Shown: piece after piece, positions 1 through 64,000 of the stretch | Layout: each line of letters begins with the position of its first letter | Position numbering within the stretch: the stretch's first letter is position 1 | Source: Bordetella genomosp. 1 | Lineage (GTDB): Bacteria > Pseudomonadota > Gammaproteobacteria > Burkholderiales > Burkholderiaceae_B | Reading direction: 5' to 3' | Length of the DNA: 64,000 nt | Assembly (NCBI RefSeq): GCF_002261335.1 | Contig: NZ_NEVL01000003.1 | Span: forward strand, 930,001-994,000 | Translations under genes and position numbers: made by a program | Notes under the pieces: model-generated | Seen by the model: the letters and a program-made list of their open reading frames with translations, nothing else | Told to the model about the DNA's origin: nothing | The model's database searches: none

Positions 1-242
1 GCATGCTCCTGGAACACCAGCGTGCGGCTCGGATTCGGACCGGTGATGGCCTGACCGTCGGCCAGCACGCGGCCGTCGGTGGGTTTTTCCAGGCCGGCCG
101 CCAGGTGCAGCAGCGTGGATTTGCCGCAGCCGGACGGGCCCACCAGCGCCACCAGCTCACCGGTCTTGAATTCGCTGGAAAAGCCGTCCACCACCTGGAG
201 CGAGCCAAACTGCTTGTGGACGTGGTCGAAAGTCAGATTCAT
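1..242 (-). CDS. ABC transporter ATP-binding protein, 5' part only (nitrate/sulfonate/taurine type)
   Basis: The first 80 residues of an ABC ATPase read leftward and run off the window start. The ATG is at 242 and the protein begins [20 protein letters not shown]. The Walker A motif GPSGCGKST and the Q-loop stretch VFQEHA are both visible. The short N-terminal strand and the spacing to the Q-loop resemble the SsuB/TauB/NrtD group, which energises uptake of sulfonates, taurine, nitrate or similar small anions across the inner membrane. The permease and binding protein would lie outside the window, so the substrate is unknown. An AT-rich stretch at about 285-350 precedes the start and probably holds the promoter. 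Confidence 0.85.
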
Positions 243-352
243 AGGGTGCGAGGCACGGGCGCACGGGGCGCCGAGGATCGGTCGAAGTCCTAATCTAACA
301 ATCTGTTATATGAAGCCAAACTATAAATATCTTCTTTTTTAAGAACTAAACG

Positions 353-387
353 TAATAAAGCCCGTCGGGCATCGCTGCCGGGCGGGC
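353..387 (-). terminator. Probable intrinsic terminator of ybiT
   Basis: A 12-bp stem (360-371 with 376-387) has one wobble, one mismatch and a TCGC loop. On the minus strand it is followed by TTTATTA. It lies just past the ybiT stop codon at 411, in the direction of ybiT transcription. Confidence 0.6.
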
Positions 388-410
388 GTCGGGCGGGCGG
401 GCCGCGCGGA

Positions 411-2015
<1,605 letters not shown>

Positions 2016-2160
2016 GGTGTATGAGAAGGCTGCTGCACGGCGCCAGGCCCCGGAGAAAAGCCCCGGGAACGCGAGTGCGAAACCTGATAGTGTACCAAGC
2101 CTGGATCGCTTCCGTATTGCGGGCGGGGTCCGACACCCTTTTCCCGACGGCCCGCCCCGC

Positions 2161-2380
2161 CCTCGCGTTGCCCTCGCGTTGCCCTCGCGTTGCCCTCGCG
2201 TTGCCCTCGCGTTGCCCTCGCGTTGCCCTCGCGTTGCCCTCGCGTTGCCCTCGCGTTGCCCTCGCGTTGCCCTCGCGTTGCCCTCGCGCTGCCCTCGCGC
2301 TGCCCTCGCGCTGCCCTCGCGCTGCCCTCGCGCTGCCCTCGCGCTGCCCTCGCGCTGCCCTCGCGCTGCCCTCGCGCCGG
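2161..2380. repeat. 11-bp tandem repeat, 19 full copies in two sequence types
   Basis: The unit CCTCGCGTTGC is repeated head to tail 11 times (2161-2281) and is followed without a break by 8 copies of CCTCGCGCTGC (2282-2369) and one degenerate copy (2370-2380). All copies within a block are identical, and the two types are not mixed. The unit length is not a multiple of three and contains no stop in any frame, so it creates long spurious open frames on both strands. It lies between the end of the peptide-transporter operon and the start of ybiT, about 145 bp upstream of the ybiT GTG. Confidence 0.97.
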
Positions 2381-2396
2381 CACGGGCGCCGCAAAC

Positions 2397-2430
2397 GGCA
2401 ACGGCGGCGTCTCGCGACGCCGCCGTTGCC
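2397..2430 (-). terminator. Strong hairpin ending the peptide-transporter operon
   Basis: A perfect 15-bp stem (2397-2411 with 2416-2430) with a 4-nt loop starts 29 bp past the stop codon at 2459. The U-tract on the minus strand is poor (GTTTG). It probably terminates or stabilises the 3' end of the leftward operon, and it separates that operon from the tandem repeat. Confidence 0.6.
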
Positions 2431-2458
2431 ATGATCGGGCCGGCCGTGCCGGCCGGGA

Positions 2459-4321
<1,863 letters not shown>

Positions 4322-4326
4322 CGTAT

Positions 4327-5202
4327 TCACTTCTCTTGACGCGGGTCGAGCGCGTCGCGCAGCCCGTCGCCGAGCAGGTTGAAGCCCAGGACCGCCAGGA
4401 AAATCGCCGCGCCCGGGAAGATCGACATCCAGGGTGCCTGGGTCATGAAGTTCTTTGCCGTGTTGAGCATCGAGCCCCACGACGGATTGGGCGGCTGCAG
4501 GCCCAGGCCCAGGAACGACAGGCTGGCCTCGGCGATGATGGCCGTGGCGATGGTGATGGTGGCCTGCACGATCAGCGGCGGCATCACGTTGGGGAAGATG
4601 TGGCGGCCGATGATGCGCAGGTCGGAGGCGCCGAGCGCGCGGGCGCTTTGCACGTAGTCCTCGTTGCGCACCGCGAGCACCTGGCCGCGCGTGATCCGGA
4701 TGAACTTCGGCGCGGCCGACACCCCGATCGCGATCATGGCGTTGATGAGGCTGGGGCCCATGAAGGCGGCCAGCGCGATCGCCAGGATCAGGAACGGAAT
4801 CGCCAGCAGCGCCTCGGTGGCGCGCGAGATGCAGCTGTCGGTCCAGCCGCCGAAGTAGCCGGCGGCGAGGCCGAACGGCACGCCCACCACCAGCGCGATC
4901 AGCACCGACACCATGCCGGCCATCAGCGAGGCGCGCGCGCCGTAGACCAGGCGGCTGTAGATGTCGCGGCCCAGCTCATCGGTGCCCATCCAGAACGCCG
5001 ACGACGGCGCCTTGCGGATGGTCATGAAGCTGGTCTGGAACGGATCGTGGCTGGCCAGCAGCGGGGCGAAGATCGCCAGCACCACGAAGAACAGCACGAT
5101 CACCAGGCCGATCAGCGCGACCTTGTTGCGTTTGAATTTGTTCCACGCGCGGTTGCCGGCGCGGGGCGGAACGGCTTGGGCCGTTGCAGTCGTGGCGCTC
5201 AT
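4327..5202 (-). CDS. gsiD: Peptide ABC transporter permease, DppC/GsiD type
   Basis: A 291-residue inner-membrane permease. The N-terminal cytoplasmic stretch [20 protein letters not shown] precedes a first membrane helix ([24 protein letters not shown]) and a periplasmic loop with [18 protein letters not shown], typical of DppC/OppC. Further helices and the EAA-type loop (about residues 190-220, [15 protein letters not shown]) follow. The loop contacts the ATPase. The start ATG at 5202 overlaps the stop of the preceding permease gene (ATGA), which indicates translational coupling. It pairs with the permease at 5199-6143. Confidence 0.9.
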
Positions 5203-6143
5203 GCGTGCCTCAGGCGGGGATTGACGAGAATGTAGAGAACGTCGGCCAGCAGGTTCATGATGATGAAGCCCACGGCCACGCACAGGACCACGCCCTGCAC
5301 CACCGCGTAGTCGCGGTTGAACACGGCGTCGACAACCAGCTTGCCGAAGCCCGGGATCGTGAACACCTGCTCGGTGAGCACGGCGCCCGCCATCAGCTCG
5401 CCGAACAGCAGCGTGACCAGCGTGACGATCGGCATGAGCGCGTTGCGCAGCGCGTGCCGCATCACGACCTTGCGCGCGGACACGCCCTTGGCGCGCGCGG
5501 TGCGCACGTAGTCGGCCGAGAGCGCCTCGAGCATCGCCGAGCGCGTGTGCCGCATCAGATAGGCGGCGATCGCGGTCGACAGCACGAAGGCCGGCATCAG
5601 CATGGTCTTGATCGACAGCCACAGGTCCTCGGCGGGCGAGACATAGCCCGAGGCCGGCAGCAGCTTCCACTGCACCGATACCACCATGATGAGAATGATG
5701 CCGAGCCAGAAGTTGGGGATGGACATGCCCGACAAGGCGGTGACGTTGGCCCCCATCTCCACGGCCGTGCCCTTGCGCACGGCGGCGATGATGCCCATCG
5801 GGATGCCGATCAGGATGGCGAACAGCATCGCCATCGCCGCCAGTTGCAGCGTGACCGGCAGCTTCTGCGCGATCAGCGTGGTGACCGGCACGTCGGTGCG
5901 CACCGACCGGCCCAGGTCGCCCTGCAGCACGTTCTGCATCCATGCGACGTACTGCATCGGGATCGGATCGTTGAGGCGATATTTCTCGCGCAGGTAGTCG
6001 AGCACGGCCGGGTCGCGCTCTTCGCCGGCCATTGTGAGCACCGAGTCACCGGGCAGGATTTTTTGCAGGCCGAACACGATCATCGACACCAGGATCAGTG
6101 TCGGGATCGCGACCACCATGCGGCGCAGGATCAATTTCAACAT
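5199..6143 (-). CDS. gsiC: Peptide ABC transporter permease, DppB/GsiC type
   Basis: A 314-residue inner-membrane permease with the family start MLKLILRRMVVAIPTLILVS, the conserved GDLGRSVRTDVPV segment, and the EAA loop DYVRTARAKGVS before the last helices. It forms the membrane channel together with the DppC-type partner whose start codon it overlaps. Start: ATG at 6143 is preferred. A TTG 24 bases upstream would add eight residues that the family lacks. No strong ribosome-binding site is visible. Confidence 0.9.
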   Translation of the reverse strand: MLKLILRRMVVAIPTLILVSMIVFGLQKILPGDSVLTMAGEERDPAVLDYLREKYRLNDPIPMQYVAWMQNVLQGDLGRSVRTDVPVTTLIAQKLPVTLQLAAMAMLFAILIGIPMGIIAAVRKGTAVEMGANVTALSGMSIPNFWLGIILIMVVSVQWKLLPASGYVSPAEDLWLSIKTMLMPAFVLSTAIAAYLMRHTRSAMLEALSADYVRTARAKGVSARKVVMRHALRNALMPIVTLVTLLFGELMAGAVLTEQVFTIPGFGKLVVDAVFNRDYAVVQGVVLCVAVGFIIMNLLADVLYILVNPRLRHA

Positions 6144-6220
6144 GGGCGGAAAACCGTAAGACAACAAAACACGAACGCCCGGACCGCCGCAAACGGCGGG
6201 CCGAGCGTGCGATCAGACAC

Positions 6221-7738
6221 TTACTTCTGGGCCAGCGTGACGCCCTTCAGGCGGATCATGCCGTCGGGGAACGGCGCGAAGCCGCGCACGTTCTTGGCCA
6301 GCACGAAGGGCCAGGGCTGGTAGTACAGATAGATGTTGTGGGCATCGTTGTGCAGGATGGTCTGCGCCTGGTCGTAGATGGCCTTGCGCTTGGCTTCATC
6401 GGGCACGGTGCGGGCGTCGGCCAGCAGCTTGTCGACTTCCGGATTGCTGTAGCGGCCGTCGTTGAGCGCGCCCTTGGCCGTGACGAACTGGTAGATGTTG
6501 CCGTCGGGATCGACCCGACCCGACCAGCCGCGCATCATCATTTCGAAGTTGCCGGCGGTGGCTTCGGTGAGCAGCGCCGCGTATTCGGTGGGACGCAGGC
6601 TGAGCTTGAAGCCGGCCTCCGCCGCCATGGCCTGGATCATCTCCGCGATGGCCGAGGTGGTGGTGTTGTTGCCGAAGGCGAACTCGGCGCGCACCTCGGT
6701 GAGGCCGGCCTCCTTGAGCAGCGCGCGCGCCTTGGCGACGTCGCGCTTGGGCACCGGGAACTTGTCGCTGTGGTAAGGGCTTGCGGGCGGGAACGGCTGG
6801 CTGGCGGACTGGAAGATGCCGCCGCCCACGACCTGGTTGATCACGTCGCGGTCGATCGCCAGCTCGAGCGCGCGGCGCACCCGCACGTCCTTGAAGGGGT
6901 TGTCGGCGCGCTTGCCGTTGTTCAGGTTGAAGAAGATCTCCTGGAAGCCCAGGCCCGCGACCTGCGCGAACTGCACGGACTTGTCGTCCTTGACCTGCGG
7001 CGCATCCGAGGGGTTGAGCCGCTCGAGGATGTCGATGCCGCCGGCGCGCAGGTTCTGCAGGCGCACGGTGGTGTCGGGGATCGGCAGGAACACGAGGCGC
7101 TTGAAGGCGTAGTCCTTCGCGTCGTAGTACTGGTCGAACTTCTCCAGCACGATGCGGTCGTTCTGCACGCGCTCGACGAATTTGTAGGGACCCGAGCAGA
7201 TCGGCTTGCGGCCGACGGTGGCGGCATCGCCCTCGAAGGTCTTGGGCGACAGCATCATGCCGGCGCGATCCGACAGTTGCGCGAGCAACGTGGCGTCGGG
7301 ACGCTTGAGCGTGAGCACCAGCGTGTCGGGCGCGGGCGCCTCGATCTTGTCCACCGAGGCCAGCTCGCCCTTACGCATGCTGTCCTGGAGCGTGAGCGCA
7401 CGCTCGAGGTTGGCCTTGGCCGAGGCGGCGTCGAACTTGGTGCCGTCGTGATACGAGGCGTCGGTGCGCAGCTTGAAGGTCAGCACCTTGTTGTCGTCGG
7501 AGTACGACCACGAGGTGGCGAGCTGCGGCACGAAGTGCAGCTTCTGGTCGATGTCGACGAGCTTGTCGCACAGCGAGGTGAACACGATGCGGCCCACGTA
7601 GGTGCGGGCGCGATGCGGGTCCAGCACGTCGGGATCTTCCTGCAGGCCGATGCGCAGGTCTTGCGCCACGACGGCGCCGCTGGCCAGCGCCAGCAGCGCG
7701 CCGCCCAGCGCGAGGCCAAAACGTTGCTTCAGTTTCAT
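6221..7738 (-). CDS. gsiB: Peptide ABC transporter periplasmic binding protein (family 5)
   Basis: A 505-residue protein with a clear Sec signal peptide (basic MKLKQR, then a hydrophobic stretch ending near ALASGAVVAQ) followed by DLRIGLQEDPDVLDPHRART, the start of the mature family 5 solute-binding fold. It captures the substrate in the periplasm and hands it to the two permeases. An AAGGGGAAAC Shine-Dalgarno sequence lies just upstream of the ATG at 7738. It sits between the gamma-glutamyltransferase gene (77 bp upstream in the direction of transcription) and the permeases. The name GsiB is inferred from the operon layout; the ligand cannot be read from the sequence. Confidence 0.85.
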   Translation of the reverse strand: MKLKQRFGLALGGALLALASGAVVAQDLRIGLQEDPDVLDPHRARTYVGRIVFTSLCDKLVDIDQKLHFVPQLATSWSYSDDNKVLTFKLRTDASYHDGTKFDAASAKANLERALTLQDSMRKGELASVDKIEAPAPDTLVLTLKRPDATLLAQLSDRAGMMLSPKTFEGDAATVGRKPICSGPYKFVERVQNDRIVLEKFDQYYDAKDYAFKRLVFLPIPDTTVRLQNLRAGGIDILERLNPSDAPQVKDDKSVQFAQVAGLGFQEIFFNLNNGKRADNPFKDVRVRRALELAIDRDVINQVVGGGIFQSASQPFPPASPYHSDKFPVPKRDVAKARALLKEAGLTEVRAEFAFGNNTTTSAIAEMIQAMAAEAGFKLSLRPTEYAALLTEATAGNFEMMMRGWSGRVDPDGNIYQFVTAKGALNDGRYSNPEVDKLLADARTVPDEAKRKAIYDQAQTILHNDAHNIYLYYQPWPFVLAKNVRGFAPFPDGMIRLKGVTLAQK

Positions 7739-7814
7739 TATCCGTTTCCCCTTGGATGTTGTTGACTGAAAAAGCGAAGAAACGCCCCGGCGGCCGCGGC
7801 CCCGGGGCGCGGGC

Positions 7815-9443
7815 TCAGAAGCCCACGGCCTGGCCGTCGCGGCGCGTATCGCTCGCCGCCACGTAGCCCAGTTCGTTGTCGTTTTCGTGCAGGCGCCAGA
7901 TGAATTGGCCGGCGCCGAAATCCATGTAGGGATCGTCGACCGACTTGAGCGAATGGCCCATGCTCTTCAGACCTTGGACCACAGCCTGATTCATCGTCGA
8001 TTCCACGTCAAGCGTGAAATCGCGGTTGACCTTCCAGCGCGGCGCGCAGCAGGCGGCCTGCGGCTGCTGGTGGTAATCCAGCATGCGGATCACGGTCTGC
8101 AGATGGCCCTGGGGCTGCATGTCGCCGCCCATCACGCCGAAGCTCATCACCGGCTTGCCGCCGCGCGTGAGGAAGCCCGGGATGATGGTGTGGAACGGGC
8201 GCTTGCCCGGCTCGACCACGTTGGCCGACTTGGGATCCATCGAGAAACCCACGCCGCGGTTCTGCATGCTGATGCCGGTGCCCGGCACCACCACGCCCGA
8301 GCCGAAGCCCATGTAGTTCGACTGGATGAAGGAGATCATCATGCCGTTCTCGTCGGCGGCGGTCAGGTAGACCGTGCCGCCGGCGTGCGGACGGCCCGCC
8401 TGGAAGTGCGTGGCGCGATCGAGGTCGATCAGCTTGGCGCGGCTGTCGAGGTAGGCATCCGACAGCATCTGCTCCGGCGTGACCTCCATGCTGCGCGGGT
8501 CGGCCACGTAGCGGTACAGGTCGGCGAAGGCCAGCTTCATGGCTTCGATCTGCACATGTTGCGACTGCAACGAATCGACCTTCATGTTGGCCAGGTCGAA
8601 ACGCTCGCAGATGCCCAGCGCGATCAGTGCGGCGATGCCCTGCCCGTTCGGCGGGATCTCGTTGAGCTCGTAGCCGCGATACGACTTGCTGATGGGCTTG
8701 ACCCACTCCGGCTTGTAGTTGCGCAGGTCTTCCAGCGTCATGGCGCCGCCGCATTCCTTGCTGAAGGCGGCGATGCGCTCGGCCAGCTCGCCTTCGTAGA
8801 AATCGCGGCCCTTGCTCTGGGCGATGCGGCGCAGCGTGTTGGCGGCGTCCGGGAAGCGGAAGTGCTCGCCCACGGCCGGCGCGCGGCCGTTCGGCATGAA
8901 GGCCGCGGCATAGCCGGGCTGGTCGCGCAGCTCGGACGCGGCGGCGGCCCACTTGTGCGCCACGACCGGCGGCACGCTGTAGCCGCGCTCGGCGATCTCG
9001 ATGGCCGGGTCGAACAACTGGTCGAAGGGCAGTTTGCCCAGCTTCTCGTGCAGGGCCGCCCAGCCGGCGACCACGCCGGGCACGGTCACCGCGTCCCAGC
9101 CGCGCTTGGGCTGCTTGGCCAGGCCGTCGGCGCCGGTGCCGTACTTCTGCTTGAAGTAATCCACCGTCCAGGCGGCCGGCGCCACGCCGGAGGAGTTCAG
9201 GCCGTGCAGCTCCTTGCCGTCCCACACCAGGGCGAAGCAGTCACCGCCCAGGCCGCACGACACCGGCTCGGTCAGCACGATGGTGGCCGCCGCCGCGATG
9301 GCCGCGTCCACGGCATTGCCGCCCTTGAGCAGGATGCGCAGGCCGGCCTGCGCGGCCAGCGGGTGCGAGGTCGACACCACATTGCGCGCAAACAGCGGAA
9401 TCCGGTGGGAGGGATAAGGATTGGTCCATTCGAAGGATTTCAT
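7815..9443 (-). CDS. ggt: Gamma-glutamyltransferase / gamma-glutamyl hydrolase family protein
   Basis: A 542-residue N-terminal-nucleophile hydrolase that removes or transfers the gamma-glutamyl group of glutathione and related peptides. The proenzyme is expected to cleave itself before Thr357 in HAGGTVYLTAAD; the downstream NRGVGFSMDP segment and the glycine-rich FGVMGGDMQPQGH segment are also typical. No signal peptide is visible, so it is probably cytoplasmic, like the YwrD-type branch and unlike periplasmic E. coli Ggt. Start: ATG at 9443; a TTG at 9464 is possible. It is the first gene of the operon with the peptide importer, so imported gamma-glutamyl peptides could be hydrolysed directly. 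A LysR gene is divergent from it. Confidence 0.9.
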   Translation of the reverse strand: MKSFEWTNPYPSHRIPLFARNVVSTSHPLAAQAGLRILLKGGNAVDAAIAAAATIVLTEPVSCGLGGDCFALVWDGKELHGLNSSGVAPAAWTVDYFKQKYGTGADGLAKQPKRGWDAVTVPGVVAGWAALHEKLGKLPFDQLFDPAIEIAERGYSVPPVVAHKWAAAASELRDQPGYAAAFMPNGRAPAVGEHFRFPDAANTLRRIAQSKGRDFYEGELAERIAAFSKECGGAMTLEDLRNYKPEWVKPISKSYRGYELNEIPPNGQGIAALIALGICERFDLANMKVDSLQSQHVQIEAMKLAFADLYRYVADPRSMEVTPEQMLSDAYLDSRAKLIDLDRATHFQAGRPHAGGTVYLTAADENGMMISFIQSNYMGFGSGVVVPGTGISMQNRGVGFSMDPKSANVVEPGKRPFHTIIPGFLTRGGKPVMSFGVMGGDMQPQGHLQTVIRMLDYHQQPQAACCAPRWKVNRDFTLDVESTMNQAVVQGLKSMGHSLKSVDDPYMDFGAGQFIWRLHENDNELGYVAASDTRRDGQAVGF

Positions 9444-9503
9444 GGCGTCGGCCCCACGGCTCAAAGCAAAGGAAGCTGGCGAAGGTACTCCCGTGCTTTA
9501 ATT

Positions 9504-9518
9504 AAATCAATTTGATTT
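9504..9518. promoter_or_regulatory. Palindrome in the ggt / LysR divergent promoter region
   Basis: AAATCAA-T-TTGATTT is a perfect 15-bp palindrome in the AT-rich 131-bp gap between the ggt operon and the LysR gene. It contains the T-N11-A layout usual for LysR operators. A binding role is inferred from its position and symmetry. Confidence 0.55.
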
Positions 9519-9574
9519 GTTGATCCGTCATTAAAAGTTTTTTTATATAAAGCCCCACTTACGGGTATACCCGG

Positions 9575-10471
9575 ATGAGCTCCTTACGCTTCATGCGCAC
9601 CTTCCTGGCCGTGGCCCATCACGGCACCTTCTCCGAGGCCGCCGAGCAGGTCGCCCTGACCCAGGCCGCGGTGAGCTTCCAGATGCGCTCGCTCGAGGCC
9701 GAACTCGGTCGCGAGCTGTTCGACCGCAGCGGCCGGCTCGCCATCCTGAACGCGGCCGGGCGCGAATTGCTCCCGGAAATCAAGCAGTTGGTGGATTTGT
9801 ACGACCGTCTGAGGGTGCCGCGCAATCCCGCCGACGCGCTGGCGGGCTCCGTGTCGGTGGGCGCCATCGTGTCCTGCATGGGCACGCTGTCCAAGGTGGT
9901 GACGCGCATGAAGCGCGAGCATCCCGGCCTGGACGTGCGGGTGTTCTCGGGCAAGGCGAGCGAGCTGGCCGGCAAGGTCGAGGCGGGCGAGCTCGACGCG
10001 GCCTTTCTGGTGGAGGCCGGCCGCAAGATGGCCAGCACGCGCTGGACCGCGCTCTATGAAGAGCCGCTGGTGGTGCTGGCCCACCCGGGCGCGGCGGGCG
10101 AGGCCGTGCGCGAGCTGCTGATGCAGAACCCCTTCCTGCGCTTCGACCGCACCCAGCGCACCGGCCTGCAGATCGACCGCGTGCTGCGTCGGCTGGGCGT
10201 GGCCGTGGACGACTTCCTGGAGCTGAACGCCATCGAGACCCTGGTCGAACTGGTGCGGCAGGAGGCCGGCGTGACGCTGCTGCCGCTGCTCAACGGCAGC
10301 AACTGGCAGAACGACGCCGGTCTGCGCGTGTGGCGCCTGCCCGCGGACCTGGGCCCGGTGGCGCGCGGCATCGGCATGCTCGAGCGGCGCGACCACGCGC
10401 GCCAGCACATCACGGCGGCGATCTGCGAGGCCAGCCAGCAGGTGTTCGCGGCGCGCCAGGCCGCCGCCTGA
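9575..10471 (+). CDS. LysR-family transcriptional regulator, likely regulator of the ggt-peptide importer operon
   Basis: A 298-residue LysR protein. The winged helix-turn-helix occupies about residues 1-60 (FMRTFLAVAHHGTFSEAAEQ, then LTQAAVSFQMRSLE), and the effector-binding domain covers about 90-295. It is divergent from ggt with an AT-rich region between them, the usual arrangement for a LysR regulator and its target. Start: ATG at 9575, giving the family-typical N-terminus; no good Shine-Dalgarno sequence is seen. The inducer is unknown; a gamma-glutamyl peptide or amino acid would suit the neighbours. Confidence 0.88.
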   Translation: MSSLRFMRTFLAVAHHGTFSEAAEQVALTQAAVSFQMRSLEAELGRELFDRSGRLAILNAAGRELLPEIKQLVDLYDRLRVPRNPADALAGSVSVGAIVSCMGTLSKVVTRMKREHPGLDVRVFSGKASELAGKVEAGELDAAFLVEAGRKMASTRWTALYEEPLVVLAHPGAAGEAVRELLMQNPFLRFDRTQRTGLQIDRVLRRLGVAVDDFLELNAIETLVELVRQEAGVTLLPLLNGSNWQNDAGLRVWRLPADLGPVARGIGMLERRDHARQHITAAICEASQQVFAARQAAA

Positions 10472-10533
10472 GGCCCGCCGCGACGGCCGACCCTGCGCGG
10501 GCGCCCTGCCCGCCTCGAGACCCCACAAAGCAA

Positions 10534-10553
10534 AGGCGGCCCGCAGGCCGCCT
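10534..10553. terminator. Hairpin between convergent LysR and glnK genes
   Basis: AGGCGGCC and GGCCGCCT arms (8 bp) flank a CGCA loop. On the minus strand it is followed by TTTGCTTTG. It lies between two convergent gene ends and may serve both. Confidence 0.5.
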
Positions 10554-10576
10554 CGTGATGCCGCAGGAACGGGCGC

Positions 10577-12584
<2,008 letters not shown>

Positions 12585-12798
12585 GAACGACGGTTCCGCT
12601 GACGATATGAAAGGCAGCGCGGATTATCGCACGGTGATGACAGTGGCGACGCGGCCGATGCGGGCGGCATGCACGGGGCGGCGCCCTCGCCCGCCGCGCC
12701 CGGGCGAGCGGTTGCAGGCGCAACGACCGGCGGCATTGGCGGGCCCCCTTGCAGACGCCCTCGCCGGCGCCCCATTGTGGTGCATCGCGCGGCTGGGC

Positions 12799-14094
12799 TC
12801 AGCCCGCGTTGCCGACCTGTTCGCGTTGCGCCTCGTGCAGCGCGGCGGCGCGCATGTCGCCGGCGAACCTGCCGAAGTCGGCGCCCGACGGCGCCTGGTA
12901 CAGCCGCAGCCCGAGCTCGGGCAGCACGGCCAGCAGATGGTCGAACACGTCGCCCTGGATGCGCTCGTACTCGACCCAGGCCGTGATGGCCGTGAAGCAA
13001 TAGACCTCGATCGGGATGCCCTCGGTCTGCGGCTCCATCATGCGCACCATCATCGCCATGTCCTGGCGCACCTCGGGATGCTGGCGCAGATAGGCCAGGG
13101 CATACATGCGGAAGGTGCCGATGTTGGTGAGGCGGCGGCGGTTGGCCGGCACCTCGGCCAGGTCGCCCAGCTTGGCGTTGGTCTCGGTGAGGGCGTCTTC
13201 CTTGGCCTGCAGGTAGTCGTGCAGCAGGGCCACGCCCTTGAGCCGCTGCGCGTCGCCGGCGTCGAGGAAACGCACGCTGGTGGCGTCGATGCGCAGCGTG
13301 CGCTTGATGCGGCGCCCGCCCGATTCGAACATCTGGCGGTAGTTGCGATAGCTCTCGGAAAACAGCTTGTAGGTGGGCACGGTGGTCACCGTGTTGTCCC
13401 AGTTCTGCACCTTCACGGTGTGCAGCGCGATGTCCTTGACGAAGCCGTCGGCATTGGCCTGCGGCATCTCGATCCAGTCGCCGATGCGCAGCATGTCGTT
13501 GGACGTGAGCTGCGTGCTGGCCACCAGCGACAGCAGCGTGTCCTTGAAGACCAGCAGCAGCACCGCCGACAGCGCGCCCAGGCCGGAGATCATCCAGAGC
13601 GGCGAGCGGTCGATCATGATGGAGAGCACCAGCACCACGCAGATCGCATACAGGATCAGCTTGCCGATCTGGATATAACCCTTGATCGAGCGGGTCTGGG
13701 CGCGGGTGGTGGCCGAATAGGTGTCCTGCCAGGCGCTCAGCAGCCCGCTCACCCCGATGAACACGCAGATCCAGGCCGCGGCATGGGCGAGCCGGCCCAC
13801 CACGGTGACCACGCGCTCGGCGTGCGGCACCATGTCGATGCCCATCGAGACCACCGCGAACGGCACCGCGTACCAGAAGTTGTGATACGCCCGCCGTCGC
13901 GTCAGCGCCTTGTCCCAGTCTTCGCGGCCGGAGGCCACCAGCAATTTGTGGGCGAAGAACAGCACCAGCCGCGCCACCACCCATTGGGCGAACAGCGCGG
14001 CCAGCACCAGCACCCCCACGCCGAGCAGGGTCTGGGCCCAGGGCTGGGACGGCACGGAATGATCCAGCGCGTCTACCAGGTTTTCCCATTGCAT
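12799..14094 (-). CDS. ybdG: Mechanosensitive channel of the MscS family, YbdG type
   Basis: A 431-residue inner-membrane protein closely resembling E. coli YbdG (415 residues), a low-abundance MscS-like channel that opens on osmotic downshift. About five membrane helices lie in residues 1-200; then come the pore-helix region [20 protein letters not shown] and the beta-domain with [15 protein letters not shown] and [17 protein letters not shown]. The C-terminal cytoplasmic part contains [20 protein letters not shown]. Start: ATG at 14094; a TTG at 14100 has a better-spaced GGAG (8 nt) and may be used instead. It is transcribed away from argH and toward nadE. Confidence 0.93.
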
Positions 14095-14219
14095 GGTCAA
14101 GATCGGAACTCCGTCATTCGAGATGGGCCAGATTATCCGCCATCGCGGCCCCCGGATCGTTTCCGGGCGTGTCCGCCGCTCGCAAGCCGTTGCCCGGTGG
14201 CCCTATAATCCCCGCCATC

Positions 14220-15641
14220 ATGGCAAATACTCCCGACTCCAATCAGAACCAGTTCGCCAACAAGGCGAACGCCTGGTCCGCCCGTTTCTCCGAACCGGTC
14301 TCCGACCTGGTCAAGCGCTACACCGCCTCGGTCGACTTCGACAAGCGTCTGGCCCGCCACGACATCCGTGGCTCGCTGGCGCACGCCGACATGCTGGCCG
14401 CGCAAGGCATCATCTCGGCCCAGGATCTGGCCGACATCCAGCGCGGCATGCAGCAGATCGGCAGCGAGATCGACGCCGGCTCGTTCCAGTGGCTGCTGGA
14501 TCTCGAAGACGTGCACCTGAACATCGAGAAGCGCCTGGTCGAACTGGTCGGCGACGCCGGCAAGCGCCTGCACACCGGCCGTTCGCGCAACGACCAGGTG
14601 GCCACCGACATCCGCCTCTGGCTGCGCGACGAGATCGACAACCTGATCGACCTGCTGCGCCAGCTGCGTCACGCGCTCGCCACGGTCGCCCTGGAAAACG
14701 CCGGCACCATCATGCCCGGCTTCACCCACCTGCAGGTGGCCCAGCCCGTCACCTTCGGTCACCACCTGCTGGCCTACGCCGAAATGTTCGGCCGTGACGC
14801 CGAGCGCCTGGCCGACACCCGCAAGCGCGTGAACCGCCTGCCGCTGGGCGCCGCCGCCCTGGCCGGCACCAGCTTCCCGATCGACCGCGAGCGCGTCGCG
14901 CGCACGCTCGATTTCGACGGCGTGTGCCGCAACTCGCTGGATGCCGTGTCCGACCGCGACTTCGCGATCGAGTTCTGCGCCGCCGCCGCGCTCATCATGA
15001 CGCACGTCTCGCGCCTGTCGGAAGAGCTGGTGCTGTGGATGAGCCCGCGCGTGGGCTTCATCGACCTGGCCGACCGCTTCTGCACCGGCAGCTCGATCAT
15101 GCCGCAAAAGAAAAACCCCGACGTGCCCGAACTGGCGCGTGGCAAGACCGGCCGCGTCAATGGCCACCTGGTCGCCCTGCTCACCCTGATGAAGGGCCAG
15201 CCGCTGGCCTACAACAAGGACAACCAGGAAGACAAGGAAGGCCTGTTCGACACCGTCGACACGGTGCGCGACACGCTCACGCTGTTCGCCGACATGGCCG
15301 GCGGCATCAAGGTCAAGCCGCAGAACATGCGCGCCGCCGCGCTGCAGGGCTTCGCCACCGCCACCGACCTGGCCGACTACCTGGTCAAGCGCGGCCTGCC
15401 GTTCCGCGACGCCCACGAAGTGGTGGCCCACGCCGTGCGCGACTGCGAACAGCGCGGTTGCGACCTGGCCGACCTCACCACCGACGAGCTCAAGGCGTAC
15501 AACCCGGCCATCGCCGACGACGTGCACCAGGTGCTCACGCTCGAAGGCTCGGTGGCCGCGCGCAATCACGTGGGCGGCACCGCCCCCGAGCGCGTGCGCG
15601 AGGAAGCCCAGCGCGTGCTGGCCGAAACCGCACAGGCCTGA
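14220..15641 (+). CDS. argH: Argininosuccinate lyase
   Basis: A 473-residue enzyme of the fumarase/aspartase superfamily that splits argininosuccinate into arginine and fumarate, the last step of arginine synthesis. The signature [12 protein letters not shown] carries the catalytic serine loop; [13 protein letters not shown] and the histidine in [12 protein letters not shown] are the other conserved substrate-binding segments. Start: ATG at 14220 ([20 protein letters not shown]). The gene stands alone, divergent from ybdG, and ends in a clear terminator. Confidence 0.97.
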
Positions 15642-15671
15642 CCGGCGCGGGGTCCCGCCCCGCCGCCCGCA

Positions 15672-15713
15672 AGAAAAAAGCCCCGCCGATCACGATCGGC
15701 GGGGCTTTTTTTT
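15672..15713. terminator. Bidirectional intrinsic terminator between argH and the nitroreductase gene
   Basis: A GC-rich stem (AGCCCCGCCGAT with ATCGGCGGGGCT around a CACG loop) has an A-run before it and a T-run after it, so it can work for both convergent genes. Confidence 0.95.
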
Positions 15714-15760
15714 GGTTGCGTGCGCAGACAGCCGGTCTGCGCGTCAGGCCAGCCAGCGCG

Positions 15761-16348
15761 TCAAGCGCCGGTCCACTCGCTGGTGAAGTCGCGGAAGTCG
15801 GGGCGCTCGATCTTCGGCACGGCGCAGGCCGGGGTGCCGATCGCCAGGAACCCCAGGAACCGGTGATCCAGCGAATCGAAGCCGAGCTTTTCCTGCACCT
15901 CTTCCACGTAGGTGCCCAGGCCGGTGCTCCAGAACGCGCCGTAGCCCAGCATGTGCACGGCGTTCAGCACGTTCATCACCGCGGTGCCCGCCGCGATCAC
16001 CTGCTCCTGCTCCTGCACCTTGCTGTTGTGGTCGATCTTGGCGGCCAGCGCCAGGAACAGCGGCACGCCCGCCATCCATTCGCGCACCGACTTCTCTTTC
16101 TCGGGCGTCATGCGCGGATCGCCGCTGCGCTTGACCGCGTCCAGCGCCATGTCGGCCAGCTTGCCGATGGCCTCGCCGCGGATGATCTTGAATCGCCACG
16201 GGCGCAGCGCGCCGTGATCGGGCGCGCTCATCCCGGCCTGCAGGATCTGGTCCAGTTCCTCGGGCTTGGGCGCGGGCCCGCGCAGAAACTTCACGGAGCG
16301 GCGGGTGTAGAGCGCGTGCAGCGGGGAAACGGTTTCGGTCTGGGACAT
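15761..16348 (-). CDS. NAD(P)H nitroreductase family protein (YdjA-like)
   Basis: A 195-residue FMN-dependent nitroreductase-fold protein resembling E. coli YdjA. Visible family features are the N-terminal RRSVKFL stretch that binds FMN phosphate, the segment APDHGALRPWRFKIIRGE, and the C-terminal LGFLAIGTPACAVP. Such enzymes reduce nitroaromatics or quinone-like compounds; the natural substrate is unknown. Start: ATG at 16348 gives MSQTETVSPLHALYTRRS; an ATG at 16366 is also possible, and neither has a strong Shine-Dalgarno sequence. Convergent with argH. Confidence 0.88.
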   Translation of the reverse strand: MSQTETVSPLHALYTRRSVKFLRGPAPKPEELDQILQAGMSAPDHGALRPWRFKIIRGEAIGKLADMALDAVKRSGDPRMTPEKEKSVREWMAGVPLFLALAAKIDHNSKVQEQEQVIAAGTAVMNVLNAVHMLGYGAFWSTGLGTYVEEVQEKLGFDSLDHRFLGFLAIGTPACAVPKIERPDFRDFTSEWTGA

Positions 16349-16446
16349 GGGTGACGGAGCCAAATGCAAAAAAGACAGATTCTCATATTACGCCAGGCGC
16401 GATGCCGACGCGGCCAAACCCCTGCCATCGGCCGGGGCTTCGCGCC

Positions 16447-16881
16447 TCAGCCCAGGTGGGTGTGGCGCTCGGGACGTTCTTCGACCTGCATTTCCGACAG
16501 GCCATGCAGGATGCCGCAATCCTCCGTGTCGGCATGGGCCGACAGGCAGCGCTGGCGCAGCTCGCCGAGTTGCGACTTCAGCTGGGTCAGCTCGGCGATG
16601 CGCTCGTCGACGTGGGCGATGTGCTCGTCGAACAGCTCATTGATGGGCCCGCAGCCGGTCTGGTGATTGTCCGCGAGGGTCAGGATCTGGCGGATCTCGT
16701 CCTGCGTCATGTCGAGCGCGCGGCAATTGCGGATCAGCCGCAGCCGGTCCTGGTGCACCTGGCCATAGCTGCGGTAGTTGTTCAGGCCGCGCTCGGGCGC
16801 GGGCAACAGCCCTTCCTTCTCGTAATACCGCACGGTCTCGACCGTGGTGCCGGCCGCCTTGGCCAGTTCGCCGATCTTCAT
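16447..16881 (-). CDS. cadR: MerR-family Cd/Pb/Zn-responsive regulator, CadR/PbrR type
   Basis: A 144-residue MerR regulator that activates the divergent metal-efflux ATPase gene by untwisting its promoter when metal binds. The MerR DNA-binding domain is residues 1-70 ([20 protein letters not shown]). Cys77, Cys112 and Cys122 match the three-cysteine metal site of CadR/PbrR, and a histidine tail (RHTHLG) ends the protein as in CadR proteins. A long coiled coil at about 80-112 forms the dimer interface. Start: ATG at 16881. The overlapping divergent promoter carries its operator. Confidence 0.94.
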
Positions 16882-16941
16882 CGTCTGCCCTCCTGAGCTT
16901 GCGCCGGCGCAAGCCACCGGTGACGGCGGCCCACGACCTGC

Positions 16942-16972
16942 TTGACCCTATAGTAACTCCAGGGTGTGAAAT
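16942..16972 (+). promoter_or_regulatory. MerR-type promoter/operator of cadA
   Basis: A -35 box TTGACC (16942-16947) and -10 box TGAAAT (16967-16972) are 19 bp apart, the over-long spacing typical of MerR-controlled promoters. Between them lies the dyad ACCCT-N11-AGGGT (16945-16965) with TATAGTAACT in the centre, close to published PbrR and CadR operators. Confidence 0.9.
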
Positions 16973-17063
16973 TCGGACAAATACCAGCGCTTTCATGTCG
17001 GGGACACATCTCCGGCCTTGCGGGAAGCGCGAGTCCGTCAGGAAGACTGCCTTGGAACACAAG

Positions 17064-19475
17064 ATGTCGCGTACGCCGAACCCCCTCTCCGATGCCCGTC
17101 CCGATGCCTGCTGCGGCCATGATCATGGCCCGGCGGAAGGTGGCCGGGCGGCGGCCGGACACGATGCGCACGGCGCCGACGCCGCCCATCGTCATGAACA
17201 CGCCCACGATCACGATCACGCCCATGAGCACGGCCAAGACCACGGTCATGCGCACGACCATGCCGCGCCCCGCGCCGCTGCGGCCGGGGGCTGCTGCGGC
17301 GGCCACGCGGCCGGCGTCGCCGCGTCCGGGGGTGCCGCCGCGGTGCTGCAGGCCGGCCCCGGCCAGTCGGTGGCGCGCGTGCGCATCGGGCAAATGGACT
17401 GCCCCACCGAGGAGACCCTGATCCGCAAGAAGCTGGGCAACATGGGCGAGGTCCATGCGCTCGACTTCAACCTGATGCAGCGCGTGCTCACCGTGGTGCA
17501 TGCCGACGCGGCGCTCGAACGCGTGCTGGCCGCGATCCGGTCGCTGGGCATGACGCCCGAAGTCCTGGCCGACGACGCGCCCGCGCGCGCCGCCGCGCCC
17601 GCCGCGCACGGCGGCTGGCGTTGGCTGGCCGTGGGCGGCGTGTTCGCGGCGCTGGCCGAGGCGGCGCACTTCGCCAGCCTGCCGGCCTGGTCCACGGCGG
17701 TGCTGGCGCTGATCGCCATCGCCGCGAGCGGGCTGTCGACCTACCGCAAGGGCTGGATCGCGGTGCGCAACGGCAACCTCAACATCAACGCGCTGATGAG
17801 CATCGCCGTCACCGGCGCCGTGCTGATCGGCCAGTGGCCCGAGGCGGCCATGGTGATGGTGCTGTTCAACGTGGCCGAGCTGATCGAGGCGCGCGCGCTC
17901 GACCGCGCCCGCAATGCCGTGCGCGGCCTGATGGATCTCGCGCCGCAGACGGCCCATGTGCGCCAGGGCGACGGCCAATGGCGCGACGTGCCCGCGGCGC
18001 AGTTGCGGCTCGACGACGTGGTGCGGGTGCGGCCTGGCGAGCGGATCGCCGCCGACGGCGTGGTCAGCGACGGCCGCTCCGCCGTAGACCAGTCGCCCAT
18101 CACCGGCGAGAGCCTGCCGGTCGAGAAATCGGTGGGCGACGAGGTGTACGCCGGCACGGTCAACGCCGCCGGCTCGTTCGACTACCGCGTGACCGCGGCC
18201 GCCGGCAACACCACGCTGGACCGCATCATCCACGCGGTCGAGCAGGCCCAGGGCGCGCGCGCCCCGACCCAGCGTTTCATCGACCGCTTCTCGCGCATCT
18301 ACACCCCGGCCGTGGTGCTGCTGGCGGTGCTGGTCGCGCTGGTGCCGCCGCTGCTGCTGGACCACGCCTGGCTGGACTCCGTGTACCGCGCGCTGGCGCT
18401 GCTCATCATCGCCTGCCCGTGCGCGCTGGTGATCTCCACGCCGGTGAGCGTGGTGAGCGGCCTGACCGCCGCCGCGCGCCGCGGCATCCTGATCAAGGGC
18501 GGCATCTATCTCGAAGAGGGCCGCAAGCTCGACTGGCTCGCGCTGGACAAGACCGGCACGCTGACGCGCGGCAAGCCGGTGCAGCGCACGCTGCGCGCCT
18601 GGCTGCCCGCCAGCGCCGGCGGCCTCGACACCGAACAGGTCGCGGTCAGCCTGGCCGCGCGCTCCGACCACCCCGTGTCGCGCGCGCTGGCCCAAGCCGA
18701 TTCGGCCGCCGCCGTCACGCGGCTGGACGTGAGCGACTTCGAGGCCCTCCCTGGCCAGGGCGTGGCCGGGACGATCGACGGCGAACGCTTCCATTTGGGC
18801 AACCGCCGCCTGATCGCCAGCCTGGGCCTGCTGACCCCCGAGGTCGCGGCCTATTTCGACGAGGCCGAACAGGCCGGCGACACCGCCATCGCGCTGGCCG
18901 ACGCGCGCGCCGTGCTGCTGACCGCGGGCGTGACCGACACGCTCAAGCCCACCAGCGCCGAGGCGATTGCGGACCTGCACCGCCTGGGCGTGCGCACGCT
19001 GATGCTCACCGGCGACAACGCCCGCGTCGCGCAGCGCATCGCCGCCGACCTGGGCATCGACGCCGTGAATGCGGAGCTGCTGCCCGAACACAAGCTGCAG
19101 CAGATCGAGGCGCGCCTTGCCGACACGCGCGGCAAGGTCGGGATGGTGGGCGACGGCATCAACGACGCCCCCGCGCTGGCGCGCGCCGACATCGGCTTTG
19201 CCATGGGCGCGGCCGGCACCGGCACCGCCATCGAGACCGCCGACGTCGCCCTGATGGACGACGACCTGCGCAAGATCGGCACCTTCGTGCGCCTGTCGCG
19301 CGCGACCCACCGCGTGCTGATGCAGAACATCGGCCTCGCGCTCGGCATCAAGGCGATCTTCCTGGTGCTCGCCATGACCGGACACGCCACGCTCTGGATG
19401 GCCGTGTTCGCCGACGTGGGCGCCAGCCTGCTGGTGGTGGCCAACGGCCTGCGCCTGCTGCGCGCGGTGCGCTGA
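17064..19475 (+). CDS. cadA: Cd2+/Zn2+/Pb2+-exporting P-type ATPase with histidine-rich N-terminus
   Basis: An 803-residue inner-membrane P1B-type ATPase that pumps cadmium, zinc and lead out of the cytoplasm. The N-terminus has a histidine-rich stretch with 16 His between residues 19 and 66, flanked by CC pairs, followed by an HMA domain whose metal loop is DCPTEE (112-117). Later come TGES (actuator), CPC in [11 protein letters not shown] (ion-binding helix), DKTGTLT (phosphorylation site) and [11 protein letters not shown] (hinge). Start: ATG at 17064, with TTGGAA upstream; an in-frame ATG at 16995 would add 23 unlikely residues and sits very near the transcription start. Controlled by the divergent cadR. 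Symbol could equally be zntA or pbrA. Confidence 0.95.
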
Positions 19476-19823
19476 GCAGGCGGGCCACGGTCGCGCGCCC
19501 GGCTGCGGCCGCGCCTCGCCCACACGCGCCCGAAATTCACCGCGCGGGCCGGGCCCGACCGGCCCGTTGCGATGAGGGAGCGTGCTTCAAGGCGCTTGAC
19601 CAGAGCCGCGCCGGCGCGACGCCCGCTGGCCGAGCTTGACCCGTCTTGCGACGGCATCACGCGATGCGCGGCGGCCGCCGCGGCCGTGCCCCGCCGTGGC
19701 GCCCGGCCCCGACGGGCCAAGCCCCTCCGCCCGCCCGATCCGCCGCAACGCGGGCGCACTGGGATATAGTGCGGGTCATTCCCGAATCCCCGCTCACGGC
19801 CGCACCCGCGCGCCGCCTCCCGG
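19476..19823. other. Intergenic region, no gene seen
   Basis: This 348-bp GC-rich stretch follows cadA. I see no credible ORF and no U-tract terminator. TATAGT at 19765-19770 could be the -10 box of the LysR gene that starts at 19824. Confidence 0.5.
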
Positions 19824-20738
19824 ATGCAAGACCTCAACGACCTCTATTACTTCGTTCAAGTGGTGGACCACGCCGGCTTCGCGCCGGCCGGCCGCGCGCT
19901 CGGCATCCCGAAGTCCAAGCTGAGCCGCCGCATCGCGCTGCTCGAAGACCGGCTCGGCACCCGCCTGATCCAGCGCTCGACCCGCCGCTTCACGGTCACC
20001 GACATCGGCCACACCTATTACAACCACTGCCGCGCCATGCTGGTGGAGGCCGAGGCCGCCGAAGAGGCCATCGCCGTGAACCGCGCCGAGCCGCGCGGCG
20101 TGGTGCGCATGACCTGCCCGGTGGCCCTGCTGGAAGCGCAGGTCGGCGCCATGGTGGCGGACTTCATGGTGGCGTATCCGCAGGTGCACGTGCATCTCGA
20201 GGACACCAACCGCCAGGTCGACGTGGTGGGCGAAGGCATCGACGTAGCGATCCGCGTGCGGCCCGGCCCGCTGCAGGACAGCGACCTGGTGCTGCGCATC
20301 CTCTCCGAACGCGGCCAGTGCCTGGTCGCCAGCCCGGCCCTCGTCGAACAGGCGGGCGCGGAGCCGTTCACCTCGCCGCTCGACCTGACCCGCCTGCCCA
20401 GCCTGGCCCTCGGCCTCGGCGCCGCCCAGGCCGAGCAGGCCTGGCACCTGATCGGCCCCGATGGCCAGACCGCCACCGTCCCGCATCGCCCGCGCCTCAT
20501 CACCCGCTCGATGCTCGCCCTGCGCGCCGCCGCCCTCGCTGGCGTGGGCGTGGTGCAGCTGCCCGGCATGATCGTCCACGAACAACTCGCCCGCGGCGAC
20601 CTCGTGCACCTGCTGCCCGGCTGGGCCCCCCGCCGAGAAATCGTCCACGCCGTCTTCGCCTCCCGCCGCGGCCTGCTCCCCTCGGTCCGCACCCTGATCG
20701 ACTTCATGGCCGAACGCTTCGAACAGATCGGCGACTGA
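19824..20738 (+). CDS. LysR-family transcriptional regulator
   Basis: A 304-residue LysR protein with an N-terminal helix-turn-helix (DLYYFVQVVDHAGFAPAGRA, then IPKSKLSRRIALLEDRL) and a substrate-binding domain at about 90-300. The sequence style (QRSTRRFTVTDIG, then RGVVRMTCPV) places it with the large AphB/CrgA-like branch. Start: ATG at 19824 (MQDLNDLYYF). No target is obvious; the next genes downstream are beyond repeat cluster 1. Its 3' end lies only 58 bp before the first repeat copy. Confidence 0.88.
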   Translation: MQDLNDLYYFVQVVDHAGFAPAGRALGIPKSKLSRRIALLEDRLGTRLIQRSTRRFTVTDIGHTYYNHCRAMLVEAEAAEEAIAVNRAEPRGVVRMTCPVALLEAQVGAMVADFMVAYPQVHVHLEDTNRQVDVVGEGIDVAIRVRPGPLQDSDLVLRILSERGQCLVASPALVEQAGAEPFTSPLDLTRLPSLALGLGAAQAEQAWHLIGPDGQTATVPHRPRLITRSMLALRAAALAGVGVVQLPGMIVHEQLARGDLVHLLPGWAPRREIVHAVFASRRGLLPSVRTLIDFMAERFEQIGD

Positions 20739-20795
20739 TCCGACCGCCGTTCAAGAAAGCGTTCCTGGCCTCCAAGCGCGTCGCCGCTCCCCAAA

Positions 20796-20956
20796 AAAGG
20801 AGTCAGACTGCATTTTCGTAAAGGTGTCAGACTGCATTTTTCGCCGTGCGGCGCCCGAGGCAAGAAAGCATAAAGGTGTCAGACTGCATTTTCCGGCCAC
20901 CCCGTGCGCTCGAGCGAGGTCGGCCATCCGGGAAATGCAGTCTGACACCTTTATGC
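20796..20956. repeat. Dispersed 21-bp repeat, cluster 1 (3 forward, 1 reverse)
   Basis: Four copies of A+AAGGTGTCAGACTGCATTTT: forward at 20796-20816 (GGAGTC variant), 20820-20840 and 20872-20892; reverse at 20932-20952. The last two form an inverted pair with longer homology: 20868-20896 and 20928-20956 are 29-bp arms with one mismatch around a 31-nt spacer. The cluster fills much of the gap between a LysR gene and a GNAT gene. The same unit recurs at 31.7 and 57.3-57.7 kb. Confidence 0.95.
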
Positions 20957-21042
20957 CGCCGCACACCGACGCTCCGCCACGCCGCGCGACGGTACCGAGA
21001 GCCGGTGCTACAGTGGCCGCATCCCTGCCCCACGAGACTCCC

Positions 21043-21498
21043 ATGACCGCTGGCGCCCCGAAGATCCACATCGAAACCGTGCACGACATCACGCCGGAAA
21101 TCGTCGCGGCCTTCGATCGATTGCTGCCGCAGTTGTCGGCCACGGCGCCGCGACCCTCGCCCGAGCAGCTCGCGCAGCTGGTCGCGGCGCCGGCCAACAC
21201 CGTGTTCGTGGCGCGCTCGGCGGCGACCACCGAGATCGTCGGCACGCTCACGCTGATCGAAATGCGCATGCCCACCGGCGTGCGGGCCTGGGTCGAAGAC
21301 GTGGTGGTCGACGCCGCCGCGCGTGGCCTGGGCGCGGGCGATGCCCTGGTCCAGGCCGCCCTGGCGCGCGCCCGCGCCCTCGGCGCCCGCTCGGTCGACC
21401 TCACATCCAGTCCGTCCCGCGTGGCGGCCCACCGCCTCTACGAACGCACCGGCTTCGCCACCCGCGACACCCACGTATTCCGGCATTCATTCGAGTAA
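21043..21498 (+). CDS. GNAT-family N-acetyltransferase
   Basis: A 151-residue protein of the GCN5-related acetyltransferase fold, which transfers acetyl groups from acetyl-CoA to an amine. The acetyl-CoA-binding segment is VVDAAARGLGAGDALVQAAL (about residues 88-107) and the C-terminal substrate-side motif is RVAAHRLYERTGFATRDTHVFR. The substrate is unknown. Start: ATG at 21043. Although the frame stays open further upstream through the repeat cluster, only from 21043 does the sequence resemble a GNAT N-terminus. Confidence 0.88.
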   Translation: MTAGAPKIHIETVHDITPEIVAAFDRLLPQLSATAPRPSPEQLAQLVAAPANTVFVARSAATTEIVGTLTLIEMRMPTGVRAWVEDVVVDAAARGLGAGDALVQAALARARALGARSVDLTSSPSRVAAHRLYERTGFATRDTHVFRHSFE

Positions 21499-21688
21499 GC
21501 GGGCCCACCCGCTCGGCGCCTGTACTGCGCGTCCCAGGCGGGGCCCGATGCCGGACCGCCGCGCGGTATCATTGGCCCCATCCCGCCGTCCCCATGCTTC
21601 CGGCCCATCGGTCGCCCGTCTGTTTCCGGACGCCCACCGACCGGCCGACCGCATCAGAACCCGCGCCCATCAACGACCCTCAGATTTC

Positions 21689-22468
21689 ATGCAGCTCACT
21701 ACCTGGAACGTCAACTCCCTCAACGTCCGCCTGCCGCAGGTGCTGGCCTGGCTCGAGGCCAACCCGGTCGACGCGCTGTGCATCCAGGAGCTCAAGCTCA
21801 CCGACGACAAGTTTCCGCTGCAGGCCTTCACCGACCTCGGCTATCACGCCGCGTGGGCCGGCCAGAAGACCTACAACGGCGTCGCGATCCTGTCGCGCGA
21901 ACCGGGCTTTGCGCTCACCCGCAACATCCCCGGCTACGACGATCCGCAGCAGCGCATCCTGGCGGTCACCCTGCCCTCGCCCGCCGGCGACGTGCGCGTG
22001 ATCTGTGCCTACTGCCCCAACGGCCAGGCGGTCGGCAGCGACAAATATGCCTACAAGCTGGAATGGTTCGGCAAGCTGCGCCATTGGGTCGAGGAAGAGA
22101 TGCGCACCTATCCGCGGCTCGCGCTGCTGGGTGACTACAACGTCGCACCCGCCGACGAGGACGTGCACAACCCGGAGAAGTGGGAAGGCCAGGTGCTGGT
22201 GTCCGAACCGGAGCGCGCCGCGTTCCGTGCCCTGCTCGACCTGGGCCTGAGCGACTCCTTCCGCCTGTTCGACCAGCCGGAGAAGTCGTTCACCTGGTGG
22301 GATTACCGCCAGTTCGCCTTCCGCCGCAACGCCGGCCTGCGGATCGACCATATCCTGCTGTCCGACGCCCTGCGCCAGCAGTGCAGCGCCGTCGTGATCG
22401 ACCGCGCCACCCGGGCCAACGAACAGCCGTCGGACCACGCTCCGGTGACCGCCACGCTCAAATTCTGA
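21689..22468 (+). CDS. xthA: Exodeoxyribonuclease III
   Basis: A 259-residue Mg2+-dependent endonuclease/exonuclease that cuts DNA at abasic sites and removes 3' blocking groups in base-excision repair. Conserved segments are TTWNVNSLNVRL (4-15), IQELKL (the metal-binding Glu), GDYNVAP, the RIDHILLS segment and the C-terminal catalytic PSDHAPV. The length is that of the bacterial XthA family. Start: ATG at 21689 (MQLTTWNVNSLNVR). It lies 64 bp upstream of a tRNA-Ala gene on the same strand. Confidence 0.95.
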   Translation: MQLTTWNVNSLNVRLPQVLAWLEANPVDALCIQELKLTDDKFPLQAFTDLGYHAAWAGQKTYNGVAILSREPGFALTRNIPGYDDPQQRILAVTLPSPAGDVRVICAYCPNGQAVGSDKYAYKLEWFGKLRHWVEEEMRTYPRLALLGDYNVAPADEDVHNPEKWEGQVLVSEPERAAFRALLDLGLSDSFRLFDQPEKSFTWWDYRQFAFRRNAGLRIDHILLSDALRQQCSAVVIDRATRANEQPSDHAPVTATLKF

Positions 22469-22532
22469 AATCTCAGCAGGACCGCTACCCACCCAAAAAA
22501 TTTTCGGGTATAGTTTTGGTCTTGCTTGATTT

Positions 22533-22608
<76 letters not shown>

Positions 22609-22617
22609 AATTCCCGG

Positions 22618-22655
22618 AAACAGGGCCTGACATCGAAAGATGCCAGGCCCTGTTT
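22618..22655 (+). terminator. Terminator hairpin after tRNA-Ala
   Basis: A 17-bp stem (22618-22634 with 22639-22655, one mismatch) around a GAAA loop ends in TGTTT. It begins 10 bp past the tRNA 3' end. Confidence 0.8.
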
Positions 22656-22908
22656 GCATTGGCGCGCTGCGATCCGACCCGAACGCCGATGCCGGACCAT
22701 CGCATCAACCCGGGCGCAACTGATCTCAGTCGCCGTGCAGGCGACCCGATCGCGTGTGACCGATTTCCCCCGCCCCCTCACCTTCAGCGCGCGTTCGCGG
22801 CAGAATGCCGGCTCAGCCCGCCGTCGCGTCACGCGCATCCTGGCCGTGGCTGCCGCGCGCAAGCAAACGCGTGGTCCTCGTCGCACCTCTTCTCCGAAGG
22901 AGCCGGCC

Positions 22909-23163
22909 ATGCCCTGCATCACGCTGTCCGACGTACCCACCGAAATCATGGACAAGCTACGTCTGCGTGCGCGGCGCAATGGCTGCAGCGCCGAGGAGGA
23001 GCTGATGGCCATCCTGATCGCGATCATCCGCGCGGACGACAGGCTGCCCGCGGAATCGCCGCTGGTTCGGCTGTGCCGCAGCTTCCAACTCACCGATGAA
23101 GAGCACGCCCTGTTCGACCGGATCAGGCATCCCGCACCGTCGCAGCCCATTGAACCGAAATGA
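22909..23163 (+). CDS. FitA-like ribbon-helix-helix antitoxin
   Basis: An 84-residue protein of the FitA/RHH antitoxin group. The N-terminal strand ITLSDVPTEIMDKLRLRA pairs with the helix RRNGCSAEEELMAILIAI to make the DNA-binding fold, and the C-terminal tail (about 45-84) would wrap the toxin. It should neutralise the PIN-domain toxin encoded next and repress the operon. Start: ATG at 22909 with GAAGGAG 7-8 nt upstream. The stop codon overlaps the toxin start (ATGA), the usual coupling of such pairs. Confidence 0.85.
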   Translation: MPCITLSDVPTEIMDKLRLRARRNGCSAEEELMAILIAIIRADDRLPAESPLVRLCRSFQLTDEEHALFDRIRHPAPSQPIEPK

Positions 23164-23582
23164 TCCTGGTCGACACCAACGTCGTTTCGGAGACGATGCG
23201 CGATGCGCCGGACCAGCGGGTCACCGCCTGGCTGCACGCCAACGCCCCGGAATCGCTGTTTCTGTCTGCCGTCACCGCGGCGGAATTGCGTTCCGGCGTG
23301 GCACTCATGCCGCTCGGCAAGCGACAGCGCGTGATGGAAGTCAAACTGGAGCTCTGGATCATCCCGATGTTCCACGACCGCGTGCTCGCGTTCGATCTGT
23401 ATTGCACCTCCGCCTATGCCGATTTGTTGGCTCGCCTCTCCCGCGCGGGGCGTCCGCCCAGCACGAACGATGCGTTGATCGCGGCAACCGCGCTGGCACA
23501 TGGCCTGCGCGTCGCAACGCGTGACACGCGCCCGTTTCGCGCCGCCGGTATATCCGTCATCGACCCCTGGCTGGCTGACTGA
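23160..23582 (+). CDS. FitB/VapC-type PIN-domain toxin ribonuclease
   Basis: A 140-residue PIN-domain endoribonuclease. The acidic metal-binding residues are visible: Asp5 in VDTNVVSE, Glu42 in AAELRSGV, Asp104 in NDALIAATA and Asp122 in TRDTRPF. Proteins of this family cleave RNA and arrest growth until the antitoxin is restored. The RxA-style helix GRPPSTNDALIAATALAHG matches the FitB/VapC C-terminal half. It overlaps the antitoxin gene by 4 bp. Located just after tRNA-Ala and before the autotransporter gene. Confidence 0.9.
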   Translation: MILVDTNVVSETMRDAPDQRVTAWLHANAPESLFLSAVTAAELRSGVALMPLGKRQRVMEVKLELWIIPMFHDRVLAFDLYCTSAYADLLARLSRAGRPPSTNDALIAATALAHGLRVATRDTRPFRAAGISVIDPWLAD

Positions 23583-23774
23583 ACGCACGCGTTCGATCCC
23601 CGGGATCGAGCGCAGGTGAGACAAATCAGCACCACGCATCCGCGTGTCCACGCCGGTGTCGCAGGGGAGAAGAGACTGCCGGACCAATCTCCACACACTC
23701 TCGGACCTTCACAGGGACGCGCATCGAAAGCCCGTCGATAGACTGCCTCGAGTAGTCCACACAGGAGGGCGATC

Positions 23775-26700
23775 ATGAGCCAACAACATCAGGCGCACAC
23801 CGGTGCGACCGGCGCCGCACACCACCGCTGCTGTCAAGCCAGTCCCGCCACCCGCGCATCCGGGCGCCGACCACCCTACGCGCACGGCTTTGCGCTCGGG
23901 CTACTGCTCGCCACCTGCGGCACGGCGGCGAGCGCCCAGAGCGCCACACCGGCCGCCGCAGCGCCAAAGCCCTACGTCGAGCCCGGCAAGGCCGGCGATC
24001 CCGCCAGCTGGCGCACGCCCGACTTCGTCACCAACTGGGGGCTGGGCGTGATGAAGGCGGAGCATGCCTACGCCCGTGGCGCCATGGGCCAGGGGGTGAA
24101 GATAGGCCTGGTGGACTCGGGCGTGTTCAGCAGCCACGAAGCGTTCAGGGGCGGCCGTCTGCATCTGCTCAACGTGAAGGGCGTCTACGGCACCACGCAC
24201 CAGGTCTACACCGTCGAACGCGGCGTGCCCTTCAACCCGCCCAAGTTCCACGTAGCGGGCACGCCGTTCAACGTGTCTTCTGAATTCGACCCGCGCTACA
24301 ACGATTCGCATGGCACCGAGATGACGGCGCTTGCCGGCGGCGCGCGCCATGGCAAGACCATGCATGGCGTGGCGTTCAAGGCCGATCTGTACATGGCCAC
24401 GACCTCCGGCAGCGACAACAACCAGCTGCTGGGCTCGAACGACCTCGACTACAACTACTTCAAGGCCGCCTACGATGCACTCGGCAATGCAGGCGCGCGG
24501 ATCGTGAACAACAGCTATGGGCAGGCGCCCCGCGTCAAGCTCGAGGAAGAAACCGGCGACACGCGCCGGCCGGCTGCGGCGCTGTCCGATCTGCTGCGGG
24601 CCAATCGCAATTTCTGGTCCAACAGCGTGGGCGTCAACGATCTCGGCGTCCGCGACCGCAAGACATTCGTCGACGCGGCCGTCGACGCGCAACGCCAGTA
24701 CGGCTACGTGCAGGTCTTCTCGGCCATCAACCAGGACTACGCCTACAACCCCGCCATCGAAGCCGCACAACCGTTCTTCCACCCCGATCTCGAGGGCGGC
24801 TGGCTGGTTGCGGCCGCCTACGACCAATCGGGCGCATCGGTCTACAACCAGTGCGGCTATGCAAAATGGTCGTGCATGATGGGGGTATCCGGCATGTTGT
24901 CGGCGTCGGTCAAAGGGCCCACGGTCTACGACAACGCCAACGGCACCTCGGCATCGGCGCCCAACCTGTCGGGGGCCCTGGCGGTCGTCATGTCACGCTT
25001 TCCTTACCTGACCAATGCCCAGGCCCTGCAGGTGATGCTCTCCACCGGGCGTATCCAGGAAGCGTCTGCCACCCAAACCGGCGGGACCGGGAAACTCACC
25101 TATCGCTTTCTCACCCAGGTCCAGCAAAGCGCTTCGGAGATTCCCAACGAAATCGGCGGGTGGGGCCTGCCCGACCTGCAGCGTGCCATGGACGGTCCCA
25201 CGCAGCTGCTGGACCACATGGCCGTGCACCTCCCGAACGGCACCTCCGACACCTGGTCGAATCCGATCTCCGACGTGGCGCTGCAGGCACGCGAGGCCGA
25301 CGACAAGAAGGTCGTCGCTGCGATGCGCGCCCTGCTCGCCGGCGGCCAATGGAACATCGACAATCTGCGCGACATCTATTCCCAAGGATGGGTGCCCGTC
25401 GCCGACGACGCGCCGACCCGGTTCGACCACGAACTGCTCATCGAGCTGATCCGGAATGGAGGCAGTTTCACGCAGGCCGACCGCACGATGATTGGCGACC
25501 TGATCCGCGACTGGGATGCCGCCATCGCAAAGCGGGGTCTCGATCCGCTCACGGGCAAGACCTACGTCGGCAGCCTCGAAAAGCGAGGCGGCGGCGAGCT
25601 CACCTTGGCGGGTGCCAACACCTACCACGGCACCACGTGGGTGCGCGAGGGCGGATTGGTCATCGCCAAGACCGGCACCCTGGCCGGCGCCTCGGTGGTG
25701 GAAGGCCAAGGCACGCTCACCGTGGCGGGCAAGGTCGCAGACGTCAAGGTGAACCACGGTGGCACGCTGCTCGCGTCAGGCACCACGGGCGCGGTTCAGG
25801 TGAGCGGGGGCCGCGCCGCGATCGATGGCGCCAGCGGGACCGTCGTGGTCGCCGCCGGCGGGCTGGTGCAAGGCACCGGCACATTGGCCGCGCTGAATGC
25901 CGCGGCAGGCGGTCGCGTCGCCCCCGGCCATTCGGTCGGCACGCTCAAGGTGGCCGGCGACGCCACGTTCGCGCGCGGCGCCACGTATGCCGTCGAGCTG
26001 GCCCGGGACGGGCGCGGCGCCGACCTGCTGCAGGTCGCGGGCCAGGCCACGCTGCAAGGCGGCGCCCTGTCGGTGGAGCTCGAGCACACCGGCAGGCCAG
26101 TGACGGCGGCGGATCTGCAGGCCACGCTCGGCAAGCGCCAGACCGTGCTCACCGCCGCCCGCGGCATCAGCGGAAAATTCGCCACGGTGACATCACCCTA
26201 TCCGTTCCTCGGGGGCATTCCCACCTATGGCGCCACGTCGCTCGCCGTGGCGCTCGGGCGCAACGCCGTGCCGTTCGCCCAGGCGGCGGCCGACGGCAAC
26301 GGCCGCGCGGTCGGCACGGCGATGGAATCGCTGCCGCAAGCCAATGGCGCATATGTCGCCCTGCTGACGTCGCGCAGCACGGCCGAGGCGCGCACGCTGC
26401 TGCGCCAGTTCGACGGCAGCGTCTACGCCAACACCTACGCGATGCTGGCGGAGCAAAGCCGGCACGTGCGAGGCGCCGCGTTCGATCAGCTCGACGATGC
26501 CCAGCGCACGCCCGGGCCCGACGGCCGCGTGCGCATCTGGACGCGCTTGCTGGGCGCATGGTCGCGCGACCGCGCCGCCTCGGGCTACACCACCGACACC
26601 AGCGGCTTCCTGGCAGGCGCCGACACCCGGGTGCGCGAGGGCCTCCGTGTCGGCGCGCTGGCGGGCTACGGCCATCAGTCGCTGCGCATGCAGGGCGCGC

Positions 26701-27347
26701 CCGCATCGGCCCGCGTCGATACGCTGCATCTGGGCGCCTATGCCGGCTGGCAAATCGGCGGGCTCGCCCTGCGAGGTGGCCTGGCGGGAAGCTGGAGCCA
26801 GGGCAAGGTCCGGCGCGAGCTCGGCTACGGCGGCGCGAACCACACGGCACGCAACACGCTGTCGGCACGCACCTCGCAGGTTTTCGGTGAAGCCGCCTAT
26901 CGCGGAATGCCCGCGCACGCCATCCGGGTCGAGCCGTTCGGCCGGATCGCGTATGTCCGGGTCGACGGCGAGGGTCACACCGAATCGGGCGCCGACGCGG
27001 CGCTGCGGCTGGGTTCCAGCGGCAATCACACGGTGGTATCGACGCTGGGCCTGCGCCTGGGCCACGACGCCGTCGTGGGCGCCGCGCGGGTGCTGCGGCT
27101 CGACGCCCTGCTCGGCTGGCAGCACCGGCTCGCCGGCCGGGCAATGCGAACCCGCCTCTCGTTCGCGGCAGGCGGGCAGCCCTTCAACGCCGAGAGCGTG
27201 CCGTTGTCGGGCGATGCCGCCGTGCTGGGGCTGTCGGCGGCGGGCGGTTTGGGCAAGAACGGCATGCTCGCGGTGAGCTACAACGGCACGCTGGGCGGTC
27301 AGTATGCGGAGCACGCCGTAAGCGCCAACCTGCGCTGGGCGTTCTGA
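23775..27347 (+). CDS. Subtilisin-like autotransporter serine protease
   Basis: A 1190-residue type V secreted protein. A long basic N-terminus (RRPPYAHGFALGLLLATCGTAASAQ, cleavage near residue 54) is the signal peptide. The S8 protease domain covers about 85-470, with catalytic Asp114 (GLVDSGV), His179 (DSHGTEM) and Ser392 (GTSASAP); Asn246 in VNNSYGQ is the probable oxyanion residue, and Cys360/Cys367 could form a disulfide. A beta-helical passenger region with PATR-type glycine-rich repeats (LTLAGANTYHGTTWVREGGL onward) covers about 605-750. The outer-membrane barrel fills roughly the last 280 residues and ends in LRWAF with the usual terminal Phe. It resembles Bordetella SphB1-type maturation proteases. 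GGAGGG lies just upstream of the ATG. Confidence 0.93.
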   Translation: MSQQHQAHTGATGAAHHRCCQASPATRASGRRPPYAHGFALGLLLATCGTAASAQSATPAAAAPKPYVEPGKAGDPASWRTPDFVTNWGLGVMKAEHAYARGAMGQGVKIGLVDSGVFSSHEAFRGGRLHLLNVKGVYGTTHQVYTVERGVPFNPPKFHVAGTPFNVSSEFDPRYNDSHGTEMTALAGGARHGKTMHGVAFKADLYMATTSGSDNNQLLGSNDLDYNYFKAAYDALGNAGARIVNNSYGQAPRVKLEEETGDTRRPAAALSDLLRANRNFWSNSVGVNDLGVRDRKTFVDAAVDAQRQYGYVQVFSAINQDYAYNPAIEAAQPFFHPDLEGGWLVAAAYDQSGASVYNQCGYAKWSCMMGVSGMLSASVKGPTVYDNANGTSASAPNLSGALAVVMSRFPYLTNAQALQVMLSTGRIQEASATQTGGTGKLTYRFLTQVQQSASEIPNEIGGWGLPDLQRAMDGPTQLLDHMAVHLPNGTSDTWSNPISDVALQAREADDKKVVAAMRALLAGGQWNIDNLRDIYSQGWVPVADDAPTRFDHELLIELIRNGGSFTQADRTMIGDLIRDWDAAIAKRGLDPLTGKTYVGSLEKRGGGELTLAGANTYHGTTWVREGGLVIAKTGTLAGASVVEGQGTLTVAGKVADVKVNHGGTLLASGTTGAVQVSGGRAAIDGASGTVVVAAGGLVQGTGTLAALNAAAGGRVAPGHSVGTLKVAGDATFARGATYAVELARDGRGADLLQVAGQATLQGGALSVELEHTGRPVTAADLQATLGKRQTVLTAARGISGKFATVTSPYPFLGGIPTYGATSLAVALGRNAVPFAQAAADGNGRAVGTAMESLPQANGAYVALLTSRSTAEARTLLRQFDGSVYANTYAMLAEQSRHVRGAAFDQLDDAQRTPGPDGRVRIWTRLLGAWSRDRAASGYTTDTSGFLAGADTRVREGLRVGALAGYGHQSLRMQGAPASARVDTLHLGAYAGWQIGGLALRGGLAGSWSQGKVRRELGYGGANHTARNTLSARTSQVFGEAAYRGMPAHAIRVEPFGRIAYVRVDGEGHTESGADAALRLGSSGNHTVVSTLGLRLGHDAVVGAARVLRLDALLGWQHRLAGRAMRTRLSFAAGGQPFNAESVPLSGDAAVLGLSAAGGLGKNGMLAVSYNGTLGGQYAEHAVSANLRWAF

Positions 27348-27437
27348 CGCCACGTCGGCGCCGGGTCCGATGGCACCGGGCCCGATGGCGCCGCGCGCCA
27401 AACAGGCCGGCTACCCCTCGCGGGCGCGCCGGCCTGC

Positions 27438-28403
27438 TCAGGCCTGGCGCTTGCCCGCAACCGACTTCGGCGTGCGGCCGAAATGCCTGCTGAAGGCCGC
27501 GCTGAAACTCGCGAGATGCTGGTAGCCGACGCGGTAGGCGACGGTGGACACATGCAGCCCCGACTCCAGCAATTCCCACGCGCGACGCATCCGCACCTCC
27601 GTGAGCAAACGGTGCGGGCTCGTGCCGTGCAGTTGGCGGAACCCCTGCTTGAGCTTGCACTCGTTGATGCCGGCCTCGGCGCTCAGGTAGGCAATCGAGA
27701 GCGGCCGGTCGTAGTGCTGCAGGATCAGGTCGTGCGCGCGCTGCAGCCGGGCCCGGTCGTCCGGGCGCCAGCGCCCCGCCTGGGGCGAACGCAGGCGCAT
27801 CTGCTTGCATTGCTCGGACAGCAGGCTCAGCGCCGCGATGTGCAGGTCCATGCGCTCCACGCGCTCGGCCTCGCCCTCTTCGCGCCGGCGCCGGTCGTGC
27901 CGCAGCATGAGCGCGCGCGCCAGGTCGGCAACGCATGCGCTGGTGGTGTCGAAGAAAAGCGGGTCGGCGATGGCGGGCGTGTCGGTGTGCAGCACGTCTT
28001 CGCAGCCATAACCAGCCAGCAACTCCTCGTCGGCGATCACGCGCAGCTGGCGCACGTCTTCGTCGGCCAGGAAGCGCCGCTGGGCGCGGGCGTCGCCGAA
28101 CGCGGCCACGGTGGTGCGGCCGGCGAGAAACTCGAACCGCCCTCCCCGGCGTTCGACACACGAGGAACGCCCCTGCAGCGCCACCGTGATGGTCAGCGCC
28201 CTGCGGCCGCGCTCCACCACGCTCTCCTCGATCAGGTCGTGACGCGGGCGGTAGTGCGACACGGCGAGCGTCAGGCCGTCGGCGAGCGCGAGACTGTCGG
28301 TCGCGCCCTGGCCCAGCTCGGCCGGCAGGCGCGTCTGGCACCACCCGCCGGGATCCGGTGCGCGCGCAACGATCAGGTCGGCGGGACCAATGCGGTAGTT
28401 CAT
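27438..28403 (-). CDS. AraC-family regulator, PchR-like
   Basis: A 321-residue AraC-family protein. Two helix-turn-helix motifs lie in the C-terminal third (LSIAYLSAEAGINECKLKQG and VSTVAYRVGYQHLASFSAAF). The N-terminal region with LTITVALQGRSSCVERRG, then FLAGRTTVAAFG and VRQLRVIADEELLAGYG resembles the effector domain of PchR-type regulators, which activate siderophore genes when the siderophore is present. Start: ATG at 28403 with GAGGAGG upstream. It is divergent from a promoter that carries two 14-bp direct repeats and a Fur-like box, and is the obvious candidate to bind the repeats. A hairpin (27403-27411 with 27428-27436) follows the gene. Confidence 0.9.
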   Translation of the reverse strand: MNYRIGPADLIVARAPDPGGWCQTRLPAELGQGATDSLALADGLTLAVSHYRPRHDLIEESVVERGRRALTITVALQGRSSCVERRGGRFEFLAGRTTVAAFGDARAQRRFLADEDVRQLRVIADEELLAGYGCEDVLHTDTPAIADPLFFDTTSACVADLARALMLRHDRRRREEGEAERVERMDLHIAALSLLSEQCKQMRLRSPQAGRWRPDDRARLQRAHDLILQHYDRPLSIAYLSAEAGINECKLKQGFRQLHGTSPHRLLTEVRMRRAWELLESGLHVSTVAYRVGYQHLASFSAAFSRHFGRTPKSVAGKRQA

Positions 28404-28601
28404 GTTCCTGGCCTCCTCATGGCGGGCGTGCGGATCAGGGGCGACGCCGCGCGCTTCTTTCCGGGCCTCGGGCTGCGGATCGCCGCGCCTGAGAACGGAT
28501 CGTTGCCTGTGCAACCAACGGCCCGACTGCGGCTGGCGGCACGCGCGACGGTGAAGGCATGGTGATCCCGGGTACAGACTCGTTACCGCCATCGGCGGCC
28601 G

Positions 28602-28636
28602 CGCTCCCGATCGCCAAAGAATCGCTCCGGATCGCC
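28602..28636 (+). promoter_or_regulatory. Two direct repeats, probable AraC-type operator
   Basis: CGCTCCCGATCGCC (28602-28615) and CGCTCCGGATCGCC (28623-28636) differ at one base and start 21 bp apart, two turns of the helix. Direct repeats on one DNA face just upstream of a -35 box are the standard site of AraC-family activators. The divergent PchR-like gene is the likely source of the protein. Confidence 0.7.
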
Positions 28637-28645
28637 TAAATATCA

Positions 28646-28677
28646 AATGAAAATCATGCGCATCTGAAAATTATAGT
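28646..28677 (+). promoter_or_regulatory. Promoter with overlapping Fur-like box
   Basis: A -35 candidate TGAAAA (28649-28654) and a -10 candidate TATAGT (28672-28677) are spaced by 17 bp. AATGAAAATCATGCGC (28646-28661) matches the Fur core AATGATAATCATTATC at 12 of 16 positions and covers the -35 box. Iron repression is inferred from this match and from the PchR-like regulator gene. Confidence 0.5.
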
Positions 28678-28727
28678 GACCTCCATGCGCCGGCGCCTAT
28701 GCCGGGCGCCGCAACAGGAGGTATTTC

Positions 28728-28877
28728 ATGTCCATGCCGATTCCGGGTCGCCGCCTTGCCACCGGGTGGCAGCCGCACGCCCCGCTCGCGCTGCGGTCCG
28801 GCCAGTCCGCCGACGCCGACCGCGCCGACCTCGCCTGCGGTCGTTCCCGCCTCGCCGGAGGTCGTCATGCGCTTTGA
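28728..28877 (+). CDS. Small ORF of 49 codons with ideal ribosome-binding site; function unknown
   Basis: I do not recognise this peptide. AGGAGG (28716-28721) lies exactly 6 nt before the ATG, the best Shine-Dalgarno sequence in this region. The 49-residue product begins MSMPIPGRRLATGWQPHAPL, contains seven Arg, one Trp and one Cys (residue 37), no Lys and no Glu, and ends GGRHAL. It has no signal peptide or membrane helix. It overlaps the methyltransferase gene by 11 nt, so translation of the two is probably coupled. It is the first ORF after the Fur/AraC-type promoter. It may be a modified-peptide precursor or only a coupling leader; codon-position GC does not distinguish it from the other frames. 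Confidence 0.45.
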   Translation: MSMPIPGRRLATGWQPHAPLALRSGQSADADRADLACGRSRLAGGRHAL

Positions 28878-29910
28878 GTCGCGCCATCCATTGCAACCCT
28901 ATTGGGACCTCGTCGGTGCGCCGCTGCAGGTGCAAGCCCTGGAACAGGCGCTGACGCTCGGCCTGTTCGACCTGCTGCAGGCGCCGACCGCGCCCGCCCA
29001 GGTTGCCGAACGGTTGCAACTCGACCGCAGCGCGAGCGCGACGTGGCTGGAGTTGCTGTGGAGCATGGGGCTGCTGACGCGCCACGCGCCCCCGCAGCCC
29101 AGCGCCGCGCCAGAGTATGGCGTGAGCGCGGTCGCCGCGCGTTTCTTTCGCGAGGCGTCGAGCGAGAATTGCACGCAGGCATGGCTGTACCGGGCCAGGC
29201 TGCTGGGCCGTTTCGCCAGCCAGATGGAGTCCCTGCTGCGTGATGGCCATGATCCCGCCGCCGACATGGCGCACACGTCGGCGCCCGCAGGGTCGTGGGC
29301 GCAGGCGGCGCGGATGCAGATCGGGCAGGAGCAGCGCCACATCAGCGTACCGGCCGTGCTCGAGCGGCTGGCGTGCCTGCATGCCCTGCCCGACACGGGC
29401 CGGCTGCTGGACCTCGGCGGCGGCCCCGGCCATGTGGCGATCGCGCTGGCGCAGCGCCTCGCCGGTTGGCGCGGCACCGTCTGCGACGGGCCGGAGACGG
29501 CGGCGGTCGCCCAGGAGAACATCCAGCGCGCGGGGCTGGATACCCGCCTGGACACGCTGGGTTGCGACCTCAACCAGGACGGCTTCGGCAGCGGCTACGA
29601 CCTCGTCTGGTGCTCATCGGTGCTGCATTTCATGAAGGACCCGCACGCGCTGCTGCGCCGGATCTGCGAGTCGCTCGCGCCCGGCGGCGTCGCGCTGCTG
29701 GCGCACGCAGAGGTGCCCGACGATCCGGCCGTGGCCGCGGCGGTCATGCCCTTCTATACCTCTCTGAAGTTTCGCGGCAACTATCTGCCCGCCGCGGGCG
29801 AGGTGCCGGCGGCGATGACGCTGGCCGGCTTCGAGGGCGTACAGGCGCTGGGCCGGCTCGCCTTCCCGCTCGCACCGGTGTGGCTGTATTTGGGTCGCCG
29901 GCCGGCCTGA
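28867..29910 (+). CDS. SAM-dependent O-methyltransferase (acetylserotonin/hydroxyneurosporene type)
   Basis: A 347-residue methyltransferase of the class with an N-terminal winged-helix dimerisation domain (about 15-110) and a C-terminal Rossmann domain. The SAM-binding loop is LLDLGGGPGHVAIAL (about 179-193) and the motif after it is DLVWCSSVLHFMKDP. Members methylate hydroxyl groups of small aromatic or polyketide-like secondary metabolites. Start: ATG at 28867, with GGAGG 5 nt upstream, inside the 3' end of the small ORF. A longer in-frame start at 28699 lacks a ribosome-binding site and adds low-complexity sequence. No other biosynthetic gene is adjacent, so the substrate is unknown. Confidence 0.85.
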   Translation: MRFESRHPLQPYWDLVGAPLQVQALEQALTLGLFDLLQAPTAPAQVAERLQLDRSASATWLELLWSMGLLTRHAPPQPSAAPEYGVSAVAARFFREASSENCTQAWLYRARLLGRFASQMESLLRDGHDPAADMAHTSAPAGSWAQAARMQIGQEQRHISVPAVLERLACLHALPDTGRLLDLGGGPGHVAIALAQRLAGWRGTVCDGPETAAVAQENIQRAGLDTRLDTLGCDLNQDGFGSGYDLVWCSSVLHFMKDPHALLRRICESLAPGGVALLAHAEVPDDPAVAAAVMPFYTSLKFRGNYLPAAGEVPAAMTLAGFEGVQALGRLAFPLAPVWLYLGRRPA

Positions 29911-30184
29911 CACCGGCGCGGACGAAGGCGCCGCGCGCCTCGGCGCCGGCGCCGCGATAGCACGTGCAGAGGTGGAAACGTTGGCGCGGGAAGGTGAAAT
30001 CAAAGTCGGTGCCCACCCCCTCCGACCTCCGGCAAGTCTCGCGTGCAGCGATCGACCGGACAGAGCGGAGGACATTCCGCGCGACGAACCCAGGCTTCCA
30101 ATCGATGACGATCATCATGGATGCAACGTCCGACGCGTGGTGAAACGGGGCGGCGCGGTGTGCCCGGGCCGGCCCGCCTCGTGC

Positions 30185-30526
30185 TCACTTGGGCGGCAGT
30201 TCGGCCATGGCGTCCATCACGCGGGCCGAGTACACCATCGCGGCGCCGGCGTTCAATGCCACCGCCACGCCCAGGGCTTCGGCCACCTCTTCGCGCGTCG
30301 CGCCGGCCTTGTCGGCGGCAGCGACGTGCACGGCGATGCAGCCGTCGCAGCGCGTGGTCACCGCCACCGCCAGCGCGATCAGTTCGCGCGTCTTGGCGTC
30401 GAGATGGCCGGTCTTGTTGCCGGCGTTGGCGATGGTCTGATAGCCCGCCAGCGTGTCGGGCGTGAGCTTGCCCAGTTCGCCGATGCGCGGGCCGAGTTGT
30501 TTGCGGTATTCGTTCCAGTCGAGCAT
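30185..30526 (-). CDS. Carboxymuconolactone decarboxylase / AhpD-like protein
   Basis: A 113-residue protein of the AhpD-like fold. The redox CxxC motif is in TRCDGCIAVHVAAA (with the histidine four residues later), preceded by the conserved KTRELIALAVAV helix. Such proteins act as small peroxidase or disulfide-exchange partners; no ring-opening role is implied by the family name. Start: ATG at 30526 with GGAG upstream. It is divergent from an AraC-family regulator with a cupin domain, a common pairing in oxidant response. Confidence 0.9.
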   Translation of the reverse strand: MLDWNEYRKQLGPRIGELGKLTPDTLAGYQTIANAGNKTGHLDAKTRELIALAVAVTTRCDGCIAVHVAAADKAGATREEVAEALGVAVALNAGAAMVYSARVMDAMAELPPK

Positions 30527-30689
30527 GGGATTCTCCGTTTGGGGTGATGCGCGGCGGCGGGGGCCGCCTGACGACGTGGAGAGATTCTGCGATGTTTCGA
30601 GCCCATGCTTAAGACTTAGAATCCTCAAGTTCTAGCGAATTCGTCTCACGGCGGGCGAGCCCACATCACACTCAAAAGGACCCCTGGGG

Positions 30690-31634
30690 ATGGACGCACT
30701 GAGTCAGTTATTGGCATTGGGCCGCTTCGAGGCGCACATGGACGTGCGCTGCCTGCTCGACGGTGCGTTCGTGCTGCCGCACGAACCGGCGCCACGCCAT
30801 GAGGCCGCCTTTCATCTGCTGCTGGCCGGACGCTGCCTGCTGCGCACCACGTCCGGCGAGATCGCGATGCAGGCGGGCGACTTCGTGATGGTGAGCCACG
30901 GCCAGACCCACACGCTCGCGCATGCCGGCGCGCGCGGCAAGCCGCGCCGCGCCGTCGCGCCCGTCGCCACCCCGCAGCCCACGCCGCTGGCACGCGTCTC
31001 CAATGTCGACACGCCGGCACAGGCCGCCGTCGACCTGGTGTGCGGGCGGTATCGCTACGCGCCGGGCGCCGGCATTCTGCTCGCGCAGACGCTGCCGCCG
31101 GTGCTGCACGCCTCGCTCCCGCTCGATGCGGGCGCAACGGACGCCCAGCCGCTGGCGGCGCTGGTCGATCTGCTGCGCAGCGAATCGGCGGTGGCACGGC
31201 CCGGCGCGAACGCGCTGATCAATGCGCTGGGCCAGGCCCTGCTCGCCTTGGCACTGCGCGCGCACGGCCATGCGGCCGAGGCGCCGCCGGGCCTGCTGCC
31301 GCTGCTCGCCCATCCGCGCCTGGCGCCGTCGATCCAGGCGTTGCTGCGCGAGCCGGGCGCCGACTGGACACTCGACACGCTGGCCGCCCACGCCGCCATG
31401 TCGCGCGCCACCTACGCGCGCCAGGTCCAGAGCGTGGCCGGCACGGCGGCCGGCGCACTGGTGACCCGGCTGCGCATGATGCACGCCTGCGAACTGCTGC
31501 AGGACATGCGGCGCCCGGTGGCCGACGTGGCCGAGGCGGTGGGCTACCGCTCCGAAGCCGCGTTCGGCAAGGCCTTCCAGGCCATGATGGGCGAGCCCCC
31601 CGGCCGCTGGCGCCGCGCCCGCGCAGCATCCTGA
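30690..31634 (+). CDS. AraC-family regulator with N-terminal cupin domain (RclR-like)
   Basis: A 314-residue regulator. The N-terminal cupin_6-type domain (about 15-180) contains RCLLDGAFVLPHEPAPRHEA and AGDFVMVSHGQTH. The C-terminal AraC-type double helix-turn-helix (about 205-305) contains WTLDTLAAHAAMSRATYARQ and RRPVADVAEAVGYRSEAAFG. The domain order is that of RclR, which senses reactive chlorine by cysteine oxidation; whether this protein does so is not shown. Start: ATG at 30690, AAAGGA about 12 nt upstream. The divergent AhpD-like gene is the likely target. Confidence 0.88.
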   Translation: MDALSQLLALGRFEAHMDVRCLLDGAFVLPHEPAPRHEAAFHLLLAGRCLLRTTSGEIAMQAGDFVMVSHGQTHTLAHAGARGKPRRAVAPVATPQPTPLARVSNVDTPAQAAVDLVCGRYRYAPGAGILLAQTLPPVLHASLPLDAGATDAQPLAALVDLLRSESAVARPGANALINALGQALLALALRAHGHAAEAPPGLLPLLAHPRLAPSIQALLREPGADWTLDTLAAHAAMSRATYARQVQSVAGTAAGALVTRLRMMHACELLQDMRRPVADVAEAVGYRSEAAFGKAFQAMMGEPPGRWRRARAAS

Positions 31635-31683
31635 CACCGCGGCGCAGCGGCGCAGCGACATTGCGACGTCACGCCACTCAAAC

Positions 31684-31811
31684 AAAGGTGTCAGACTGCA
31701 TTTAAAACAAAGGTGTCAGACTGCATTTTTGACATAGCCCCCAGGGAGATCGCCTCACACCGGGCCAAGCGCCGCGATCCACGAGAAACAAAGGTGTCAG
31801 ACTGCATTTTT
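31684..31811. repeat. Dispersed 21-bp repeat, cluster 2 (3 forward)
   Basis: Three forward copies of the unit with core AAGGTGTCAGACTGCATTTT: 31684-31704 (last base A), 31709-31729 and 31790-31810. All three are preceded by AAAC or ACA, extending the match upstream. The second is followed by TTGACAT, the same tail as the copy at 57358-57378, and the third by TCGCCG, the same tail as the copy at 20820-20840. The copies occupy the 321-bp gap between the RclR-like gene and the phosphotransferase fusion gene. I see nothing else in that gap. Confidence 0.95.
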
Positions 31812-31955
31812 CGCCGGTGCCGCCTCGCACCCCTCGCCGTCGTTGGCGCAGCCCGGCACCCGCGCCGCAAACCCGCCAGGCCCGCTGCCCGCCGCACAAG
31901 CGGTACCCCGCCGCCGCGATGCTAGGATGGGACATCCCATTCTGCGGCGCATGCG

Positions 31956-33530
31956 ATGAACAGCCCGGCCTCATCCGATGATGCGCAGTGCCCCGAGGCG
32001 CTGGCCTTTCTCACCGACCCCGCCACGCACGGCCTGGACGCCGAGGCGATACGCGTCGTGCGGACCCACATCTCCGTCGTGGTCCTGGCGGGCGCCGCCG
32101 CCTACAAGCTCAAGCGGCCGGTGCGCCTGCCCTATCTGGATTTCTCCACGCTCGCGCTGCGGCGCGCGGCCTGCGATACGGAGCTCGCATTGAACCGCCG
32201 CACCGCGCCCGCGCTGTACCGCCGCGTGCGCACGATCACGCGCGGGCCCGACGGCCGGCTGGCCTTCGACGGCGCGGGCGAGCCGATCGAGGCGGTGCTC
32301 GAGATGGCGCGCTTCGACGAAAACACGCTGTTCGACCGCATGGCGGCCGCCCATCGGCTCACGCCGGACCTGATGGAGCGGCTGGCCGGCGTCATCGCGG
32401 CCTTTCATGCCGAGGCGGCGCCCGCGGCGCCGGCTGACGCGGTGTCGGACCTGCGGCGCGTGCTCGACGCCAATGCGCGCGCCTTCGCGCATGCGCCTTC
32501 GGTGGCGCCCGAGGCCGCCGCCGCGCTGGATCTGCAGTTGCGGCAATGCCTCGATCGCCTGGCGCCGCGGGTGCTCGCGCGCGCCCGCGCGGGCCAGGTG
32601 CGCCGTTGCCACGGCGATCTGCACCTGCGCAACATCTGCCTGGTCGATGGCGAGCCCACGCTGTTCGACTGCCTGGAGTTCGATGAGGCGCTCGCCACCA
32701 TCGACGTGCTCTACGACCTGGCGTTCGTGCTGATGGACCTGCAGGCGCGCGGCGAGCCGGCGCTCGCAAACTTTCTCTACAACCGCTATCTCGACGCCGC
32801 CCCGCAGCGCGACGGGGTGGCGCTGCTGCCGTTCTTCATGGCGCTGCGAGCGCAGGTGCGCGCACATGTCGCCGCCCAGCAAAGCACGCGCGACGGCGAT
32901 GCGGCCGCCGACGAGGCGCGCGCCTACGTGGCGCTGGCACGGAGTCTGTTGGCACCCCGGCCCGCCCGGCTCGTCGCCGTGGGCGGGCCGAGCGGCAGCG
33001 GCAAATCGACCGTGGCCGCGGCCATCGCGCACGCCATCGGCCCCGCGCCCGGTGCACGCGTGATTTCGAGCGATCGGGTGCGCAAGCGGCTGCACGGCGT
33101 GAGCGCGCTGACCCGGCTGCCGCCGCAGGCCTACGAAGCTGCCGTGTCGCAGCGGGTCTACGCCGCCGCGCTGGAGGAGGCGGCAGCCATGTTGGCGCAA
33201 GGCGGCGCGGTGGTGGCCGACGCGGTGTTCGACCGCGCCGACAGCCGCGCGGCACTGGTTCGTTGCGCACGCAACGCCGGGGTGCCGTTCGACGGCGTCT
33301 GGCTGTGGGCGCCGCGCACCGAACTCGAACGCCGCGTCGCGGCGCGCCGCAACGATCCATCGGACGCCACCCTTGCCGTGCTCGACCGCCAGTTGGCGGG
33401 CATCGACGCGCCCGATGATTGGCACGCCATCGCGCCCCGCACGGCAGAGGCCGAGCGGCCACCCGGCCTGGAGACGACCGTCGCCGAGGTGCAACGGCGG
33501 CTCGGCGACGCCGCGCCGGTGCGCGACTGA
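31956..33530 (+). CDS. Fusion of aminoglycoside-phosphotransferase-like and P-loop kinase domains
   Basis: A 524-residue two-domain protein. Residues about 1-330 form a phosphotransferase (APH-like) domain with the Brenner motif HGDLHLRN (219-226) and a downstream metal-binding segment TLFDCLEFDEAL. Residues about 340-520 form a small P-loop kinase-like domain with Walker A GPSGSGKST (343-351). The architecture is known from uncharacterised proteins in many proteobacteria; the phosphorylated substrate is unknown, and antibiotic resistance should not be assumed. Start: ATG at 31956 (MNSPASSDDAQCPEA). It begins 145 bp after repeat cluster 2. Confidence 0.88.
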   Translation: MNSPASSDDAQCPEALAFLTDPATHGLDAEAIRVVRTHISVVVLAGAAAYKLKRPVRLPYLDFSTLALRRAACDTELALNRRTAPALYRRVRTITRGPDGRLAFDGAGEPIEAVLEMARFDENTLFDRMAAAHRLTPDLMERLAGVIAAFHAEAAPAAPADAVSDLRRVLDANARAFAHAPSVAPEAAAALDLQLRQCLDRLAPRVLARARAGQVRRCHGDLHLRNICLVDGEPTLFDCLEFDEALATIDVLYDLAFVLMDLQARGEPALANFLYNRYLDAAPQRDGVALLPFFMALRAQVRAHVAAQQSTRDGDAAADEARAYVALARSLLAPRPARLVAVGGPSGSGKSTVAAAIAHAIGPAPGARVISSDRVRKRLHGVSALTRLPPQAYEAAVSQRVYAAALEEAAAMLAQGGAVVADAVFDRADSRAALVRCARNAGVPFDGVWLWAPRTELERRVAARRNDPSDATLAVLDRQLAGIDAPDDWHAIAPRTAEAERPPGLETTVAEVQRRLGDAAPVRD

Positions 33531-33540
33531 CGCGGCCGCC

Positions 33541-34263
33541 TCAGAGTCGGCCGACGCCGACCCACAGCCGCGTCTGCACCACGCGGCTCACGAGATCATG
33601 GAAATGCGCGGGCGCATCGCGCAGCACCGCCACGCCCTGGATCAGCGTACGCAGATCGAAGGTCAGCGCGCGCCGCACGCGGGCCGCCGTCGGCTCGGTG
33701 GCGCCTTCGGTTGCGCCGGGCACGTCCGGCGCGGTGGTTTCCTGGATGGCCACGACGCGCGCCTCCCGGTCGCGCCGTCGCTGCGCCGGTCCGGTCAGCA
33801 GGTCGGGCAGCCGGCGCGCGCCGTTGCGCATCAGCGTGGGCGCCGCGTAACGCACGGGCGCGATCACCAGGCGCACCCCTTCGGCCCCCAGCGCGGCCTC
33901 GGTGATGGCCGACACGGTGGACTGCACGATCACGGTGCTCTCGGGCACCGCGTCGGCCGAGGTGGCCGCGGCGTTGGCCTCGCCCCCGAGGAACCAGCGC
34001 TGCATGCCGATCAGCGCCTGCGCGCCGTCGAGATCGGCCTGTCCGCGCGAGGGCAGCAGGCGTTCGCGCCACACTGCGGGCACCTGCACCGCCTGGCCAC
34101 AGGCGAGGCCCGCCGACAGCGCCTGGCTCGCGGGCCAGACCGTGTTGCGCCCGTGAAAACGCACCTGCTCGAATTCGAGCAGTTCCATGAGTTCACGGAA
34201 ATTCATGCGGCAATACAGGCGCGCGGAGGTATCGAGCCGCTTATCGATATAAACATTGCTCAC
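33541..34263 (-). CDS. Uncharacterised protein, N-terminus weakly like DUF2971
   Basis: A 240-residue cytoplasmic protein I do not recognise with confidence. The segment ARLYCRMNFRELMELLEFEQ (about 13-32) resembles the start of DUF2971 proteins, but the rest does not obviously follow. There is no signal peptide or membrane helix. The C-terminal part contains a basic stretch (PAQRRRDREARVVAI) and a low-complexity Ala/Thr/Glu segment. Start: GTG at 34263 with GGGAG 7 nt upstream; an internal ATG at 34206 is possible. Convergent with the phosphotransferase fusion gene, 10 bp apart. Confidence 0.7.
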   Translation of the reverse strand: MSNVYIDKRLDTSARLYCRMNFRELMELLEFEQVRFHGRNTVWPASQALSAGLACGQAVQVPAVWRERLLPSRGQADLDGAQALIGMQRWFLGGEANAAATSADAVPESTVIVQSTVSAITEAALGAEGVRLVIAPVRYAAPTLMRNGARRLPDLLTGPAQRRRDREARVVAIQETTAPDVPGATEGATEPTAARVRRALTFDLRTLIQGVAVLRDAPAHFHDLVSRVVQTRLWVGVGRL

Positions 34264-34604
34264 GGCATGGCTCCCAGGCAGGTTTCAGCGTAGGGCGCAG
34301 CGCGCCCGCTCCGGCCGCGGCAATGGGACGTGCAGGAATGGTTGCACACGCAATCAGGCGCCCCGATGGGCAGCCCGCGACCCGCCGGCACGAGCGAGAA
34401 GATCGTGCGGCAAGGTATGCCGAATTCCTACATTTTGGGCGCTCGCTAATTATTTGTAGCGATTTGATAAGCACCCAAACCACGCCCCCGCGCGGCGCTC
34501 ATTACAGTTTAGGCCGCGAAGCTTTCAATCGCCTGTGGCGGTCCATATACATACCGATACCGGGCCGCACCTTTTTAGTTACACCAAGAAAGAGGAAACC
34601 AGAA
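34264..34604. other. Intergenic region with promoter-like AT-rich segment
   Basis: This 341-bp gap lies between the divergent uncharacterised gene and the M48 lipoprotein gene. The part at about 34420-34475 is AT-rich and holds the inverted repeat CGCTA-N8-TAGCG (34444-34461). No further gene is seen. Confidence 0.45.
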
Positions 34605-35375
34605 ATGAAAAAGCAAAACGCCCTGCTCGGCTCGGCGCTGTTGGCCAGCGTCCTCCTCGCCGGTTGTGCGAACATGAGTGGCATCAATGCCGACGGCCTG
34701 ATGTCGGCTGGTGGCGACATGGCCAAGGCCATGAGCCTGTCTGACGCGGACATCGTCCAGCTGTCGGATGCCGCTTGCAAGGAAAGCGACGCGCAGTCGA
34801 AGGTGGCTCCGGCCAACAGCAAGTACACCAAGCGCCTGAACACCGTGATGCGCGGCTTCGGCAACATGGACCTCAACGGCCAGAAGATCAACTACAAGGT
34901 CTACCTGACGCAGGACGTGAACGCCTGGGCCATGGGCAACGGTTGCGTGCGCGTGTACAGCGGCCTGATGGACATGATGAACGACGACGAACTGCGCGGC
35001 GTCATCGGCCACGAAATGGGCCACGTCGCCCTGGGCCACAGCAAGAAGGCCATGCAGACCGCCTACGCCGTGAGCGCCGCCCGTGGCGCCGCCACCTCGG
35101 CCGGCAACAGCGCCGTCTCGGCCCTGTCGTCGTCGCAACTGGGCGAGATGACCGAGAAGCTGATCAACGCGCAATTCTCGCAATCGCAGGAAACCGCCGC
35201 TGACGACTACTCCTTCGACCTGCTGACCGAGAAGAAGATGAACCGCAAGGGCCTCATCACCGCCTTCGAAAAGCTGGCCAAGCTGGACGGCGGCAACAGC
35301 AGCATGTTCGACTCGCACCCGTCCTCGCCGGACCGTGCCGCGCGCCTGCAAAAGCGCCTGCAGAACGGCAAGTGA
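34605..35375 (+). CDS. M48-family zinc metalloprotease lipoprotein (LoiP/YggG-like)
   Basis: A 256-residue envelope lipoprotein. The signal peptide ends with lipobox LLAGC, Cys21. The zinc motif HEMGH (136-140) and a downstream glutamate in SQETAADDYSFDLL (about 194-207) are the M48 ligands. The C-terminus carries the family FDSHPSSPDRAARL segment. E. coli LoiP, an outer-membrane lipoprotein, acts in protein quality control on low osmolarity; the same role here is inferred. Start: ATG at 34605 with AGAGGAAA upstream. An intrinsic terminator follows. Confidence 0.92.
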   Translation: MKKQNALLGSALLASVLLAGCANMSGINADGLMSAGGDMAKAMSLSDADIVQLSDAACKESDAQSKVAPANSKYTKRLNTVMRGFGNMDLNGQKINYKVYLTQDVNAWAMGNGCVRVYSGLMDMMNDDELRGVIGHEMGHVALGHSKKAMQTAYAVSAARGAATSAGNSAVSALSSSQLGEMTEKLINAQFSQSQETAADDYSFDLLTEKKMNRKGLITAFEKLAKLDGGNSSMFDSHPSSPDRAARLQKRLQNGK

Positions 35376-35416
35376 TGCTGGCGGGCGGGCCCTCGCGGCC
35401 CGCTCGTTTGCGCGTG

Positions 35417-35449
35417 AAACCCGGGCGCCCGCGAGGGCCCCGGGTTTTT
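35417..35449 (+). terminator. Terminator of the M48 lipoprotein gene
   Basis: Arms AAACCCGGG (35417-35425) and CCCGGGTTT (35439-35447), plus an inner GCCC-GCGA-GGGC stem, are followed by TTGTTT. The rest of the gap to 35708 shows no gene. Confidence 0.85.
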
Positions 35450-35708
35450 GTTTGGCTGGGCGCGACGCCACCAGGCAGTCCGATCGTGCAGGGACCACCT
35501 CTGCCAGCGACGGGCGACGAGGCGGTGCGAAAGGACCGCTTCAGCCAGCTCCTGCAACACCTCGGCAGGCGGCCGCGCCCGCGGCGGGCGTCTGCAACAA
35601 GACCATACCGCGCCGGATCTGTGTCCACGTTTGCGCGTATGCTGGCCCTGCCGCGCCGTTGCCGCGCCGGCCCCTTCCCTCACCGCAAGACGATTCCAGG
35701 AGTGCTCC

Positions 35709-36041
35709 ATGGCAGGCTGGTTCGAACTCAAGCAGGGCAGCACCGGGCAGTTCCACTTCACGCTCAAGGCGAGCAATGGCGAAGTGATCCTGTCGAGCGA
35801 AACCTACACCACCAAGGCCTCTGCGCAGAAAGGCATCGACTCGGTGCGCGAAAACTGCTTCGACGCGACGCGCTACAACCGCGCCCAGGCCAGCAACGGC
35901 CGCTACTTCTTCACGCTGCGCGCCGGCAACGGCCAGGTGATCGGCAACAGCCAGATGTACACCTCCGAAGCGGCACGTGACGGCGGCATCGATTCGGTGC
36001 GCAACAACGGCCTCACGCAGGCGCTGCGCCAGATCGCCTAA
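35709..36041 (+). CDS. yegP: YegP-family protein, two DUF1508 repeats
   Basis: A 110-residue protein made of two DUF1508 repeats: FELKQGSTGQFHFTLKASNG to IDSVREN (about 5-48), and FDATRYNRAQASNGRYFFTL to IDSVRNN (about 50-100). Each repeat is a small beta-sheet with a helix carrying the GIDSVR motif. The fold is common in bacteria and the function is not known. Start: ATG at 35709 with CAGGAG upstream. It stands alone between the M48 gene and the Bug receptor gene. Confidence 0.9.
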   Translation: MAGWFELKQGSTGQFHFTLKASNGEVILSSETYTTKASAQKGIDSVRENCFDATRYNRAQASNGRYFFTLRAGNGQVIGNSQMYTSEAARDGGIDSVRNNGLTQALRQIA

Positions 36042-36052
36042 CCGTTCAGGTC

Positions 36053-36084
36053 GAAAAAAAAGCGGCCCGTCCAGGACGGGCCGC
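36053..36084 (-). terminator. Intrinsic terminator of the Bug receptor gene
   Basis: GCGGCCCGTC (36062-36071) pairs with GACGGGCCGC (36075-36084). On the minus strand it runs into a tract of about eight T. It is 29 bp past the stop of the Bug gene. Confidence 0.9.
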
Positions 36085-36112
36085 TCGGCAGATCACGCAA
36101 GGCGCGTCATCA

Positions 36113-37144
36113 TCATTCCGCCTTCACGTTGGCCTCGCGGATCACGGTGGCCCACTGCTTGCGCTCGGCGCTGATGCGGGCGGCCGCGTCGGCCGGGGTG
36201 GTCCAGGTGGCGATGGCGCCCTGGCGCTCCAGCGCGTCCTTCACTTCCTGCTTGGCCAGGATGGTCTTGAGCGTGGCGTTGAGCTTCTCGACCACGGGCG
36301 CGGGCGTGCCGGCCGGTGCGACGATGCCGAACATCGAGCTCACTTCGAAGTTGGCCAGGCCGGCCTCGGCGGCGGTCGGCACGTCGGGCAGGGCCGCGGC
36401 GCGATCCTTCGACGTGACGGCCAGCGCGCGCAGCTTGTCGGCCTTCACGTGCGCCTGCGCGGCAGGCACGGTTTCGATCATGGTCAGCACCTGGCCGCCC
36501 ATCAGATCCGTCATGGCGGGGCCGCTGCCCTTGTAGGGCACGTGCAGCATGTCGACACCGGCGACGCGCTTGAACATCTCTGCGGCCAGATGCTGCGGCG
36601 AGCCGTTGCCGGCCGACGCGATGGTCAGACTGCCCGGCTTGGCCTTGGCTGCGGCGATCAGCTCGGTCAGGGTCTTGGCGGGCACCTTGGGATTGACCAC
36701 GAACACCAGCGGCACGGTGCCCACGATCGAGATCGGCGCGAACGACTTTTCGATGTCGTAATTGACGCGGCCTTCGTACAGCACCGCGTTGATCGAGTGG
36801 CTGGTCAGGGCGCCCATCAGCAGCGTGTAGCCATCGGGCGTGGCCTTGGCCACGACGTCGGCGCCGATGTTGCCGGCGGCGCCGCCGCGGTTCTCAACCA
36901 CCACGGTCTGGCCCAGTTCGCCGGTGAGCTGCTGCGCCAGCACGCGACCGATCACGTCGGTGGCGCCGCCGGGCGGGTAAGGCACGACCATGCGAATGGT
37001 GCGGTCGGGATAGGCATCCGCGGCATGGGCCGGCACGGCGGCTGCGCCGAGCATGGCACCGGCACAGAGCGCCACCAGGGAGTTCAGCACGGCACGGCGC
37101 GGCAAGCGCGCGGCACCGGCCGTCGAGCGACGGTCGGACATCAT
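36113..37144 (-). CDS. Bug-family (TctC) periplasmic solute-binding protein
   Basis: A 343-residue tripartite-tricarboxylate-type receptor. The signal peptide (basic RRAVLNSLVALCAGAMLGAA, cleavage near AHAADAYPDR) precedes the canonical mature start PDRTIRMVVPYPPGGATDV, followed by VVENRGGAAGNIGADVVAKA and DGYTLLMG. Bug proteins bind small carboxylates such as organic or sugar acids; Bordetella and relatives carry very many as orphans without TctAB, as here. Start: ATG at 37144 with GAGGAG upstream. It is divergent from the sugar-acid dehydratase gene, so its ligand may be that enzyme's substrate. Confidence 0.92.
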   Translation of the reverse strand: MMSDRRSTAGAARLPRRAVLNSLVALCAGAMLGAAAVPAHAADAYPDRTIRMVVPYPPGGATDVIGRVLAQQLTGELGQTVVVENRGGAAGNIGADVVAKATPDGYTLLMGALTSHSINAVLYEGRVNYDIEKSFAPISIVGTVPLVFVVNPKVPAKTLTELIAAAKAKPGSLTIASAGNGSPQHLAAEMFKRVAGVDMLHVPYKGSGPAMTDLMGGQVLTMIETVPAAQAHVKADKLRALAVTSKDRAAALPDVPTAAEAGLANFEVSSMFGIVAPAGTPAPVVEKLNATLKTILAKQEVKDALERQGAIATWTTPADAAARISAERKQWATVIREANVKAE

Positions 37145-37246
37145 TGTCTCCTCTACTTGCCGGGTTGGATTGGGATGGGTGCCCGGCTCACTCTGGCGGA
37201 GTGTAGGCGTGCGATCTTGATAATTTAATCAGTATTTTTCGATGAT

Positions 37247-37267
37247 TTGATCTACGAAACAGATCAA
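37247..37267. promoter_or_regulatory. Inverted repeat in the Bug / dehydratase divergent region
   Basis: TTGATCT-N7-AGATCAA is a perfect 7-bp-arm inverted repeat in an AT-rich 212-bp gap. It is a candidate operator for the GntR or LysR regulator encoded nearby. Confidence 0.5.
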
Positions 37268-37356
37268 TCTCAGTCGGACTAAATTCCGCTTGCGGCTCGT
37301 ATCTCCCTGGATTTATGATCGCTGCGTCGATTATCAATAATATTATCGGGATGGTT

Positions 37357-39114
37357 ATGGACAAGAAAAAAGACGCGAAGGCGCCCGCCGCGGCGCCCGC
37401 CACCGGCCTGAAGAAGGGCCTCACGAACTACGGCGACACCGGCTTTTCGCTGTTCCTGCGCAAGGCCTTCATCAAGGGCGCCGGCTACACCGACAGCGCG
37501 CTCGACCGCCCGGTGATCGGCATCGTTAACACCGGCAGCAGCTACAACCCCTGTCATGGCAATGCGCCGCAGCTGATCGAAGCGGTCAAGCGCGGCGTCA
37601 TGCTGGCCGGCGGCCTGCCCGTCGACTTCCCCACCATCTCGGTGCACGAGAGCTTCTCGCAGCCCACCAGCATGTATCTGCGCAACCTCATGTCCATGGA
37701 CACCGAGGAGATGATCCGCGCCCAGCCCATGGATGCCGTGGTGCTGATCGGCGGCTGCGACAAGACCGTGCCGGCGCAGTTGATGGGCGCCTCGTCGGCC
37801 GGCGTGCCGGCGATCCAGCTGGTCACCGGCTCCATGCTCACCGGCGCGCATCGCGGCGAGCGCGTGGGCGCCTGCACCGACTGCCGCCGCTACTGGGGCC
37901 GCTACCGCGCCGAGGAGATCGATGACGTCGAGATCGCCGACGTCAACAACCAGCTCGTCGCCAGCGTGGGCACCTGCTCGGTGATGGGCACCGCCTCCAC
38001 CATGGCCTGCCTCACCGAGGCCATGGGCATGATGGTGGCCGGCGGCGCATCGGCCCCGGCCGTCACCGCCGACCGCACCCGCGTGGCCGAGCAGACCGGC
38101 ACCACCGCGGTCGCGATGGCGCGCGCCCGCCTCACGCCCGACAAGATCCTCACCGGCAAGGCCATCGAGAACGCGCTGCGCGTGCTGCTCGCCATCGGCG
38201 GCTCCACCAACGGCATCGTCCACATGACCGCCATCGCCGGCCGCCTGGGCATCGACATCGACCTCGCCGGCCTCGACGCCATGAGCCGCGAGACCCCGGT
38301 GCTGGTCGACCTCAAGCCTTCCGGCCAGCACTATATGGAAGACTTCCACAAGGCCGGCGGCATGCTGGCCCTGCTGCGCGAGCTGCGCCCGCTGCTGCAC
38401 CTCGACGTGATGACGGTCTCGGGCCGCACGCTGGGCGAGGAGCTGGACGCCGCCCCGCCGCCCTTCAAGCAGGACGTCATCCGTCCGTTCGATGCGCCGA
38501 TCTATCCGGTGGGTGGCTTGGCCGTGCTGCGCGGCAACCTGGCGCCGGGCGGCGCCATCATCAAGCAGTCGGCCGCCAATCCCAAGCTGATGGAGCACGA
38601 GGGCCGCGCCGTGGTGTTCGAGAGCGCCGAAGACATGGCGCTGCGGATCGACGATCCCGACCTCGACGTGACCGCCGAAGACATCCTGGTGCTCAAGCGC
38701 ATCGGCCCCACCGGCGCGCCCGGCATGCCGGAGGCCGGCTACATGCCCATCCCCAAGAAGCTGGCCGTGGCCGGCGTGAAGGACATGGTGCGCATCTCCG
38801 ACGGGCGCATGAGCGGCACCGCGGCCGGCACCATCGTGCTGCACGTCACGCCCGAGTCGGCCATCGGCGGCCCGCTGGCCTATGTGCAGAACGGCGACCG
38901 CATCCGTCTCTCGGTGAAAAACCGCGAGATCGCCCTGCTGATCCCGGATGCCGAGCTGGCCAGCCGGGCGGCCGCCGCGCCGCAGGAGCGGCCGAGCGCC
39001 GAGCGCGGCTACCGCAAGCTTTTCCTGCAGACGGTGACGCAGGCCGACCAGGGGGTAGACTTCGACTTCCTGCGCGCCACCGAAACCAACGAAAAGGTGC
39101 CGCGCGCGCGCTGA
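37357..39114 (+). CDS. IlvD/Edd-family dehydratase, sugar-acid dehydratase subgroup
   Basis: A 585-residue iron-sulfur dehydratase that removes water from a sugar acid (aldonate) or related dihydroxy acid to give a 2-keto acid. Cys66 (NPCHGN), Cys134 (GGCDKT) and Cys207 (GTCSVMGTAST) are spaced 68 and 73 residues apart, the same spacing as the [2Fe-2S] ligands Cys59/127/200 I recall for Rhizobium L-arabonate dehydratase. GACTDCRR is also present. This favours a sugar acid over dihydroxyisovalerate, so I do not use ilvD. Start: ATG at 37357; earlier in-frame ATGs exist at 37351 and 37315. The GntR gene follows at 10 bp. Confidence 0.9.
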   Translation: MDKKKDAKAPAAAPATGLKKGLTNYGDTGFSLFLRKAFIKGAGYTDSALDRPVIGIVNTGSSYNPCHGNAPQLIEAVKRGVMLAGGLPVDFPTISVHESFSQPTSMYLRNLMSMDTEEMIRAQPMDAVVLIGGCDKTVPAQLMGASSAGVPAIQLVTGSMLTGAHRGERVGACTDCRRYWGRYRAEEIDDVEIADVNNQLVASVGTCSVMGTASTMACLTEAMGMMVAGGASAPAVTADRTRVAEQTGTTAVAMARARLTPDKILTGKAIENALRVLLAIGGSTNGIVHMTAIAGRLGIDIDLAGLDAMSRETPVLVDLKPSGQHYMEDFHKAGGMLALLRELRPLLHLDVMTVSGRTLGEELDAAPPPFKQDVIRPFDAPIYPVGGLAVLRGNLAPGGAIIKQSAANPKLMEHEGRAVVFESAEDMALRIDDPDLDVTAEDILVLKRIGPTGAPGMPEAGYMPIPKKLAVAGVKDMVRISDGRMSGTAAGTIVLHVTPESAIGGPLAYVQNGDRIRLSVKNREIALLIPDAELASRAAAAPQERPSAERGYRKLFLQTVTQADQGVDFDFLRATETNEKVPRAR

Positions 39115-39124
39115 CCGATCCGCC

Positions 39125-39799
39125 ATGACTGCCTCCGCCTCCCCTGCCGACTGGACGCTCGACGACGCCGTCGCCGCGCTCGAAGAAGACATCGTCTTCG
39201 GCCGTCTGCATCCGCGCCAGCGCCTCACCGAAGACGAGCTGATGGCCCGCTTCGGGCTCAAGCGCCACGCGGTGCGGCAGGCGCTGGGGCGGCTGGAGCT
39301 GATGGGCGCCATCGAGCGCCGCCCCAACGTGGGCGCCGAGGTGCGCGCCTTCAGCACCACCGAGGTCATGGAGCTCTACGCGCTGCGCGAGCTGCTGGAG
39401 GCACGCGCCGCCAGCCTGATCCCGCTGCCGGTTGCGCCGGCGCGGCTCGAGCCGCTGATCGCGATCCAGCGCGAACACGATGCGGCCGTGGCGGCCGGCG
39501 ACGCCCGCCACGTGTTCCGCTGCAACCACCAGTTCCATCGCGAGCTGTTCGCGCTCACCGACAACCCGATCCTGCAGCAGGCCATCGAGGAATACGCGCG
39601 CCGCACCCACCCGATCCGCTTCGGCACCCTGGCCGCCGCCGGCTATCGCGAGCGCGCGCGCCAGGAGCACTGGAGCATGATCGAGGCGCTGCGCGCCGGC
39701 GACCGCGAGGCGCTCGTGGCGCTGTGCGGCCAGCACATCATTCCGTCGCGCGACGCCTACCTGGCCGCCGAGCGCCTGCGCTCGGGCCGCGCCGCCTGA
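39125..39799 (+). CDS. GntR-family regulator, FCD subfamily
   Basis: A 224-residue regulator. The N-terminal winged helix (about 10-75) contains RLTEDELMARFGLKRHAVRQ and MGAIERRPNVGAEV. The C-terminal all-helical FCD domain (about 85-215) binds a carboxylate effector; NHQFHRELFALTDNP and the REHWSMIEAL-like stretch carry its metal-binding histidines. Start: ATG at 39125, 10 bp after the dehydratase gene, so the two form an operon, and the regulator probably controls it and the divergent Bug gene. Its last 43 bp overlap the convergent LysR gene. Confidence 0.9.
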   Translation: MTASASPADWTLDDAVAALEEDIVFGRLHPRQRLTEDELMARFGLKRHAVRQALGRLELMGAIERRPNVGAEVRAFSTTEVMELYALRELLEARAASLIPLPVAPARLEPLIAIQREHDAAVAAGDARHVFRCNHQFHRELFALTDNPILQQAIEEYARRTHPIRFGTLAAAGYRERARQEHWSMIEALRAGDREALVALCGQHIIPSRDAYLAAERLRSGRAA

Positions 39800-40734
39800 G
39801 GCTTCTCACCCGCCTTCCCGCCCCGCTTCGCCGCGGGCGCCGGTAGTTGCCGGCGCAACTCATCCACCAGGGCCAGCGCCGCCGGCGACAGACTGCGGTT
39901 GCGCGAGGTGACCAGCCCGATCGAACGCTCGGCCACCGGCCCCACCAGCGGCCGCTCGACCACGCCGGTGTGCGCCACGGCGCGCGCCGCGATCTCCGGC
40001 AGCGCCGCCACGCCGAAACCGCACTCCACCATCGCCACGATGGTGGCCAGGTGCTCCGCCTCGAAGGCCGGCTGGAAGCGGATGCGATTCTGCAGGAAGG
40101 CCCATTCGGTGTACTGGCGCACGCTGCTGGGCTGCACCATCGAAACGTGCGGCACGTCCACCGTGTCGGCCCAGCGCAGCGGGCCGGTGCTGCGCGCCAG
40201 CGCGTGATCCTGCGGGATCAGCAGCAGAAAGCTGTCGGACATCATGGGCACGTAGTGCAGGTCGGCCTGCTGCGGATCGGCCGCCGTGAGCGCGAAGTCG
40301 ACCGCGCCGTTGCGCACCAGGTCGAAGGCTGGCCCAGACAGGGTGTCGTGCACCTTGAGCGCCACGCCCGGGTGGGTCTGGCGGAACGCCATCAACACAC
40401 GCGGCAGCAGGCGCGCCGCCAGCGACGGCAGCGCCGCCACGGCGACCTGGCCGCGATCGGCATTGGCGATGCCGCCGACCGCGTCGATCGCCTCGCGAAA
40501 CGCCACCTGCAACGCGGCCGCCTGTTGCATGAACACCTCGCCCGGTGCGGTGAGCCGCACGCTGCGCGTGGTGCGGTCGAACAGCCGCACGCCGAGCGCC
40601 TCCTCGATCCGCAGGATCTGCGTGGAAAGCGCCGACTGGGACAGGTGCAGCTGCGCGGCCGCCTGGCGGAAATTGAGGGTGCGGCCCAGCACCAGCACGG
40701 TTTCGATGTCGCGCATCGACAGATTGACCTTCAC
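39757..40734 (-). CDS. LysR-family regulator of the dehydrogenase-BKACE operon
   Basis: A 325-residue LysR protein. The helix-turn-helix region is TLNFRQAAAQLHLSQSALST with LGVRLFDRTTRSVRLT; the effector domain covers about 95-300. Start: GTG at 40734 (MKVNLSMRDIETVL), with GGAG 6-7 nt upstream. An ATG at 40770 has no ribosome-binding site and would put the coding region over the operator-like site. It is divergent from the 3-hydroxyacyl-CoA dehydrogenase gene and so likely activates it. The C-terminal tail is Arg/Ala/Pro-rich and overlaps the end of the GntR gene on the other strand. Confidence 0.87.
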   Translation of the reverse strand: MKVNLSMRDIETVLVLGRTLNFRQAAAQLHLSQSALSTQILRIEEALGVRLFDRTTRSVRLTAPGEVFMQQAAALQVAFREAIDAVGGIANADRGQVAVAALPSLAARLLPRVLMAFRQTHPGVALKVHDTLSGPAFDLVRNGAVDFALTAADPQQADLHYVPMMSDSFLLLIPQDHALARSTGPLRWADTVDVPHVSMVQPSSVRQYTEWAFLQNRIRFQPAFEAEHLATIVAMVECGFGVAALPEIAARAVAHTGVVERPLVGPVAERSIGLVTSRNRSLSPAALALVDELRRQLPAPAAKRGGKAGEKPQAARPERRRSAAR

Positions 40735-40750
40735 GCGCGTCTCCGTTGAT

Positions 40751-40769
40751 TGATCTTGTAATTCGATCA
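40751..40769. promoter_or_regulatory. LysR-type operator candidate
   Basis: TGATC-N9-GATCA lies in the AT-rich divergent promoter region and fits the T-N11-A pattern of LysR sites. It is directly upstream of the GTG start of the LysR gene. Confidence 0.5.
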
Positions 40770-40846
40770 TTCTATAAAAAAAATCTGATTCATCAATCAA
40801 CGCCGCTTCCCTACACTGGCGCCGAACCCGATCGAAGGAGCGATCA

Positions 40847-41812
40847 ATGCAGACGACGAACAATGCGCCCCTGGCGCGTCCCGCCACGGCGCACGTGGTG
40901 GTGGTAGGTGGCGGCACGATGGGCGCCGACGTGGCCGTGGTGCTGGCCCGCGCGCAATGCCGGACCACCGTGATCGAGCCGCACGCCGAGCGCGCGGCCG
41001 CCCTGCCGGCCCGCGTGGCCGCCAACCTGGAAGCCGCCGGCCGCGCCGACTGCGCCCGTTTCGTGGGCACCGCCGCCACGCTGGACGACGTCCAGTGGGA
41101 CGACGTGGGCCTCGTGATCGAGTGCGTGCCCGAACGGCTCGACATCAAGCAGAAGCTGTTCGCCGAGCTGGTGCAGCGCGCCCCGCGCGACGCCATCCTG
41201 GCCAGCAACAGTTCGAGCTTCCCGATCAGTGCCATCGGCGTGGGCCTGGAAACGCGCGACCGCATGCTGGGCCTGCACTTCTTCATGCCGGCGCACCTGG
41301 TGCCGCTGGTCGAAGTGGTGCTGTGCGAGGCCAGCGCGCCGGCCAGCGCCGATGCGCTGATCGGCTTCATGCGCCGTTGCGGCATGGTGCCGGTGCGCGT
41401 GGCGCGCGACCTGCCGGGCTTTCTCGCCAACCGCCTGCAGCACGCGCTCTCGCGCGAGGCGTTCAAGCTGATCGACGAAGGCATCGCCACGCCCGAGGAC
41501 GTGGACGCCGCGGTGCGCTTCGGCTTCGGCTTCCGCTTTCTCGCGGCCGGCCCGGTGCTGCAGCGCGACCACGCCGGCATCGAGGTGCACGCCGCCGCCG
41601 GCGCCACCATGTATCCCACCTTCTGCAACGACGACCATCCGGCGCGCTGCCTGACCGAACGCGCCGCCGACGGCCGCCACGGCATGAAGACCGGCCAGGG
41701 CTTCTACAGCTGGAACGCGGAGACCATCGCCGCCGAACGCGCCCGCTACGATCGCCTGCTGCGTGCCGGCCTCGACCTGCTGTCGGCCGAACTGCCGGAG
41801 ATCCAGCCATGA
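40847..41812 (+). CDS. NAD-dependent 3-hydroxyacyl-CoA dehydrogenase family protein
   Basis: A 321-residue cytoplasmic dehydrogenase. The N-terminal Rossmann fold has VVVVGGGTMGADVAVVLARA (17-36). ASNSSSFPIS, LGLHFFMPAHLVPLVEVV with its catalytic His, and PGFLANRLQHALSREAFKLI are conserved in 3-hydroxybutyryl-CoA and carnitine dehydrogenases. It oxidises a 3-hydroxy group to a ketone with NAD+. The next gene, overlapping by 4 bp, encodes a BKACE that cleaves beta-keto acids, so the product is probably a free beta-keto acid. This matches carnitine dehydrogenase chemistry, but the real substrate is not known. Confidence 0.88.
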   Translation: MQTTNNAPLARPATAHVVVVGGGTMGADVAVVLARAQCRTTVIEPHAERAAALPARVAANLEAAGRADCARFVGTAATLDDVQWDDVGLVIECVPERLDIKQKLFAELVQRAPRDAILASNSSSFPISAIGVGLETRDRMLGLHFFMPAHLVPLVEVVLCEASAPASADALIGFMRRCGMVPVRVARDLPGFLANRLQHALSREAFKLIDEGIATPEDVDAAVRFGFGFRFLAAGPVLQRDHAGIEVHAAAGATMYPTFCNDDHPARCLTERAADGRHGMKTGQGFYSWNAETIAAERARYDRLLRAGLDLLSAELPEIQP

Positions 41813-42660
41813 GCGCGCGCCCGACGCCCGCCCTGCTCTCGGCCTCGCCGCTGATCGTGTGCGTGGCGCCCAACGGCGCCTACAAGACCGCGGAACAGCA
41901 TCCCGCCGTGCCCATGACCCCGGCCGCGCTGGCGCGCGAGGCCCAGGCCTGCCTGGATGCCGGCGCCGCCATGATGCACATGCACGTGCGCACCCCGGAA
42001 GGCAAGCATTCGATCGACGTGCAGGCCTATCGCGACGCGCTCGCCGCGGTCGATGCTGCGGTCGGCGAGCGCCTGCTGGTGCAGGTCACGAGCGAGGCCG
42101 CCGGCGTATATCGCGCGCCGGCCCAGATGGCCATGGTGCGCGAACTGCGCCCGCGCGCGGTGTCGATCGGGCTGCGCGAGATCGCGGTGCCGGAGGTCGA
42201 GGAAAGCGAGCTGGCGGCCTTCTTCGCCTGGATCGCGGCCGAACGCATCATGACGCAGATCATCCTCTACGACGTGGCCGACGTGGAGAAGTGGCAGTCG
42301 CTGCGCGCGCGCGGGCTGGTGCCGGCGGGCGCGTGGTCGACGCTGTTCGTGCTGGGCCGCTACAGCGCGGGCCAGCAGTCGTCGCCGCACGATCTGCTGC
42401 CCTTTCTCAATGCCTATGACTACACCCTGCCGTGGGCGGTCTGCGCCTTCGGCCGCGAAGAGAACGCGTGCGTCACCAGCGCGGCCTCGTTCGGCGGCCA
42501 CATGCGGGTAGGCTTCGAGAACAACCTGACGCTGCAGGACGGCAGCATCGCGCCGGGCAACGCGGCCCTGGTGGCCCAGGCCTTGACCGGCGGCCTCGCG
42601 CTCGGCCGCCCCATCGCCGACGCCGACCAGGCGCGCGCCATCTACGGCGCGATCGGCTGA
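41809..42660 (+). CDS. Beta-keto acid cleavage enzyme (BKACE, DUF849)
   Basis: A 283-residue TIM-barrel zinc enzyme that condenses a beta-keto acid with acetyl-CoA and splits it to acetoacetate and a new CoA ester. The N-terminal APNGAYKT segment, the zinc-binding MMHMHVRTPEGKHS (HxH), LVQVTSEAAG, the GLREIAVPEVEES segment and AFGREENACVTSAASFGGHM near the C-terminus are BKACE hallmarks. Its start overlaps the dehydrogenase stop (ATGA), so the two act in sequence: 3-hydroxy acid to 3-keto acid to CoA products. Substrate class is not readable here. Confidence 0.92.
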   Translation: MSARPTPALLSASPLIVCVAPNGAYKTAEQHPAVPMTPAALAREAQACLDAGAAMMHMHVRTPEGKHSIDVQAYRDALAAVDAAVGERLLVQVTSEAAGVYRAPAQMAMVRELRPRAVSIGLREIAVPEVEESELAAFFAWIAAERIMTQIILYDVADVEKWQSLRARGLVPAGAWSTLFVLGRYSAGQQSSPHDLLPFLNAYDYTLPWAVCAFGREENACVTSAASFGGHMRVGFENNLTLQDGSIAPGNAALVAQALTGGLALGRPIADADQARAIYGAIG

Positions 42661-42661
42661 T

Positions 42662-42694
42662 GCGCTGGCGCGGGCCTCAGGCCTGCGCCAGCGC
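42662..42694. terminator. Hairpin over convergent gene ends
   Basis: GCGCTGGCGC-G-GGCC pairs with GGCC-T-GCGCCAGCGC around the loop TCA. The loop is the stop codon of the minus-strand glycosylase gene. No T-tract follows, but the stem is 14 bp and GC-rich, and could end both transcripts. Confidence 0.5.
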
Positions 42695-43225
42695 GCGCCA
42701 CGCCGCCAGCTTGGCCGCGAGCGGCTGCGCCGCGTGCGCGGGGCTGGTGGACGGCAGACTCAGGTAGCAAAGCGGCCGCTCCAGGCCGGCCAGCTGCGGC
42801 AGCGCATGGCGCTTGAACAGCGCCGCGGCCTTGGCGCCGTTGAACGCGATGCGCTCGATGGCCGGATGCGCGGCCAGGAAGGCCGCGAAATCGTTGGCAC
42901 GGGCGCTGCCCGCCACGATCGCGGCATCCAGGCTGCCCGGGCGCTCGCATTCGGCGAGCACGTCCCACAGCGCCACGCCCGCGTCGCGCAACTGCGCCAG
43001 CCGGATGCCGTAGTCGGCCTGCGGATCGATGCCGTACAGCGCGGCCATGATGGGCCAGAACGCGTTGCGCGGGTTGGCGTAGTAGCGGCCGGCGGCGAGC
43101 GAGACCACCCCGGGCATGGTGCCCAGCACCAGCACGCGGGCGCGGGCATCCGACACGGCGCCGAAGCCCTGCACCGCCGCCTGGGCCGGCGACAAGGCCT
43201 GCGCCTCGGCCTCGACCCGCTTCAC
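42677..43225 (-). CDS. DNA-deoxyinosine glycosylase (uracil-DNA-glycosylase superfamily)
   Basis: A 182-residue base-excision repair enzyme of the family 6 (HDG) type, which removes hypoxanthine from DNA. Family features are VLVLGTMPGVVSLAAG, then YANPRNAFWPIMAALYG and the C-terminal PSTSPAH. Start: GTG at 43225, overlapping the methyltransferase stop by 4 bp (GTGA). The frame is open further upstream but that part has no homology to the family. Coexpression with a methyltransferase by overlap is a recurrent genome layout, without a known functional link. Confidence 0.88.
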   Translation of the reverse strand: MKRVEAEAQALSPAQAAVQGFGAVSDARARVLVLGTMPGVVSLAAGRYYANPRNAFWPIMAALYGIDPQADYGIRLAQLRDAGVALWDVLAECERPGSLDAAIVAGSARANDFAAFLAAHPAIERIAFNGAKAAALFKRHALPQLAGLERPLCYLSLPSTSPAHAAQPLAAKLAAWRALAQA

Positions 43226-43848
43226 GGGCGGCGCCACACGCTGGCGAGCCAGGGCTGCTGCTCGCGCGGCAGGCCCGCGGGCCGGTAGTAGTGTTCGAGC
43301 GCCTCGAAACCGGCCGCCTCCAGCAGCGCCTGCCATTGCGGCCAGTCGTGCCATACGCCATAGCGCCCGCGCGCCCAGCCCTCCTGGTTGGCGCCGCGCG
43401 GATTGGACGCGAACAGCGCGCCGCCGGGCCGCAGCGTGGCGTGCAGCTGCCCCAGCACGCGCGGCAGCACGGCGCCGGGCACGTGGAACAGGCTGGCGTT
43501 GGCGAACACGCCGTCGAACGCGGCCGGCGGCAGGTCCAGATGCAGGAAGTCCTGCTGCCAGACCTCGCCCGCGCCGCTGGCGCGCGCCATGGCCACGAAC
43601 TCGGCCACGCCGTCCAGGCCCACGGGCCGGTGGCCGCGCGCGGCGAAGGTGCGCAGGTCGCGCCCCGGCCCGCAGCCGAAGTCGAGGATGTCCAGGGGCC
43701 GGTCGCCCGGCAGGTGGCGCAGCAGCGCGTCGACGTTCTGGCTCACGTCGTGGTCGCGCGTGCCGGCCTCGAAGGCGGCGGCGACCGCCGCGTAGTCGGC
43801 CAGGGTGCCGGCGCTCACGGCATCGAGATCGGGAGTGTGCTTGCTCAT
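43222..43848 (-). CDS. Class I SAM-dependent methyltransferase
   Basis: A 208-residue Rossmann-fold methyltransferase. Motif I is ILDFGCGPGRDLRTFAARG (about 54-72), motif II GLDGVAEFVAMA, and motif IV the FANASLFHVP segment; FASNPRGANQEGW follows. The substrate is unknown. Start: ATG at 43848. Downstream it overlaps the deoxyinosine glycosylase gene by 4 bp; upstream lie a hairpin and the end of pckG. Confidence 0.88.
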   Translation of the reverse strand: MSKHTPDLDAVSAGTLADYAAVAAAFEAGTRDHDVSQNVDALLRHLPGDRPLDILDFGCGPGRDLRTFAARGHRPVGLDGVAEFVAMARASGAGEVWQQDFLHLDLPPAAFDGVFANASLFHVPGAVLPRVLGQLHATLRPGGALFASNPRGANQEGWARGRYGVWHDWPQWQALLEAAGFEALEHYYRPAGLPREQQPWLASVWRRP

Positions 43849-43863
43849 GGGCCCCAATGTACA

Positions 43864-43891
43864 ACGGCCGCCCGGCAAGCCGGGCGGCCGT
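43864..43891 (-). terminator. Hairpin after pckG
   Basis: ACGGCCGCCCGG and CCGGGCGGCCGT (12-bp perfect arms) surround CAAG, 22 bp beyond the pckG stop codon. The U-tract on the minus strand is weak. Confidence 0.6.
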
Positions 43892-43912
43892 GGCCGCACT
43901 GCCCCGACGCGA

Positions 43913-45769
43913 TCAGGCCGCGAGGCGGCGCTCGATCTCGCTCTTGGTGGTCGCCAGTTCTTCGGGCAGGCCCTGGGCGAGCTGGTCGAACAGCTCGGCG
44001 TGCAGGTTGAGCTCCTCGCGCCAGGCCGGGCCGTCGCTGGAGATCACCAGCTCGAACGCATCGGGGCTGAACTCGAGGCCGGTCCAGTCGATGTCGCGAT
44101 AGGTGGGCGAGATGCCGAACGCCTGTTCGGCGCCGCCCGCCGTGCCCTCGAGACGGCCCAGGATCCACTTGAGCACGCGCATGTTTTCGCCGAAGCCGGG
44201 CCACACGAACTTGCCGTCCGGGCCCTTGCGGAACCAGTTGACGCAGTAGATGTGCGGCAGCTTGGCGCCCTTGGCCTGCAGGCGCTGACCGAGCTTGAGC
44301 CAGTGGGTGAAGTAGTCGCTCATGTTGTAGCCGCAGAACGGCAGCATGGCGAAAGGATCGCGGCGCACCACGCCCTGCTGGCCGGCGGCCGCGGCGGTGG
44401 TTTCGGAGCCCATCGTGGCGGCCATGTAGACGCCCTCGACCCAGTTGCGCGCCTCGGTCACCAGCGGCACCGTATTGGAGCGGCGGCCACCGAAGATGAA
44501 GGCGTCGATCGCCACGCCCTTGGGATTCTCCCATTCGGGATCGATCGAGGGGCATTGCGAGGCGGGCGCGGTGAAGCGCGCATTCGGGTGCGCGGCCTTG
44601 CGGCCGGTCTGGGCTGCGCTGGCAGGCGTCCAGTCCTGGCCCTGCCAGTCGATCAGGTGCGCGGGCGGCGTGTCGGTCATGCCTTCCCACCACACGTCGC
44701 CGTCATCGGTGAGCGCCACGTTGGTGAAGATCACGTTGGCCTTGAGCGTGGCCATGGCGTTGGGATTGGTCTTTTCGCTGGTGCCGGGGGCCACGCCGAA
44801 ATAGCCGGCCTCGGGGTTGATCGCGTACAGGCGGCCGTCGGCGCCCGGCTTGATCCAGGCGATGTCGTCGCCGATGGTGCTGACCTTCCAGCCGTCCATG
44901 CCCTGCGGCGGGATCAGCATGGCGAAGTTGGTTTTGCCGCAGGCCGAGGGGAAGGCGGCCGCGATGTGGCGCTTCTCGCCCTTGGGCGAGGTCACGCCGA
45001 GGATCAGCATGTGTTCGGCCAGCCAGCCCTGGTCGCGGCCCATGGTGGACGCGATACGCAGCGCGAAGCACTTCTTGCCCAGCAGCGCATTGCCGCCGTA
45101 GCCCGAGCCGTAGCTCCAGATCTCGCGCGTCTCCGGGAAATGCACGATGTATTTGGTGGGGTTGCAGGGCCAGGCCACGTCGGCCTCGCCCGGCTCGAGC
45201 GGCGCGCCCACGCTGTGCACGCAGGGCACGAACTCGCCATCGGTGCCCAGCACGTCGTACACGGCACGGCCCATGCGCGTCATGATGCGCATGTTCACGG
45301 CCACGTAGGGGCTGTCGGACAGCTCGACGCCGATGTGCGCGATCGGCGAGCCGAGCGGGCCCATCGAGAACGGCACCACGTACAGCGTGCGGCCGCGCAT
45401 GGCACCGGCGAACAGGCCGTCGAGCGTGGCGCGCATCTCGTCGGGCGCGGCCCAGTTGTTGGTGGGGCCGGCATCCTCTTCGCGGGCCGAGCAGATGAAG
45501 GTACGGTCTTCCACGCGCGCCACGTCCGACGGATCGGACCAGGCCAGATAGGAGTTGGGGCGCTTGGCGGGATTCAGGCGGCGCATCGTGCCGGCCTGCA
45601 CCATCTGTTCGCACAGGCGGTCGTACTCTTCCTGTGAACCGTCGCACCACACCACGGCATCGGGCTGCGTGTGCGCGACCACGCCGCGCACCCATTCGAT
45701 CAGCTTCGGGTGTTTGACATAGGCAGGCACATTCAACGCCACGGCATGAGCCTCGGAAGCGAGCGTCAT
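43913..45769 (-). CDS. pckG: Phosphoenolpyruvate carboxykinase (GTP)
   Basis: A 618-residue cytoplasmic enzyme converting oxaloacetate and GTP to phosphoenolpyruvate, CO2 and GDP, the gluconeogenic entry step. The P-loop is [16 protein letters not shown], with the active-site cysteine in ACGKTN. The [20 protein letters not shown], the [14 protein letters not shown] segment and [17 protein letters not shown] are GTP-PEPCK signatures. Length is typical. Start: ATG at 45769 with GAGGAGATA upstream. Its promoter and an unusual 5' hairpin lie at 45855-45928. Confidence 0.97.
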
Positions 45770-45854
45770 CGGGGGTATCTCCTCAAAGAAGTTGCATGAG
45801 CACACCGGGCGGGTCGCGGCGGGCCGGGACACGCGCCGGTGGCGGGGCATTGCC

Positions 45855-45888
45855 AAAAAAGCCGGCCCGGCGGCCGAAGCCGCCGGGC
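45855..45888 (-). promoter_or_regulatory. Terminator-like UUCG hairpin at the 5' end of the pckG transcript
   Basis: On the minus strand a perfect 10-bp stem GCCCGGCGGC-TTCG-GCCGCCGGGC (45888-45865) is followed by CCGGC and six T. This is the form of an intrinsic terminator with the most stable tetraloop known. It lies about 85 nt before the pckG start codon, and no gene upstream on that strand needs a terminator, so it may attenuate or stabilise the pckG mRNA. Confidence 0.7.
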
Positions 45889-45899
45889 GATCACGGTCG

Positions 45900-45928
45900 A
45901 TATTACTTGCGGCCCCCAATGGGTCCAA
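45900..45928 (-). promoter_or_regulatory. Sigma-70-type promoter of pckG
   Basis: On the minus strand TTGGAC (45928-45923) and TAATAT (45905-45900) are exactly 17 bp apart, and initiation is predicted near 45893. Upstream lie the palindrome GGGTTAACCC (45963-45972) and CGATG-AACA-CATCG (45976-45989), possible regulator sites. The rest of 45930-46107 holds no gene. Confidence 0.7.
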
Positions 45929-46107
45929 TCGTCTTTACGGCTGGTCACGTCTGTTTTGCTAGGGGTTAACCCGTGCGATGAACACATCGCAGTGCAGCAT
46001 GCGCGCACGCCGGGACGCGGCCGGGCCTATGACATAATCGGGCGCATTCCACGCGGGCGCCGCACTCGCTGCGCCCATTGTCTCTCCCCGTTTTACGCCG
46101 TCGCCTC

Positions 46108-47370
46108 ATGCCCTTGTCCCCGCCCCCGCTCAATGCCGAACGCCTGTGGTCGCGCGTCGAAGCCCTGTCGCGCTTCACGCTGGCCGATCAACCCTGGACG
46201 CGCCGCGCGTTCACGCCGCTGTGGGCGGAAAGCCGGGAATGGTTGCGCGCGCAATTCGAGGCGGCCGGCCTGCGCACCCACGTGGATGCGGGCGGCAACC
46301 TGGTGGGCCGGCGCGCAGGCCGCAACCCCGGCGCCCCGGTGCTGGCCACCGGATCGCACTGCGACACCGTGGTCGAGGGCGGCCGTTTCGACGGCATCAT
46401 CGGCGTGCTGGCCGGCATCGAGATCGCCCACACGCTGCAGGAGCAAGGCATCGAGCTCCAGCACCCGCTGGAGGTGATCGATTTCCTGTCCGAAGAGCCG
46501 AGCGACTACGGCATCTCGTGTGTCGGCAGCCGTGCGCTGGCCGGCGTGCTGCACCCCGACATGCTGGCCGCGCGCAATCCCGCCGGCGAAACCCTGGCCG
46601 AGGGCCTGGCGCGCGCGGGCGGCGATCCCGCGCGGCTCGCCTCGGTGCAGCGCGCGCCCGGCAGCACGGCCGCGTTCGTCGAACTGCACATCGAGCAGGG
46701 CCCGGTCCTCGAAACCCGCGGCCTGCCGATCGGCGTGGTCACCAACATCGTGGGCATCCGCCGCGTGGCCATCACGGTCACGGGCCAGCCCGATCACGCC
46801 GGCACCACGCCGATGGACATCCGGCGCGACGCGCTGGTGGGCGCGGCGCGCGTGATCGAGGCTGCGCACCGGCGCGCCAGCGCGGCCAGCGGCAATCCGC
46901 ATTACGTGGTCGCCACCGTCGGCCGCATCGCGATGACGCCCAACGTGCCCAACGCGGTGCCCGGCAAGGTCGAGCTCGTGCTCGAGGTGCGCAGCGACAG
47001 CGACGCCGTGCTCGAAGGCTTTCCCGAAGCGGTGCTCGACGAGGTCGCCAGCGGGCTGGCCGAGCTGCGCCTGCAGGCGACGATGAGCGGCCTGAGCCGC
47101 GCGCGCCCCACCGACTGCACGCCGCTGGTGATGGACGCGGTCGAGCAGGCGGCCACGCGCCTGGGCTATGCCAACATGCGCATGCCCAGCGGCGCCGGCC
47201 ACGATGCCGTCTACATGGCGCCCAGCGGTCCGATCGGCATGGTGTTCATTCCGTGCAAGGGCGGGCGCAGCCATTGCCCCGAGGAGTGGATCGAGCCGTC
47301 GCAACTGCTGGACGGCACCCGCGTGCTTTACCAGACCCTGCTCGACCTCGACGCCCAGCTCGCGCGATAA
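46108..47370 (+). CDS. M20-family Zn-dependent amidohydrolase (N-carbamoyl-L-amino-acid hydrolase / allantoate type)
   Basis: A 420-residue binuclear metallohydrolase. Metal-binding segments are GSHCDTVVEGGRFDG (His and Asp), DFLSEEPSDYG (paired acidic residues), AFVELHIEQGP and the C-terminal SGAGHDAVYMAP. The lid-domain dimer histidine is in GQPDHAGTTPMD. Enzymes of this group hydrolyse N-carbamoyl amino acids, ureidoglycine or allantoate. Start: ATG at 46108; a TTG at 46078 would add ten residues. It is divergent from pckG. No purine or hydantoin genes lie nearby, so the substrate is open. Confidence 0.9.
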   Translation: MPLSPPPLNAERLWSRVEALSRFTLADQPWTRRAFTPLWAESREWLRAQFEAAGLRTHVDAGGNLVGRRAGRNPGAPVLATGSHCDTVVEGGRFDGIIGVLAGIEIAHTLQEQGIELQHPLEVIDFLSEEPSDYGISCVGSRALAGVLHPDMLAARNPAGETLAEGLARAGGDPARLASVQRAPGSTAAFVELHIEQGPVLETRGLPIGVVTNIVGIRRVAITVTGQPDHAGTTPMDIRRDALVGAARVIEAAHRRASAASGNPHYVVATVGRIAMTPNVPNAVPGKVELVLEVRSDSDAVLEGFPEAVLDEVASGLAELRLQATMSGLSRARPTDCTPLVMDAVEQAATRLGYANMRMPSGAGHDAVYMAPSGPIGMVFIPCKGGRSHCPEEWIEPSQLLDGTRVLYQTLLDLDAQLAR

Positions 47371-47446
47371 CCCTGCCGCCGGCCGGGCCGCCACCGCCGC
47401 CGGGCCGGCGCTTGGGTATGCTCACGCATCCGTCTCGAAAAACACC

Positions 47447-47782
47447 ATGGAACAGATCGAACTCAACGACGGCACGGCCGACCGCTACCTGCTGGACGCG
47501 CCCGGCCTCTCGCTGCTGGTCTTCTACAGCCGCACCTGCGCCAACTGCCAGGTGGCGCGCCAGCGCCTGCCCGAATTCGACCTGCCGATCGAGCGGCTGT
47601 GCTGGATCGATGCCGGCCACAACGGCGGCCTGGTCCAGCGCTACGAGGTGTTCCACCTGCCCGCGCTCTACGTGGTGCGCGACGGCGCATTCTACGGGCC
47701 CGTGAGCGCGCAGCTGGCCGATTGGGATCTGCGCCAGCAGATCGGCCTCGCGCTCGACAGCTATCCGGCGGAACTGCCGTGA
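47447..47782 (+). CDS. Thioredoxin-like protein
   Basis: A 111-residue thioredoxin-fold protein with the active-site motif CANC in VFYSRTCANCQVARQRLPEF (about 27-46) and the cis-proline region FHLPALYVVRDGAF. There is no signal peptide, so it is cytoplasmic. The CANC dipeptide differs from the CGPC of classical thioredoxin. Start: ATG at 47447. It overlaps the EamA transporter gene by 4 bp (GTGA), so the two are made together; a shared role is not known. Confidence 0.85.
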   Translation: MEQIELNDGTADRYLLDAPGLSLLVFYSRTCANCQVARQRLPEFDLPIERLCWIDAGHNGGLVQRYEVFHLPALYVVRDGAFYGPVSAQLADWDLRQQIGLALDSYPAELP

Positions 47783-48741
47783 GCCGGACCGCCGCCGCGC
47801 CGGCCACCCGGCTGCCGCTGGACACCTTCGCCACCAGCGTGATGCTGCTGCTGTGCATCTGCTGGGGCTTCCAGCAGATCGCGATCAAGCTGGTCGCAGC
47901 CGACATCTCGCCCATGCTGCAGATCGGCCTGCGCTCGGCGTTCGCCGCCGTGGTGCTGGGCATCGTGGTGCTGCGCCGGCGCGGTCTGGCCGAGCTGCGC
48001 GACGGCACCCTGCCCGCCGGCCTGCTGGCGGGCGTGCTGTTCGCGGGCGAATTCCTGATGGTGGCGCTGGGGTTGAACTACACCACGGCCTCGCACATGT
48101 CGGTGTTTCTCTACACCGCGCCCATCTTCGCGGCGCTCGGGCTGCACCTGCTGGTGCCCGAGGAGCGCCTGCGTCCGCTGCAGTGGGCGGGCGTGGCGGT
48201 CGCGTTCGGCGGCATTGCACTGGCGTTCCTGGGCAAGGGCGTGGACGCGCAGGCGGCCGCCAGCGCGGCCGCGCCCAACATGCTGCTGGGCGATTTCCTG
48301 GGACTGCTGGCCGGCGCCGCCTGGGGCCTCACCACGGTGGTGATCCGGCGCTCGCGGCTGTCGGAGGCGCCCGCCGCCAAGACCTTGTTCTATCAGATGG
48401 TGGTGGCCGGCATCGCCCTGCCCGCCGTGTGGGCCGCCGGCCCGGCCGCCGCGCCGCACTGGTCGGGCCAGGCGGTGGTGTCGGTCCTGTTCCAGTGCGT
48501 GGTGGTGGCGCTGTCGAGCTACCTCACGTGGTTCTGGCTGCTGCGCCGCTACCTCGCCTCGCGCCTATCCATTCTCTCCTTCCTCACGCCGCTGTTCGGC
48601 GTGGGCTTCGGCGTGTGGATCCTCGACGAGCCCATCGACCCCACCTTCGCGCTCGGCGCCGTGCTGGTGCTGGCCGGCATCATGCTGGTGAGCGCGGCCG
48701 GCCTGATCCAGGAGCAATGGGCCCGCCTGCGCGGGCGCTGA
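47779..48741 (+). CDS. EamA-family (DMT) transporter
   Basis: A 320-residue inner-membrane protein with ten predicted helices in two EamA repeats: about 18-150 (SVMLLLCICWGFQQIAIKLV, then ALGLNYTTASHMSVFLYTAP) and about 170-310 (LLGDFLGLLAGAAWGLTTVV, then FLTPLFGVGFGVWIL). Such carriers export amino acids, metabolites or drugs; specificity cannot be inferred. Start: GTG at 47779 inside the stop of the thioredoxin-like gene. Convergent with a GNAT gene; a hairpin (48756-48762 with 48767-48773) spans the junction. Confidence 0.9.
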   Translation: MSRTAAAPATRLPLDTFATSVMLLLCICWGFQQIAIKLVAADISPMLQIGLRSAFAAVVLGIVVLRRRGLAELRDGTLPAGLLAGVLFAGEFLMVALGLNYTTASHMSVFLYTAPIFAALGLHLLVPEERLRPLQWAGVAVAFGGIALAFLGKGVDAQAAASAAAPNMLLGDFLGLLAGAAWGLTTVVIRRSRLSEAPAAKTLFYQMVVAGIALPAVWAAGPAAAPHWSGQAVVSVLFQCVVVALSSYLTWFWLLRRYLASRLSILSFLTPLFGVGFGVWILDEPIDPTFALGAVLVLAGIMLVSAAGLIQEQWARLRGR

Positions 48742-48763
48742 CGCGGGCCCTGCCGCGCCGCCG

Positions 48764-49489
48764 TCAGGCGGCGGCGCGCCGTTGCGTGCGCAACGAGGCG
48801 AGCGACTGGCGCTGGTTGCCCTGCGCGTCGAAGTTCGACGGCGCGAGCCAGGCCTCGAAGCCCGCCTTCACCGCCGGCCACTCCGAGTCGAGGATCGAGA
48901 ACCACGCCGTGTCGCGCGAGCGACCCTTGTAGACGGTGGCCTGGCGGAACAGCCCCTCGTATTCGAATCCCAGCCGCTCGGCGGCGCGGCGCGACGGCGC
49001 ATTCAGGCTGTCGCACTTCCATTCGTAGCGGCGATAGCCGAGCTCGTCGAAGGCGCGGCGCATCAGCAGGTACTGCGCCTCGGTCGAGGCGCGCGAGCGC
49101 TGCAATAGCGGCGAGTACGTCACGAAGCCCACCTCGATCACGCCGGCCGGCGGATCGATCCGCATGAGCGCCAGGGTGCCCACGGCCCGGCCGGTGGCCA
49201 GGTCGATCACGGCGTGGTGCAGCGGATCCTTGCTGGCGGCGGCACGCTCGGCAAAGTCGCGATAGCGCGCCGCATCCTCGAACGGGCCCACCGACAGGTA
49301 GGTCCAGTCGCGCGCGTCCGGCGCCTGCGAATAGGCGGCGTACAGCTCGGCCGCGTGACGCTCGGCGTCGAGCGGTTCGAGGCGGCAGTAGCGCCCCTCG
49401 ATCGGCGTGCGGGGCGGCGGCTGGCGCGCCGTCCAGCCCGGCAGGGGCTCGCCGATGGGTTGACCGAAGGGATTGAGCAACGAAGCCAT
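48764..49489 (-). CDS. GNAT-family N-acetyltransferase (RimJ/RimL-like)
   Basis: A 241-residue acetyltransferase. The RimJ/L-type fold runs from RYCRLEPLDAERHAAELYAA (about 33-52) through VIEVGFVTYSPLLQRSRAST to YEWKCDSLNAPSRRAAERLG and FEYEGLFRQATVYKGRSRDT. The substrate is unknown. Start: ATG at 49489. It is divergent from a MocR-type regulator across a 126-bp gap holding an inverted repeat, so it is a plausible target. Confidence 0.9.
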   Translation of the reverse strand: MASLLNPFGQPIGEPLPGWTARQPPPRTPIEGRYCRLEPLDAERHAAELYAAYSQAPDARDWTYLSVGPFEDAARYRDFAERAAASKDPLHHAVIDLATGRAVGTLALMRIDPPAGVIEVGFVTYSPLLQRSRASTEAQYLLMRRAFDELGYRRYEWKCDSLNAPSRRAAERLGFEYEGLFRQATVYKGRSRDTAWFSILDSEWPAVKAGFEAWLAPSNFDAQGNQRQSLASLRTQRRAAA

Positions 49490-49558
49490 GGTGTTCCTCG
49501 CAACGGAAGCGTGATTTGTCTGCCGGAATGCCAGACGATGCGCTAAGGTAGCGCCTAT

Positions 49559-49605
49559 CGTGGCATGATAAAAAGGCCACGACACGCCAACCTGATAGTG
49601 CCACG
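49559..49605. promoter_or_regulatory. Inverted repeat upstream of the MocR gene
   Basis: CGTGGCA (49559-49565) and TGCCACG (49599-49605) flank a 33-bp spacer, with a further GCCACG inside it. Widely spaced half-sites suit MocR dimers. It lies just before the preferred MocR start at 49616 and between that gene and the GNAT gene. Confidence 0.5.
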
Positions 49606-49615
49606 CGCTTTTGCC

Positions 49616-51124
49616 ATGTCCGCCACCGCCGCGCCCTCGTTCGAACTCGACCTGCTCGATGCCCCGCTGGAAATGACCGCCGACAATGGCCGCGGCGCGC
49701 CGCCGCTGCAGCGCCAGCTGCAACACCGCCTGCGCCAGGCCATCCTGACCGGGCGGCTGGCGCCCGGCACGCGGCTGCCGGCCTCGCGCGCCCTGGCGGA
49801 GTCGCTCGGGATCTCGCGCAACACCGTCACCATCGCCTACGACCATCTGGCCGCCGAGGGCTATGTGCTGGCCGACCGCCAGGGCACCCGGGTGGCGCCG
49901 CTCGCGCGCCGCGTCCAGGCCGAGGCCGGCGCCGGCATCAAAGGCGAGGCGGCGCCCGCGGCCGCCCTGCCCGCCGTGTCGACCAGGCTCGCGGGCATCG
50001 TGCCCAGCGCACCACGCAACGACATCCACCTGGCGCTGCGGCCCGGCACGCCGGCGCTGAATCACTTTCCGCAGGCTGCCTGGCGCGGCGCGCTCGAGCG
50101 CGCGGTGCGCGGCAGCGGCGCCGCGGCGCTGGGCTACGGCGACCCGGCCGGCGAGCCGGCGCTGCGCACCGCCATCGCCCGCTACCTCGGCCTGGCGCGC
50201 GGCGTGCGCTGCGAGCCGGCCCGGATCGTGATCACCGAAGGGGCGCAGGAGGCGCTCACGCTGTGCGTGAAGCTGCTGTCGAACCCGGGCGAGACCGCCT
50301 GGGTCGAAGACCCCGGCTATCGCGGCGCCAAGACCGCGTTCGCGCTGGGCGACCTGCGCATGGTGCCGGTGCGGGTCGGGCCGGAGGGCCTGGCGGCCAG
50401 CGCCGAAGACTGGCGCACCCGTCCGCCGCGCCTCATCTACACCACCCCGTCGCACCAGTACCCCACCGGCGCCGTGCTGTCGGCCGCGCGGCGGCTGGAG
50501 CTGATCGCGCTGGCGCGCAGCCATGGCGCCTGGATCATCGAAGACGATTACGACAGCGAATTCCGCCATCACGGCGAGCCCATCGCCGCGATGCAGGGCC
50601 TGGTCGACGCCGCGCCCGTGCTGTACGTGGGCACGTTCTCGAAGACGATGTTTCCGTCGCTGCGCATCGGCTTTCTGGTGTTGCCGCAGGCGCTGGCGCC
50701 CGTCGTGGGCCCGGCCCTGGGCGAGCTGTTGCGCGGCGGGCACCGCCACGAGCAGCTGGCCCTGGCCGACTTCATCGAGAGCGGCCAGTTCACGCGCCAC
50801 CTGAATCGCATGCGCAGGCTGTATCGCGAGCGTCAGAAGGCGTTGCGCGAGGCCCTGGCGCGGCACTTCGACATGCCGCACTCGCTCGAAGGCGGCCATT
50901 GCGGCCTGCACCTCACGCTGCGCCTGCCCGAGGCCTACCCCGACCGCGCGATCGTGGCGAGCGCCGCGCCGCACGGCATCGCGCCGGCCGCGCTGTCGAG
51001 CTTCGTGCTGTGTCCGCAGGCGCGCGACAACGGCCTGGTGCTGGGCTATGGCAACACCTCCGCCGAGCGTTTCGACGGCATCGCGGCGAAGCTGGCGCAG
51101 CTGACCCACGCGGCGCGCCGCTGA
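49616..51124 (+). CDS. MocR/PdxR-type regulator (GntR helix-turn-helix fused to aminotransferase domain)
   Basis: A 502-residue regulator. The N-terminal GntR winged helix (about 20-90) has LQHRLRQAILTGRLAPGTRL and LPASRALAESLGISRNTVTI. The C-terminal class I aminotransferase-fold domain (about 125-495) binds pyridoxal phosphate at Lys343 (TFSKTMFPSLRIGF), with YTTPSHQYPTGAVLS and DDYDSEFR as further signatures. MocR proteins sense PLP or an amino-acid aldimine and do not act as enzymes. Start: ATG at 49616; an ATG at 49565 would lie within the operator. The likely target is the divergent GNAT gene; no pdxST is nearby. Confidence 0.92.
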   Translation: MSATAAPSFELDLLDAPLEMTADNGRGAPPLQRQLQHRLRQAILTGRLAPGTRLPASRALAESLGISRNTVTIAYDHLAAEGYVLADRQGTRVAPLARRVQAEAGAGIKGEAAPAAALPAVSTRLAGIVPSAPRNDIHLALRPGTPALNHFPQAAWRGALERAVRGSGAAALGYGDPAGEPALRTAIARYLGLARGVRCEPARIVITEGAQEALTLCVKLLSNPGETAWVEDPGYRGAKTAFALGDLRMVPVRVGPEGLAASAEDWRTRPPRLIYTTPSHQYPTGAVLSAARRLELIALARSHGAWIIEDDYDSEFRHHGEPIAAMQGLVDAAPVLYVGTFSKTMFPSLRIGFLVLPQALAPVVGPALGELLRGGHRHEQLALADFIESGQFTRHLNRMRRLYRERQKALREALARHFDMPHSLEGGHCGLHLTLRLPEAYPDRAIVASAAPHGIAPAALSSFVLCPQARDNGLVLGYGNTSAERFDGIAAKLAQLTHAARR

Positions 51125-51149
51125 ACGCGGGGCACGCCGGCACGCGGCG

Positions 51150-51539
51150 CTAGGGTTGCGCGCGCAACGGCCGCGCGGCGGCCCGGCGGCGGCGCCACCA
51201 CAGCGTATAGACGATGATGTTGCCCGCCAGCGCGGCCAGCCCGAGCGTGGTCTGCACCGGCCGGGTCAGGCCCTGCGGATACAGCGCCGACCAGACATAG
51301 TGGGCGATGAAGCCGCCCTCGTAGCCTTCCTGGCCGGCGCGCCAGCGCAGGTCGTTTTCGAGCGGCGTGAGCGGGCAGATGCCGCCGGTGGTGGTGATCA
51401 TCACCGCCCACGCCAGCGCGGCCAGATGGAGCCATGCCAGCCTGGGCCAGCGCCGCAGCAGCAGGCCGCCCGCGACCGCGAACAGCACGAACAGGCCGTG
51501 GAACAGCACCACGGCGTCGGCGAGCCAGCCATAGAGCAC
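51150..51539 (-). CDS. DUF2784 membrane protein
   Basis: A 129-residue protein with three to four membrane helices: LADAVVLFHGLFVLFAVAGG, WLHLAALAWAVMITTTGGIC and TTLGLAALAGNIIVYTLWW. The ICPLTPLENDLR and GGFIAHYV segments are typical of DUF2784, a family without known function. Start: GTG at 51539 with GGAGG about 6 nt upstream, inside the end of the preceding gene, from which it is separated by only 2 bp. Confidence 0.88.
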   Translation of the reverse strand: MLYGWLADAVVLFHGLFVLFAVAGGLLLRRWPRLAWLHLAALAWAVMITTTGGICPLTPLENDLRWRAGQEGYEGGFIAHYVWSALYPQGLTRPVQTTLGLAALAGNIIVYTLWWRRRRAAARPLRAQP

Positions 51540-51541
51540 GG

Positions 51542-51838
51542 TCAGCCTCCGATCAGCGCGCCGAGCAGCAGCATGGCGAGCAGCAGCCAGAACAGGCCGC
51601 TGAAGATCGAGCGCCCCAGGAACGCCTTGATGGCGGCCCAGACGAACAACAGGCCGAGCAGCAGCAAGGCGAAGTTGAAGACGTTGGGGCTCATGCCGAG
51701 CGCGGACGCCAGGCCGTTGAAGAAATCCGACAGCGCGCGGCCCAGCCCGCCGAACAGCCAGCGCAGGCCGTCGACCACTGCGCGGATGATGCCGCCCAGA
51801 AAAGATCCTGCCGAAGAAAAGAAACCGTCTTCCTGCAT
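51542..51838 (-). CDS. Small membrane protein, unknown
   Basis: A 98-residue protein I do not recognise. The first half is amphipathic ([20 protein letters not shown]) and the second has two hydrophobic helices ([20 protein letters not shown] and [20 protein letters not shown]). No signal cleavage site is evident. Start: ATG at 51838. It is directly followed by the DUF2784 gene, so the two form a small membrane-protein operon, divergent from gor. Confidence 0.75.
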
Positions 51839-52026
51839 TGCGTCGCCAATGGGGCCTGCGCCCCCCGATTTACCGTGTTCCGTCTTTATATCCCATCGGC
51901 GGCCAGGGACAAGCCGAGCGGGCGGGCCCAGTCTCGGGTTTAATAGAGCCCGAACTGTCCAACCCCGCGTCGCGGCCCTGGCAATCAGGCCTGTTGCGCC
52001 CGGCCGGCGAGCAAGGAAACGTATTC

Positions 52027-53397
52027 ATGGCTTTTGATTTCGATCTGTATGTGATTGGTGCAGGCTCGGGCGGCGTGCGCGCGGCCCGTTTCGCGGCCGG
52101 CTACGGCGCCCGCGTCGCGGTGGCCGAGAGCCGCTACCTCGGCGGCACCTGCGTCAACGTCGGCTGCGTGCCGAAAAAGCTGCTGGTGTACGGCGCGCAC
52201 TATCGCGAAGACTTCGAGCAGGCGGGCGGCTACGGCTGGACGCCGGGCCATCCGGGCTTCGACTGGCACACGCTGATCCAGAACAAAAACCGCGAGATCG
52301 AGCGCCTGAACGGCATCTATCGCAATCTGCTGGTCAACAGCGGCGTGACGCTGCACGAGGGCCATGCGCGCATCCTCGACGCCCACACCGTCGAGATCAA
52401 CGGCCGGCAGGTCACGGCGCAGCACATCCTGATCGCCACGGGCTCCTGGCCCTTCGTGCCGGACATCCCGGGCAAGGAATTCGCGATCACCTCCAACGAG
52501 GCGTTCTTTCTAAAGCAGCTGCCGCGCCGCGTGCTGGTGGTGGGCGGCGGCTACATCGCCGTCGAATTCGCCTCGATCTTCAATGGCCTGGGCGCGCAGA
52601 CCACGCTAATCTACCGCCGCGAGCTGTTCCTGCGCGGCTTCGACGACTCGGTGCGCGAACACCTGCGCGACGAGCTGCAGAAGAAAGGCATGGCGCTGCG
52701 CTTCTCCAGCGACATCTCGCGCATCGACAAGCTGCCCGACGGCACGCTGGCGGCCACGCTGTCGGATGGCTCGGTGATCGAGGCCGACTGCGTGTTCTAC
52801 GCGACCGGCCGCCGCGCCATGACCGACAACCTCGGCCTGGAGAACACCGGCGTCGAACGCGACCACCACGGCTTCATCAAGGTCAACGACGAGTACGAGA
52901 CCACCGAGCCGTCGATCCTGGCGATCGGCGACGTGATCGGCCGCGTGCCGCTCACGCCGGTGGCGCTGGCCGAAGGCATGGCGGTGGCGCGCCGCCTATT
53001 CCGCCCCGAGGAGTACCGCAAGGTCGATTACGACCTGATCCCGACCGCGGTGTTCAGCCTGCCCAACATCGGCACCGTGGGCCTGACCACCGCGCAGGCG
53101 CGCGAACAGGGCCACCGCGTCAAGCTGTTCGAGAGCCGCTTCCGCCCGATGAAGCTCACGCTCACCGAATCGACCGAGAAAACGCTGATGAAGCTGATCG
53201 TCGATGCGGACACCGACCGGGTGCTCGGCTGCCACATGGTGGGGCCGGACGCCGGCGAGATCGTGCAGGGCCTGGCGGTGGCGCTCAAGGCCGGCGCGAC
53301 CAAGGCGGTGTTCGACGACACCATCGGCATCCACCCGACCGCCGCCGAAGAGTTCGTGACCATGCGCACGCCCGTGGCGACGCCCACGGCAGCCTGA
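52027..53397 (+). CDS. gor: Glutathione-disulfide reductase
   Basis: A 456-residue flavoprotein that regenerates glutathione with NADPH. The FAD-binding N-terminus has [16 protein letters not shown]. The redox-active disulfide is Cys42/Cys47 in [11 protein letters not shown], the NAD(P) site [15 protein letters not shown] is followed by an arginine-containing YRREL that suits NADPH, and the C-terminal HPTAAEE carries the catalytic His-Glu pair. Start: ATG at 52027 with AAGGAAAC upstream. The gene stands alone. It fits a cell that also imports or processes glutathione through the ggt operon. Confidence 0.95.
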
Positions 53398-53430
53398 TCG
53401 CGCGCGGCCACCGGCCGCGGCATGCAAACA

Positions 53431-53452
53431 CGCGGCGCCTGCGGGCGCCGCG
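53431..53452. terminator. Hairpin between convergent gor and DUF72 genes
   Basis: CGCGGCGCC and GGCGCCGCG (9-bp perfect arms) surround TGCG in the 68-bp gap between two convergent genes. No T-tract is present. Confidence 0.5.
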
Positions 53453-53465
53453 CTGCGTTCGGGCG

Positions 53466-54293
53466 TCAGCCCTTCATGCGCGCCAGCAGGGCCTGGGCGG
53501 CGCGCGGGGCGCGGGTCTTGTCGCCGTTGATGAAGTACACGAACACCTGGCGGGTGCGCGAACGCGGCCCGGTGGGCACCACGCGCGGCAGGTCGGCCGG
53601 CGCCTCGCCACGCGCCCACGCCTGGGCCCGCTCGTGCCAGCGCGCCAGCGCACTGGGCGCATAGCCGTTGGCGTAGCGCTCGCTCGCGGCCATCAGCCGG
53701 GCGTAGACGGTGTCGGCGGTGCGGTCGGCGATGTTGGGATAGTCGGGGCTGTCGGTGTAGACGGTGGCGATGCCGTGCTTGCGTGCCAGGCGCACATAGG
53801 CGCCCGAGGCGAAGCTGGCGTGGCGCGCGTCGAGCACGTGAGTGAGGTCGCGGCCGTGCGCCCGCGCGGGCAGCAGGGCGAAGAAGGCCTCCAGGTCGGC
53901 CGCGTCGAATGCCTTGGTGGCGGGCAACTGCCAGAGGATGGGGCCGAGCTTGGGCCCGAGCTCGACGATGCCGCTGTCGAGAAAGCGTTGCACCGATTCG
54001 CCCGCCTCGCCCAGCACCCGGCGATGGGTGGCGAAACGCGGCGCCTTCAGGCTGAAGACGAAGCGCTCGGGCACCTGCTCGGCCCAGGCGGCGAAGGTGG
54101 CGGGCTTCTGGCTGCCGTAGAAGGTGCCGTTGACCTCGATGGCGGTGAGCACGCTGGCCGCGTATTCGAGCTCGCGCGACTGCGCCAGGCCCGGCGGATA
54201 GAACACGCCGTCGCGCCAGGGCGGAAACGTCCAGCCGCCGATGCCGACGCGGATCGGCGCAGCGGTCTTGCGGGTCTGACTGCTCGAAGCCAT
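53466..54293 (-). CDS. DUF72 (YecE-like) protein
   Basis: A 275-residue TIM-barrel protein of DUF72. The N-terminal RVGIGGWTFPPWRDGVFYPP, the EVNGTFYGSQKPATFAAWAE segment (about 53-72), FVFSLKAPRF and the C-terminal VFVYFINGDKTRAPRAAQAL are all family hallmarks. The fold resembles AP endonucleases, but no activity is established. Start: ATG at 54293 with GGAGG about 5 nt upstream. Convergent with gor. Confidence 0.92.
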   Translation of the reverse strand: MASSSQTRKTAAPIRVGIGGWTFPPWRDGVFYPPGLAQSRELEYAASVLTAIEVNGTFYGSQKPATFAAWAEQVPERFVFSLKAPRFATHRRVLGEAGESVQRFLDSGIVELGPKLGPILWQLPATKAFDAADLEAFFALLPARAHGRDLTHVLDARHASFASGAYVRLARKHGIATVYTDSPDYPNIADRTADTVYARLMAASERYANGYAPSALARWHERAQAWARGEAPADLPRVVPTGPRSRTRQVFVYFINGDKTRAPRAAQALLARMKG

Positions 54294-54465
54294 GGAACCT
54301 CCGTGTGTACGTGCCCGAACCATCGTAGCGCGGCGCCCACGCCACACCGGCATCGGAATCTTGCTGTTACGGAGCAGATGTGGATTACTCTGCCTGCGGG
54401 GCCCGCGGCGCGCCCCGCCGACTTTTCTTCCGCTCGCGCCGTTTTCCCGTCCTTCGCGTGCCCTC

Positions 54466-55098
54466 ATGTTCGACCTCGGCAGTTTTTTCGGCTTTGTCCT
54501 GATCTGTATCGGCATGGTGCTCACGCCCGGCCCCAACATGGTCTACCTGATCTCGCGTTCGCTGTCGCAGGGCCGACGCGCGGGGCTGATCTCGCTGGGC
54601 GGCGTGGCGCTGGGCCTGATGTTCTTCGTGCTGTGCGCGTCGCTGGGCATCACGGCGCTGCTGATGGCGGTGCCCTATGCCTACGAGGCGCTGTGCATCG
54701 GCGGCGCCTTCTACCTGATGTACCTGGCCTGGCAGGCGCTGCGGCCGGGCGGCCGCTCGCCGTTCGAGGTGCGCCAGCTCGCGCCGAGCTCGCCGCGCCG
54801 CCTCTTCACCATGGGCCTGCTCACCAGCCTGCTCAATCCGAAGATCGCGGTGCTGTATCTGTCGCTGCTGCCGCAGTTCATCGACCCGGCGCGCGGCCAC
54901 GTGCTGACCCAGGGCCTGATGCTGGGCTTCACCCAGGCCACCATCAGCGTCACGGTGAACGCCATGATCGTGCTGGCGGCCGGCGCGATTTCGCAGTTCT
55001 TCATGCGCAGCCCGGCCTGGATGGTGGCGCAACGCATGGTGATGGGCAGCCTGCTCGGCGCGCTGGCGGTGCGCATGGCGCTGGACTCGCGCCGCTGA
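54466..55098 (+). CDS. LysE/RhtB-family amino-acid exporter (first of two)
   Basis: A 210-residue inner-membrane exporter with six predicted helices. The signature is near the N-terminus: MVLTPGPNMVYLISRSLSQG (about 17-36), followed by helices in the GLISLGGVALGLMFFVLCAS region and NPKIAVLYLSLLPQFI. Members export amino acids or homoserine lactones. Start: ATG at 54466. A second LysE gene follows at 119 bp on the same strand; the two proteins are only distantly alike, so a recent duplication is unlikely. Confidence 0.9.
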   Translation: MFDLGSFFGFVLICIGMVLTPGPNMVYLISRSLSQGRRAGLISLGGVALGLMFFVLCASLGITALLMAVPYAYEALCIGGAFYLMYLAWQALRPGGRSPFEVRQLAPSSPRRLFTMGLLTSLLNPKIAVLYLSLLPQFIDPARGHVLTQGLMLGFTQATISVTVNAMIVLAAGAISQFFMRSPAWMVAQRMVMGSLLGALAVRMALDSRR

Positions 55099-55217
55099 GC
55101 GCTGCGGGCGCCCGCGGCCGCTGACCGTTGCGCGCAGCGGCGGGCCGGCGCTGCTTTCTTCCCGATACCCCACCCCGGATGCGGCGCGCGTCGCGCCGGG
55201 ACGACAAGGAGACCCGC

Positions 55218-55841
55218 ATGACCTTCGCCACCTGGCTCGCCTTCGTGGGCGCCTCGATCGTGCTGCTGATCATTCCCGGCCCGACCATCCTGGCGGTGAT
55301 CAGCTATTCGATCTCGCACGGCCGCCGCGCCCGCCTGGCGCTGGTGGCGGCGGTGGCGCTCGGCGACAGCACCGCCATGCTGCTGTCGCTCGCCGGCCTC
55401 GGCGCCCTGCTCGCGGCCTCGGCTTTCTGGTTCACGGCGGTCAAGATCGTGGGCGGCCTGTATCTGCTGTACCTGGGCTGGCGCCTGCTGCGCGCGGGCG
55501 TGACGCTGCCCGCACCGGGCGCGGCGCCGGCGCCGGTGTCGCGCCTGCGGCTCTTCGCCAACACTTATCTGGTGACCGCGCTGAACCCCAAGGGCATCAT
55601 GTTTTTCGTGGCGTTCCTGCCGCAATTCATCCAGCCGCAGGCCGACCTCGGGCCGCAGTACGCGGTCCTGGCGGCCACCTTCGTGGCGCTCGCCACGCTG
55701 AACGCCACGCTCTACGCCCTGTTCGCGAACCAGGCCCGGCGCCTGCTCGCCACGCCGCGCGCGCAGCGCCGCTTCAACCTGGCCGGCGGCTCGCTGCTGT
55801 CGGCGGCGGGCGTCTGGGCTCTGACCGCGCGCCACGGCTGA
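55218..55841 (+). CDS. LysE/RhtB-family amino-acid exporter (second of two)
   Basis: A 207-residue inner-membrane protein with the LysE signature LLIIPGPTILAVISYSISHG (about 16-35) and the conserved TALNPKGIMFFVAFLPQFI (about 123-141). About six helices. Substrate unknown. Start: ATG at 55218 with AAGGAG 6 nt upstream. The region between the two LysE genes (about 120 bp) has no terminator-like hairpin, so cotranscription is possible. Confidence 0.9.
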   Translation: MTFATWLAFVGASIVLLIIPGPTILAVISYSISHGRRARLALVAAVALGDSTAMLLSLAGLGALLAASAFWFTAVKIVGGLYLLYLGWRLLRAGVTLPAPGAAPAPVSRLRLFANTYLVTALNPKGIMFFVAFLPQFIQPQADLGPQYAVLAATFVALATLNATLYALFANQARRLLATPRAQRRFNLAGGSLLSAAGVWALTARHG

Positions 55842-56022
55842 GGTCGGAAGACGAGGTGGGAGGCGGGTGCGCGTCACGGCCGCGGCCGGCGGCATTCCGC
55901 GGGCCGCGGCCCCGCTCCACGGGCGCCCCGGCTGCCGTGGTCAGGTCTGGCCCACACCCGCCGTTCGGGATACCGCCTCGATGAATCTGCCCCCTTTTTG
56001 ACTAAGTGCGATAATCCCGGGG

Positions 56023-57174
56023 ATGCGCGAGCTGCGCCCGGAGATTGCTTTGACCCGTATCGACGACCCCCAGCACGACCACGAGGTTGGCCAGGCTGAT
56101 TCCACCCACGACACCACCCGCGTGGACGACACCCGCATCGGCGCGGTGCGCCCGCTGATTTCGCCCGCCCTGCTGCTCGACGAGCTGCCCACGCCGGCCG
56201 GCGTGCAGGATCTGGTCGAGACCAGCCGCGCCGCGATCGCCGACGTGCTGCATGGCCGCGACGACCGCCTGATCGTGGTGGTCGGCCCCTGCTCGATCCA
56301 CGACCACGACCAGGCCATGGAGTACGCGCGGCAGCTCAAGACCAGCGCCGAGGCGCTGAGCCAGGACCTGCTGGTGGTGATGCGCGTGTATTTCGAGAAG
56401 CCGCGCACCACCGTGGGCTGGAAGGGCTACATCAACGATCCGCGCCTGGACGGCAGCTTCCGCATCAACGAAGGCCTGCGCCGCGCGCGCAAGCTGCTGC
56501 TCGAGATCTCGGGCCTGGGCCTGCCCATCGCCACCGAGTTCCTCGACCTGCTCAGCCCGCAGTTCATCGCCGACCTGGTGAGCTGGGGCGCGATCGGCGC
56601 CCGCACTACCGAAAGCCCCAGCCATCGTCAGCTGGCCTCCGGCCTGAGCTGCCCGCTGGGCTTCAAGAACGGCACCGACGGCGGCATCCAGATCGCGGCC
56701 GACGCGATGGTGGCGGCCGGCGCCAAGCACGCGTTCATGGGCATGACCAAGATGGGCATGGCCGCGATCTTCGAGACGCGCGGCAACGTCGACACGCACG
56801 TGATCCTGCGGGGCGGCAAGCAAGGCCCCAACTTCGACGCGGCCAGCGTCGACGCCTGTTGCGCCGCGCTCAAGCGCGCCGGCCAGCGCGAGCAGGTCAT
56901 GGTGGACTGTTCGCACGCCAACTCGAACAAGTCGCACGAACGCCAGATCGACGTGGCGCGCGACCTCGGCGCCCAGATCGCGGGCGGCGACGCGCGCATC
57001 ACCGGCGTGATGATCGAGAGCAACATCAACCCCGGCCGCCAGGACCTCAAGCCCGGCGTACCGCTGGCCCACGGCGTGTCGATCACCGACGCCTGCCTGG
57101 GCTGGACGCAGACCATCCCCGTACTCGAGGACCTCGCCGCCGCCGTCCGCGCCCGCCGCGAACGCAACACCTGA
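56023..57174 (+). CDS. aroG: 3-deoxy-7-phosphoheptulonate synthase (DAHP synthase, type I)
   Basis: A 383-residue cytoplasmic enzyme that joins phosphoenolpyruvate and erythrose 4-phosphate at the head of the shikimate pathway. Visible segments are VVVGPCSIHDHDQAMEYA, MRVYFEKPRTTVGWKGYIND, RTTESPSHRQLASGLSCPLG and VMVDCSHANSNK, with metal ligands Cys, His, Glu and Asp as in E. coli AroG/F/H. Start: ATG at 56023, or TTG at 56050, which has GGAG 6-7 nt upstream. The -10-like GATAAT at 56010-56015 is too close to the ATG for a normal leader, which favours the TTG. Which aromatic amino acid inhibits it is not readable with confidence. Confidence 0.95.
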   Translation: MRELRPEIALTRIDDPQHDHEVGQADSTHDTTRVDDTRIGAVRPLISPALLLDELPTPAGVQDLVETSRAAIADVLHGRDDRLIVVVGPCSIHDHDQAMEYARQLKTSAEALSQDLLVVMRVYFEKPRTTVGWKGYINDPRLDGSFRINEGLRRARKLLLEISGLGLPIATEFLDLLSPQFIADLVSWGAIGARTTESPSHRQLASGLSCPLGFKNGTDGGIQIAADAMVAAGAKHAFMGMTKMGMAAIFETRGNVDTHVILRGGKQGPNFDAASVDACCAALKRAGQREQVMVDCSHANSNKSHERQIDVARDLGAQIAGGDARITGVMIESNINPGRQDLKPGVPLAHGVSITDACLGWTQTIPVLEDLAAAVRARRERNT

Positions 57175-57197
57175 GCGCGCGCCCGACGCCCCGCCCC

Positions 57198-57229
57198 GGC
57201 CTGCCCGCCCCCAGCGCGCAGGCCTTTTT
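57198..57229 (+). terminator. Intrinsic terminator of aroG
   Basis: GGCCTGC (57198-57204) and GCAGGCC (57218-57224) flank a 13-nt loop and are followed by five T. It begins 24 bp past the aroG stop. Confidence 0.85.
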
Positions 57230-57257
57230 CTTGCCCCCCACATTCCCCCGACGCCCC

Positions 57258-57656
57258 AAAACAAAGGTGTCAGACTGCAATTTCAAACAAAGGTGTCAGA
57301 CTGCATTTTCTGGCCCTGGCAGGCCCGCCCAGGCCCGCGGCCCGCGGCGTCCAAAACAATGGTGTCAGACTTCATTTTTGACATTGCGCCGCCGCATCGC
57401 GGCGCGGCGCGAGGGGCCGCGACCGGCCCGGAACAAAGGTGTCAGACTGCATTTTTGCGAATCGCGCCGGCGCTGCCATGCCCCTGCCTGGCAGGCTGCC
57501 GCAGCGGCCTCGCGATTCGAGTTGGCGGCCTGCGGTCGCGAAAAATGCAGTCTGACACCTTTGTTTTTTGAGCAGCCGGGAGTCGGCGCCGGGCCCATGG
57601 TCAATAAATGCAGTCTGACACCTTTGTTTGAAATTGCAGTCTGACACCTTTGTTTT
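57258..57656. repeat. Perfect 51-bp inverted repeat inside repeat cluster 3
   Basis: 57258-57308 and the reverse complement of 57606-57656 are identical over 51 bases, including the 5-bp linker CAAAC between two units and the rare CAATTT unit variant. The arms enclose 297 bp that hold the other forward and reverse copies. Confidence 0.95.
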
Positions 57657-57691
57657 TGGCGTGATTGTTGGAAATGCAGTCTGACACCTTT
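57263..57691. repeat. Dispersed 21-bp repeat, cluster 3 (4 forward then 4 reverse)
   Basis: Forward copies: 57263-57283 (ends CAATTT), 57289-57309, 57358-57378 (AATGG and CTTCA variants), 57435-57455. Reverse copies: 57542-57562, 57605-57625, 57631-57651 (AATTG variant) and 57671-57691. All forward copies come first and all reverse copies follow. Most carry AAC just before the unit. The cluster fills most of the 619-bp gap between aroG and a VOC-family gene; apart from the aroG terminator I see no other feature there. Confidence 0.97.
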
Positions 57692-57793
57692 GTTTTTGGG
57701 AGGGGGTTGGTCGGGGGTGGTGCGCAGGCGGGTTTCGGTTTCTGGCTGGGGGACCTATCATCGGGTGGAAGCGTCCCACAGGAGAGTTTTCGA

Positions 57794-58147
57794 ATGCGGA
57801 TCAAGCGTATCGTTGCCAACCTCGCCGCGCGCGACCCGGCGCAGGCCGACCATTTCTATCGCGAGACCCTCGGCCTGGAGGTGTTGATGGACCACGGCTG
57901 GATCACGACCTATGGCGCCGACGAAGAGGCGGAGGTGCAACTGAGCATTGCGTCGCAGGGCGGCAATGACACGCCGGTGCCCGACCTGTCGATCGAGGTC
58001 GACGACCTCGACGAGGCCCTGGCCCGCGTGCAGGCGGGCGGCTACGCCGTGGAATACGGGCCGGCGCTCGAGCCCTGGGGCGTGCGGCGGTTCTTCGTGC
58101 GCGATCCGCTGGGCAAGCTGGTCAACCTGCTGCAGCACGTCGACTGA
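57794..58147 (+). CDS. VOC/glyoxalase superfamily protein
   Basis: A 117-residue protein of the vicinal-oxygen-chelate fold. Two beta-alpha-beta units are visible: KRIVANLAARDPAQADHFYR (4-23) and LSIEVDDLDEALARVQAGGY (about 65-84), ending in VRRFFVRDPLGKLVNLLQHV. Members are glyoxalases, dioxygenases or resistance proteins; the function is not assigned. Start: ATG at 57794 with GGAGAG upstream. It begins 103 bp after the last repeat copy. Confidence 0.85.
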   Translation: MRIKRIVANLAARDPAQADHFYRETLGLEVLMDHGWITTYGADEEAEVQLSIASQGGNDTPVPDLSIEVDDLDEALARVQAGGYAVEYGPALEPWGVRRFFVRDPLGKLVNLLQHVD

Positions 58148-58194
58148 GCGGGGCGTATCATCTCGCCCCTTGCCGCGTTTCCCCCGGAGCCTCC

Positions 58195-59025
58195 ATGCCG
58201 ATGAATCCCGAACCCACCGAAAGCCGCGTCGCCGTCCTGGTCGACTGCGACAACACGACGCCCGAAATCCTCGAGTACGCGCTGCGCGTGGTGGCCCAGT
58301 TCGGCCGCGTGGTCCTGCGCCGCGGCTACGGCAACCACAGCACGCTGGCCAACAAATGGCAGGAGGCGCTGGTGCGGCTCGCCTTCACGCCCTGCCTGCA
58401 GTACCAGTATGCGGCGGGCAAGAACACCGCCGACATCGCCCTCGCGCTCGACGCCTTCGAGGCCATGTTCGACAGCCGCGCCGACACCTTCTGCCTGGTC
58501 ACCAGCGATTCCGATTTCGCGTACCTGTGCCGCAAGCTGCGCGAACGCGGCGCGACCGTGTGCATCGTGGGCGAGGCCAAGACGCCGGACGCGCTGCGCA
58601 ACGCCAGCGACCAGTTCTTCGAATGGACGCCGCCCGAGCCCGTCGAGCACGCCAGCGCCGGGCGCACCAGCACGCGGCGCGCGCCGCGCCCGGCCAAGGC
58701 CATGGTGTCGGCGGTGGCGCTGCTGGCCGGCGACACCTCCGAGGGCCGCGTGGGGGTGGGCGAGCTGGGGCAATATCTCAAGCGCACGGATCCCGCGTTC
58801 TCGCCCAAGGTGTTCGGCTATTCCGGGCTGGTCGACATGCTGCGCAACTTCCCCGAGCTGATGCTGCAGCAGGAAGGCAACACGTACTGGGTCAGCATCA
58901 AGCCGGTCGAGGTGATCGAGGCGCCGGCCAAGCCGGCGCGCAAGCGCGCGGCCAAGAGCGCGAACGGCGCCGCCAAGCCGCGCACGCCGCGCAAGCGGGC
59001 CAAGGGCAACGGCAGCGCCGAATGA
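58195..59025 (+). CDS. NYN-domain ribonuclease-like protein with OST-HTH/LOTUS domain
   Basis: A 276-residue protein. The NYN domain (about 10-145) has the acidic residues of the PIN-like nuclease fold: Asp17/Asp19 (VLVDCDNT), Asp80 (KNTADIALALDAFE) and Asp105/Asp107 (VTSDSDFAYLCRKL). An OST-HTH/LOTUS domain (about 165-240; GVGELGQYLKRTDPAFSPKV, then YSGLVDMLRNFPE) may bind RNA. The C-terminal 40 residues are Lys/Arg/Ala-rich, like a nucleic-acid-binding tail. RNA cleavage is known for some NYN proteins; it is not shown for this one. Start: ATG at 58195 with CGGAG about 6 nt upstream. Confidence 0.9.
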   Translation: MPMNPEPTESRVAVLVDCDNTTPEILEYALRVVAQFGRVVLRRGYGNHSTLANKWQEALVRLAFTPCLQYQYAAGKNTADIALALDAFEAMFDSRADTFCLVTSDSDFAYLCRKLRERGATVCIVGEAKTPDALRNASDQFFEWTPPEPVEHASAGRTSTRRAPRPAKAMVSAVALLAGDTSEGRVGVGELGQYLKRTDPAFSPKVFGYSGLVDMLRNFPELMLQQEGNTYWVSIKPVEVIEAPAKPARKRAAKSANGAAKPRTPRKRAKGNGSAE

Positions 59026-59186
59026 GGCGGCTCGGCCGGGGCGGCCCAGCCGCCCTGCCGACGCCCGCTCCCCCCTGCCCGGTCCGCCGCTTCGAACCGC
59101 ATCGATCTCCCCGCTGCCGGTGTGCCGCTGGCGCGCGGGCCGCGCTACTATAGGCCGTCTTCACCGGTTTGTTCGAAGGAGTCTGC

Positions 59187-59552
59187 ATGATCTGGAAATT
59201 CATCCCCATCGCCCTGGTGGCGGCCCTCACCGCCTGCGCCTCGACGGGCGGATCGAGCTCGAGCTCGGGCAGTTCGTCGTCCGCCTCGTCGGGCGACGCC
59301 GCGCCGTCGGCCACGCAGAGCAGCACCGGCGTCATCCCCGGCAGCGGCCGCAGCTGCGACGCGCAACCGGCGCAGAACATGCTGGGCACGACCTTCAGCG
59401 ACTCGGTCGCCAACCAGGTCCGCCAGCGCGCCTCGTCCGACACGATCCGCGTGCTCAAGCCCGGCCAGGTCATGACGCTGGAATACAACGCCACGCGCGT
59501 CAACATCATCGTCGACGCCCAGGGCAAGATCAGCGCCATCCGCTGCGGCTGA
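59187..59552 (+). CDS. I78-family peptidase inhibitor-like lipoprotein
   Basis: A 121-residue envelope lipoprotein. The signal peptide ends in LTAC with Cys17 as lipidation site, followed by a serine-rich linker (about 20-40). The C-terminal I78 domain (about 57-121) has SCDAQPAQNMLG, IRVLKPGQVMTLEYNATRVN and IIVDAQGKISAIRCG; the two cysteines (58 and 120) probably form a disulfide. The family is named after a fungal elastase inhibitor; its role in bacteria is not known. Start: ATG at 59187 with AAGGAG 7 nt upstream. Confidence 0.88.
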   Translation: MIWKFIPIALVAALTACASTGGSSSSSGSSSSASSGDAAPSATQSSTGVIPGSGRSCDAQPAQNMLGTTFSDSVANQVRQRASSDTIRVLKPGQVMTLEYNATRVNIIVDAQGKISAIRCG

Positions 59553-59605
59553 CCCGCCCTATCATCCGCGCGCCCGCGGCAACGCCGCGGGCCGCCGTCG
59601 GTCGC

Positions 59606-59631
59606 CGGCCGCCCCCAGGGGCGGCCGTTTT
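59606..59631 (+). terminator. Terminator of the I78 lipoprotein gene
   Basis: CGGCCGCCCC (59606-59615) and GGGGCGGCCG (59618-59627) form a 10-bp stem followed by TTTT. A second GC-rich hairpin lies at about 59573-59591. Confidence 0.8.
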
Positions 59632-59639
59632 CATGGCGC

Positions 59640-60509
59640 TCAGGGCTTGTTGCGGGCCTCGGCCAGCGCCACCGTCAGGTGCATCACGCGCTGCTTCAGG
59701 CCGTCGCGCTCTTCCGTGAGACGCTGGATCACCTTGTTCAGACGCGCCACCTCGGCCGGGTAATCCGTGATCACCGGCGTGGAGCCATCGGGGTCGAACG
59801 GCGGATCGCCGTCGGCCGGGGCGCCGGCCTCCTCGCCGCGCGCCTCGCGCCGCGCCCGGGTACGCTCGGCCTGCACCGTCTGGCGCACTTCGCGCGCCGT
59901 CATGCGCAGCTCCTTGCGCCCGCCGCGCACCGCTTCCTTTTGCCGTTCGGGCGGCAGGGTCGCAACCGCCGCGGCCGCATTGATCGAAATCTCGCCGGCG
60001 CGCACCGCCTCCACCAGCTCGGGCGCGGCCTGCTGCCGGATGCGATCGATCTGGGTCAGGGTATTGCTGCTCACCCGCGCCTCGCGCGCCAGCGCTTGCC
60101 GATTCGGCAGCACCGGCTCGGGCGCCGCCGCGGTCTCGGCCGTGGCCGCATCAGCACCGGCCTCGCCTGCCGGCGGCGCGGGCGCGCGGGCCTGCAGGAT
60201 CTCTTTCTTGCGCAGCGCGAGCACGCCGCGCTGGTAATCCGACACGCTGCGCCGGCCCAGGTGGTTTTCGATCATCCAGAGCCGCACGTCGTCGAGATTC
60301 TGGAAGCGCGTGTTCTGGACCGTGTTGAACGGGATGCCGTGCTTCTGGCAGATGCCGTAGCGATTGTGGCCGTCGACCAGCAGGTCGCCCCACAACACCA
60401 GCGCGTCGCGGCAGCCTTCGGCCAGCAGACTGCGCTCGAGCGCCGCGTATTCGTCGGGCGTGAGGGGATCGATATAGAGCCGCAGCTCTTCATTGATGAC
60501 GATATTCAT
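59640..60509 (-). CDS. Orphan ParB-like protein
   Basis: A 289-residue protein. The N-terminal ParB/Srx-like domain (about 1-100) contains LYIDPLTPDEYAALERSLLA and LLVDGHNRYGICQKHGIPF (DGHNR at 46-50). A central helical region (about 140-215) has REARVSSNTLTQIDRIR and ISINAAAAVATLP, which resemble helix-turn-helix and KorB-type segments. The C-terminus (about 255-289) is a coiled coil. No parA or parS cluster is adjacent, and the chromosomal parAB locus is normally near the origin, so this is probably a regulator or a plasmid/ICE-derived protein. Start: ATG at 60509; ATG at 60521 is possible. Confidence 0.8.
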   Translation of the reverse strand: MNIVINEELRLYIDPLTPDEYAALERSLLAEGCRDALVLWGDLLVDGHNRYGICQKHGIPFNTVQNTRFQNLDDVRLWMIENHLGRRSVSDYQRGVLALRKKEILQARAPAPPAGEAGADAATAETAAAPEPVLPNRQALAREARVSSNTLTQIDRIRQQAAPELVEAVRAGEISINAAAAVATLPPERQKEAVRGGRKELRMTAREVRQTVQAERTRARREARGEEAGAPADGDPPFDPDGSTPVITDYPAEVARLNKVIQRLTEERDGLKQRVMHLTVALAEARNKP

Positions 60510-60569
60510 GGGCCGCAGCATAACCCGAGGGCGGTCCCGGCCAGGCCACCGGGACAGCGCCTGGCCGGC

Positions 60570-61175
60570 TCAGGGCAGGCCGTTGTCGCGCAGCCAGGCG
60601 CGCAGTTCGCGCAGCCGCGCCAGTGCGTCGGTGCTCGCCAGCAGACGCGCCTTGACCGCGGGCGACAGCGGCAGCAGCTCGCACCAGCGGTCGGCCACCC
60701 AGCCGGCCTCGTCGAGCCGATACGGCGGGGCGATGGGCAGCTCCGGCGCGCCTTCCCGCTGGGCCTGGGCGATGGCGCGTCCGAGCAGGTCGGCCAGGTC
60801 CTGGTGCGCGGCCGGCAGCGGCACGATCGGATCGTCGGGGATGTCCTGGGCCTGGCCGCGCCACAGCCCGAACTTGCCGCGATGCGTGTCGCCCAGCTGG
60901 AAGCGGCCCAGGCCGGTGCAGGTCAGCGACCACAGCGTCGGCGTGAGCGCGTCGCAGCGGTCGATGCGCGCGTACGTGCCGACCGGCGCCAGCACCTCGA
61001 TGCCTTCCGGCGTGCGCACCTCCTGCCCGGCCAGCAGGGCCACCACGCCGAAGGGCGTGCCGTCTGCCTGGCACTGGCGCACCAGGTCGAGATAGCGCAC
61101 CTCGAACACGCGCAACTGCAGCAGGCCGGCGGGAAACAAGGCGTTGCTCAAAGGGAAGAGCGGAATGTCGGTCAT
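60570..61175 (-). CDS. LON peptidase substrate-binding domain protein
   Basis: A 201-residue protein consisting only of the Lon N-terminal (substrate-binding) domain: DIPLFPLSNALFPAGLLQLR, then FEVRYLDLVRQC, GVVALLAGQEV and FGLWRGQAQ. It lacks the ATPase and protease domains, as usual for this stand-alone family (E. coli has no close copy). The function is unknown, perhaps protein recognition. Start: ATG at 61175. It lies upstream of the ParB-like gene on the same strand, 60 bp apart. Confidence 0.9.
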   Translation of the reverse strand: MTDIPLFPLSNALFPAGLLQLRVFEVRYLDLVRQCQADGTPFGVVALLAGQEVRTPEGIEVLAPVGTYARIDRCDALTPTLWSLTCTGLGRFQLGDTHRGKFGLWRGQAQDIPDDPIVPLPAAHQDLADLLGRAIAQAQREGAPELPIAPPYRLDEAGWVADRWCELLPLSPAVKARLLASTDALARLRELRAWLRDNGLP

Positions 61176-61381
61176 GAACCTATGATGGCATGACAGGGTG
61201 GCCCCGCCCGCCTAAGCCCACGCCGGGCGGCGGGGCAAAGCATGAAGGCGCAGGGCAAGCGCGGGTCAGCGATGATTGTTTTTCAATACATCATAATATT
61301 AAATTAGGACTAACAACAATCCCGGGCCCAGGCTGCGGCACGCCCTTCCGGCGCGCCGGCCGGCATCGTGAGGAGACAGCC

Positions 61382-61813
61382 ATGCCGCAGATTTCCCCCT
61401 ACCTTTCGTTCGACGGCGACTGTGCCGAGGCCCTGCGCTTCTACGAGCGCGTGCTGGGCGGCAAGATCGAGGCGTTGATGACCTACGGCGACGGGCCACC
61501 CGACATGAAGGCCCACGTGCCGGCCGAGTACCACGGCCGCGTAATGCACGGCCGGCTCGATCTCGACGGCCAGCTCATCATGGCCTCCGACGCGGCGGGC
61601 GAGAGCTGTGGCGGCGCCTACGAAGGCCAGAAAGGCGTGTCGCTCGCCCTCACCTACCCCACCGTCTCGGATGCCGAGCGCGTGTTTGCGGCGCTGTCCG
61701 AAGGCGGACACGTCACCATGCCGCTGCAGCCCACCTTCTGGGCCGAGGCCTTCGGCATGACGGTGGATCGCCATGGCACCTCCTGGATGGTCAACGGCGC
61801 CATGAAGGCCTGA
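61382..61813 (+). CDS. VOC superfamily protein, PhnB-like
   Basis: A 143-residue glyoxalase-fold protein. ISPYLSFDGDCAEALRFYER (4-23) and the C-terminal FWAEAFGMTVDRHGTSWMVN are typical of the PhnB/YjdN-like group. The function is unknown. Start: ATG at 61382 with GAGGAGAC 4-9 nt upstream, after an AT-rich promoter region (about 61275-61320). The MFS exporter gene follows at 4 bp, so they form an operon. Confidence 0.9.
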   Translation: MPQISPYLSFDGDCAEALRFYERVLGGKIEALMTYGDGPPDMKAHVPAEYHGRVMHGRLDLDGQLIMASDAAGESCGGAYEGQKGVSLALTYPTVSDAERVFAALSEGGHVTMPLQPTFWAEAFGMTVDRHGTSWMVNGAMKA

Positions 61814-61817
61814 GCGC

Positions 61818-63257
61818 ATGCAGCCCGCCATGACGGAGCGCCGCCGCTGGCTGGCGCTGATGGTGCTGTGCCTGGGCGTGCTGATGATCGTGCTCGACAC
61901 CACCATCGTCAACGTCGCGCTGCCGTCGATCAAGGCCGACCTCGCGTTCGACGACGCCAACCTGGTGTGGGTGATCAACGCCTACATGCTGACGTTCGGC
62001 GGCTGCCTGCTGCTGGGCGGCCGGCTCGGTGACCTGTTCGGCCACCGCCGCATGTTCCTCGCCGGGCTGGTGCTGTTCACGCTGGCCTCGCTCGCCTGCG
62101 GCCTGGCGCAGGGGCGCGAGCTGCTGGTGGCGGCGCGTGCCCTGCAGGGCGTGGGCGGCGCGGTGGTGTCGGCGGTGTCGCTCTCGCTCATCATGACGCT
62201 CTTCACCACGCCGGCCGACCGCGCCCGCGCGATGGGCGTGTACGGCTTCGTCTGTGCCGGCGGCGGCAGCATCGGCGTGCTGCTGGGCGGCGTGCTCACC
62301 AGCGCGCTGAGCTGGCACTGGATCTTTCTGGTGAACCTGCCGATCGGTGTGCTGGTGTATGGCCTCTGCGTGGCGCTGCTGCCGGCGCGCGGCGGGCCCG
62401 CGGTACGGCCGCGTCTCGATCTGGCCGGCGCGCTCGCCATCACCAGCGCGCTGATGCTGGCGGTGTATGCGATCGTGAACGGCAACGAGGCCGGCTGGCA
62501 CAGCGCGACCACCCTCGCGCAACTCGGCGCGGCCGCGGTGCTGCTGATTGCCTTCGTCGCCATCGAAGCGCGCGTGCGCGAGCCGCTCATGCCGCTCGGC
62601 CTGCTGCGGCTGCGCAACGTTGCCACCGCCAACGGCGTCGGCATTCTGTGGGCGGCCGCGATGTTCGCGTGGTTCTTCATCTCGGCGCTCTACATGCAGG
62701 TGGTGCTGGGCTACAGCCCGATGCAGGTCGGCCTGGCGTTCCTGCCGGCCAATCTGATCATGGCGCTGTTCTCGCTGGGCGGCTCGGCGCGCCTCGTCAT
62801 GCGGTTCGGCATCCGCGCGCCGCTGGCCGCCGGCCTGGCCCTGGCGACGCTCGGCCTGGCCTGGTTCGCACGCGTGCCCGAGGCCGGCGGCTTCTGGCTC
62901 GACGTCATGCCGGGCATGACGCTGCTGGGCATCGGCGCCGGCATTGCGCTCAACCCGATCCTGCTGGCCGCGATGAGCGACGTGGACCCGGCCGACGCCG
63001 GCCTGGCCTCGGGCGTGGTCAATACGGCCTTCATGATGGGCGGCGCGCTCGGGCTGGCCCTGCTCGCCAGCCTGGCCAGCGCCCGCAGCGCCGCACTGGC
63101 CGCGGCGGGCGCCCTGCCCGCCGCCGCGCTCACCGGCGGCTACCGCATGGCCTTCGCGGTGGGCGCGTTCGCCGCGCTGGCCGCCGCGCTCGGCGCCGGC
63201 CTGCTGATGCGGGCACCGCGCAACCACGAGGCGGGGCAGCCCGCCCCGCACGCCTGA
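61818..63257 (+). CDS. MFS multidrug exporter, DHA2 (14-helix) family
   Basis: A 479-residue inner-membrane drug/proton antiporter. The DHA2 signature LDTTIVNVALPSIKADL lies in helix 1 (about 26-42), the loop GGRLGDLFGHRRMFLAGLVL after helix 2, and motif C-like GGSIGVLLGGVLTS in helix 5. About 14 hydrophobic segments are present. Substrate range is unknown. Start: ATG at 61818; ATG at 61830 is equally possible because neither has a clear ribosome-binding site. Confidence 0.9.
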   Translation: MQPAMTERRRWLALMVLCLGVLMIVLDTTIVNVALPSIKADLAFDDANLVWVINAYMLTFGGCLLLGGRLGDLFGHRRMFLAGLVLFTLASLACGLAQGRELLVAARALQGVGGAVVSAVSLSLIMTLFTTPADRARAMGVYGFVCAGGGSIGVLLGGVLTSALSWHWIFLVNLPIGVLVYGLCVALLPARGGPAVRPRLDLAGALAITSALMLAVYAIVNGNEAGWHSATTLAQLGAAAVLLIAFVAIEARVREPLMPLGLLRLRNVATANGVGILWAAAMFAWFFISALYMQVVLGYSPMQVGLAFLPANLIMALFSLGGSARLVMRFGIRAPLAAGLALATLGLAWFARVPEAGGFWLDVMPGMTLLGIGAGIALNPILLAAMSDVDPADAGLASGVVNTAFMMGGALGLALLASLASARSAALAAAGALPAAALTGGYRMAFAVGAFAALAAALGAGLLMRAPRNHEAGQPAPHA

Positions 63258-63278
63258 AGCCCTCACACGGAGCGACTC

Positions 63279-63626
63279 ATGTCATACCAGGGAAGTTGTC
63301 ATTGCGGCCGCATCGCGTTCAGCGTCAGCGGCAAGGTGGAGGGCGCGCTCTCGTGCAACTGCTCGATCTGCCGGCGCAAGGGCGCGCTGCTGTGGTTCGT
63401 GCCGCGCGAGCAACTGGTGCTCGACACGCCGGCCGCCGACATGGCCACCTATCAATTCAACCAGCACCTCATCAAGCATCACTTCTGCCCGGTCTGCGGC
63501 ATCCATCCCTTCGGCGAGGCCCATGATCCGCAGGGCCGCGCGATGGCAGCGGTGAACCTGCGCTGCCTGGAAGACGTCGATCTCGACAGCGTGCCGGTGC
63601 AGCACTACGACGGCCGCGCACGCTAG
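63279..63626 (+). CDS. GFA-family zinc protein
   Basis: A 115-residue protein of the glutathione-dependent formaldehyde-activating (GFA) fold. The zinc-binding cysteines are visible: CHCG (7-10), CNCSIC (about 26-31) and CPVC (about 69-72). The family is named after Gfa; most members, like this one, have no assigned substrate. Start: ATG at 63279. Its TAG stop shares the sequence CTAG with the stop of the convergent LysR gene. Confidence 0.9.
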   Translation: MSYQGSCHCGRIAFSVSGKVEGALSCNCSICRRKGALLWFVPREQLVLDTPAADMATYQFNQHLIKHHFCPVCGIHPFGEAHDPQGRAMAAVNLRCLEDVDLDSVPVQHYDGRAR

Positions 63627-64000
63627 CCCACGCCGCGCTCGAGCTCCGACCAGAGTTGGCGCACCAGCGCGCGCGGATTGTCGGCGGCCACGTAGAGCCG
63701 GATCTCCATCGCGATGTCGTTGACCGCGTTGTCGGCGCGTACCAGCGTGCCGGCGCGCAGATCCTGCTCGACCAGCGTGTGCGGCAGCCAGGCCAGCCCG
63801 GTGCCCTGGCGCGCGGTGGCGAGGATGGCGTCGGCCAGATCGGATTCATAGACGGTGTTGAGCTGCGCCGTGTTGCAGATGCCCTTGAGGCCGGCGCGCA
63901 TGATCTTGCCCAGCGACATGCTGGCCGAGTAATCGAGAAACGGCACCGGCGCGTCGCTGCGCAGCCGCGGCACCACGTAGCGCGGATGGCCCGGCGCCAC
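63623..64000 (-). CDS. LysR-family regulator, C-terminal part only
   Basis: The last 125 residues of a LysR effector-binding domain, cut by the right window edge; the helix-turn-helix lies outside. GICNTAQLNTVYESDLADAI, then GTGLAWLPHTLVEQDLRAGT and IRLYVAADNPRALVRQLWSE are typical of the domain's second half. The target cannot be inferred from this fragment. The stop codon overlaps that of the GFA gene. Confidence 0.85.
   Translation of the reverse strand: MAPGHPRYVVPRLRSDAPVPFLDYSASMSLGKIMRAGLKGICNTAQLNTVYESDLADAILATARQGTGLAWLPHTLVEQDLRAGTLVRADNAVNDIAMEIRLYVAADNPRALVRQLWSELERGVG

What the first reader, a model, noticed from the sequence alone, without database searches (positions are those of the whole stretch)
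28602..29910. Possible iron-regulated small ORF plus O-methyltransferase locus
The promoter has two 14-bp direct repeats 21 bp apart, then a Fur-like site over the -35 box, spaced as in siderophore promoters activated by PchR-type AraC proteins; a PchR-like gene is divergent. Yet the operon contains only a 49-codon ORF and one methyltransferase: no synthetase, receptor or exporter. I know of no described system with this content. It may make or modify a small metal-related metabolite or peptide.
Basis: partly seen in the sequence, partly recalled or inferred. Interest (0 to 1): 0.7.

Follow-up and report, generated by a model that had tools for sequence, protein, structure and literature searches.

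The report
Receptor-less PDTC-type regulator and methyltransferase pair
A two-gene locus, a regulator facing a methyltransferase gene, looks like a siderophore operon stripped of its import genes, and most likely switches on an enzyme that caps and so disarms a metal-grabbing compound made by other bacteria.

Summary
The anatomy is real: two direct repeats 21 bp apart, a Fur-like box, a divergent AraC-family gene, a 49-codon ORF and a methyltransferase. The operator is conserved: a motif learned from 54 relatives without the window scores 27.6 bits at 28612, and nothing else in the 64 kb exceeds 2.8.

Relatives identify the locus. The two genes are homologues of pdtC and pdtP of the cluster for the siderophore PDTC (pyridine-2,6-dithiocarboxylic acid). 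Their commonest setting is AraC, TonB receptor, methyltransferase, permease, sometimes followed by the thiocarboxylate pathway. The window lacks receptor and permease; its genome has no close PdtK and no PdtJ. Of 57 loci, 11 are reduced in this way, by at least 4 label changes on well-supported branches. One reduced pair shows purifying selection.

The 49-codon ORF is not conserved; it is probably incidental or a receptor remnant.

Best reading: PdtC senses a thiocarboxylate chelator under low iron and induces PdtP, which S-methylates and disarms it. S-methylation is inferred, partly from published masses, not tested. New variant of a known kind.

The parts
27438..28403 (-). AraC-family regulator, PdtC homologue (321 aa), divergent from the methyltransferase
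   Evidence: HTH_18 1.5e-21; 51% to the AraC of L049, 46-47% to L051 and L076; related AraC gene in 55 of 57 loci
28609..28643 (+). operator: direct repeats 28609-28622 and 28630-28643, 21 bp apart, with TCCGG between
   Evidence: held-out motif score 27.6 bits, best other place in 64 kb 2.8
28643..28666 (+). Fur-like region
   Evidence: first of all positions in the 64 kb with the relatives' motif (16.8 bits, next 15.8); 12 of 19 to the classic consensus, which is unremarkable
28672..28677 (+). TATAGT, -10-like hexamer; AAATGA...TATAGTGAC also in L076
28728..28877 (+). 49-codon ORF with strong Shine-Dalgarno; unconserved; starts where receptor genes start in relatives
28867..29910 (+). class I SAM methyltransferase, PdtP homologue (347 aa)
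   Evidence: Methyltransf_12 1.5e-14 and Dimerisation 1.4e-7; 59% to L049 and L051; 66 of 69 family-conserved columns kept

Best explanation
The locus is an orphan pdtC-pdtP module: the regulator and methyltransferase of a PDTC-type siderophore operon, kept after loss of the receptor (pdtK) and permease (pdtE). Shown by sequence: homology, conserved operator, absence of K and E from the locus, no close PdtK and no PdtJ in the genome, the same reduction elsewhere. Inferred: PdtC binds an incoming thiocarboxylate chelator (PDTC or a relative) and, when Fur is off under low iron, activates the promoter; PdtP then moves a methyl group from SAM to the thiocarboxylate sulfur. The S-methyl thioester has lost its thiolate donor, so the chelator is disarmed inside the cell. 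In producers and importers the same enzyme would free metal from, or limit, PDTC; in the stripped version it would protect against PDTC made by neighbours.
For: Homology and gene order in register with the published order pdtCKPELMFGHIJON. Operator conserved and held-out tested. AraC and MTase kept together while receptor and permease hits are absent in 11 of 57 loci; solo label needs at least 4 changes on well-supported branches. No PdtK at 1e-30 in 6 solo genomes, only 28-30% paralogues in G000 and G272, controls positive; PdtJ absent in 8 of 8 tested, present in 2 of 2 controls. 66 of 69 conserved columns kept; omega 0.17 for the MTase of the solo pair L058-L059. P. kilonensis F113, which carries pdt genes, makes PDTC derivatives of m/z 198 and 228 while m/z 182, 196 and 212 were methanol artefacts; computed S-methyl thioesters are 198.022 and 228.015.
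Against: No substrate, binding or expression was tested. The m/z values have isobaric isomers, and the authors' structure drawings were not seen. The superfamily holds O-, C- and S-methyltransferases, and the best structural relatives by sequence do not decide. No close relative of the window locus exists in the data to measure selection on it. Without its receptor the cell must take up the chelator another way. My loci were chosen by PdtP, so its presence in pdt clusters generally is not an unbiased count. Solo loci also decay: L066 holds fragments and L046 is frameshifted.
Confidence: 0.5

Rival explanations
1. Decaying remnant: a former xenosiderophore-uptake operon that lost its receptor and permease; regulator and methyltransferase are intact only because the loss is recent and do nothing useful now. 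The 49-codon ORF would be what is left of the receptor's start.
For: Nearest relatives L032, L049, L051, L076 all have receptor and permease; the ORF starts about 50 nt after TATAGT, as the receptor does in L049; other solo loci are visibly decaying (L046 frameshift, L066 fragments).
Against: Both genes and operator intact; exactly the same two genes are kept in independent lineages; omega 0.17 and 0.22 for MTase and AraC in a solo pair, against 0.119-0.205 and 0.090-0.212 in 8 uptake pairs. No receptor sequence is detectable in the ORF.
Confidence: 0.27
2. PdtP processes a chelator that enters through another receptor, so that its metal is released for use: a nutritional rather than a defensive role. 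The candidate route is the AraC-linked TonB receptor and MFS pair on contig C6 of the same genome.
For: G000 C6 holds adjacent receptor and MFS paralogues, 30-31% and 33% to PdtK and PdtE; in uptake loci PdtP sits between receptor and permease genes.
Against: The C6 pair is no closer to PdtK than unrelated paralogues in control genomes (28-31%), has its own AraC gene (39% over 89 residues only) and no match to the operator pattern; six other solo genomes have no PdtK-like receptor at 1e-30.
Confidence: 0.15
3. One reading: the locus makes or modifies a small peptide encoded by the 49-codon ORF.
For: Strong Shine-Dalgarno and overlap with the methyltransferase start; very weak similarity of the methyltransferase to the RiPP methyltransferase model ApyS, 20.4 bits against a cut-off of 400.
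Against: No convincing homologue in 268 genomes, no counterpart in the 10 other solo loci, ambiguous coding score; the enzyme family travels with PDTC-type genes.
Confidence: 0.04

Closest known systems
pdt system for PDTC (published order pdtCKPELMFGHIJON in P. kilonensis F113; studied in P. stutzeri KC and P. putida DSM 3601)
   Same: homologous AraC regulator and methyltransferase, divergent, with direct-repeat operator and Fur-like box
   Different: receptor and permease missing at the locus; biosynthesis absent as judged by PdtJ
Thioquinolobactin (qbs) cluster
   Same: same thiocarboxylate-making cassette type as pdt, so a possible alternative substrate
   Different: qbs genes were not compared directly; no thiocarboxylate genes at the window locus
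S-methyltransferases that attenuate thiol metabolites: GtmA (gliotoxin; start of abstract of PMC5356443 in a listing) and DtpM (dithiolopyrrolones; role recalled)
   Same: proposed logic: methylate the sulfur of a metal-binding thiol compound; DtpM matches the profile at 55.2 bits
   Different: different substrate class (thiocarboxylate); no shared regulator; similarity is at superfamily level
DnoP of P. aeruginosa (PMC11317636, abstract)
   Same: works like: a metal-starvation-induced enzyme detoxifying a foreign sulfur-containing antimicrobial
   Different: dithiol oxidase, zinc cue, no AraC-type chelator sensor
PchR-type pyochelin uptake (recalled)
   Same: siderophore-responsive AraC activator with Fur; the MFS of full loci is nearest the RhtX/FptX model (72.9 bits, cut-off 356)
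   Different: methyltransferase in the uptake unit; different siderophore

Membership tests
pdt (PDTC) siderophore system | divergent PdtC-type AraC regulator with conserved operator | tested here: met
pdt (PDTC) siderophore system | PdtP methyltransferase homologue | tested here: met
   name by gene order
pdt (PDTC) siderophore system | TonB receptor PdtK | tested here: not met
   none at the locus; genome best 30-31%
pdt (PDTC) siderophore system | inner-membrane permease PdtE | tested here: not met
   none at the locus; genome best 33%
pdt (PDTC) siderophore system | thiocarboxylate biosynthesis genes F-J | tested here: not met
   none at the locus; PdtJ absent from genome; F, G, H, I not searched genome-wide
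pdt (PDTC) siderophore system | response to PDTC and iron | not testable with these tools
   needs expression data
thiol or thiocarboxylate S-methyltransferase | S-methylation of the substrate | not testable with these tools
   inferred from published masses
thiol or thiocarboxylate S-methyltransferase | class I SAM fold with conserved family residues | tested here: met
RiPP or small-peptide locus | conserved precursor peptide beside the modifying enzyme | tested here: not met

The most novel reading that the evidence does not exclude
Bacteria repeatedly strip a siderophore operon down to its sensor and its methyltransferase and keep it as a dedicated two-gene defence that detects a neighbour's thiocarboxylate metallophore under low iron and destroys its metal-binding sulfur by S-methylation, which would make PdtP a thiocarboxylate S-methyltransferase.
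Probability: 0.4. Interest if true: 0.68.

Novelty: new variant of a known kind. Interest (0 to 1): 0.5.

Why it matters
It gives the methyltransferase of the PDTC cluster, for which I found no tested role in the papers held, a concrete and testable job, and suggests that competition over metal chelators includes chemical disarming and not only piracy. Stand-alone regulator-enzyme pairs of this kind are hidden in annotation as 'AraC family regulator' plus 'class I SAM-dependent methyltransferase'.

Tried and rejected
Considered and rejected or left open: (1) the 49-codon ORF as a conserved peptide. (2) The ORF as a demonstrable receptor fragment: position fits, but alignments of the leader to 5 receptor regions were at shuffle level for L049, L051, L032 and L052 (87, 43, 40 and 124 of 200 shuffles as high); the one good match, L076 (1 of 200), is promoter, not ORF. 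(3) A pyochelin-type locus: the relatives' neighbours point to pdt. (4) A second operator site in the genome that might mark a displaced receptor: none. (5) Empty-site comparison in the genus: the end of the flanking autotransporter matches 1 of 15 genomes, the window's own, at 1e-40, so none was possible. (6) Telling S- from O-methylation by solved relatives: best profile matches SibL, DSYB and RedM do not settle it. (7) The classic Fur consensus alone: too weak. (8) The omega of L043 against L046 is meaningless because L046 is frameshifted; discarded. (9) One search used a wrongly guessed end of an interspersed repeat; one search repeats it correctly. (10) Paper searches found nothing; others gave the papers cited or nothing on PdtP or on stand-alone pdtC-pdtP pairs. 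The original pdt papers are not held or were seen only as references, so absence from print is known only for this library and these searches.

Full report
OBSERVATION. Pfam places the enzyme among class I SAM methyltransferases with the O-methyltransferase dimerisation domain, and gives the regulator the AraC DNA-binding domain; the 49-residue product matches no family. No NCBIfam model is met at its cut-off by either protein.

RELATIVES. Homologues of the methyltransferase at E <= 1e-40 occur in 33 of 268 genomes of the family, own included (34 places), and in 7 of 398 sampled across the phylum, own included; a pattern-based scan of genome contigs gave 17 loci and a plasmid search 3 records. 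57 distinct loci remain, the window among them.

CONTEXT. A related AraC gene is hit in 55 of 57 loci; L052 and L053 have none in the stretch held. Classes with a 35% identity cut-off: AraC-receptor-MTase-MFS 26; the same plus biosynthesis genes 9; AraC-MTase-MFS plus biosynthesis 7; receptor-MTase-MFS plus biosynthesis 2; AraC-MTase-MFS 1; AraC-MTase alone 7 (window, L043, L046, L057, L058, L059, L066); and 5 whose AraC falls under the cut-off: L060 with receptor and MFS, and L077, L095, L096, L097 without either. So 11 of 57 loci show no receptor or permease hit in the stretch held; of these L046 is frameshifted, L066 is fragments, and L077, L096 and L097 are distant. The receptor belongs to the TonB-dependent siderophore type and the MFS protein is nearest the RhtX/FptX model, both below the curated cut-offs.

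IDENTITY. In the Pseudomonas and Bisbaumannia clusters the permease is followed by a PigD-like and a PigE-like protein, ThiF-rhodanese, JAB peptidase, ThiS/MoaD, class III CoA-transferase, AMP ligase, acyl-CoA dehydrogenase and a second MFS (domains from L039, L036 and L085; order in L084, L085 and L092). P. kilonensis F113 is published with pdtCKPELMFGHIJON (PMC3570484, passages; PMC7415375, passages), and PMC1779556 (passages with Table 1 row 4a) gives F as E1-rhodanese, G as JAB, H as ThiS/MoaD, I as CaiB-like and J as AMP ligase. The two orders are in register, so the AraC gene is pdtC, the receptor pdtK, the methyltransferase pdtP and the permease pdtE. The F113 sequence itself was not compared. 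That K and E are the transporters is recalled; only the title of Leach and Lewis 2006 was seen.

OPERATOR. A 32-bp motif trained on 54 intergenic regions without the window has the consensus CGCATAnGAATnGATCCGGAnnGCATAnnAAT; the window scores 27.6 bits at 28612 against 2.8 for the best other place on either strand of the 64 kb. Among relatives, whose scores are training scores, L066 has no site (-12.6) and L077 (8.5) and L049 (10.6) are weak. The Fur-region motif (51 relatives; L066, L077 and L095 left out) ranks first in the window at the expected place, 16.8 bits against 15.8 for the next position; the classic consensus gives an unremarkable 12 of 19. A tight operator pattern has one match in the genome, so this regulator probably controls this locus only.

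LOSS OF UPTAKE AND SYNTHESIS. The PdtK of G037 has no match at 1e-30 in six solo genomes (G006, G007, G038, G468, G497, G609) and only 30% and 28% paralogues in G000 and G272; the controls G022 and G041 give 90%, 83% and 57% matches besides paralogues of 28-31%. PdtJ, 70-79% identical between distant clusters, is absent at 1e-60 in 8 of 8 genomes tested (G000, G006, G007, G038, G092, G041, G272, G468) and present in both controls, G060 and G051. A PdtE query finds at best 33% in G000, beside the receptor paralogue on contig C6. F, G, H and I were not searched genome-wide.

HISTORY AND SELECTION. In a quick tree of 55 rows (L046 and L066 left out) the window methyltransferase lies in a set of 7 (SH-aLRT 99) with L032, L049, L051, L052, L053 and L076, all of which have receptor and permease. 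The solo label (9 rows) needs 6 changes, at least 4 forced by well-supported branches; the places of long branches such as L077 and L095 are unsure. The AraC tree also puts the window nearest L049, L076 and L051. The window enzyme keeps 66 of 69 columns conserved in at least 95% of 46 non-solo rows; other solos keep 67 (L043), 68 (L057, L058, L059), 62 (L095), 54 (L077), 56 (L096) and 58 (L097). The solo pair L058-L059 has omega 0.171 for the methyltransferase and 0.224 for AraC; eight uptake-uptake pairs span 0.119-0.205 and 0.090-0.212; three solo-uptake pairs reach 0.280 and 0.278. So in that pair the genes are maintained, at most slightly relaxed. dS is high (0.7-0.8) and the method simple (NG86). 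Nothing comparable can be measured for the window's own copy.

THE SMALL ORF. Its coding score is ambiguous: 16% of off-frame stretches score as high, 7% of real stretches as low, and one reverse frame scores higher (0.18 against 0.08 bits per codon). 444 of 2000 shuffles hold an ORF that long. The 10 other solo loci have AraC-methyltransferase gaps of 161-256 bp against 463 bp here; three of them hold unrelated short ORFs (L057, L077, L095). The ORF starts about 50 nt after TATAGT, as the receptor does in L049, so it may be the start of the lost receptor gene, but no similarity remains.

CHEMISTRY. [quoted passage not shown] Extraction with other solvents showed m/z 198 and 228 to be real products and 182, 196 and 212 to be methanol artefacts (PMC7911646, passages). 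Computed [M+H]+ for 6-(S-methyl thiocarboxylate)-pyridine-2-carboxylic acid is 198.022 and for bis-S-methyl PDTC 228.015, and the artefact masses equal products with O-methyl groups. This points to S-methylation of PDTC in a strain with pdt genes, and PdtP is the only methyltransferase among the cluster proteins I annotated. Isomers are isobaric and the authors' structures were not seen, so this is inference. That an S-methyl thioester no longer chelates through sulfur is chemical reasoning.

CONCLUSION. Shown by sequence: a pdtC-pdtP pair with intact operator, receptor and permease gone, PdtJ absent, the same reduction elsewhere, purifying selection in one solo pair. Inferred: sensing of a thiocarboxylate chelator, iron repression, S-methylation, protection. 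In eight answered paper searches no listed paper is about a stand-alone pdtC-pdtP pair or a tested function of PdtP, but the original pdt papers are not in the library.

Noticed in passing
L084 12007-17198 and L085 12013-16966 (pdtL, pdtM positions): These pdt-cluster proteins are PigD-like (685 bits, below cut-off) and PigE-like (1249 bits on L036, above cut-off). PigD and PigE make alkyl pyrrolines (recalled), and F113 and P. putida DSM 3601 are reported to make 3,4-dihydro-5-methyl-4-alkyl-2H-pyrroles (PMC7415375, passages), so pdtL and pdtM may make these rather than PDTC; 9 loci have F or J hits but no PigD or PigE hit in the stretch held.
   Followed up: partly
window 20795-20956, 31680-31811, 57252-57700: Interspersed repeat around AAATGCAGTCTGACACCTTTGTTT in three intergenic clusters, both orientations: 15 matches to a 17-mer with up to 3 mismatches, 0.07 expected; no exact 20-mer copy in the 118 loci fetched.
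   Followed up: partly
L114 7059-11478 (own genome, contig C6): A second cassette: an AraC-family gene divergent from a TonB receptor and an MFS protein, 30-31% and 33% to PdtK and PdtE, without a methyltransferase hit in this genome beyond a 31% partial one elsewhere. Its siderophore is unknown.
   Followed up: partly
window 23775-27347: Subtilase autotransporter similar to EprS (716 bits, cut-off 1700); its C-terminal part matches only the window's own genome among 15 of the genus at 1e-40, so this flank is accessory as well.
   Followed up: partly
L046 6001-7034 and L066 6657-8050: Two solo loci look decayed: the methyltransferase of Janthinobacterium sp. ROICE36 is frameshifted, and in G193 AraC and methyltransferase are fragments without an operator.
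   Followed up: no
L077 7929-9924: A Pantoea sp. At-9b plasmid carries a distant AraC-methyltransferase pair whose enzyme has Y where the family has a conserved H (window H254), so it may act on something else.
   Followed up: no
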